Shown here: positions 1-35,410 of the stretch, one piece after another
Numbering within the stretch: position 1 is the first letter of the stretch
Layout: each line of letters opens with the position of its first letter
IMG/VR virus record: IMGVR_UViG_3300032323_003479
Location: 1-35,410 of that record
Direction: 5' to 3' (one strand)
From: a virus
Length of the DNA: 35,410 nt
Program-made: the position numbers and the translations under genes
The notes under the pieces: generated by a model
Database searches by the model: none
The model's input: the letters and a program-made list of their open reading frames with translations, nothing else
Told to the model about the DNA's origin: nothing

Positions 1-40
1 CCTATTAAACGTATTTCCAAAACAAATTTATTTGAGGACA

Positions 41-1174
41 ATGAACAGAGAAATGCTAAAAGAATGCATTGCTGATGCTAAAACTATTAGAGAAACAGCA
101 ATTGCAAGCGCAAAAGTAGCTCTTGAAGAAGCATTCACTCCCCAACTCACTGCTATGTTTGCTGAAAAGTTAAATGAGCTTGAATTAGAGGAAGCTGAAA
201 CTGAAAAAGAGCCAATTGATGAAATGTACGGTATAGAAGAAGATTTTAATCTTGAAGAAATTCTTGCCGAGTTATCAATGGAAGAAGGTGACGAAGAACC
301 AATGAAAAAAGAAGGTATGGAACAAGCAGTAGATGAAGATCTAATGCTTGAAGACATGTCTGATGAAGAAATTGAAACACTCGTTATGCAAGTCATTGAT
401 GACATGATCGCATCTGGTAAGCTTATGCCTGGTGAAGGCGAAGAAGAAGGTGAAGATATGGAAGACATGGAAGACATGGAAGATGAAGAAATTGATGAAG
501 AAATCAATCTTGAAGAACTTCTAGCTGAAATGAATTCTGTGGAAGAAGAACAGCTAAATGAAGCCGAATCAGCTCTGGAATTCGCAAAACTTATTTCAAA
601 TCCTGATAACTGGGAAGTTGCTTCTAATATGGCTAGTCAATTTTTAGCTACTCCAGCTGGAGCAGCCGCTATATTTGGTGTTATTAGCGCCGCTGCTTCT
701 ATACCATTTATTGGTCCTAAAATTAAAGAAAGATTTAAGGATGTATTAGCAGCCGCTGATAAAAAAAGAAAAGAAAAACCAACTTCAGAAGCTAAAGAAG
801 AAGAAACAACTGAAGCTACAAAAACTGAAATGGAAGAAACTATCAATGAACTTCGCAATGAACTCAATGAAATTAATTTGTTGAATGCTAAGCTTCTTTA
901 CACCAACAAAATCTTCAAAGCTAAGAATCTTACCGAATCAGAAAAAATCAAGGTTTTAAACACGTTTGACAAAGCAGAAACTGTTAAAGAAGTGAAACTT
1001 GTATTTGAAACTTTAACTGAATCTTTTAAAGCTACTACAGCTAAAAAGAATCAAATTAAAGAATCATTAGGATCAGCTTCTAAAACAATTTCAACTGCTA
1101 CCCCTAAACAACCAATCATTGAGAGTAACGAAGCATTTGCACGTATGCAAAGACTCGCAGGTCTCAGAAAGTAA
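41..1174 (+). CDS. Prohead core scaffolding protein, gp22-like
   Basis: 377 aa. It probably forms the internal scaffold around which the gp23 shell assembles and is then degraded by the prohead protease. The protein is very acidic, with Glu/Asp runs over residues 45-180, including a short EDM tandem repeat near residue 138. The C-terminal half (about 265-377) is helical, charged and Lys-rich, and ends in RMQRLAGLRK, an ending I associate with T4-type scaffolds. Several L/I-x-E tripeptides (for example LAE) could be gp21-type cleavage sites. Position directly before gp23 matches T4 order 22-23. Oddity: a hydrophobic stretch at about 208-225 interrupts the acidic protein. Start: ATG 41 is preceded by GAGG and preferred over TTG at 32. 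The family call rests on composition, ending and position, not on a strong motif. Confidence 0.65.
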   Translation: MNREMLKECIADAKTIRETAIASAKVALEEAFTPQLTAMFAEKLNELELEEAETEKEPIDEMYGIEEDFNLEEILAELSMEEGDEEPMKKEGMEQAVDEDLMLEDMSDEEIETLVMQVIDDMIASGKLMPGEGEEEGEDMEDMEDMEDEEIDEEINLEELLAEMNSVEEEQLNEAESALEFAKLISNPDNWEVASNMASQFLATPAGAAAIFGVISAAASIPFIGPKIKERFKDVLAAADKKRKEKPTSEAKEEETTEATKTEMEETINELRNELNEINLLNAKLLYTNKIFKAKNLTESEKIKVLNTFDKAETVKEVKLVFETLTESFKATTAKKNQIKESLGSASKTISTATPKQPIIESNEAFARMQRLAGLRK

Positions 1175-1210
1175 AAATTAACATTAACAAAAACAATTTT
1201 TTTTAAAATT

Positions 1211-2875
1211 ATGGAAACAATTCAACAATTAGTTGAGTCTGCCAACCCATGGAGATCACTACAAGGTGACGCAGCTAAATTAGCTCGCAAGTGGGAAAAA
1301 ACCGGCCTTTTGGAAGGTCTCGGTGAAGACGTCAACAAGAACAACATGGCTTTGATGTTGGAAAACCAAGCAAAGCAATTAGTAGTAGAATCTTCTGCTA
1401 CAGGTACTAACTCTTTCTTCTCTTCAGGCCAAAATGGTGAAAACTGGGCTGGTATTGCTCTTCCTTTAGTACGTAAGGTATTTGGTCAGATCGCAGCAAA
1501 AGAATTTGTTAGTGTTCAACCAATGAACTTACCTTCAGGTCTTGTATTCTTCTTAGATTTCCAATATGGTACTACTAAGAACCCATTCACAGCTACTAAC
1601 TCTATGTATGGTACTCGTAACGCTAGTGGTCAATACCCATTCTCAACTACTGGTACTGATGGTGGTTTATATGGTGCTGGTCGCTTTACTTACTCTACTA
1701 ACCAAACCTCATCTGTAAACACCTTTACAATTGGTGCTTCAGTTGCTGACTTAGCAATCACTTCAGGTTCATGGAAAGATGTAGGATATGATTCAGCATT
1801 GTCAGCTTCAGCAGCTCGTGGTGAGATTAAACTTTTCACTATTGCAGGTACTAGATTACCAAATCTTGATACTGAAGCAGTTCGTGGATTTATTGTTAGT
1901 GGTTCAGGTGTAGGTTCTTCTATAAACTTACCAGCTTTCCACTCATATAATGGTACAAATGTTACTCTTGTTGTTACTGCTTCTACTGCTGTAGCAGCTA
2001 CACAAGGTTACACAGTTTTCTACAACAAACAAACTACTGATCAATTCCGTGGTGATTTTGAAGACACTTCAGCCCCTTCATTCTCAGTTCCAAACGCTCA
2101 ATCTGCTACTACAATTTCTATCCCAGAAATTAACATTAGTATGCAATCTCAAGCCATTACTGCTAAGACTAAAAAGTTGAAGGCTGTATGGACTCCTGAA
2201 TTTGCTCAAGACTTGAACGCATACCAAAACTTGGATGCTGAAGCTGAATTGACTAACATTATGAGTGAGTATATCTCATTGGAAATTGACCTCGAAATTC
2301 TTGATATGTTAATTGGAGATGTACCTTCAACTAACATTGAGTATTGGAGTGCTATTAACAATGTTACTTTAGATGCCAATACTCTCCCAGCTGCAACTTT
2401 AGGTTTCTACAATACTCAAGGTCAATGGTTCCAAACTCTTGGAACTAAACTTCAAAAGTTGAGCAACAAGATTCACCAATTGACCCTTCGTGGTGGTGCT
2501 AACTTCATGGTAGTTTCTCCAACTATCGCTACAATCATCGAGTCTATTCCTGGATTCGCTGCTAACAGCAATGGTGATGCCGCTGACATGGAATATGCAT
2601 TTGGTGTACAGAAAGCTGGTCAATTTAATAGCCGTTACACTGTTTATAAGAATCCTTACATGACTGAAAACACTATCTTAGTTGGTTTCCGTGGTAAGCA
2701 ATTCTTGGAAGCAGGTGCTGTATTTGCTCCTTACATCCCATTAATCATGACTCCTCTTATCTACGACCCAGCAACCTTCACTCCACGTAAAGGTCTGTTG
2801 ACTCGCTATGCTAAGAAGATGTTACGTCCTGAATTCTATGGTAAAGTATTAGTTAACGGTTTGAACACCCTCTAA
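1211..2875 (+). CDS. gp23: Major capsid protein gp23
   Basis: 554 aa (T4 gp23 is 521). This is the hexameric HK97-fold shell subunit of the prohead. Diagnostic gp23 blocks are present: LLEGL near residue 33, ALMLENQAKQL at 47-57, then WAGIALPLVRKVFG, VSVQPMNLPSGL and FLDFQYGT. Further on are KLKAVWTPEFAQDLNAY and, near the C-terminus, the PYIPLIMTPLIYDP block. Prohead protease in T4 cuts after L/I-x-E; here the likely site is LVVE|S after Glu60, at the same place in the alignment as T4 Glu65. Codon use is visibly richer in C-ending codons (AAC, TTC, GAC) than neighbouring fibre genes, as expected for a very highly expressed protein. The leader is A/T-rich with no Shine-Dalgarno sequence. A strong terminator follows. 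Confidence 0.97.
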   Translation: METIQQLVESANPWRSLQGDAAKLARKWEKTGLLEGLGEDVNKNNMALMLENQAKQLVVESSATGTNSFFSSGQNGENWAGIALPLVRKVFGQIAAKEFVSVQPMNLPSGLVFFLDFQYGTTKNPFTATNSMYGTRNASGQYPFSTTGTDGGLYGAGRFTYSTNQTSSVNTFTIGASVADLAITSGSWKDVGYDSALSASAARGEIKLFTIAGTRLPNLDTEAVRGFIVSGSGVGSSINLPAFHSYNGTNVTLVVTASTAVAATQGYTVFYNKQTTDQFRGDFEDTSAPSFSVPNAQSATTISIPEINISMQSQAITAKTKKLKAVWTPEFAQDLNAYQNLDAEAELTNIMSEYISLEIDLEILDMLIGDVPSTNIEYWSAINNVTLDANTLPAATLGFYNTQGQWFQTLGTKLQKLSNKIHQLTLRGGANFMVVSPTIATIIESIPGFAANSNGDAADMEYAFGVQKAGQFNSRYTVYKNPYMTENTILVGFRGKQFLEAGAVFAPYIPLIMTPLIYDPATFTPRKGLLTRYAKKMLRPEFYGKVLVNGLNTL

Positions 2876-2898
2876 ACTAAACTAAATAACTAACAATT

Positions 2899-2924
2899 AA
2901 GCCTTGCGAAAGCAGGGCTTTTTT
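2899..2924 (+). terminator. Rho-independent terminator after gp23
   Basis: A 9-bp stem (AAGCCTTGC pairing with GCAGGGCTT, one G-T wobble) is closed by a GAAA tetraloop and followed by a T run. It isolates the capsid transcript from phoH. Confidence 0.9.
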
Positions 2925-2935
2925 GTTCTGTTTTA

Positions 2936-2946
2936 ATATTTATTAA
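2936..2946 (+). promoter_or_regulatory. ATATTTATTAA motif, candidate late promoter
   Basis: Lies between the gp23 terminator and the phoH start, 11 bases before the ATG. It is one of ten near-identical intergenic copies in the window. Promoter function is inferred from position and recurrence. Confidence 0.5.
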
Positions 2947-2957
2947 TAAACAAAAAT

Positions 2958-3653
2958 ATGACTGACTTTAACCGAAGTGAAGAGGCTAAACAGATTTTTA
3001 AAGAAAAACGTAAGCCTAAAAATCCAATCACATTTAAACTTACATTAAATGAAGAACAAAAGTTAGCAAAGCAAGTCATTTTAGACAGTCCTGTTACATT
3101 ATTAAGAGGTATGGCTGGTAGTGGTAAAACATTAGTAGCATGTCAAGTTGCTTTAGATTTAGTATTTAAAAAAGATGCTGAAAGAATTATTATCACTAGA
3201 CCTACAGTTGCCAAAGAAGAAATAGGTTTTTTACCTGGTGATTTAAAAGAAAAAATGGATCCATGGTTAGCTCCTATTTATGCTAATCTTTACATGCTAT
3301 ATGATAAAGTAAAGATAGATAAAATGATCCAAGATAATCAAATTGAGATTGTACCATTTGCATTTATGCGAGGTAGAACATTCCCAGACGCTGTAGTAAT
3401 TGTAGATGAATGTCAAAATATTACTCATGGTCAAACAGAAATGATTTTAGGTCGTTTAGGTAAAGGTGGTAAAATGATTTTTTGTGGAGACATAACTCAA
3501 ACTGACTTAAAAAATAGAAAAGATAGTGGTATTGGATTCTTTACTCGCATGGAAGAAAACATTAAAGGAGTAAAAATCTTTACCTTAAAAACAAACCATA
3601 GGCATGAGATTGTAGAACCAATCCTTAAACTTTACTCAGACTATAGAGACTAA
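2958..3653 (+). CDS. phoH: PhoH-like P-loop ATPase
   Basis: 231 aa. It belongs to the PhoH family of P-loop ATPases, related to the N-terminal half of helicase superfamily 1. Walker A is GMAGSGKT at 51-58 and Walker B is VVIVDE at 146-151. Other family blocks are TRPTVAKEEIGFLPGD, FMRGRTFPDA, GDITQTDL and KTNHRHEIV. The length is typical of phage PhoH. In phages it is a common auxiliary gene of uncertain function; a role in RNA metabolism or phosphate stress has been suggested for the family. Here it sits alone between gp23 and the neck operon, with its own upstream motif and none of the phosphate genes that would hint at a Pho regulon role. Confidence 0.93.
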   Translation: MTDFNRSEEAKQIFKEKRKPKNPITFKLTLNEEQKLAKQVILDSPVTLLRGMAGSGKTLVACQVALDLVFKKDAERIIITRPTVAKEEIGFLPGDLKEKMDPWLAPIYANLYMLYDKVKIDKMIQDNQIEIVPFAFMRGRTFPDAVVIVDECQNITHGQTEMILGRLGKGGKMIFCGDITQTDLKNRKDSGIGFFTRMEENIKGVKIFTLKTNHRHEIVEPILKLYSDYRD

Positions 3654-3664
3654 ATATTTATAAT
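3654..3664 (+). promoter_or_regulatory. ATATTTATAAT motif, candidate late promoter
   Basis: Starts right after the phoH stop and lies 11 bases before the gp13 ATG, the same spacing as the copy before phoH. It would drive the overlapping 13-14-15 operon. Confidence 0.5.
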
Positions 3665-3675
3665 TAAAACACATC

Positions 3676-4875
3676 ATGAATATACCTATTTGGCCCGGGT
3701 CTAGCTCTTTTGCTCTTTATTCTGCTTCTTATTATAGAACTCCATCAACAGGTAGTGCTCCTACCCCATTTGGAATTTATGATAATGATACTCAATTTAA
3801 AATAGAAGCTGACAAAATAGCTAATTACTGTGCTAGAAGATTAGGATATCCTTTAACAGATATTGAATTACAAGATATAAGCTTTTGGGCTGCTTTTGAA
3901 GATGCTATTATTACTTATGGTAATGAAATATACTCTTTTCAAATAAGAGATAATCTTTTGTCTTTAGAAGGTGCTTCTACTTCAACTTATATCAATGATG
4001 CTATTATAACACCTAATTTAGCTACTATAATTAGAACATCCCAACAATATGCTTCTGAAGCAGGTGTTGGGGGAAATATAACATATTATAGTGGTGCTTT
4101 AGCTTTAACCCCTGGTAAACAAACCTATAATCTAAATGAATGGGCTATAAGCCAAAGTATATCAGGAACTATAGAAATTAAAACAGTATTTTATCAAGAT
4201 CTTCCTGCTATAAACCAAATGTATGCTCCATTTGGAGGTTTTGCGGGATTAGGTGGTTTACCCGCGGCAGGCATATATGGTGGGATGTATGGTGGAGGAT
4301 ATGGAGGTGGTTATTTAATGATGCCTGTAGCATATGATGCTGGAGTAATTCAAGGATTAGAATTAAGCAATCAAATTCGTTTATCAAATTACACATTTGA
4401 AATTATAAATAACAACATAAAAATATTCCCCATACCAACATATAATGATGTTAGGCAAGGATTTTTATGGTTTGAATATATTAAAACAGAAGATAGATAT
4501 ACTAATAGTATTGATCAAACTAGTGGTAGTAAAGTAACAAATACATCAAATGCTCCTTATGATTATCCAATATATTCTCAAATAAATTCTGTTGGTAAAT
4601 CATGGATATATGATTATACATTAGCGCTTAGTAAAGAAATGTTAGGATATGTTCGTGGCAAATACGGAACAATCCCTATCCCAGGTCGTGAAGTTACTTT
4701 AAACCAAGCTGATTTACTATCAGCTGCTACAGCTGAAAAACAAGCTTTAATTGAAAGACTAAGAGTTTATCTTGATGAGACATCTAAAAAGGCTTTACTT
4801 GAAAGAAGAGCACAAGAAAGTGACTTTAGAAGACAAGAAATTAATAATGTACCAATGGTAATATACATAGGATAA
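3676..4875 (+). CDS. gp13: Neck protein gp13-like
   Basis: 399 aa (T4 gp13 is about 309). Neck proteins close the packaged head and form the site where the tail joins. The C-terminal third carries the block KEMLGYVRGKYG followed by IPIPGREVTLNQ, then a helical E/K/R-rich tail, a layout I associate with gp13 of T4-type phages. Identity is also supported by the next two genes, gp14 and gp15, in T4 order. Oddity: a glycine/tyrosine-rich low-complexity segment at about 183-215 (GGMYGGGYGGGY), encoded at about 4222-4330, which may explain the extra length. Its stop overlaps the gp14 start (TAATG), suggesting translational coupling. I am surer that this is a neck/connector protein than of the exact number. 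Confidence 0.7.
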   Translation: MNIPIWPGSSSFALYSASYYRTPSTGSAPTPFGIYDNDTQFKIEADKIANYCARRLGYPLTDIELQDISFWAAFEDAIITYGNEIYSFQIRDNLLSLEGASTSTYINDAIITPNLATIIRTSQQYASEAGVGGNITYYSGALALTPGKQTYNLNEWAISQSISGTIEIKTVFYQDLPAINQMYAPFGGFAGLGGLPAAGIYGGMYGGGYGGGYLMMPVAYDAGVIQGLELSNQIRLSNYTFEIINNNIKIFPIPTYNDVRQGFLWFEYIKTEDRYTNSIDQTSGSKVTNTSNAPYDYPIYSQINSVGKSWIYDYTLALSKEMLGYVRGKYGTIPIPGREVTLNQADLLSAATAEKQALIERLRVYLDETSKKALLERRAQESDFRRQEINNVPMVIYIG

Positions 4876-5384
4876 TGGCACTATTTGGAGGCAGTAGAGA
4901 TATAAGTGTATTTAGGCATGTCAACAGAGAGTTGCTAGGGAATGTTATCACTCAACAATGTGCTTTATATAAATTTTCCTTAGAACAAACTAATATTAAC
5001 ATGTATGGGGAAGCTTCTAAAGGTAAATTTTTAGAAGGTCCATTTTTATTTAACTCTTTAATTACAGTAAATGATAATACATCTCCTGTAAGTGAATTAG
5101 GTGTTGATTTTGATTGGGGCATAACTGTTGCTTTTTTACGAGATGATTTAGTAGAAGTAAATGTACATCCTGAAGTAGGAGACATAATTCTATATCAAGA
5201 AAGTTATTTTGAAGTAGACAATACTAATGAAACTCAATACTTTGCAGGTAAAAACCCTGACTTCCCATATGAATCTAATCCTTTAAACCCAGGATTAGAA
5301 AATTTTGGTTATAATGTGAGTGTTATATGTACTGCCCACTACACACCAGCTGATAAATTTAATATAATCAAACAAAGATTATGA
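4875..5384 (+). CDS. gp14: Neck protein gp14-like
   Basis: 169 aa, shorter than T4 gp14 (256 aa). It is the second neck subunit, acting with gp13 at the head-tail junction. The shared pattern is an N-terminal helical block (RHVNRELLGNVI), a MYGEASKGK segment, then a beta-rich domain with LRDDLVEVNVHPEVGDII and YFEVDN followed by an FAGKNP segment. This matches the EGDLIYFP ... LFEINWVEPYDPFYQLG layout that I recall for T4 gp14. The start overlaps the gp13 stop (TAATG), and its stop overlaps the gp15 start (ATGA), so the three genes are probably translated in stoichiometric coupling. Confidence 0.75.
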   Translation: MALFGGSRDISVFRHVNRELLGNVITQQCALYKFSLEQTNINMYGEASKGKFLEGPFLFNSLITVNDNTSPVSELGVDFDWGITVAFLRDDLVEVNVHPEVGDIILYQESYFEVDNTNETQYFAGKNPDFPYESNPLNPGLENFGYNVSVICTAHYTPADKFNIIKQRL

Positions 5385-6646
5385 TAAATAAAAAAAGACC
5401 TACACCTAAAACACAAAGAGATATATTCATATCTCAACAAGAGCCATATATACCCCCGGCTGGTGCTCCTGGTTTTTCTCCTACTGGTAACCCTAATGAA
5501 ACTAGTCAACCTAATAGATCAAATCAAACTTCATTTAGAGATGATACTACTAAACCTTATTCTATTGGTATACAAGATATAGATGAGGCAGTGATGTATT
5601 ATATTCAAAATGATATTCAACCTTTTGTAATACAAAATGGAGAAAGATTATCTGTACCTTTAGTTTATGGTTCACCTGAAAAATGGAAATCATTTCAAAA
5701 AGATGGTTATTATAGAGATTTACAAGGCAGAATAATGGCCCCAATGATGATGTTTAAAAGAAACACCATTGATAAAATTAGATCTATAAATAATAAACTA
5801 GACGCTAATAATCCCCACAATATAGCCATTATAGGTCAAAGATATAGTAAAAAGAATGAATATAGTAAATTTAATGTTTTAAATGGCATTAAACCAGCTA
5901 AAACTTACTACACTACAGTAGTCCCAGATCATTTATCTATAACTTATGATTGCGTTTTATTTACTTATTATAATGATCAACTAGCTAAATTAATTGAAAT
6001 GATGGAATATGCCTCTGATTCATACTGGGGTAATCCTGAACGTTTCCAATTTAGAGTAAACATTAACTCATTTTCCACAGTATCTGAACTATCAGATAAC
6101 GCAGAACGTGTAGTAAGAGCTACTTTTACCCTTAATTTATTTGGATATATAATACCTGACATACCACAAAGAGATTTAAATGCCGCTCGTAAATTCTCAG
6201 AAACAACTAAAGTTAGTTTTGGTTTAGAAACTACAGGAGGTGGTTTAGATAATTTTGAACTTAATATCCAACAATCCTTAAAACAAGGTACAGGCATAGC
6301 TAATATTATTGATTCTCAAAATATTACTAATAATACTACTATTGTTACTGGAGATATTGGAAATATATCAGCTTATTTAAATATTAATAATCAAGCAGTA
6401 GGAGCATATGTTGATCCCTCAACTATTGTTTTTCCTTATGGATGGATAGCAGCTCCTACTCCTTTACCTGCTACAAATGCAGATCAATTTATATTTTTTG
6501 TTAATGGTCAATTAATAGAAAAAACAGCTATAGTGTCATTTACTGTGACATCAGGTGTAAGTACTTTAATAATTAACCCTACAGCTTTAGGATTTAGTTT
6601 TATATCATCAGATGAAATAATAGGAATAGGAAAATTTGATATATAA
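5381..6646 (+). CDS. gp15: Tail sheath stabiliser/completion protein gp15-like
   Basis: 421 aa (T4 gp15 is 272). gp15 caps the finished tail tube and sheath and binds the neck. The central region matches T4 gp15 in layout: a VPLVYGSPEKW segment near 90-100, a long polar stretch, ITYDCVLFTYYNDQLAKLIE (T4: ELSIFTRYEDDMFQIVE), then LSDNAERVVRATFTLNLFGY near residues 245-265 (T4: LSRRRIEWSLTFEVNGW). The N-terminal 60 residues are Pro/Ser/Asn-rich and probably disordered. Beyond about residue 290 is an extra C-terminal domain of about 130 residues, beta-rich and Thr/Ile-rich, absent from T4 gp15. The start overlaps the gp14 stop and its own stop overlaps the next start (TAATG). Confidence 0.82.
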   Translation: MINKKRPTPKTQRDIFISQQEPYIPPAGAPGFSPTGNPNETSQPNRSNQTSFRDDTTKPYSIGIQDIDEAVMYYIQNDIQPFVIQNGERLSVPLVYGSPEKWKSFQKDGYYRDLQGRIMAPMMMFKRNTIDKIRSINNKLDANNPHNIAIIGQRYSKKNEYSKFNVLNGIKPAKTYYTTVVPDHLSITYDCVLFTYYNDQLAKLIEMMEYASDSYWGNPERFQFRVNINSFSTVSELSDNAERVVRATFTLNLFGYIIPDIPQRDLNAARKFSETTKVSFGLETTGGGLDNFELNIQQSLKQGTGIANIIDSQNITNNTTIVTGDIGNISAYLNINNQAVGAYVDPSTIVFPYGWIAAPTPLPATNADQFIFFVNGQLIEKTAIVSFTVTSGVSTLIINPTALGFSFISSDEIIGIGKFDI

Positions 6647-7053
6647 TGAGTATACTTAGAAGAGAACAACTATCAGGATCATTTGCTACTTTAGGTTCAA
6701 ACACCTTTACAGGTAATCAAACTATAACTGGTTCTGTTTTTTCTACAGGTAGTCTTTGGAATATAACAACCTCTGAATTTCAAGTTGTTACTAATCCTTC
6801 ATATTTTACTAATGATTTTTTTCTATTAAAGAATCAATATAATGAATTTAAAATAGGAACTACAAACACAGATGTTGGTTTTACACTATCATCTTCTGTT
6901 AATTCTCCATTTATAATTAATAATACAAATAAAGATATTCTTACACTAACTAATAGTGGAGCATTATATTTAACAACCCAATCTTCACTTCCTCCTTCAC
7001 CTTTAATTGGTGGATTATTATTCTCAGGAAGTGATTTTTTTGTATCACTATAA
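6646..7053 (+). CDS. Small fibre-like structural protein, unassigned
   Basis: 135 aa. No named family recognised. Composition (Ser, Thr, Gly, Asn, with short beta-strand patterns and ITGSVFSTGS) is that of the fibre genes downstream. It begins MSILRREQLSGSF and ends in GGLLFSGSDFFVSL, which resembles the C-terminal face of trimeric beta fibres. It is the first gene of the fibre block but is translationally coupled to gp15 (TAATG), so it belongs to the neck operon transcript. A collar whisker or small appendage protein is possible; that is inference only. Confidence 0.6.
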   Translation: MSILRREQLSGSFATLGSNTFTGNQTITGSVFSTGSLWNITTSEFQVVTNPSYFTNDFFLLKNQYNEFKIGTTNTDVGFTLSSSVNSPFIINNTNKDILTLTNSGALYLTTQSSLPPSPLIGGLLFSGSDFFVSL

Positions 7054-7063
7054 TATTTATAAA
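7053..7063 (+). promoter_or_regulatory. ATATTTATAAA motif, candidate late promoter
   Basis: Overlaps the last base of the upstream stop and lies 28 bases before the start at 7092. It separates the neck operon from the fibre genes. Confidence 0.45.
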
Positions 7064-7091
7064 CAAATAATTAAAATAAAAATACAAACAG

Positions 7092-7832
7092 ATGGCATCT
7101 TGGAAAAAAGTCTTAGTCTCCGGTTCAGCAGGTGAATTTACCAGTGTAACAGCAAGTGCTGGATTACGAGTAGGTACTAATCAAACTATTAGTACTACAC
7201 AAGCAGTATTAACCGGTTCATTTACTGGATCATTTAGTGGTGACGGATCTGGATTAACAGGTATAACAGGTGGAACATTAAATATTTCAGCTTCAGCTAT
7301 AGGAAATCAAGGTGGTGGTAATGTTTCTGTTAATTTAGCAAATGCTTTAATTGTAAGTGGTACATTAAATCAAATTAAAGTTACAGCTACAAATGGTAGT
7401 AATTTACTACAAATTGGCTTATCAGATAATGTAACTATACCTGGAAACTTAACTGTAACAGGTACTACAACTACAGTAAGCGCTAGTAGCCTTTTAGTAA
7501 CAGATAAATTTATAGTATTATCATCAGGATCTCTTTCAAAGAATGATGGTGGTATCATTATTCAAAGCTCAACATCACCTGTAGCTACTGGATCAGGATA
7601 TGGTTTTATATTAGATGGAACACCAGCTGCTCCAAGATGGGGTGTTACTTCATCACTTAGCCCAACAGCTAATGATCTCACTACACCTGATGAATATATG
7701 GTAAGTGCTAAAAAAGCACCTGGAGCTCCATCTAATGTGACTGGCCCAACATATGGTGGAACTACTTCTGGATATGGTAATATCTATATAGATCAAAACA
7801 CTGGTGATATTTGGATTTACAGTGAACAATAA
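7092..7832 (+). CDS. Tail fibre/appendage protein with SWKKV N-terminus
   Basis: 246 aa. It is probably a trimeric fibre or whisker-like structural protein. It opens with MASWKKVLVSGSAG, closely matching MPSWKKVITSGSSA of the 694-aa fibre at 8109, so the two probably share an attachment peptide. The N-terminal third has GSFTGSF/GDGSGLTG beta-repeat texture. The middle has NLTVTGTTTTVSAS and a Gly-rich loop segment (GSGYGFILDGTPAAPRWG). The C-terminal part (PGAPSNVTGPTYGG, YIDQNTGDIWIYS) looks like a folded tip. No catalytic motif is visible. The leader is A-rich with no Shine-Dalgarno sequence. Confidence 0.75.
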   Translation: MASWKKVLVSGSAGEFTSVTASAGLRVGTNQTISTTQAVLTGSFTGSFSGDGSGLTGITGGTLNISASAIGNQGGGNVSVNLANALIVSGTLNQIKVTATNGSNLLQIGLSDNVTIPGNLTVTGTTTTVSASSLLVTDKFIVLSSGSLSKNDGGIIIQSSTSPVATGSGYGFILDGTPAAPRWGVTSSLSPTANDLTTPDEYMVSAKKAPGAPSNVTGPTYGGTTSGYGNIYIDQNTGDIWIYSEQ

Positions 7833-7850
7833 TTAATATAAAAACAAGTT

Positions 7851-8030
7851 ATGAGTTTATTAGATATAATTAATAAAAATAAAGGTGAAGATACTACTAA
7901 TAATTTAACTAAAGAAGAATTAGAATTTTTATTAGTATCCCTAAAGAAAACAACATTTAATGGAGAGCATCTTGAGATGCTCTTCAATATTGTTGTAAAA
8001 CTACAAAATCAATATCAAAAATATAATTAG
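7851..8030 (+). CDS. Small acidic/helical protein, 59 aa
   Basis: 59 aa, ATG to TAG, starting 18 bases after the upstream fibre stop. The sequence begins MSLLDIINKN and has an amphipathic helical pattern (LTKEELEFLLVSLKK). It has none of the Ser/Thr/Gly fibre composition of its neighbours. No family is assigned; a small chaperone or regulator of fibre assembly is conceivable from its place between two SWKKV fibres. Its coding sequence contains a perfect long hairpin (7962-7985). It is supported as a gene by good spacing, typical codon use for this phage and the absence of an alternative ORF. Confidence 0.7.
   Translation: MSLLDIINKNKGEDTTNNLTKEELEFLLVSLKKTTFNGEHLEMLFNIVVKLQNQYQKYN
7962..7985 (+). 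other. 10-bp RNA hairpin with TTGA loop inside the 59-aa gene
   Basis: GGAGAGCATC pairs with GATGCTCTTC (nine Watson-Crick pairs and one G-T) around a TTGA tetraloop. There is no T run after it, so it is not a standard terminator. It could be an mRNA-stability or processing element. Confidence 0.5.
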
Positions 8031-8069
8031 TTATACTTTTGATTTTTTGTTGGCCCTAACGGGAAGTGG

Positions 8070-8084
8070 AATTAATAATTAATT
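8070..8084. other. AT palindrome in the leader of the 694-aa fibre gene
   Basis: AATTAAT-A-ATTAATT is a perfect inverted repeat in the 78-base gap before 8109. The gap has no ATATTTATWA motif, and it contains a comparatively GC-rich patch (GGCCCTAACGGG). It may be an operator, a weak structured leader or chance in AT-rich DNA. Confidence 0.3.
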
Positions 8085-8108
8085 ACCTACCGCAAAAAAC
8101 AACGTATT

Positions 8109-10193
8109 ATGCCAAGTTGGAAAAAAGTCATTACATCCGGAAGCAGTGCTGCTTTCTCTTCTTTAATAGTTAGTAATACTATAACAGGTAGTATATCTGG
8201 TAGTTTAACAGGTAGTTTACAAGGAACAGCTAGTTGGGCTGAGTATGTTGTAAATGGAGGGAATATAAACACTAGTAGTCTAGTAACTACTTCGAGTTTT
8301 AACGCATTTACTTCAAGTGTAAATACATTTACAGCATCCTACAACACAGGATCTTTTAGTGGAAGTTTTAGTGGAAGTTTCTATGGAACTGCTAGTTGGG
8401 CTCAAAGTGCTTCTCAAGCTATAAGTTCAAGTTATGCTTTAACAGCTTCATATGCTTTAAATGGTGGTGTAACTAGTATTAATATAGCAGGAACTGGTTT
8501 AAGCATAAATCAAACTACAGGAGCAGTTATTATTACTGGAACAGGAGGAGGAGGTGGAGGAAATACAGCTACTGGTTCATATGGTAGTTTTTATGATACA
8601 GGTTCCCAAACCGCAGTATCAGCTACCACTATATATTCAATGTCTATATCTACAACAGATATTTCTAATGGTGTTTTTATAAGTGGTTCTACAAATCCAT
8701 ATAACACATATGTTAAGTTTACTAATGCTGGGGTATATAATATACAATTTTCTGCTCAATTTAGAAATACAGGAAATAATCCAGTAGATGTAACTATATG
8801 GACTAGAAAAAATAACATATCATCTGCTAATGACATTGCTGATTCATCAGGTAAATGTACTGTACCTGCTAAAAAAGGATCTATACCTGGTCATTTAATT
8901 ACTAGTTGGAATTATTATATATCATTAGTAGAAAGTGATTTTATTCAACTATTATGGCATGCTGATACAAGTAATGAGGTAACTTTAGAAACTATAGCTG
9001 CAGGAGTTAATCCAACTCATCCTAGAATTCCATCATTAATTCTAACAGCAAATAGAATAGATACATTCCTTTCAAATACAGGATCATTTACTGGCTCATT
9101 TACAGGAGAATTAATTGGTACCGCAAGTTGGGCTCAAAGTGCATCTCAAGCATTAACTGCTAGTTTTGTTCGAAACGCCCAAACAGCATCTTTCCTACCA
9201 ATAGGAACCTATCAAATAACAAGTAGTTGGGCTATAAATGCTTTAACAGCATCTTTTGCCCCTAACTATTTATTAACTTCTAGTTTTAACACTTGGACAG
9301 GATCTGTTTCTAGTCAATTTGATGGAACTTCAAGTTATACTAATTTCCCTAGACTAGGAATTAGATCAGGTAGTATAACAGGTATTGGGGATTTAGTATA
9401 CCATGTCCCCTTTTATAGAAATGTAGTAACAGGTTTTACTGGATCAGTATATACAGCTCCTTTTATTTCATCAACAGGAATTTTAGCATATTCATCCTCT
9501 TTAGATAGATTACTTACTACTGCTAGTTGGGCAGTGAATGCTTTAACAACTTCATATGCTAAAAATTCTCCTTCAACTTCACCTCAAGGTAACATAAGTG
9601 AAATACAATATAATGTAGATGGTACTAATTTTGGTGGAGTATCTACATTAACATATGATGGTACAGACCTAATAGGTACTGGTAGATTTGATGGTAATCT
9701 TAGATTAGGATTATTTAGAGGGACACAAACCGATATAGTAGTTGCTTCTGATACAGATGAAGTATTAATATATACATTCCCTATTCCTTCTGGTACTTTT
9801 ACTGATGATGATGTGATACGAGTAAGATGGCGCACTTATAATGCTAGTAAAGGATCACCTGAATATTACATTTATATAGCCGATACTGATGATTTTAATA
9901 CTGTATCTGGATCAGCTGCTAATATAATTGCTTTTTGTACTGCATCAAATAATACTATTAGTTATCTTCAAATGAAACGTGATTTTCCATTAAATTCTGT
10001 TAATGGTAGATTAGAGTATATTACACCATCAACACCATTAATAACAGATGATGTTTCTCTTATTAATGGTACTCCAATAAGGACATTTGCTATGGATTGG
10101 AATGAAACAAATTACTGGATGTTTTTCTCAGCTAAACCAAATGATGATAGTGCTTTGTGTGTATCAAAATATTGTACCATTGAACGAATATAA
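8109..10193 (+). CDS. Large tail fibre protein with beta-sandwich domain
   Basis: 694 aa. Domains in order: an SWKKV attachment-like N-terminus (1-15); Ser/Thr/Gly repeats with GSFSGSF and GTASWAQSASQA hexads (about 30-125); GGGGGN linker near 153; a C1q/TNF-like beta-sandwich at about 156-318 (SYGSFYDTGSQTAVS start, FTNAGVYNIQFSAQF core, PSLILTANRID end); a second TASW/TSSF hexad section (about 325-500); and a distinct C-terminal domain (about 535-694) with many aromatic residues and four cysteines. The last part is the best candidate for receptor binding. No catalytic or chaperone (S74-type) motif is seen. The fibre role is inferred from composition and layout; the fold call for the central domain is from pattern recognition. 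Confidence 0.8.
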   Translation: MPSWKKVITSGSSAAFSSLIVSNTITGSISGSLTGSLQGTASWAEYVVNGGNINTSSLVTTSSFNAFTSSVNTFTASYNTGSFSGSFSGSFYGTASWAQSASQAISSSYALTASYALNGGVTSINIAGTGLSINQTTGAVIITGTGGGGGGNTATGSYGSFYDTGSQTAVSATTIYSMSISTTDISNGVFISGSTNPYNTYVKFTNAGVYNIQFSAQFRNTGNNPVDVTIWTRKNNISSANDIADSSGKCTVPAKKGSIPGHLITSWNYYISLVESDFIQLLWHADTSNEVTLETIAAGVNPTHPRIPSLILTANRIDTFLSNTGSFTGSFTGELIGTASWAQSASQALTASFVRNAQTASFLPIGTYQITSSWAINALTASFAPNYLLTSSFNTWTGSVSSQFDGTSSYTNFPRLGIRSGSITGIGDLVYHVPFYRNVVTGFTGSVYTAPFISSTGILAYSSSLDRLLTTASWAVNALTTSYAKNSPSTSPQGNISEIQYNVDGTNFGGVSTLTYDGTDLIGTGRFDGNLRLGLFRGTQTDIVVASDTDEVLIYTFPIPSGTFTDDDVIRVRWRTYNASKGSPEYYIYIADTDDFNTVSGSAANIIAFCTASNNTISYLQMKRDFPLNSVNGRLEYITPSTPLITDDVSLINGTPIRTFAMDWNETNYWMFFSAKPNDDSALCVSKYCTIERI

Positions 10194-10214
10194 TCATAAC
10201 ATTTAGTTTTTTTA

Positions 10215-10225
10215 ATATTTATAAT
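10215..10225 (+). promoter_or_regulatory. ATATTTATAAT motif, candidate late promoter
   Basis: Sits 11 bases before the start of the 1316-aa fibre gene, the same spacing as before phoH and gp13. Confidence 0.5.
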
Positions 10226-10236
10226 TAAAATAATTA

Positions 10237-13200
10237 ATGGCCCAAGTCTATTTAAGTCAATATGCTAAAAGAGCAGCTCTAGCAGACACAGCATCATATG
10301 CTTTAAATGCTCCTACAGCTGCTATAGCATTACCTGGAGGCCGAAATACTCAAATTCAATTTAATAGCGGTAATTTAGCTTTAAGTGGAAGCCCTAGTTT
10401 TACTTTCAACTATGCTTCTAACCCTCAAGTATTATCTATGACAGGTAGTACTATTTTATCTGGTAGCACCTTTTTATTTGGTATACCAGATGATGGATTA
10501 CCTAAAATTTTAGTATATGATAATATTACAGGAGAAGTAGCATATACTGCTTCATCAGCTTTTGGAGGTCCAGGTTCAACTCCTGGAGGTCCTAATTTTT
10601 CTATTCAATATAATAATTCAAGTGATTTTGATGGGAGTAGTAATTTTACTTTTAATGGAACAAATACTGTAACTTTAACTGGTTCAATGCTTGTAAGTGG
10701 ATCAATTTCTGCTTCATTTGGACCTAATACTGTAGGATTTTTTGGTACAGCAAGTTGGGCTGTTAGTGCTTCTCAAGCTATTTCTGCTTCTAGAGCTACA
10801 ACTGCTTCTTTTGCTATATCAAGTTCAAGAGCAGTAACTGCTTCTTTTGCTTTAACAGCTAGTTTTGCTGTTTCATCTTCTTATGCTTCCTCTAGCCCAA
10901 ACTTTGCAAATACAAATTTAGAATTTACAGGCAATAGAAAACACAGTACTAATAATTATTCTTATTTTCTTTATAGTGATTTAGTAGGAGGTAATGATAC
11001 ACCATTTGATGGAATTGGTGTCAGTGGTAGTTATCATTATCTTAATAGTAGTTCAAATGTTTTAGGTACAGCTGCTGGCTCAACTGATACTTACACATAC
11101 ATTGAAATTACAACTCAATCTATTGATTTAAGTTTTAATGCTGATCCAATAATACCAAGTTCTTATACTTTTACTAAAAACTCTGCTTCTTTCTCTAGTT
11201 CATTAACAGTTACAAAATCAGTATTCTTTCCTGGCTTAACCTCAGCTTCACAACTAAATGTTGTAGTAATAGACTCAGCTTCAGGTAAATTATATTATTT
11301 AAATTCTTCCTCTTTAGGAGGAGGAACAGCTACTTTTTCAGGTACTGATACTCAAGTAGTATTTTTTAGTGGTAGTACTCAAGTAAGTGGTAGTCCACGC
11401 ATCACATTTGATTATATAAATAACCATTTCCGTATAACAGGAAGTACTACTCTTTCAGGTAGTACATACTTGCCTGGTATAGATAATACATCTCAACAAT
11501 ATGTTTTAACTTATAATCCTGATAATGGAGGACAAGTTTATTACACAGCTTCAAATGCTTTATCTGCTGTATCTACTCCTTTAAATATTAAAGATGATAA
11601 TATAGATGTAAAAAGTAACCCTACATTTATAAACTTTACAGGTTCAGGAGTATCTGCTTCTGTTAATGGAGCTGGAGTAGATGTTTATATTCCTGGAGGT
11701 GGAGTTGGAACCCCAGGCGGAAATAATACTCAAATTCAATTTAATGGAGGTGGAGTATTTAGTGGAAGTAATAATTTTACTTTTATAAGTAGTTCTAATA
11801 TAGTCAATTTAACAGGTTCAATGATAGTGAGTGGAGCAATTTCTGCTTCATTTGGACCTAACACTGTTGGATTCTTTGGTACTGCTTCTTGGGCTCAAAG
11901 TGCTTCTCAAGCTATAAGTTCAAGTTATAGTTTAAGTAGCAGCTATGCTTTATCAAGTTCTTATAGTTTAAGTAGCTCATATGCCCTTAGTGCTTCTTAT
12001 GCTTTAAGTTCAAGTTACGCCTTATCTTCTTCATATGCATTAAGTAGTAGTTATACTCTATCTTCATCATATGCTTTAAGTGCATCTTATAGTTTAAGTA
12101 GTTCATATGCTCTAAGTAGTAGCTATGCTTTATCAAGTTCTTATGCCCTTAGTGCATCATATACTTTAAGTAGTAGTTACGCTTTAAGTGCTTCATATTC
12201 CTTATCAAGTTCCTACGCACTATCAGCATCTTACAGTGATACAAGTTCATTTTCATTTACCTCATCATTAGCATTTACTGCTTCATTTATAACTGCCTCT
12301 AATGTATGGGGACCATTTGGTTCTAGTAGTGTATTAAGTGCTTCTTATGCTTCTGGATCTACAAGTGCTTCTTATGCTTTAACAGCAAGTTTTGCTTTAA
12401 ATGGAGGAGGTGGGACACCTGCTCCAGAAAACACATATATCCAATATAATAGTGGAAGTAAATTTGGGGCAACAGGATCATTTAGATTTATTTATAATTC
12501 ACAAAGTTTACAACAAGGATTTAATGTAACTGCTTCTGGTTTATATTCTCATGCTGAAGGAGACTCAGCTATAGCAGGTTGGAAAGGATTTAGAGTAGCT
12601 ATATTAACTAATGGTTTAATTACTATTCAAGATAATATCGATTATTCTTCTGAGTTTACAAGTGGTACTATAATTTTATTTGATGGTACCTATTATAAAA
12701 CATATTCTTATAATACTATAAACTATAGTGCTCCTAATTTTACAATTCAACTAGATAACTTAGGAGTTAACTACTCCCCTGCCCCAGCAGTTGGAACGTC
12801 TGTAGCTGATACCTCTAATTTAAATAGTCCTTTAGCTTATATGAATAATGGAAATTATTCTCATGCTGAAGGACAAGCTATAACATATGCTAATTACTCA
12901 CATGCTGAAGGAGGAGGTCAAGCATATGGATTTTCATCACATGCTGAGGGTATAGGCCAAGCACACGGACAGTCTTCTCATGCTGAAGGCAATGGAATTG
13001 CTTGGGGTACTAATTCTCATGCTGAAGGAGCAGGTCAAGCAGGAGATTCTTCACATGCTGAAGGAAATGGTACAACTGCTGGTTGGAGAGGATTTGGTGT
13101 AACTTCTGTAGTTAATGGATTGATTACTCTAAATCTTGGAGTTGATTGCAGTACTGAATTCCCAGGTAGCACCATCATATTACGCAACACCAGCACTAAT

Positions 13201-14187
13201 TTATCATATTTTTACACATATAATGCTATAAACTATAATGCCCCTAATTTCACCATTCAGTTAGATGACACTAGCATTAACTTAGGCTCAGGTGCTATAG
13301 TAGCTGATATAAGTAACTTATTTAGCCCATTGGCTAATTCATCACCCACATTTTTTAGTCATACTGAAGGAGCAAGTACATTCGCTTATGGATTTTACTC
13401 TCATGCTGGTGGTAATAGTACAATAGCTTTAGGAGATAATCAATTTGTAGTTGGTGCTTATAATCAATCTATCAATTCTTCTAGTGCGTTTATAATTGGA
13501 GATGGAACATCAAGTACTCGCCATAATTTGTTATTTGCTTCTCAATCATGGTTTGAAGTAAGTGCTTCAAGTGTATTTTTAAAAGGCTTAACTAATACAG
13601 CTAAGACTAATGTAATAACAATTGATACAAATACTGGTCAATTGTTTTACACCGCATCAAATACAATTGGAGGAGGTGGTGGAAGTCCAACTCCTCCTGC
13701 TACTCCACTTAATAGTATTCAATTTAATACAGCTAGTGCATTTGGTGGAAGTGCTGCTCTTACCTTTATTTCTGCTAGTTCAACAGCTATATTAACAGGT
13801 TCTTTAATAACATCAGGTTCTACCCAAACTATAGGAACTGCTAGTATTAATGGTATAGCCTTAATAGGTACTTCCTCAGCTTATGCTCAATACACCACAG
13901 CTAAAATTACAACTGTAAGTGGTATTAATACTATTTATTCCTTACAAACAGCATCATATGATGGAGCATTTTTTGACTACACTTTAATATCAGGATTAAA
14001 TGCTAGAGCAGGACAAATAATGTCTATATGGAGTGGCAGTGAAATAAGACACACAGAAACAACAACAACAGATATAGGATCAACTTCTGAATTTATATTT
14101 TCAGTAGCATTAACAGCAGGTTCTGCTTCACTACAAGTGACAGGATCTATAGGTGCAATAATAAAAACAATAATAAAAAGTATATAA
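10237..14187 (+). CDS. Giant tail fibre with hexad array and SHAEG beta-roll
   Basis: 1316 aa, the longest fibre gene here. Order: unique N-terminus (MAQVYLSQYAKRAALADTAS); repeated units of NTQIQFN(S/G)G + FTF + LTGS, seen near residues 33, 125, 492 and 1160; TASWA/SASQA hexads; a pure hexapeptide array at 562-668; then a YadA-head-like section with SHAEG turns at 771 and 875-943, interrupted by two copies of a domain of about 95 residues (starting GWKGFRV and GWRGFGV). It continues through SHTEG and SHAGG to VVGAYN and a FIIGDGTS segment, the usual exit of such beta-rolls. The C-terminal part (about 1150-1316) is a putative tip. It probably forms a trimeric, elongated host-recognition fibre. 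A double stop (TAATAA) ends it, 4 bases before the next gene. Confidence 0.85.
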   Translation: MAQVYLSQYAKRAALADTASYALNAPTAAIALPGGRNTQIQFNSGNLALSGSPSFTFNYASNPQVLSMTGSTILSGSTFLFGIPDDGLPKILVYDNITGEVAYTASSAFGGPGSTPGGPNFSIQYNNSSDFDGSSNFTFNGTNTVTLTGSMLVSGSISASFGPNTVGFFGTASWAVSASQAISASRATTASFAISSSRAVTASFALTASFAVSSSYASSSPNFANTNLEFTGNRKHSTNNYSYFLYSDLVGGNDTPFDGIGVSGSYHYLNSSSNVLGTAAGSTDTYTYIEITTQSIDLSFNADPIIPSSYTFTKNSASFSSSLTVTKSVFFPGLTSASQLNVVVIDSASGKLYYLNSSSLGGGTATFSGTDTQVVFFSGSTQVSGSPRITFDYINNHFRITGSTTLSGSTYLPGIDNTSQQYVLTYNPDNGGQVYYTASNALSAVSTPLNIKDDNIDVKSNPTFINFTGSGVSASVNGAGVDVYIPGGGVGTPGGNNTQIQFNGGGVFSGSNNFTFISSSNIVNLTGSMIVSGAISASFGPNTVGFFGTASWAQSASQAISSSYSLSSSYALSSSYSLSSSYALSASYALSSSYALSSSYALSSSYTLSSSYALSASYSLSSSYALSSSYALSSSYALSASYTLSSSYALSASYSLSSSYALSASYSDTSSFSFTSSLAFTASFITASNVWGPFGSSSVLSASYASGSTSASYALTASFALNGGGGTPAPENTYIQYNSGSKFGATGSFRFIYNSQSLQQGFNVTASGLYSHAEGDSAIAGWKGFRVAILTNGLITIQDNIDYSSEFTSGTIILFDGTYYKTYSYNTINYSAPNFTIQLDNLGVNYSPAPAVGTSVADTSNLNSPLAYMNNGNYSHAEGQAITYANYSHAEGGGQAYGFSSHAEGIGQAHGQSSHAEGNGIAWGTNSHAEGAGQAGDSSHAEGNGTTAGWRGFGVTSVVNGLITLNLGVDCSTEFPGSTIILRNTSTNLSYFYTYNAINYNAPNFTIQLDDTSINLGSGAIVADISNLFSPLANSSPTFFSHTEGASTFAYGFYSHAGGNSTIALGDNQFVVGAYNQSINSSSAFIIGDGTSSTRHNLLFASQSWFEVSASSVFLKGLTNTAKTNVITIDTNTGQLFYTASNTIGGGGGSPTPPATPLNSIQFNTASAFGGSAALTFISASSTAILTGSLITSGSTQTIGTASINGIALIGTSSAYAQYTTAKITTVSGINTIYSLQTASYDGAFFDYTLISGLNARAGQIMSIWSGSEIRHTETTTTDIGSTSEFIFSVALTAGSASLQVTGSIGAIIKTIIKSI
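11920..12240 (+). repeat. 17-18 tandem hexapeptide units (SSYALS type)
   Basis: Seventeen consecutive six-residue units of form (S/A)SY(A/S/T)LS, plus a degenerate eighteenth, encoded by 18-nt units. The protein is almost perfectly periodic while the codons differ from unit to unit, including Ser coded by both AGY and TCN at the same place. Confidence 0.95.
12859..13065 (+). repeat. SHAEG repeats with 39-nt period
   Basis: Six SHAEG turns start at 12859, 12898, 12937, 12976, 13015 and 13051: four gaps of 39 nt and one of 36. This is the 13-residue turn period of a YadA-like left-handed beta-roll. A separate SHAEG lies at 12547. Confidence 0.9.
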
Positions 14188-14191
14188 TAAA

Positions 14192-14938
14192 ATGAGTATT
14201 TCAATTAGTGGAGAAATAGTTACAAATGGATTAGTTATTCATTTGGATGCTTTAAATAACAGGTCATACCCTGGAAGTGGAACAAGTTGGATTGATTTAA
14301 CCCCTTACAATAATACAGGTGACCTAGATGTTGCTGATAGCCCAGTAATTATACAAAATGGTTATGCTTCTTTTGTAGCTGATAGGGCTGGAAGCAATAG
14401 TCAATATATGTCTATTAGTTCTATATCTGAAATAAGTAGCTTAACTAATTATGTAACTGTAGATATGTGGGCTAAAATGCCTTCTAATTTAGGTAATAAT
14501 AATACAGCTAATTCATATATTTTTGGGTTTTCAACTTATGGTGTTTCTTTTAGAGAAGGTTCTGGTAATTATGATGGAGATTTTGGTTTTACAACTATAA
14601 ATAGTGATGTATTTGGAATAAGTGATGTACCTTATATTACTGGTAGTTTAGTAAATAAATGGAACCATTATAGTTTTGTAATGTGTAGTAGTTCTATATC
14701 TAGTGGAAGCCAAAAAATATATATTAACTCTACACCATTAGTTTTAAGTCAAGTTAATGGATCTGAAGGTAGTAGACAATTTACTAATAATTTATCTTTT
14801 GGGACTAGAGGCAGCAATCCTGGTGATAGATGCACAACCTATGAAGCAGCTTTAATAAAAGTCTACAACCGCGAACTTTCACAAGCAGAAGTAACTCAAA
14901 ACTTTAACGCACATAAAGGAAGATTTAACATATATTAA
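14192..14938 (+). CDS. LamG/concanavalin-A-like lectin protein, copy 1
   Basis: 248 aa. It has the pattern of LamG-like jelly-roll proteins common in phages and bacteria: GLVIHLDALN, SYPGSGTSWIDL near the start; a middle with VTVDMWAKM and WNHYSFVM; and KVYNRELSQAEVTQNFNAHK at the end. Such domains bind glycans, so a role as a receptor-binding tip or decoration is likely. The neighbour at 14953 is a diverged duplicate with the same start (GLxxHxDALN) and the identical ending AHKGRFNIY. It begins 4 bases after the giant fibre stop, so it probably shares that transcript. No signal peptide or catalytic residues are seen. Confidence 0.82.
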   Translation: MSISISGEIVTNGLVIHLDALNNRSYPGSGTSWIDLTPYNNTGDLDVADSPVIIQNGYASFVADRAGSNSQYMSISSISEISSLTNYVTVDMWAKMPSNLGNNNTANSYIFGFSTYGVSFREGSGNYDGDFGFTTINSDVFGISDVPYITGSLVNKWNHYSFVMCSSSISSGSQKIYINSTPLVLSQVNGSEGSRQFTNNLSFGTRGSNPGDRCTTYEAALIKVYNRELSQAEVTQNFNAHKGRFNIY

Positions 14939-14952
14939 AATTTAATTAAACA

Positions 14953-15705
14953 ATGAGCACTACAATAGGTGGAAAAATAGTTACAAATGGATTAATATTG
15001 CATTATGATGCTTTAAACCCAATATCTTATCCTGGAAGTGGAACAGATTGGGATAGTATACCATTAAGTACAAACTGCTCAGCAAGTCTAAATCTTGGTA
15101 CAAATCCAATAACTATATCTAATGGATATGCTACCCTAAATTCTAGTGATGAACCTAATGGACTTACAGAAGGTTTTTCTTTAAGTCGATTTACAAGTTA
15201 TGTAACTATTGATTTTTGGGCTAGAATTCGTCCTGTTGCTGGTACTGGGATAAAAAAATTATTAGGTATAGGTAATGTTGGTGGTTATTATATAGCTTAT
15301 AATAGTAATGCTCCTTATTTTGGAGTTGGAACAAATGGTACAGATATTTGGGGAATAGAAGATGCTACTTTTAACTCACTAGGGATTCTTAATAATTGGG
15401 CCCATTATAGTTGTGTGTTAGCCAATGGAACAGATAACCCAGGCTTTCCTGATCTCCCACCAGAAGATCAAAAAACTTATGTGAATGGAACATTACCAAC
15501 AAATGTCCGCGCAAATGATCAAGATTATGCTAGTCAAAGAGTGTTTAATACTGAAGATATTTCCAAAATTCGAATAGGAGGTCCATATGCCGGTAATTAT
15601 GCTAACGCTGATATAGCTATAATAAAAGTTTACAATCGAGCCCTTACTCTACCAGAAGTAACTCAAAATTTTAATGCACATAAAGGAAGGTTTAATATTT
15701 ATTAA
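14953..15705 (+). CDS. LamG/concanavalin-A-like lectin protein, copy 2
   Basis: 250 aa, paralogue of the preceding gene. Shared elements are KIVTNGLILHYDALNP, YPGSGTDWDS, YVTIDFWARI, WAHYSCVLAN and the end KVYNRALTLPEVTQNFNAHK. The central residues and loops differ strongly between the copies, while both ends are conserved at the DNA level too. That suggests a common mounting surface with variable ligand-binding loops. It may give the phage a second glycan specificity. It lies 14 bases after copy 1. Confidence 0.82.
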   Translation: MSTTIGGKIVTNGLILHYDALNPISYPGSGTDWDSIPLSTNCSASLNLGTNPITISNGYATLNSSDEPNGLTEGFSLSRFTSYVTIDFWARIRPVAGTGIKKLLGIGNVGGYYIAYNSNAPYFGVGTNGTDIWGIEDATFNSLGILNNWAHYSCVLANGTDNPGFPDLPPEDQKTYVNGTLPTNVRANDQDYASQRVFNTEDISKIRIGGPYAGNYANADIAIIKVYNRALTLPEVTQNFNAHKGRFNIY

Positions 15706-15738
15706 TAACAAATCTTGGATAGGGAAAAGATTTAAAGT

Positions 15739-17049
15739 ATGGCAAATGAATTTGTAATAAAAAATGGGTATTTCTCTCAAGGAAATTCCAATGTAACAGG
15801 ATCGTTACAAGTAACTGGATCTGTAGGTGTTACTGGATCTGTGTCTATAACACAAAATGTTACTGCTTCTAAAGCTCTATTCTCTAGCTCTAATAATAAC
15901 CAATTAATAGTTATAGGCTCTGGATCTTCTTCTTGGATAACAGGAATCTATGGTTCTCAAGGTAATCTACTAACAGTAACAGACACAATGTCTGGCTCCT
16001 TATTTACTGTAGCTGATATTTCTGGATACCCAGTACTTAAAGTTATTTCTGATCATTATACAAATAATGTACAAATAGTAGGAGACACATCCTTAACTGG
16101 TTCCTTATCAATAACACAGAACATTACTGCCTCTAAAGCTCTATTCTCAAGCTCAAATGGAGACCAATTAACAGTAATAGGATCTGGTTCAACTGTAGCC
16201 CAAATGTATGGCTCACAAGGTAATTTATTAGTAGTAAATGATACTTTCTCTGGCTCAATATTCACCGTTACAGATATTTCTGGTTATCCAATATTAGACA
16301 TTACTTCTGATTATTATACAGGGTCTGTGTTTTTGCCTATGATGCAATCACAATCCCAACAATATATTGTAGCATATAATTCTCAATCAGGATTGTTAAC
16401 ATACATGTCTGCAAGTGTTATTGGTGGGGGTAGTTCAACTCCTCCTTTTCCATATACTGGTAGTGCTGTTATAACAGGTAGTTTAATAGTTTCTGGCGGA
16501 TTTTTTGTGTATAATACATCTCCTCAATATAAAATTATTGATAGTACTTTATCTAATCTATACTATAGTAATGGTAAAACATCAGTTGGTTGGGCTGATA
16601 GTCAACTTAGAGATACAAATGAGGTTGTATCTATTAATTGGAATGAAAGAACACTGTTCGCTAATAACAATGAAACAATTCATCTAAATTGGGATAACCC
16701 AGCGTACATGACTTTGCCTAATATAAATGAAGGAGTGATAACACAAGTTCTTGGGATAGATAGTTTTAATAGAGTATATGTTACATCTTCAACAGCGTTT
16801 GGAGGTGGAGGTGCTTTTAACTCAACTTCTTCTGTTATAGGAAATGGAGCACTTGCAACTTGGAATATAAATCATGGTTTTAATACAAGAAATCTTCACA
16901 TAACAGTATATGAAAGTAGTTCAAATGGAGTAACAGGTAATGGCGAAACAGTTTACCCAGACATAAGAAGAATAAACAATAATACAGCAAGTATTGTATT
17001 TGCAAATCCTCCTTTAACAAATCAGTATATAGTTTATATATCACAATAA
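15739..17049 (+). CDS. Tail fibre protein with duplicated internal module
   Basis: 436 aa. The N-terminus MANEFVIKNGYFSQG is followed by VTGSLQVTGSV beta-repeats. Residues 36-105 and 124-190 are two copies of one module (SITQN-T-ASKALFSSSN ... SQGNLL-V-DT-SGS-FTV-DISGYP). After a GGGSSTPPFP linker (about 230) comes a different middle section, and then a C-terminal domain of about 70 residues (NINHGFNTRNLHITVYES, ending NQYIVYISQ), which looks like a small beta-sandwich tip. It is a probable trimeric fibre. Its stop overlaps the next start (TAATG). Confidence 0.8.
   Translation: MANEFVIKNGYFSQGNSNVTGSLQVTGSVGVTGSVSITQNVTASKALFSSSNNNQLIVIGSGSSSWITGIYGSQGNLLTVTDTMSGSLFTVADISGYPVLKVISDHYTNNVQIVGDTSLTGSLSITQNITASKALFSSSNGDQLTVIGSGSTVAQMYGSQGNLLVVNDTFSGSIFTVTDISGYPILDITSDYYTGSVFLPMMQSQSQQYIVAYNSQSGLLTYMSASVIGGGSSTPPFPYTGSAVITGSLIVSGGFFVYNTSPQYKIIDSTLSNLYYSNGKTSVGWADSQLRDTNEVVSINWNERTLFANNNETIHLNWDNPAYMTLPNINEGVITQVLGIDSFNRVYVTSSTAFGGGGAFNSTSSVIGNGALATWNINHGFNTRNLHITVYESSSNGVTGNGETVYPDIRRINNNTASIVFANPPLTNQYIVYISQ
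15844..16312 (+). repeat. Direct duplication of a fibre module of about 65-70 residues
   Basis: Copies begin at 15844 and 16108. Both encode SITQN, ASKALFSSSN, GSQGNLL and DISGYP, and DNA similarity is visible across the first 60 bases. Confidence 0.85.
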
Positions 17050-17204
17050 TGGCACAATTTTTAACCGAAATACAATTCGCAACTGTAAGTTCTATAGAAA
17101 CCCCAGAACCTGGATTTATTACTATATATGCTAATACAGATGGATTTTTATATGCTAGATTATCAAATGGAACTCAAGTTAGATTAAGTAATACTCCTAT
17201 ATGA
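17049..17204 (+). CDS. Small fibre-associated protein, 51 aa
   Basis: 51 aa, beginning MAQFLTEIQFATVSS and ending QVRLSNTPI. Both ends overlap neighbours: TAATG with the fibre upstream and ATGA with the glycine-rich adhesin downstream. Such tight coupling, together with an ordinary codon pattern, makes it a real gene. The segment PEPGFITIYANTDGFLYAR resembles the short beta-strand 'collar' found near the N-terminus of many fibre and adhesin proteins. It may be an adapter for the adhesin that follows. No family is assigned. Confidence 0.7.
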   Translation: MAQFLTEIQFATVSSIETPEPGFITIYANTDGFLYARLSNGTQVRLSNTPI

Positions 17205-18298
17205 GCCAGGTTTTAAAAAGTTTACAATTAGTTACACAATCATATTCTGGAACTCCAAGTACAGGTACTGGAGCTTTATTTGCTAGTGGTAGTACTTTAT
17301 ATTTTGAGAATGCCACGGGTACTTTATTTCCTTTAGGATTAACAAGTGGTGGATCTGGATACATTATAATTAGAGAATACACTGGATCAGCGCCAGGTGG
17401 TGGAACTTTAACTCCTACTTGGAATAACAATTCAAATATAAAATATATACAAGTAATTTGTGTAGGAGCAGGAGGAGGAGGAGGAAGTGGAGGTTATGGA
17501 AGTACATCGACAACTACCTCAATACAAGGAGGATCAGGAGGAGGTGGAGGAGCAATAGCTTGGGGATTTTTTGATTCTGCTTCATTGACCCAAGCCAGTT
17601 ACCCAATTTCTGTTGGAGCAGGAGGTGCAGGAGGAAGAGGAAGAGCTTTTGAAAATGCTAACCGTAGCGGATTCACAGGATCAGCAGGCCAATATACAAC
17701 CTTTGGTGGTAACATGGTTGGTGCTAGTGGAGGTAGTGGAGGAGCTGGAGGAAATGCATTTACAAACACATCCCGTGCTGGAGGAGTAGGAGGATTAGCT
17801 ATAGCTTGCCTCCCAGGCCCTGGTTTTGCCATTAATGGAGGAACAGGAGCAACAACCCCATTCACAGGAAATGCTTCTGATGCTACTAATTTTTTTTTAA
17901 CACCCCTCACCCCTACAGGAACAGCAGGTGGTGGCGCTGGTTATAATGTGAATAGTACTGGAGTTTTTGGTTCAGGCTCATTAGGAGCAGGTGGTTACCA
18001 ATGGAATACTCTTGTAGTTAATAATACTATTAATGGTGGATCAGGTTCAGCATATATAGTAGCAGCTACTGTTTTATTACAATCCACAAGTAGTGCATTT
18101 TTAGCTACTACTTATGGTTTAGGAGGAGGAGGAAATGGAGTAAGAACCCCTAATGATTTTACAGTAGCTGGAGGCCATGGTGGATTTTATGGAGCAGGAG
18201 GAGGTGGATCAGGATACGCTAGAGGTGCTGATCAAATAACAACTCAACCAGGTGGGAGTGGCTCCTCAGGTTTATGTATAGTAGTAGAATATTATTAA
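17201..18298 (+). CDS. Glycine-rich adhesin-like protein, copy 1
   Basis: 365 aa. The N-terminal 65 residues (SLQLVTQSY, GALFASGSTLYFENATGTL) form a small attachment-like region. From about 85 the protein is a glycine-rich domain with many GGGGG, GGxGG and GAGG runs separated by short variable loops, ending in SSGLCIVVEYY. This pattern is that of phage glycine-rich tip proteins; in some T4-type phages (gp38 adhesins) polyglycine helices pack into a receptor-binding sandwich. The fold for this protein is inferred. It has a diverged paralogue immediately downstream. The start overlaps the upstream stop (ATGA). Confidence 0.8.
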   Translation: MSQVLKSLQLVTQSYSGTPSTGTGALFASGSTLYFENATGTLFPLGLTSGGSGYIIIREYTGSAPGGGTLTPTWNNNSNIKYIQVICVGAGGGGGSGGYGSTSTTTSIQGGSGGGGGAIAWGFFDSASLTQASYPISVGAGGAGGRGRAFENANRSGFTGSAGQYTTFGGNMVGASGGSGGAGGNAFTNTSRAGGVGGLAIACLPGPGFAINGGTGATTPFTGNASDATNFFLTPLTPTGTAGGGAGYNVNSTGVFGSGSLGAGGYQWNTLVVNNTINGGSGSAYIVAATVLLQSTSSAFLATTYGLGGGGNGVRTPNDFTVAGGHGGFYGAGGGGSGYARGADQITTQPGGSGSSGLCIVVEYY

Positions 18299-18303
18299 AA
18301 GTT

Positions 18304-19404
18304 ATGGCAAAATTATTAAACACAACATTTTTAGTTACACAATCTGCCCCACCCACACCTGGATCTGGATTTGGGACAATGTATGCTAGTAGTAGTAAAT
18401 TATTTTTTAAAAACACTTCTGGTACAACATATGATTTAACAATTGCTGGTGGAGGTGGAGGATATGTTAATGTTTTAATTTACACATCAAGCGCTAACTG
18501 GTCGCCTCAACCTGGTCTCCAATATGTAAAAGTTATATGTGCTGGAGCAGGAGGTGGTGGAGGTTCTGGAAGAGTAGCTGGAGCTACTGCTACAACAGCT
18601 GGAGGACAAGGAGGTTGTGGAGGAAACATAAATGTAGGATATTTTTCTGCCTCTGCTTTATTAGGTAGTACATATACTGTAAATGTAGGAACTGGAGGAC
18701 CTGGAGGAGCACGAAGAACCTCAAATGCTGCATTAGCTGGATTAACAGGAACAGCAGGAATTTCTAGTTCTTTTGCTACAGGATCTGGAGCTAATTTTAC
18801 TAGATTAATATCTGCTCTTGGAGGTCCAGGTGGACAAGGAGGAGCAGCTGGTGGACTTGCAGGGGCAAATGCTTTACCAACAACAGCTCAAGTTCGTAAT
18901 CCCTATCCTCCTTTTTATTTTTGTGGAGTAGACGGTTCTATTGACGTAGCTGGCCCAACAAATGCAGCAAATGCATTGTCTGGAACTCGTTGGCTAGCTG
19001 GAGGAGGAACAGGGGGAAGGATATTTAACAATGAAGCATCTTCTTCAGGAGGATCTGGCTCAGCAATTTATTCATATAATACATTAATACAATCTGGATC
19101 ACCAAGTACTGCCGCTTCTGGACTATCAGGAAGTAATGGAGCCCCAGTACTAGATGTAGCACAGTTATTTTATTATAGTGGTAGTAATATAACTACTGGG
19201 GTTAGAATAGGCACAGGAGGACATGGTGGGGGCTCTGGAAATAGATCTGTAACACCATTAGTTAGTGGTGGTGGTGGAGGATCAGGGAGTCTAGGTGCAG
19301 GTGCAGGTGGTGGAGGGGGTGGCGCTTTAGGATTAAACACTGTATTTTCTGGAGCAGGAGGACTTGGTGGAGATGGATTTATAATAATTTTTGAATACTA
19401 TTAA
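18304..19404 (+). CDS. Glycine-rich adhesin-like protein, copy 2
   Basis: 366 aa, paralogue of the gene at 17201. Shared elements: an N-terminal LVTQS, then MYASSSKLFFKNTSGTTYDL matching the copy 1 collar, QYVKVICAGAGGGGGSG and the C-terminal GDGFIIIFEYY. The glycine runs and loops between them differ. Start chosen at ATG 18304, 5 bases after the upstream stop, because this gives an N-terminus that aligns with copy 1; an in-frame upstream start at 18274 would add ten unrelated residues and overlap copy 1. The two adhesins may offer alternative receptor specificities. Confidence 0.8.
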   Translation: MAKLLNTTFLVTQSAPPTPGSGFGTMYASSSKLFFKNTSGTTYDLTIAGGGGGYVNVLIYTSSANWSPQPGLQYVKVICAGAGGGGGSGRVAGATATTAGGQGGCGGNINVGYFSASALLGSTYTVNVGTGGPGGARRTSNAALAGLTGTAGISSSFATGSGANFTRLISALGGPGGQGGAAGGLAGANALPTTAQVRNPYPPFYFCGVDGSIDVAGPTNAANALSGTRWLAGGGTGGRIFNNEASSSGGSGSAIYSYNTLIQSGSPSTAASGLSGSNGAPVLDVAQLFYYSGSNITTGVRIGTGGHGGGSGNRSVTPLVSGGGGGSGSLGAGAGGGGGGALGLNTVFSGAGGLGGDGFIIIFEYY

Positions 19405-19416
19405 AAACAAAATACT

Positions 19417-19620
19417 ATGAGATGGTTAATGTTAAAATCAAATTATGTTATTGATATAATACTTTGGGATGGAGTAACTCCTTATGATTATCCCCATGAT
19501 TATGATACAATGATAGAAGACACTGCTTACAATATATCAGTGGGAGATTGGTATGAAGCTTCAGAAAATGTTTTTTACCACCCACTTTCTACTCCACCAG
19601 ATTTTCCACCAACTTCTTAA
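19417..19620 (+). CDS. Small hypothetical protein with WDGVTPY motif
   Basis: 67 aa. It begins MRWLMLKSNYVIDIILWDGV. The 'I..I.WDGVTPY' pattern followed by a short acidic stretch and VGDWYE is familiar from small proteins found near fibre genes in many phages, but their function is not established. It ends in a Pro-rich tail (PLSTPPDFPPTS). It is the last gene of the adhesin block, 12 bases after the glycine-rich copy 2. Confidence 0.6.
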   Translation: MRWLMLKSNYVIDIILWDGVTPYDYPHDYDTMIEDTAYNISVGDWYEASENVFYHPLSTPPDFPPTS

Positions 19621-19631
19621 ATATTTATAAT
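19621..19631 (+). promoter_or_regulatory. ATATTTATAAT motif, candidate late promoter
   Basis: Directly follows the stop at 19620 and lies 10 bases before the ATG at 19642. It marks the switch from adhesin genes to tail tube/sheath genes. Confidence 0.5.
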
Positions 19632-19641
19632 AAATTAAAAT

Positions 19642-19890
19642 ATGGAAACAAAAGTTTTAACCCAAGAAGAGATTACACAATTAAAAGAAGTACAACAAGA
19701 ACGATATTCTATAATTGATAAATTTGGTACTATTGAAATTCAATTTCAAGAATTAGAATCTACAAAACAAAAACTAAAACTTGATTATGAAAAACTAAAA
19801 CAAAAAGAAGATGTTTTAGGAAAACAATTACAATCAAAATATGGTGATGGAACTATTAATTTAGAAAAAGGAGAATTTATAAGCACTTAG
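19642..19890 (+). CDS. Small coiled-coil protein upstream of the sheath
   Basis: 82 aa. Almost entirely a charged helix with heptad-like spacing (EEITQLKEVQQERYSIIDKF ... LESTKQKLKLDYEKLKQKED), ending KYGDGTINLEKGEFIS. It is a predicted coiled coil, probably oligomeric. No enzymatic motif is seen. It sits between the adhesin block and the sheath gene with its own upstream motif. An assembly chaperone or structural linker is plausible, but the function is unknown. Confidence 0.65.
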   Translation: METKVLTQEEITQLKEVQQERYSIIDKFGTIEIQFQELESTKQKLKLDYEKLKQKEDVLGKQLQSKYGDGTINLEKGEFIST

Positions 19891-19909
19891 TTTTTCGAAA
19901 ATTTTTAGG

Positions 19910-19920
19910 ATATTTATTAA
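19910..19920 (+). promoter_or_regulatory. ATATTTATTAA motif, candidate late promoter
   Basis: Lies 40 bases before the sheath ATG, the longest spacing of the ten copies, so the sheath mRNA would carry a longer A-rich leader. Confidence 0.45.
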
Positions 19921-19960
19921 CAAACCCCAATTAAAAACAATTTAATTAATCTAAAATAAC

Positions 19961-21676
19961 ATGGCAGAAATTTTATTATCCCCCGGTGTTTTATCTAGAG
20001 AGATAGACGCCTCATTTATAGCAGAACAACCACCACAAATTGGTGCTGCTATCATAGGCCCAACTGTTAAAGGTCCTGTTGGTGTTCCTGTGACAGTTAC
20101 TTCATACACTGATTTCACTAGTCGTTTTGGTGAAACTGAAGTAATAGCTGGTACTGGTTCATTCTCATATTTTACTTCAATTGCAGCTTACAACTATTTC
20201 CAGAATGGTGGTGAGACATTATTAGTAACTCGTGTTGTATCAGGAACATATGGTCCTGCTACTGCCTCAGTTTCTAGTAGTACTGGAATAGCATTTAAAT
20301 TAGCTACTATTTCTGAAGGTGCTAATATGAATACTGGAACTTCAGTTGACACTAACAATGCTTTCAACTCAGTAGGTTCAGCTTCAATCCATAGTGTTCG
20401 TTTCCAAATTGTATCTCCAAACACTGCTTCAGGTACATTTAATTTATATGTTCGTAGAGGTGATGATGATGACAGAAACCCAGGTATCTTAGAAACTTAC
20501 ACTGGATTATCAATGGATCCACTTTCTGAGAACTATGTAGCTAGAAGAATTGGTGATTATAAGTTTACTCAAGTAAATTTAGATGGTGAAGCTACTTTAC
20601 AAATTACTGGTACTTATCCTAACAGATCAAGATATATAAGAGTAGAACAGGTACTTCAACCAACTCCACAATACTTAGTAGGTGGTGTTGCAAATATTGC
20701 TTACACTGGATCTATTCCTGTAGCTGGTGGTAACAACAATACTGGTTCATTTAATAATGGTGCTGGTGCTTTAGCAGCAGGTGCTAAATTTTATGATCAA
20801 ATTACCGCAGGTAACATTCAAGGTATTACTGCTTCTAACTACGCAAGTGCAAGTAGCTTATTAGCTAGTGCTAACGACTATCAGTTTAATGTGTTAATTG
20901 CTCCTGGTTTAAATTACGCTGACCATAAATCTACATTAGATGTTATTATCAGTAATACTGAAAATAGAGGTGATAATGTGTTTGTAATGGATTTAGGTGG
21001 CCCTTCAGTTTCAGCTAGTCAAGTTATAGCTACAGCTGCTACTGTTGATTCATCATATGTTGCCTCTTACTATCCATGGGTTCAAACTCTTGATCCTGCT
21101 ACTAACCAGTACGCGTTTGTACCTGCTTCTGTAATGATTCCAGGTGTGTTTGCTTATAATGATAGTGTAGCTGAGCCATGGTTTGCTCCTGCTGGTATTA
21201 CTAGAGGTGGATTAAGCACTGTAATTAGAGCTGCTTCTAAATTATCTCAAACTACTCGTGATAACTTATATCAAGGTAAAGTTAATCCAATCGCTACTTT
21301 CCCTGGTCAAGGTGTTGTAGTATATGGTAACAAAACCTTACAAACTAGAGCTTCCGCTTTGGATCGTATCAACGTTCGTCGTTTGATGATTGCACTTAAG
21401 GGATATATTGGTCAAATTGCTAATGGATTAGTGTTCCAACAGAACAATGCTTCTACAAGAAACTCATTCTTAGCTAATGTTAACCCATATCTTGAGTCAG
21501 TTCAACAAAGACAAGGTTTGTATGCGTTTAAAGTTGTAATGGATGATTCTATTAATAACGCAGCTGTAATTGACAGAAACGAATTAGTAGGTCAAATTTA
21601 CTTACAACCAACCAAGACAGCTGAATTCATTTACTTGAACTTCACACTTACTCCAACAGGTGTTGCTTTTGATTAA
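19961..21676 (+). CDS. gp18: Tail sheath protein gp18
   Basis: 571 aa (T4 gp18 is 659). It is the contractile sheath subunit that surrounds the tube and drives injection. The N-terminus (LLSPGVLSREID, GAAIIGPTVKGPVGVP, NYFQNGGETLLVTRVV) and the C-terminal core (INVRRLMIALKGYIGQIANG, AEFIYLNFTLTPTG) are characteristic of the phage sheath family. The middle (about 130-300) is the variable protruding domain. The gene has its own upstream motif. Codon use is richer in C-ending codons toward its 3' end, like gp23. Followed by gp19, as in T4. Confidence 0.95.
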   Translation: MAEILLSPGVLSREIDASFIAEQPPQIGAAIIGPTVKGPVGVPVTVTSYTDFTSRFGETEVIAGTGSFSYFTSIAAYNYFQNGGETLLVTRVVSGTYGPATASVSSSTGIAFKLATISEGANMNTGTSVDTNNAFNSVGSASIHSVRFQIVSPNTASGTFNLYVRRGDDDDRNPGILETYTGLSMDPLSENYVARRIGDYKFTQVNLDGEATLQITGTYPNRSRYIRVEQVLQPTPQYLVGGVANIAYTGSIPVAGGNNNTGSFNNGAGALAAGAKFYDQITAGNIQGITASNYASASSLLASANDYQFNVLIAPGLNYADHKSTLDVIISNTENRGDNVFVMDLGGPSVSASQVIATAATVDSSYVASYYPWVQTLDPATNQYAFVPASVMIPGVFAYNDSVAEPWFAPAGITRGGLSTVIRAASKLSQTTRDNLYQGKVNPIATFPGQGVVVYGNKTLQTRASALDRINVRRLMIALKGYIGQIANGLVFQQNNASTRNSFLANVNPYLESVQQRQGLYAFKVVMDDSINNAAVIDRNELVGQIYLQPTKTAEFIYLNFTLTPTGVAFD

Positions 21677-21691
21677 GGTTTAAACTGTAAC

Positions 21692-21702
21692 ATATTTATT
21701 AA
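21692..21702 (+). promoter_or_regulatory. ATATTTATTAA motif, candidate late promoter
   Basis: Between sheath and tube genes, 20 bases before the gp19 ATG. It would allow the tube to be made independently of the sheath. Confidence 0.5.
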
Positions 21703-21722
21703 CAAATAAAAACAAAAAGAAA

Positions 21723-22211
21723 ATGGCAATTATAAATAACAACGAAATGTTTTTTACAGCATTTGAACCAAAACAGGCTAACCGATTTATCCTGTATATG
21801 GATGGAGTGCCTACTTGGATGATCAAGGGTGTAAGTGCAGTAAGTTTGACTCAAGGTGAAGTAATATTAAACCACATTAACGTTTTACGTAAAGTAAAAG
21901 GTAAATCAGTTTGGGGTGATGTTACTATGACACTTCACGATCCAATCTCACCTTCTGGTGCTCAAGTAATCATGGAATGGGTTCGTTTATCACACGAATC
22001 AGTAACAGGTAGAGATGGATACTCTGACTTCTATAAGAAAGATTTAACTATCAATGCTCTCGGCCCTGTAGGTGACGTAGTAGCAGAATGGGTACTTAAA
22101 GGCGCATTTGTAAAAGACGCTAACTTCGGTGAATATAACTGGGATACTGAAAATACCGCTATAAACATCACAATGACATTAGCAATTGACTATGCCGTGT
22201 TAAACTACTAA
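21723..22211 (+). CDS. gp19: Tail tube protein gp19
   Basis: 162 aa, matching T4 gp19 (163). It forms the hexameric rings of the inner tail tube. Family features: an N-terminal FEPKQANRFILYMDGVPTWM, VKGKSVWGDVTMTLHDPI, GYSDFYKKDLTI, then GPVGDVVAEWVLKGAFVKDA and a C-terminal INITMTLAIDYAVLNY. Codon use is biased toward C-ending codons, as expected for an abundant protein. It is flanked by its own motif upstream and a strong terminator downstream. Confidence 0.95.
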   Translation: MAIINNNEMFFTAFEPKQANRFILYMDGVPTWMIKGVSAVSLTQGEVILNHINVLRKVKGKSVWGDVTMTLHDPISPSGAQVIMEWVRLSHESVTGRDGYSDFYKKDLTINALGPVGDVVAEWVLKGAFVKDANFGEYNWDTENTAINITMTLAIDYAVLNY

Positions 22212-22237
22212 AAGTTAAACTTAACAATTATAAAAAG

Positions 22238-22270
22238 AGCTCGCAAAAAATGCGAGCTTCTTTTTTTCTT
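22238..22270 (+). terminator. Rho-independent terminator after gp19
   Basis: An 8-bp perfect stem (AGCTCGCA with TGCGAGCT), five-A loop, then a T-rich run. It is the second of only two strong terminators in the window. Confidence 0.9.
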
Positions 22271-22272
22271 AT

Positions 22273-22283
22273 ATATTTATAAT
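22273..22283 (+). promoter_or_regulatory. ATATTTATAAT motif, candidate late promoter
   Basis: Immediately after the gp19 terminator and 32 bases before the gp26-like start, consistent with restarting transcription. Confidence 0.5.
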
Positions 22284-22315
22284 AAACAAATAAAACGTTA
22301 TAATAAAAATTATTT

Positions 22316-23050
22316 ATGGAAAATAAGTTTAGTATGCCAACAGAAGTTATAGATTTACCTTCAAAAGGTTTAGTCTACCCAGAAACAAGTCCTCTATCAA
22401 GCGGTAAAATTGAAATGAAATATATGACTGCTAAAGAAGAAGACATTTTAACCAATCAATCTTATATTCAAAAAGGAACAGTATTAGATGAACTAATTAA
22501 ATCTCTTATTGTTACTTCAGAAGCTAAGTATGAAGATTTAGTAGTAGGTGATAAAAATGCTTTATTAGTAGCTGCTCGTATTTTAGGTTATGGTAAAGAC
22601 TATACATTTACTTATAGTGGTGAAGAGCAAACAATTGATTTATCACTTATTGAAAATAAACCTTTTGATGAATCTTTATTTGTTAAAGGTAAAAATGAAT
22701 TTGCTTATACTCTTCCTTCAACAGGAATCAAAATTACTTATAAACTTTTAACAGGTCATGATGAGAAAAAAATCAATGCTGAGTTAGAAGGCATTAAAAA
22801 AATTAATAAATTTGCCTCTCCAGAACTATCAACCCGTTTAAAGTATATGATTACTTCAGTTGATGGTGATACAGAAGCTAAAACCATCAGACATTTTGTT
22901 GATAATATTTTCTTAGCCCGTGATTCTAAAGCTTTTAGAGAGCATATAAAGGAGGTACAACCAGATGTTGATCTGACCTTTTTTCCCGAAGGGAGCGACT
23001 CAAAAGTTAACATTCCAATTGGACTTAGCTTTTTTTGGCCTGACCTCTGA
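22316..23050 (+). CDS. gp26: gp26-like baseplate hub / tail-chaperone protein
   Basis: 244 aa (T4 gp26 is 208). It matches the 'T4 baseplate protein' family in its opening VIDLPSKGLVYPE, then IEMKYMTAKEEDILTNQSYI and a LLVAARILGYG segment; the rest is helical and charged. In T4, gp26 is needed to form the central hub and is genetically linked to tape-measure assembly. The ORF ends FFWPDL, 12 bases after a run of seven T (23030-23036). Shifting reading at that run joins it to the ORF ending at 23318, giving a 333-334 aa product. The location just before the tape measure is that of tail assembly chaperones in other phages. Confidence 0.8.
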   Translation: MENKFSMPTEVIDLPSKGLVYPETSPLSSGKIEMKYMTAKEEDILTNQSYIQKGTVLDELIKSLIVTSEAKYEDLVVGDKNALLVAARILGYGKDYTFTYSGEEQTIDLSLIENKPFDESLFVKGKNEFAYTLPSTGIKITYKLLTGHDEKKINAELEGIKKINKFASPELSTRLKYMITSVDGDTEAKTIRHFVDNIFLARDSKAFREHIKEVQPDVDLTFFPEGSDSKVNIPIGLSFFWPDL

Positions 23051-23318
23051 GATAGCTCAACAGTATAGGATTAATCTTTTTACACAAATTCACGAAATAG
23101 TTTTTCATGGCCAGGGCGGTTATGACTGGGAGACAGTCTATAACATGCCCATTTGGCTTCGTAAGTTCACTTTCCATAAAATGAAAGTATACTATGAAGA
23201 GAAAAATGGAGATGGAAATGGTGACTTAGCGTCTCAAACTAACGCTATTAAAGACGGTAAAATCCAAATCCCAGACCATTTTAAAGGTAAGTTAGAACAG
23301 AAAGCTCCAAAGTATTAA
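23019..23318 (+). CDS. Downstream half of a frameshifted pair, probably expressed as a gp26 fusion
   Basis: About 93-99 residues, in the +1 (equivalently -2) frame relative to the gp26-like ORF. The sequence RINLFTQIHEIVFHGQGGYD followed by WETVYNMPIWLRKFTFHKMK is well formed and clearly coding, then a polar C-terminal tail. It may correspond to T4 gp51 by position (hub assembly), but I do not recognise sequence similarity. The frame is open only from 22977, and its one candidate start before the conserved part is a TTG at 23019 without a usable ribosome binding site. Translation by ribosomal frameshift at the T7 run is the simplest reading. A base-count error in the T run would give the same picture. 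Confidence 0.75.
   Translation: MDLAFFGLTSEIAQQYRINLFTQIHEIVFHGQGGYDWETVYNMPIWLRKFTFHKMKVYYEEKNGDGNGDLASQTNAIKDGKIQIPDHFKGKLEQKAPKY
23030..23036 (+). promoter_or_regulatory. T7 slippery run, candidate +1/-2 frameshift site
   Basis: Zero frame reads AGC TTT TTT TGG CCT ... TGA (stop 23048-23050). A +1 or -2 shift reads AGC TTT TTT GGC CTG ... and continues to 23318. Only a weak 4-bp hairpin (TGAG/CTCA) lies just downstream. Confidence 0.55.
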
Positions 23319-23328
23319 TATTTATAAT
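23318..23328 (+). promoter_or_regulatory. ATATTTATAAT motif, candidate late promoter
   Basis: Overlaps the last base of the upstream stop and lies 21 bases before the tape measure ATG. Confidence 0.5.
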
Positions 23329-23349
23329 ATATTACTATTATAAAACACT

Positions 23350-26300
23350 ATGGCATTAACTCCAGATCAGGCTAAACAGTTAAAAGATATGCTTTTAGAG
23401 ATAGAAAAAATCTCTAAAGCACTTAAGAAAAACATAGACGCGACTAGCTTACAGGATTTGGAAAAAAATGCTGATGCTATTAAATCATTATTTGGATCTC
23501 TTAAAAAAGAGTGGGAGGACATAACAGATGATATATCTTACGCTGCTATAGGATTTAAAAAAGTTGTCAAAGAAATTAGTAATGTTAATGTTGGTTTAAA
23601 ACAATCCCAAAAAGCTTACGACAATTTATCCTCTTTAGCCAGCCAAATTCAATCTCATCAACAAGGTATAAATGAACTTTCTTCTAAAGAACTTGCTAAT
23701 AAAAAGAAAAAAGCTGAACTTGCTAGATTAGATCTTTCAAATGCTCAAGAATTATTAAGTGCTCAAGAGAAAGAGCAAAAATTTGATGAAAAAAAACTTG
23801 AAAATCTAAAGAAGGAAAAAGAAGATTTCATCGCTAAATTAAAACAACAAAATGTTAATCAAGATCTAATTAAGGAACAGCAAAAACTATTAGAGGATTT
23901 AGATAAAAAACATAAAGAAAGTTTAAAAGACCTAGCTAAAACTCAAGCTGCTTTAAAAGAAAATGCTTCAGTTTTAGAAAAAGAAAATGAACTTTATAAT
24001 GGCTTAATTTCAGCTATAGAAGATGAAACTAGAAAAGCTAAAAATCTTGAAAAAGCTCTTGGTTTAAGTGGAGCAGCTGTAGAAGGTATAGGTAAAGCTT
24101 TAAATAAAGCAGGTTTAGGATCATTAGCAGACCAAATGGGTTTGGATGATGCTAAAGAAAAAATGAAAGAAGTAGCTCACCAAGTTACTAAAGGAGGTAC
24201 AAAATCAGCAGGATTAGTAGGTCAATTTAAAATTTTAAAAGCTGGTATAGGTTCTTTAGGTGGATCTATAATGAAAAATCTAACTGATCCTTTAGTTATG
24301 GCTGGATTAGCTGCTAAAGCTGTATCAGCAGGTGTTGGGGGAATTAAAAAAGGATTCTCATTATTAAAAGGTGGAGTTAGTTCTGTAGTAGGTTTTGTTA
24401 AAAACCTATGGGGCATGGCAGATCAATTTGCTGCTGTGTTTGAAAAATATGCTAAAGCAGGCCAATTCGCAGCTCAAAACTTTAGCGCTGTTGGTGGTCA
24501 AGTTAACGCGATAACTTCTGGTTTAAACGCAGCAGCCGCCGCTGACCCATTCATGCGAGTATCTGAAGCTGGCCCTGCTTTAAAAGCAATAGTAGACGGT
24601 ACAGGTATGATGACAACACAGATGACTAAATCTGTAAAAGAAGCTCATGATTTATCTTACTGGTTAGGCTATTCAGCTGAAGAAACAGGTAAACTTTACA
24701 AATTAGGAGGTCTAAACAACCAATCAGCTAAAGAAACTTTAATTGATATTAAAGCTAGAGGAGTAGCTTTAAATAGTCAATATAAAACATCTCTTGATCT
24801 TAGAAAAGTAGAGCAAACTGCTCTTAAAGCTAGTTCATCTGTAACTTATAATTTAAAACAAAATCCAAAAGCCATAGCTGAAGCTGCTTTCCATGCTACT
24901 AAACTAAATATGTCGTTAGATGAGATAGCAAGCGCAGCTGAACAAACATTAAATTTTGAACAATCTATTCAAGACCAACTTGCTTACCAAGCAATGTCTG
25001 GTAAAGAAATAAACATAGATGCTTATCAACAAGCTGCTTTAAGAGGAGATACAGTCACAGCGGCAAAAGAATTAAATAATTTAATAGCTCAACATGGTCC
25101 TGGTCTTAAAAATAATGTTCTTTTACAAGAACAGTTTGCTAAAAGTGTAGGTATAGGCAAAGACAAATTACTTGAAGCGATGACTGCTACAGAACTTGCT
25201 ACAAAACTACATGAAAAGCAAGGTGATGTTGAAAAACAACTTCAAGCCTTACAAAGAAAAGGTCTTACTTTAGAAGAAGCTTCTGTTGAATTATCTAAAG
25301 AAGGCCTATCAGGATCTTTAGCTAAATCTAAACGAGCTGAAGCAATGTCTCGTGCTTTAGAAGATTTTAGAGATTATATGGCTACAAAATTATGGCCATT
25401 ATTTAAAGCAGTATTCAGCCCAGCTAACATAAAAATGTTTATGGCTGTAATAAGCGGTATGAGACCTGTTTTTGTTGAGTTAGGTAAAGCAATTACTGCT
25501 TTCTTCTCACCTAAGAGCGCAGGTGCTATGACAGATGTTATTAAAAACGATGTTATGCCTGCCATATTGGATTTAGCTAAAATGGTCACAGAAGTAGCAG
25601 GTGTATTAGGTGAATCTCTTTTTAGTGTTATTAAAACATTAGGCCCTGTCATTAAAAAAGATGTTATACCTATATTTAAATTCTTAGGAGGCATTATTAA
25701 AGAAATAGCCCCAGCAGTTGGATCATTAGTTCAATCATTTGCTCAAGGATTAGGTAAAGTCTTTGGTAAAATAAATGAGAATAAAGAAGATATAAAAGAA
25801 TTTATTGAGATATTAGCTAAAGGTTTAACTAATGTTTTTGGTTTTGTAGCTGATCATTTAAAAGAAATAGCTATAACTCTTGTGGCTTTTAAAGCATTAA
25901 CAGCTGTTAGAAGTCTTAAATCAGCTGTTATGGGAGCTCCAGGCGGTAGCCGTGTGAACGCTATGTGGATTAGATCAGCAGATGGAGTACCTGGAGGAGG
26001 ATTAGGAAGTAAAGCATCTGCTGGAGGAAAAGCAGCTGCTGGAGGGGGAATGATGTCTAAAGTTAAAGGATTTTTTGGAATGGGTGGTGCTAGTTTTGCT
26101 GATAAGCGAGAAATGGTAGCTGCTCGTCAAGCTGCTGGGGGAGGATTAGGAAGTAAAGCATCATCTGTTAGTGCTGGAGCTAAAGGAGCTGCTGGAGCAG
26201 CTGGAGGAACAGCTGGGAATGTTGGAGCAGGAGCTGCTGGGGCAGGCAAATTTGGACAAATGGCTGGAGGTATGCTTAAAGGAGCAGCAGCTTTATTAGT

Positions 26301-29300
26301 GTTATCTGGTGCTTTATATGTAGCTGCTAAAGCATTTCAAGAGTTCGCTTTAGTAGATTGGGAAGATTTTGGCAAAGGAGTAGCAGCTTTAGGTGTTTTA
26401 GGTGTCACCGCATATCTTTTAAGCCAAAATGAAAAAAACATGCTAAAAGGAGCAGCTGCTATAGCAATACTAGGAGCTGCTTTAATACCAGCAGCGGCTG
26501 CATTTTTGTTATTTGATAAAGTTGATCCAAAAACCTTACTCACAGTAGCAGGAGCTTTAACTGTTTTAGGAGTAGCAGCAGAAATTTTTGGAGCATTAAT
26601 GACAACTGGATTAATGGAACTTGGAATATTAGCTATAGAAGGTTTAGGATTATCATTAATTCCATTAGCAGCGGCTTTATTATTAGCTACTCCATTTATG
26701 GAAGCTTTTGGAGAAGTGATAGATAAGACATTAAAACATGTTCCTGATATTATAGATGCTATAACAAAATCTATAATACAATTATCAAAAGAAACCCAAC
26801 CTGGTCAATTAGTTAAATTAGGATTAGCTTTAATTCCATTATCATATGGTATTAAAGCTTTAGGAGCAGCAGCATCTGCCGCTGGAATAGCAGATGCTGT
26901 TTCCTCAGCTGTGGGTGGAGGTGGTTTGTATGATCTTTTAGATGGTTTAGTAGCTTTAGGTACTCTTGATCTTAAAAGTGCAGCGGCTAATTTCCAAGCG
27001 GGGTTAATGGAATTTACAAAAATTGGAACTGATATATCTTTTAGCCATCTTGAAGATTTATTTGATGATTTTGAAGATGCTATAGAGGAAATAGATATTG
27101 ATGATTTAATAGCATTTTCTGATTTAGCTGGTAAAAGTATAGCTGGGGCAGCTAGATCTTTAGTGAAAGGTATAGCTGAGTTTGCTACTATGACTGATGA
27201 AGGGGGCAAGTTAGCTGGAAAAGACATTGGTAAAAGTAATGCTATTGGAAGTGTAAAAACAGGACTCACAGCTTATTTTTCTAATTTAGAAGATTTATTT
27301 GATGAAGTAGAAGATGCTATAGATGAATTAGATATAGATGAACTAGTAAAATTTAGTCAATTAGCTAGTGTTAGTTTATCAGCCGCTGTTAAAAGTCTAA
27401 GTAGAGGTTTAGATGCTTTCAATAAAATGGATATTGATAAAGCTGGAGCAGAAGCTGCTGTAACTAAGTTAGCTGGTTTAGAAGATATTTTTGATGAATT
27501 AGAAGATGCTATAGATGAATTAGATTTAGAAGAATTAACTGAGTTTGCCGCATTAGGTAAAGCTAATTTAACAAACGCTGTTAAAGTACTTGAACAAGGA
27601 ATTACAGCTCTACTCGGCCTAAATGTCACTTTTGACCCAGATTCTGATAAATTATCTCAACTTAGAAAAACTTTCTTTAAATTTAGTGCAGCTTTAGGTG
27701 AAATAGATTTAAGTGCTGTCATTAAATTTGCTGAACTAGCCAAAGCAGATTTAGGTTTAGCTGCTATTAATCTCAAATCAGGAATTGAAAATTTAGCTAA
27801 ACAAAGTATTGAAGTATCAGAAGATAACTTAGAAAAAGTTACAACTACTCTTGAGCTTTTTAATGATGCTATAGGTGCTATCCAAATGGATAATGTTGTT
27901 AAGTTTGCTGAGTTAGCTAAAGCAGATTTATCATTAGCTGCTGCTAACCTTAAAGCAGGTGTTGAAAGTTTTGCTTCACAAGGTATAGCCGCTACTGAAG
28001 AACAATTATCCCCAATGGAAACTGCTTTAGAAGCATTTGATACAGCCATTGGTGCTATAACAATGGATAATGTTATTAAATTTGCTGAATTAGCTAAAAG
28101 TGATTTATCATTAGCAGCTACTAATTTTAAAACAGGTTTAGACAAATTCTTAGAAATCGCTAAGACCATTACTAAAGATTATTATGCTGATATTGAAAAT
28201 TTCCAAGAACCTATTCAATCTCTTGGAATGGCTTTATCAGTTGACTCTGGAGTATTTGACAAAGTATCAGCTTTTGCTAAAATGGATCTAAAGAATTTTG
28301 TCACTACAATAGGTGATTTTAAATTAGGTTTAGATAAATTTAAAGAAATTAGTGAAGGTGTTACTGAAACAACTTATGATAATGTAGCTACATTATTCTC
28401 TGGCTTAAATGAAATTTTTTCTACCATAGATGTTGAAAAAATAACAACATTCGCTGGAGCTGATTTTTCAAAATTCTCTAGTTCAATAGATGGATTTAAA
28501 GCCGGATTAAATAAACTAGCCACCTTAAATTCAGGCGAAAATCCTATTGATGTAGGAGCACTTAAAACTTTCTTAACAACATTAAGTGAGGCGTTTGTAG
28601 GAATAGATTTAACTAGTTTAACTAAATTTGAAGATTTTGCTAAAGCTGATTTTTCAAAGTTTGCTTCAAGTATTAAATCTTTAGGATTAGGTTTAGATGA
28701 AACAGCTAAATTACCAACTGATAAAAAAGCTATATATGATCTTTTAAAAGATGATCTTAATGCTTTTAATATTGCTCTAAGCACTCTTAATATTACTCGT
28801 TTAGGTGAATTCGCAGCTGCAGCTGGTACTTTTTCAAAGTTAAAAACAGCTATAACTAATCTGCAAGGTGCTTTAAAAGTTTTAACAGGATTAGCTATTA
28901 ATAAAGAAATAGCTCAACTTAAAGAATTAGCTACTATTGATTCTAGTAAATTAATATCTTTATCTGATGCACTTATTAAACTAAGTGATTCATTTGTCAC
29001 TTTAGCTAAAGCTATAAAAGAAATGGGAGACATTACTCCTGTAGTGACTATATCAGAACATATGCTTAAGCTTCATAAGTCTATAGTTGAAAATCCTATT
29101 GATGAAGATTTTGCCTCTGAACTATCTGAAGGTCTTAAATCATCTGTTGATACAGTGATGACATCATTAGCTGGTGTGTTTGGGTTTAAAAAACAAAACT
29201 CTACAGGAACTGTACCTGAAGTGAAGGATGGTGTAGTACACGCTCAGGATGGAGAACTTAACCCTAATGGAGGCCCAGTTGTTTCTACCTTCCAAAAAGG

Positions 29301-29538
29301 ACAATTAGTCCCAGTAATGCAAGGTATTAAAGAAGATAATGTTTATTTAACTACTAATAAACCTCAATCTTCTCCAACTAGTGGAGGCACTGTAGTTGAT
29401 AACTCAGCTGTTATAGCTGCTATAAATAAATTAACAGAAATAATGGCTTCTAGTGCTGATAAGAAAATAGTAGTTGATGTTAAATCTGATATTCCTGCTT
29501 TTGTATCAAAAGTAAGACAGACGTCTTTTGGAGGATAA
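23350..29538 (+). CDS. Giant tape measure protein (gp29 position)
   Basis: 2062 aa, against 590 for T4 gp29. Tape measure proteins set tail length and are ejected during infection. Residues 1-250 are charged coiled coil; about 300-355 is Gly/Ala hydrophobic helix. About 864-980 is a Gly/Ala/Lys linker with a direct repeat. About 973-1135 contains several strongly hydrophobic helices (LKGAAALLVLSGALYVAA, LKGAAAIAILGAALIPAAAA), as often seen in tape measures. About 1234-1830 is a series of about ten diverged repeats of about 60-80 residues with acidic helices and the motif F.(E/Q)LAKADL. The C-terminal 100 residues include a Gly-rich section. The place between the gp26-like gene and the tube-baseplate gene, as well as length and helical composition, support the call. 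No peptidoglycan hydrolase motif is obvious. Confidence 0.88.
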   Translation: MALTPDQAKQLKDMLLEIEKISKALKKNIDATSLQDLEKNADAIKSLFGSLKKEWEDITDDISYAAIGFKKVVKEISNVNVGLKQSQKAYDNLSSLASQIQSHQQGINELSSKELANKKKKAELARLDLSNAQELLSAQEKEQKFDEKKLENLKKEKEDFIAKLKQQNVNQDLIKEQQKLLEDLDKKHKESLKDLAKTQAALKENASVLEKENELYNGLISAIEDETRKAKNLEKALGLSGAAVEGIGKALNKAGLGSLADQMGLDDAKEKMKEVAHQVTKGGTKSAGLVGQFKILKAGIGSLGGSIMKNLTDPLVMAGLAAKAVSAGVGGIKKGFSLLKGGVSSVVGFVKNLWGMADQFAAVFEKYAKAGQFAAQNFSAVGGQVNAITSGLNAAAAADPFMRVSEAGPALKAIVDGTGMMTTQMTKSVKEAHDLSYWLGYSAEETGKLYKLGGLNNQSAKETLIDIKARGVALNSQYKTSLDLRKVEQTALKASSSVTYNLKQNPKAIAEAAFHATKLNMSLDEIASAAEQTLNFEQSIQDQLAYQAMSGKEINIDAYQQAALRGDTVTAAKELNNLIAQHGPGLKNNVLLQEQFAKSVGIGKDKLLEAMTATELATKLHEKQGDVEKQLQALQRKGLTLEEASVELSKEGLSGSLAKSKRAEAMSRALEDFRDYMATKLWPLFKAVFSPANIKMFMAVISGMRPVFVELGKAITAFFSPKSAGAMTDVIKNDVMPAILDLAKMVTEVAGVLGESLFSVIKTLGPVIKKDVIPIFKFLGGIIKEIAPAVGSLVQSFAQGLGKVFGKINENKEDIKEFIEILAKGLTNVFGFVADHLKEIAITLVAFKALTAVRSLKSAVMGAPGGSRVNAMWIRSADGVPGGGLGSKASAGGKAAAGGGMMSKVKGFFGMGGASFADKREMVAARQAAGGGLGSKASSVSAGAKGAAGAAGGTAGNVGAGAAGAGKFGQMAGGMLKGAAALLVLSGALYVAAKAFQEFALVDWEDFGKGVAALGVLGVTAYLLSQNEKNMLKGAAAIAILGAALIPAAAAFLLFDKVDPKTLLTVAGALTVLGVAAEIFGALMTTGLMELGILAIEGLGLSLIPLAAALLLATPFMEAFGEVIDKTLKHVPDIIDAITKSIIQLSKETQPGQLVKLGLALIPLSYGIKALGAAASAAGIADAVSSAVGGGGLYDLLDGLVALGTLDLKSAAANFQAGLMEFTKIGTDISFSHLEDLFDDFEDAIEEIDIDDLIAFSDLAGKSIAGAARSLVKGIAEFATMTDEGGKLAGKDIGKSNAIGSVKTGLTAYFSNLEDLFDEVEDAIDELDIDELVKFSQLASVSLSAAVKSLSRGLDAFNKMDIDKAGAEAAVTKLAGLEDIFDELEDAIDELDLEELTEFAALGKANLTNAVKVLEQGITALLGLNVTFDPDSDKLSQLRKTFFKFSAALGEIDLSAVIKFAELAKADLGLAAINLKSGIENLAKQSIEVSEDNLEKVTTTLELFNDAIGAIQMDNVVKFAELAKADLSLAAANLKAGVESFASQGIAATEEQLSPMETALEAFDTAIGAITMDNVIKFAELAKSDLSLAATNFKTGLDKFLEIAKTITKDYYADIENFQEPIQSLGMALSVDSGVFDKVSAFAKMDLKNFVTTIGDFKLGLDKFKEISEGVTETTYDNVATLFSGLNEIFSTIDVEKITTFAGADFSKFSSSIDGFKAGLNKLATLNSGENPIDVGALKTFLTTLSEAFVGIDLTSLTKFEDFAKADFSKFASSIKSLGLGLDETAKLPTDKKAIYDLLKDDLNAFNIALSTLNITRLGEFAAAAGTFSKLKTAITNLQGALKVLTGLAINKEIAQLKELATIDSSKLISLSDALIKLSDSFVTLAKAIKEMGDITPVVTISEHMLKLHKSIVENPIDEDFASELSEGLKSSVDTVMTSLAGVFGFKKQNSTGTVPEVKDGVVHAQDGELNPNGGPVVSTFQKGQLVPVMQGIKEDNVYLTTNKPQSSPTSGGTVVDNSAVIAAINKLTEIMASSADKKIVVDVKSDIPAFVSKVRQTSFGG
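25996..26162 (+). repeat. 23-nt exact direct repeat in the tape measure linker
   Basis: The same 23 bases, encoding GGLGSKAS, occur at 25996-26018 and 26140-26162, 144 nt (48 codons) apart and in frame. Confidence 0.9.
27049..28890 (+). repeat. About ten diverged repeats in the tape measure
   Basis: Units start near residues 1234, 1313, 1377, 1441, 1501 and 1560, with later, weaker units to about 1840. The first three share LED(L/I)FDE(x)EDAI(D/E)E; the next three share A(L/I)G(E/A)I followed by V(I/V)KFAELAK(A/S)DL. The spacing settles to about 59-61 residues in the middle units. Confidence 0.8.
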
Positions 29539-29560
29539 TATAACTAAAATCAAAATTTAT

Positions 29561-29571
29561 ATATTTATAAT
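29561..29571 (+). promoter_or_regulatory. ATATTTATAAT motif, candidate late promoter
   Basis: In the gap after the tape measure, 23 bases before the ATG at 29595. It would drive the baseplate cluster 29595-34631, which has no further copy of the motif. Confidence 0.5.
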
Positions 29572-29594
29572 AAACCCTTAAAACCAACAATAAC

Positions 29595-29777
29595 ATGGCA
29601 ATAGCTGGAATTAGAAAAAAATTAGAAGGCCCTGGATCAATCCTCTCAGATTACGATGGTAAAACACCACCAAACGCTGTTTACCCTGACCCAGCAGACT
29701 CATTAAAAAATACCCAATTATCTAATTATCGTGGTAAAACTCCACCTAAATATATAGATAATGCTCCAACTGATTAA
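29595..29777 (+). CDS. Small proline-rich protein with duplicated GKTPP motif
   Basis: 60 aa. It contains SDYDGKTPPN and SNYRGKTPPK about 25 residues apart, otherwise polar and Pro-rich, so probably extended rather than globular. The two motifs look like repeated binding segments. Its stop overlaps the start of the tube-baseplate gene (TAATG), implying matched expression. No family is recognised. A short linker peptide of the baseplate is a reasonable guess. Confidence 0.65.
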   Translation: MAIAGIRKKLEGPGSILSDYDGKTPPNAVYPDPADSLKNTQLSNYRGKTPPKYIDNAPTD

Positions 29778-31417
29778 TGAAATTAGTTGAATTAAAAACA
29801 AATTTAAAATCATTAAAGTATGGAAGTGACAGACCAGGAGGTGGTTCAAGTAACCAACCCTATATTGTCACTCCTATACCTAATGATTTAACTCCTAATA
29901 GTCCTGATTTTTTATTAAGGCAAGGAGCGTTACAGGCTTCTTTGACTGATCTTGATAGACTAACTAAATTCTTTACAGATAATTCCTCACCAAGAGGAGT
30001 ATTATTCACAACTAAGCAAGTAGCTTTAGAAAGACAAAATCCTGCTATTCCTGGAGGATTAACTAGAATTTATTTACCAACTAGCACTTTATCACAAGTG
30101 CTTTTATCACCTGAAGGTTTTCATTTAAATAAACAAGGTATAGATCCTTTTCAATTAGGATACGCTCAAGGAGGAACTAGTGGATATTTTAATTACACTT
30201 TAAATAAGGATGTAGTTGATAATGTTAGTAGATTATCTTTATTATTTGATAATAAAATATCTAGTAAAGGTGGATTAGAATCAAGAACATCCCAAGAAAG
30301 AGCATTTCATATAAGCAGAGACTCTGAATATTCTCTTTCTTATGATGGAGGTCCAGATTCAATTGGAGGCATAGGTAGAACTAGAATAAGATTAGCAGGT
30401 AATGGCAGTTATACTTTTAGAGATAGAACTAATACTTATAAATTAGATTCTTTAAATGTTACTGAACATGATGATATATTGTATAATCAAAATAATGTTT
30501 ATACTTATGATAATGACTTATTAAAAGAAAATGATTCTTTCGCTGATAAAGTAAACAAATCAGGATTTACAGATTTTAGAGCTATTATAAACGCTGTTAA
30601 CCCAAATGCTAATCTCCCAGAAACATCATACACTACATTCAATAGAGAAACAACATATGGTACAGCTAAAACTGAATATCGTGTACAAGATAGAAAAAAA
30701 CTTCAAAACCCAAATGGTTCTATAAACTCTGATGAAATTAATAAATTACCTGTAATAACAGACTCAAATGAAGCTTCTAATTGGGCTAATAAAGATTTAA
30801 TTTCTTTTTATATCCAACTTTTAAACCCAGCTATCTCATCTACTTCTACTATTCAAAGTGATTATTTATTTTTTAGGGCTTATATAAACGATTTAGGAGA
30901 TAATTATAAAGCAGAATGGTCAAATTACAAATATATAGGTCGAGCTGAAAATTTTTATAAGTATAATGGTTTTGGAAGAGATGTATCTTTAGGTTTTACA
31001 ATATATGCTCATTCAAGAGCTGAAATGATACCATTATATGAAAAATTAAATAGATTAGTTGGTGTCACTGCTCCTACTTATTCTAGTAAAGGTTTTATGA
31101 TGGGTAATATTATAAAATTAACAGTAGGTAATTATTTTAATAACATGCCTGGGATACTTAACAGTATTAATTTAAAACCTTCTTTTGAAGCGGGTTGGGA
31201 TATAAATAGAGATAAAGAAGGAAACATTTTAACTGAAAATGAATATATAGGACAATTACCTCGAATGATAGATGTGACTATGACTTTTACACCTATTCAT
31301 TATTTTGCTCCTCAATATAATTCACAATTTATTAATGATCCTGAAGGTACAACAAGGAATAGTTTTGGTACTGAACCTTTAGCAACCATACCTTCTAGAC
31401 CTGCTCCAAGATTATAA
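29777..31417 (+). CDS. Tube-baseplate protein, gp48/gp54-like
   Basis: 546 aa (T4 gp48 364, gp54 320). These proteins cap the hub and start tail tube growth. The C-terminal third has the family layout: RDVSLGFTIYAHSRAEMIPL, then YEKLNRLVGVTAPTY, GFMMGNIIKLTVGNYFNNMP, GILNSINLKPSF and RMIDVTMTFTPIHYF. The N-terminal 350 residues are polar, beta-rich and do not match T4 clearly. Order after the tape measure matches T4 29-48-54. Whether it stands for gp48, gp54 or both cannot be decided by eye; no second copy is present in the window. Confidence 0.7.
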   Translation: MKLVELKTNLKSLKYGSDRPGGGSSNQPYIVTPIPNDLTPNSPDFLLRQGALQASLTDLDRLTKFFTDNSSPRGVLFTTKQVALERQNPAIPGGLTRIYLPTSTLSQVLLSPEGFHLNKQGIDPFQLGYAQGGTSGYFNYTLNKDVVDNVSRLSLLFDNKISSKGGLESRTSQERAFHISRDSEYSLSYDGGPDSIGGIGRTRIRLAGNGSYTFRDRTNTYKLDSLNVTEHDDILYNQNNVYTYDNDLLKENDSFADKVNKSGFTDFRAIINAVNPNANLPETSYTTFNRETTYGTAKTEYRVQDRKKLQNPNGSINSDEINKLPVITDSNEASNWANKDLISFYIQLLNPAISSTSTIQSDYLFFRAYINDLGDNYKAEWSNYKYIGRAENFYKYNGFGRDVSLGFTIYAHSRAEMIPLYEKLNRLVGVTAPTYSSKGFMMGNIIKLTVGNYFNNMPGILNSINLKPSFEAGWDINRDKEGNILTENEYIGQLPRMIDVTMTFTPIHYFAPQYNSQFINDPEGTTRNSFGTEPLATIPSRPAPRL

Positions 31418-31447
31418 AGGGTTAATTAAAGCCTATAGTAAAAAATT

Positions 31448-31747
31448 ATGAATCGTTACCAAAATACACGTGTTATAAGAAATTCTCAAAATGTGAGTTA
31501 TTATAGGACTGTTCAATATCCTGAAGTTCCTTTGTCTATTAATGATATTTATGTTATATCAGCTGATGGTGATAGATTTGATTTATTAGCTAATCAGTAC
31601 TATGGTGATCCTACTTTATGGTGGATTATATCTATAGCTAACCCTAATGCTTTTCAAAATTCATTATACTTACCTTTAGAAACTCAAATTCGAATTCCAT
31701 CTGATATATCTGGTATAATATCAAGTTATAATGCTTTAAATTCATAG
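31448..31747 (+). CDS. gp53: LysM-like baseplate wedge protein, gp53-like
   Basis: 99 aa. Residues about 40-84 form a LysM-like fold pattern: GDRFDLLANQYYGDPTLWWI, then IANPNAF and LYLPLETQIRIP. The same layout occurs in T4 gp53 and in the gpX-like tail proteins of P2-type phages, which help join baseplate wedges. T4 gp53 is 196 aa, so this is a minimal version: a 40-residue N-terminal arm (YYRTVQYPEVPLS) plus the LysM domain. The start is preceded by an A-rich leader. Next gene begins 3 bases after its stop. Confidence 0.75.
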   Translation: MNRYQNTRVIRNSQNVSYYRTVQYPEVPLSINDIYVISADGDRFDLLANQYYGDPTLWWIISIANPNAFQNSLYLPLETQIRIPSDISGIISSYNALNS

Positions 31748-31749
31748 TT

Positions 31750-34092
31750 ATGGCTATTTTAGGAGAAACTTTTAAATCGTATGTTAAAGATCAAATTAGC
31801 ACACGTCAAAATAAGTTATCATCATTTAATAAAGATAATGATTTATTACTATATTTAACCTCTAATACTACTTTTGTAAGATTAACTTCAGGAGTTGATG
31901 TAGGACCAGATGTATTGCAGGAATATGGTTTGCCTTCAAATCTAGCTGGAAATCTTTTAGCTCAACAGTATGTTTTAGAAGCTGCTCGCTTTAATGGAAA
32001 TTTTACTTCAGGTGTAGGATATGATTTATCAAACTCATCATATGGGTTTGCTTCTAATACTGACTATGGATTTGTACCACCTCCAGGTATAACTCAAATG
32101 GATGTCAAAACATTAAACCGTGGTACTATCCGTGAAGCTAACATTCAACTTATATGTCATAATGTAACTCAGCTCCATATTATAAATATTTTATTTTTAA
32201 AATTAAAATACTCATTATTATTAGAATGGGGCCATACAGTTTATTATAATAATGAAGGGCAATTAATACAAGGATTTGATATACCTAATTTTTCTACTGA
32301 TTTTTTAGCTGGTGGAAAAACTTCATCTACAATATTAGTAGAGTTAGAAAAAAGAAGAGCAACATCATGTGGTAACTATGATGCTTTTTTTGGGTGGATT
32401 AAAAACTTCCAATGGGAAGTTCAAGAAAACGGAACATATGTTATTACAATTTCAGCTATATCCACTGGTGATGTTATAGAATCATTAAAAATTAATACTA
32501 ATTTTGACCCAAATAAAAAAGAAGAAAAAGATGACAATAGATACTCTAAATCAGATCTTCATCATATTTTAGGTACAATTAGACAAAATAAAAAATTAAA
32601 TCAAGATGGTTTTTTAAATGGATTTAATACTGGAGATGAAAATTGTTTAAATTCTAATGCGTTAGCTAAATTAGCTGGTCGTACATCAAACTATAATGAA
32701 CCTGGAGATAACAATAATATATCATCACCTAATAGTATTTTATCTGAAAAAGAAGCCATTAGGGTAAAATTTCCAAATCTTCAAGTGACAACAAATAAAA
32801 ACGGTAAAGATATTCAAAGTGACCAATATTATATAAAACTAGGAGCTTTGTTACGGATTATAGAATCATTTATATTATATTATGATACTAGTAAAAATGA
32901 AATTTATTCTTCTACAACAGTAAATGAACTTCTAAAAGCTTTAGAAAAAGCATCAGACCAACCCCTCCCATCCCCAGACCAACCAAATCAAGGTAAACCT
33001 CCAATATTTAAAATAAATCATGATTATGAAGCTAATGAATGTTTAACTACAATTAATCAGGTTCCTATTGATCCTAGAATAGCTTTAATACCATTATCAA
33101 CCGCACCTACTAGTGGTCCTATAAGTAATATTAGTAATAGTTATAGAACTAAAGATGATTCAAACCCATATGTAGCTAAAACTATGCATATCTATATTAA
33201 TATAGATTATATTGTATCTTCTTTAGATGATAATATAGATGAAGATGGTGATATAGCTTTACAATCATTTTTAATTTCTCTACTAAACGGTATTAGCTCA
33301 GCTTTAGGCAGTATAAATAAATTTGAAATTGATTATGATGATGCTACTAATGCTTTTTCTATTGTAGATACAGCTTTAATTCCTTTAAAATATCAAGCTA
33401 CTGATGAAATATCTCAAATTAATATTAATTCTTTTAATCCAAATGAATTAAAGGGAGGAAGTTTTGTTACAAGTTTTGGATTAAAAACAGACATATATTC
33501 ATCTATTGGAAACGCTATTGCTTTAGGAGCTCAAGGTGGAGGTAGTTCTATGTCTGCTGCTTCTACTTCATATGGTAACATCAATTCAGGCATAATAGAT
33601 AGAATTGTAACAGTTAAAGCTAATGCTAATAATCCAACTGATGAAGAAGCAGAAAAAAAAGCAACTGAAGAACAAGCCAATATTGAAAAAGAATTTGGTA
33701 ATTTTGTGACACTGTTAAACTCCTCCACCCAGAAAAAATCATTAAGTCCTGATGATATTGATTACTATAGTAATTATATTATGAATGTGCTTCAAAAAGA
33801 TTTATATAATGCTACACAAAATAGTTCTATACCTGGAACTATATTTATACCTTTAAATCTTAATTTAACAGCCAAAGGCATAAGCGGCCTCAGACAATAT
33901 CAGGTTTTTACTATAACTGAAAATTTATTACCTAAAGAATATTATAATAAATTAAAATTTATAACCACAACTATAGAACATAAAGTAGACGCTTCTAAAG
34001 GTTGGGAGACAACTATTAACACTATAGGTATACCTTATAAAAAACAAGACAAACCCCCTACACCTTCAACTTCATTATTACCAAAATCTTAA
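31750..34092 (+). CDS. Large baseplate protein, probable hub component
   Basis: 780 aa. The N-terminal third includes LTSGVDVGPDVLQEYGLP, an R-E-A-N-I-Q-L block (GTIREANIQLICHNV), LLLEWGHTVYYN and WIKNFQWEVQENGTYVITIS, a beta-rich pattern that fits a gp27/gpD-type hub ring. The C-terminal part (KLKFITTTIEHKVDASKGWE followed by TTINTIGIPY) resembles the usual end of such hub proteins. Between lies a long polar section including a helical Glu/Lys/Ala-rich segment (about 625-650). T4 gp27 is 391 aa, so this would be about twice as long. Placement next to gp48-like and gp53-like genes supports a baseplate role. No lysozyme domain is seen. The exact identity is uncertain. Confidence 0.55.
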   Translation: MAILGETFKSYVKDQISTRQNKLSSFNKDNDLLLYLTSNTTFVRLTSGVDVGPDVLQEYGLPSNLAGNLLAQQYVLEAARFNGNFTSGVGYDLSNSSYGFASNTDYGFVPPPGITQMDVKTLNRGTIREANIQLICHNVTQLHIINILFLKLKYSLLLEWGHTVYYNNEGQLIQGFDIPNFSTDFLAGGKTSSTILVELEKRRATSCGNYDAFFGWIKNFQWEVQENGTYVITISAISTGDVIESLKINTNFDPNKKEEKDDNRYSKSDLHHILGTIRQNKKLNQDGFLNGFNTGDENCLNSNALAKLAGRTSNYNEPGDNNNISSPNSILSEKEAIRVKFPNLQVTTNKNGKDIQSDQYYIKLGALLRIIESFILYYDTSKNEIYSSTTVNELLKALEKASDQPLPSPDQPNQGKPPIFKINHDYEANECLTTINQVPIDPRIALIPLSTAPTSGPISNISNSYRTKDDSNPYVAKTMHIYINIDYIVSSLDDNIDEDGDIALQSFLISLLNGISSALGSINKFEIDYDDATNAFSIVDTALIPLKYQATDEISQININSFNPNELKGGSFVTSFGLKTDIYSSIGNAIALGAQGGGSSMSAASTSYGNINSGIIDRIVTVKANANNPTDEEAEKKATEEQANIEKEFGNFVTLLNSSTQKKSLSPDDIDYYSNYIMNVLQKDLYNATQNSSIPGTIFIPLNLNLTAKGISGLRQYQVFTITENLLPKEYYNKLKFITTTIEHKVDASKGWETTINTIGIPYKKQDKPPTPSTSLLPKS

Positions 34093-34094
34093 TA

Positions 34095-34631
34095 ATGGCT
34101 TATCTACCTAAAAATAAAATTAAAACTGGTCTTTATGCTTCTAATAAACAATTTGTTTATCAAGATACAACTGACTTCTATGTTGGACCATATTATGCTT
34201 TATACAACGGAAAATTCTTTACAGGCCAAGACCAAAATGCTTCCAACTCAAAAGAAATAATTAAATTTGAACCAGCTAAAGTTACTTCAACATCTCCTAA
34301 ACCAATAGGTTTAGCTCAATCTCCATTATTTCCTACAGATCAAGATTATAAAAATGGGTTTTTTAATCGTTATTTTTTAGTAAAATATAACCAACCACTT
34401 TTTATTGAAACAGATAAACAAACTTATGATAAATATACTCAACGTAATCCCCAAGTTTCTTGGCAGTTGTATAATCCTGTTCTTTTAATATGGAAGTTAA
34501 CAGGTGATATAAATCAAGTAGCTCAAACCAATAAAAATTCTACACTCATCATAGAACAAAAACAATCAGTTTTTGGTTTAAGTCTTTACCTAAAAGAAAA
34601 TTGGACACAGTATTATAAAGCTAATCCTTAG
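34095..34631 (+). CDS. Hypothetical structural protein with YVGPYYALYNG motif
   Basis: 178 aa, starting 2 bases after the preceding stop. The N-terminal section holds FYVGPYYALYNGKFFTGQDQ, a Tyr/Gly-rich block I associate with small proteins in phage baseplate clusters, without a known function. The C-terminal half has VSWQLYNPVLLIWKLTGDIN and ends in an aromatic, basic tail. It is the last gene of the late cluster before the polymerase. Coupling to the hub gene suggests a baseplate or assembly role. Confidence 0.6.
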   Translation: MAYLPKNKIKTGLYASNKQFVYQDTTDFYVGPYYALYNGKFFTGQDQNASNSKEIIKFEPAKVTSTSPKPIGLAQSPLFPTDQDYKNGFFNRYFLVKYNQPLFIETDKQTYDKYTQRNPQVSWQLYNPVLLIWKLTGDINQVAQTNKNSTLIIEQKQSVFGLSLYLKENWTQYYKANP

Positions 34632-34652
34632 CTTGGCTTAAGATAATTTTTT
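34627..34652 (+). terminator. Weak candidate terminator at the end of the late cluster
   Basis: CTTAGC pairs with GCTTAAG (one bulged T) around a TTG loop, followed by ATAA and six T. It overlaps the stop codon at 34629-34631. The remaining gap to 34677 carries TTGTTATATTATGG, which may belong to a different, non-late promoter, as no ATATTTATWA copy occurs here. Confidence 0.35.
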
Positions 34653-34676
34653 GTTATATTATGGTAAATAAAGGTT

Positions 34677-35410
34677 ATGTATTATCTAATAGAAAGTCAA
34701 CATCAATTTGAGGAGTTTGCTCAACAGCAAACTAACAAATGTTTTGTTGAACTTATTCTAAATCATGATCTAATACATCCTGTCTTAAATGATGTTTCAT
34801 TAGTTTATATTAGACCTGAAAGTGATAAAAAAGGATATGTTATTCCTATATCACATAATGAATCATTTTCTATTCCATTTCAACAAATTAAAAAACTTAT
34901 AGCAAGTTATAAAGAAGTATTTGTTAGAGATAAGAAAACAAGTATGTATTTTTTAAATAAAAAGAATTTAATACATGCTCCTATTAAAACAAAAGAATTA
35001 TCATTTCCTATCTATGATTATTACCATAGACAATATCCGAACCGAAATGATATAAATAAATTTATCCCTATTGCTAAACACTATGAACGTTGTGAAGAAT
35101 ATTTTAAACATGTAAACTTCACATCACAATCTGAGTTCTATAACAAAGCAATAGAGTTATTCCAGACAATAGAATCAAGTGGTATTAGTGTGAATACAAC
35201 GCTTATAGACGATTATTTTACACCAAACAATACCCTCCATTCAGTAAAGAACAATATAATATACTCACAGTACAATGTAGATACTACAACTAAAAGACCA
35301 TCAAATAGTTTTAATGGTATCAATTTTGCCGCTTTACCTAAAGATGGTTCTAGAAAAGCATTTGTATCTACAAATGGTAAGTTAGTAGATATTGATATTG
35401 ATTCTTATCA
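34677..35410 (+). CDS. Family A DNA polymerase, 5' part only
   Basis: 244 complete codons, open to the window edge. The strongest evidence is at the end: residues 203-215 TTTKRPSNSFNGI match the 'TxTGRxSSxxPNxQNIP' signature of family A polymerases, followed by INFAALPKDGSRKAFV and GKLVDIDIDSY, corresponding to motif A (the catalytic Asp region DYSQIELR in Pol I). The N-terminal 200 residues are less conserved and show no clear 3'-5' exonuclease motif. The start at ATG 34677 follows AAAGG. Family A is unlike T4 itself, whose polymerase is family B. The remaining catalytic motifs B and C lie outside the window. Confidence 0.75.
   Translation, partial: MYYLIESQHQFEEFAQQQTNKCFVELILNHDLIHPVLNDVSLVYIRPESDKKGYVIPISHNESFSIPFQQIKKLIASYKEVFVRDKKTSMYFLNKKNLIHAPIKTKELSFPIYDYYHRQYPNRNDINKFIPIAKHYERCEEYFKHVNFTSQSEFYNKAIELFQTIESSGISVNTTLIDDYFTPNNTLHSVKNNIIYSQYNVDTTTKRPSNSFNGINFAALPKDGSRKAFVSTNGKLVDIDIDSY

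Follow-up and report, generated by a model that had tools for sequence, protein, structure and literature searches.

A gp26-like gene ahead of the tape measure gene of a T4-type phage as a probable tail-assembly chaperone gene with a conserved putative +1 frameshift site

Just ahead of a phage tape measure gene, a gp26-like open reading frame (ORF) overlaps a short frame that lies out of phase with it, and one may ask whether these are two genes or the two parts of one. We analysed the whole of the 35,410-nucleotide stretch of viral DNA that carries them (hereafter the window). The gp26-like ORF (22316-23050, + strand, 244 aa) ends in the residues ...IPIGL S F F W P D L, encoded at its 3' end by AGC TTT TTT TGG CCT GAC CTC TGA, in which a run of seven T occupies 23030-23036 and the TGA 23048-23050. 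The second frame follows a TGA (22974-22976), is open from 22977 to a TAA at 23316-23318, and has a TTG at 23019 as its sole early start. These features, described in an earlier note made from the sequence of the window, are as we read them. The second frame is +1 relative to the gp26-like ORF, so that either a +1 or a -2 shift would join both, and a one-base forward shift at the T run gives a fusion of 333 aa. An open second frame was kept in only 2 of 2,000 dinucleotide shuffles of the segment, which argues against chance.

The neighbouring genes, all on the + strand, are those expected around a tail-assembly chaperone (TAC) gene of the G/GT type, in the order tail tube, gp26-like gene, tape measure. 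Upstream lie a tail sheath gene (19961-21676; PHROG_23, E 2e-75) and a gp19-like tail tube gene (21723-22211; PHROG_4542, E 9e-21). The downstream neighbour (23350-29538) encodes a protein of 2,062 aa, assigned to the tape measure by its length and position and by a match to PHROG_167 (E 4.5e-5). Searches of the window for Rfam families and tRNAs returned none. A terminator-like hairpin with a T tail is found at 22237-22268, downstream of the tail tube gene and ahead of the gp26-like one, and perhaps separates the expression of an abundant tube from that of a scarce chaperone. The word ATATTTATAATA, allowing 0-1 mismatch, occurs nine times in the window against 2.7 expected, a number reached in none of 100 shuffles. 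Copies on the + strand include those at 3654, 10215, 19621, 22273, 23318, and 29561, and several lie 20-45 bases upstream of gene starts, which makes the word a candidate late promoter element. One copy (23318-23329) falls between the second ORF and the tape measure gene, and there is none between the gp26-like gene and the second ORF, which suggests that the latter would not be a separate transcription unit.

To see how far this arrangement extends, we took as close relatives the best 80 loci in IMG/VR (65-90% identical), 79 of which can be read past the gp26 stop. All 79 have a homologue of the second ORF in the +1 frame, overlapping that stop. The overlap open in both frames shrinks to 29 nt in several of them, always with the T run inside it; the +1 frame of one (L066) opens a single codon upstream of the run, and the run itself is eight T long in L034-L036. 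In another (L017, around 3796-3823), a TGA replaces a conserved Trp codon within the +1 block, possibly through a sequencing error or in a broken copy. The same offset recurs in six distant genomes, of isolates or jumbo phages (Flavobacterium phage immuto, Microcystis phage Mel-JY01, a 484-kb uncultured phage, Streptococcus GXN1, Rhodothermus RM378, and Listeria LIS04), as well as in Bacillus SP-15 (L089) and in L090. In these distant relatives, it is mostly unannotated. The substitution pattern shows purifying selection on both parts of the gene, the median dN/dS over 941 pairs being 0.24 in the gp26-like core and 0.32 in that part of the extension which lies past the overlap. The earlier note had proposed aligning related loci to see whether the T run and the offset are conserved, and had named two outcomes that would speak against a shift, namely raw reads with six T and thus one continuous ORF, or relatives whose second ORF has its own ATG and leader. 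The offset is the same throughout, no relative has a run of six T or an in-frame fusion, and a start of its own for the second ORF is not shared among them.

The overlap contains the motif TTTTTTTGGCCTGAC (23030-23044, + strand; TTT TTT TGG CCT GAC in the zero frame), which is near-invariant in the clade, taking the form TTTYTTT(GG/AC)CCTGAC over 75 members. At all 87 +1 members examined, the presumed P-site codon is YUU followed by a pyrimidine, and so can re-pair one base forward, against 1.8% of codons elsewhere in gp26; in-frame TTT TTT T occurs only within nine codons of the gp26 end. We searched IMG/VR with the 15-mer TTTYTTTGGCCTGAC alone, which has at least 80 loci. Among the matches listed, 79 of 80 contigs carry it in frame at the 3' end of a gp26-like gene, and the remaining one is a chance match. 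The +1-block profile is passed in the +1 frame by 77 of these 79, and in the other two (L222 and L228) the sequence reads as a +1 block that has diverged but is open. The extensions of these two (e.g., FILMQHLNFSYKDAYFLPVWKRTWFIGKL) look intermediate between the block of the window and the -1 block of the cyanophages described below. In close relatives, the +1 frame often opens right at a second in-frame T run some 50 bases upstream (22979-22984 in the window, TTT TTT CCC). We rejected this run as the shift site, since relatives with an overlap of 29-47 nt have it beyond the limits of their open +1 frame. The words TGGC and TTTT, tried as frameshift markers, match other places in the gene. Downstream of the site we found no clear stimulatory structure, only weak signals (mean z -0.8).

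Four accounts other than a +1 shift have to be weighed. A -2 shift by the ribosome, of the kind known from phage Mu, fits the offset equally well, and in the commonest sequence the poly-U permits re-pairing two bases upstream; the earlier note had left +1 and -2 side by side. The comparison decides for +1. Homopolymer-free variants (TTTCTTTGG/TTTCTTTAC) retain the +1 offset, and at the sites TTT CTT TGG, TTT CTT TAC, AAC TTT CTA, and TTC TTT CGT, which lack a long homopolymer, the P-site tRNA re-pairs well one base forward (UUU/UUC) and poorly two bases back, which makes a -2 shift highly improbable. The same variants bear on slippage of the RNA polymerase, by which some mRNAs would carry six U and encode the fusion with no ribosomal shift. 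Runs of seven or eight T in AT-rich templates are long enough for this, but the 11 members with TTT CTT, GXN1 (TTC TTT C), and LR756508 (TTT CTA) have no such run and keep the offset, and we give this account a very slim chance. Homopolymers are also prone to sequencing error, and the true sequence might be one continuous ORF, or the locus a pseudogene; the recurrence of one offset in more than 80 independent contigs and isolates, including the variants free of homopolymers, renders this negligible.

The second ORF could instead be a separate gene, translated from an internal start (the TTG at 23019 or another) or by termination-reinitiation. Overlapping genes are frequent in phages, and many close relatives have a TTG at the corresponding position. 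That TTG is accounted for by the gp26 codons, however, and ahead of the block 8 of 82 relatives have no ATG, GTG, or TTG, and 39 of 82 no ATG or GTG. A separate gene would also leave unexplained the near-invariant 15-mer and the matching -1 heptamers of the sister lineage, and we regard it as highly improbable.

We thus return to the +1 shift, and argue for P-site slippage of the kind that occurs at the CUU-U of prfB. On the comparative evidence, the region 22316-23318 is very probably a single TAC gene with two products, TAC-N and TAC-NC. Most ribosomes would stop at 23050 and release the short gp26-like protein, TAC-N, the counterpart of lambda gpG. In a minority, with the peptidyl-tRNA on the UUU at 23033-23035 and UGG awaiting in the A site, the tRNA would slip one base forward onto UUU, skipping the U at 23036, and reading would continue as GGC-CUG-ACC from 23037-23039. 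The product would be a TAC-NC of 333 aa, comparable to lambda gpGT and T4 gp51, whose extension of 93 aa (23037-23318, + strand; GLTSEIAQQYR...IHEIVFHGQGGYDWETVYNMPIWLRKF...) is supported by the conserved +1 block, its dN/dS, and its profile relationships. The junction would read ...LSFFGLTSEIAQQYR, to which a -2 shift would add one residue. Both forms would be expected to cover the product of the downstream tape measure gene and to be absent from the finished virion, and the extension would serve to bring in tube subunits. The sequences show conservation of the frames, the site, and the gene order, purifying selection on both parts, and a chain of homology to T4 gp51; that shifting occurs, in what ratio, and which partners are bound we infer from them.

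The family to which the gene belongs is that of the T4 hub proteins. The core of the window matches PHROG_150 ("baseplate hub", E 8.7e-9) and scores 24.1 bits with Pfam T4_baseplate (PF12322), just below the cutoff of 24.5; its relatives in LIS04 and GXN1 reach 85-89 bits. T4 gp26 (208 aa) and gp51 (249 aa) both belong to PF12322, gp51 consisting of the core and a C-terminal extension. We found no solved structure related by sequence to the core or to gp51. In AlphaFold2 (AF2) models of the core and the extension folded separately, pLDDT is 90 and 66, respectively. When the model of the core was compared by VIA-align with about 935 re-aligned PDB chains, the best for its N-domain were YqbN (3klu, Z 6.1 over 89 residues), which we take to be XkdN-like and to group with the TACs, and the HK97 TAC gp13 (2ob9, Z 5.1 over 83 residues), both aligned to core residues 1-97. 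They are followed by 5ir0 (Z 4.2) and then by a drop to 2.9. Foldseek of the core model against the PDB gave no significant match (2ob9, E 1.3), so the fold match is supportive and not proof. The predicted N-domain may modestly resemble solved TACs, bearing in mind that a Z of 5-6 can reflect a common arrangement of elements.

A sister lineage presents the same organisation with another offset. In S-SM2, Sf-FS3, C48C1, Melnitz, KVP40, Rhizobium IC12 and RL38J1, XacN1, as well as a marine single-cell virus, a small ORF likewise follows gp26 and overlaps it, here in the -1 frame. The site, T TTT TTC/TTT/TTG, encodes a Phe-Phe pair ahead of the stop codon, with Phe-Leu in its place in RL38J1. We sampled 82 further loci, 80 cyanophage-type and two KVP40-type; the heptamer TTTTTTC (T TTT TTC) and an open -1 block are present in 80 of the 80 with enough sequence. 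The locus L103 and the jumbo phage LR756511 look like -1 cases as well. In cyanophages, KVP40, and Rhizobium phages (L104, L106-L112), the small ORF after gp26 is annotated either as hypothetical or as "hub assembly catalyst"; its annotated starts are internal, and it has the look of a gp26 extension reached by a -1 frameshift.

The -1 block provides the connection between the window and T4. With an E value of 1e-28, the small ORF belongs to PHROG_634 ("baseplate hub assembly catalyst"), and it also matches the last ~45 positions of PHROG_150. We scored profile comparisons against 100 column-shuffled controls. The cyanophage -1 block scores 28.4 with the C-terminus of gp51 (null 10.8 +/- 2.1), the block of the window 27.7 with the cyanophage -1 block (null 10.3 +/- 2.5), and the block of the window 29.5 with the SP-15-type block (null 10.2 +/- 2.1); none of the 100 shuffles reaches any of these scores. 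Compared directly, the block of the window and the gp51 C-terminus are not significantly similar (12.5 vs 11.5 for shuffles), nor are the fusion and gp51 (E 0.38). By these profiles, the frameshifted block of cyanophages and KVP40 is the extension that T4 gp51 carries at its C-terminus, and the homology of the window extension to the same region has transitive support through it. Each frameshifting phage carries a single PF12322/gp26 copy; T4 and one of its relatives carry two. The suggestion in the earlier note that gp26/gp51 and the tail chaperones are one group is supported by these comparisons, and its idea that a T4-type phage uses gp26 and its neighbour as a frameshifted chaperone largely holds at the level of sequence.

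Taken jointly, the data suggest, with somewhat better than even probability, one family with three interchangeable routes to a short/long protein pair: a +1 shift (the clade of the window, SP-15/LIS04/GXN1, and RM378), a -1 shift at the same Phe-Phe position (cyanophages, KVP40, and others), and duplication with a fixed fusion (T4). This reading includes a rule in which the bases flanking the T run appear to set the direction: a preceding T goes with -1, and a non-T before the run (84 of 87) with a pyrimidine after the YUU codon goes with +1. It also includes a role as mRNA signal for the near-invariant GGCCTGAC 3' of the site, which may double as one. The T4 hub-protein family would then be one in which most lineages examined frameshift, in both directions, and T4 the lineage with two genes. 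Such a family lends itself, as a natural experiment, to asking what determines the direction of frameshifting, and its +1 site is strongly conserved among relatives of a phage of Flavobacterium. It also corrects the records of many phages, in which no long form is annotated and the extension goes under hypothetical or "hub assembly catalyst".

Part of this picture has precedents. Vladimirov, Gautam & Davidson (2022) are cited in PMC12846349 and PMC10885494 as having identified which genes of T4-like phages encode TACs, along with a mechanism based on two genes; PRFect (PMC10885494), citing that work, describes some T4-like phages as having a short gene and a long fusion gene with no frameshift. 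The paper on phage Adele (PMC12846349) mentions, for T4-like phages, that TAC-N genes contain polyT signals for a -1 shift. From these citing statements, the chaperone identity of gp26/gp51, and probably the -1 sites, were already known. The +1 branch appears to be unreported in the open-access literature, in which Vladimirov 2022 is represented by its title and citing papers. A review (Atkins 2016, PMC5009743) considers G-T frameshifting widely conserved "except T4" and the TAC of halovirus HSTV-2 "very likely +1".

Several known systems resemble the window in part. The lambda gpG/gpGT pair and other G-T tail assembly chaperones were reportedly described by Xu in 2004. The gene of the window may resemble TACs of this type in its core N-domain, for which the HK97 TAC (2ob9) is among the best matches, and differs from lambda in its larger core (244 aa) and in the direction of the shift, which is -1 in lambda; family searches found no sequence similarity to the lambda G-T chaperones. 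HSTV-2, likened here by description, also has a tail chaperone for which a +1 shift is proposed, but is an archaeal virus. At the prfB (RF2) site, CUU UGA C, a YUU codon likewise slips onto an overlapping UUU, and CUU U is found in several relatives of the window. In prfB, however, the A site holds a stop, whereas it holds UGG in the window and UAC in relatives, and inspection of the sequence beside the window site found no SD-like stimulator. The cyanophages, KVP40, Rhizobium IC12, and Methylophilales Melnitz have in common with the window a homologous core and extension, an overlap at Phe-Phe before the stop, and the gene order; they differ in using a canonical -1 heptamer, T TTT TTC/T, where the window has a +1 site. 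T4 gp26 and gp51 belong to the same protein family, gp26 as the short form and gp51 as the core with the C-terminal block, but T4 encodes them in two separate genes, each in one frame, whereas the window would obtain both forms from one gene and a +1 shift.
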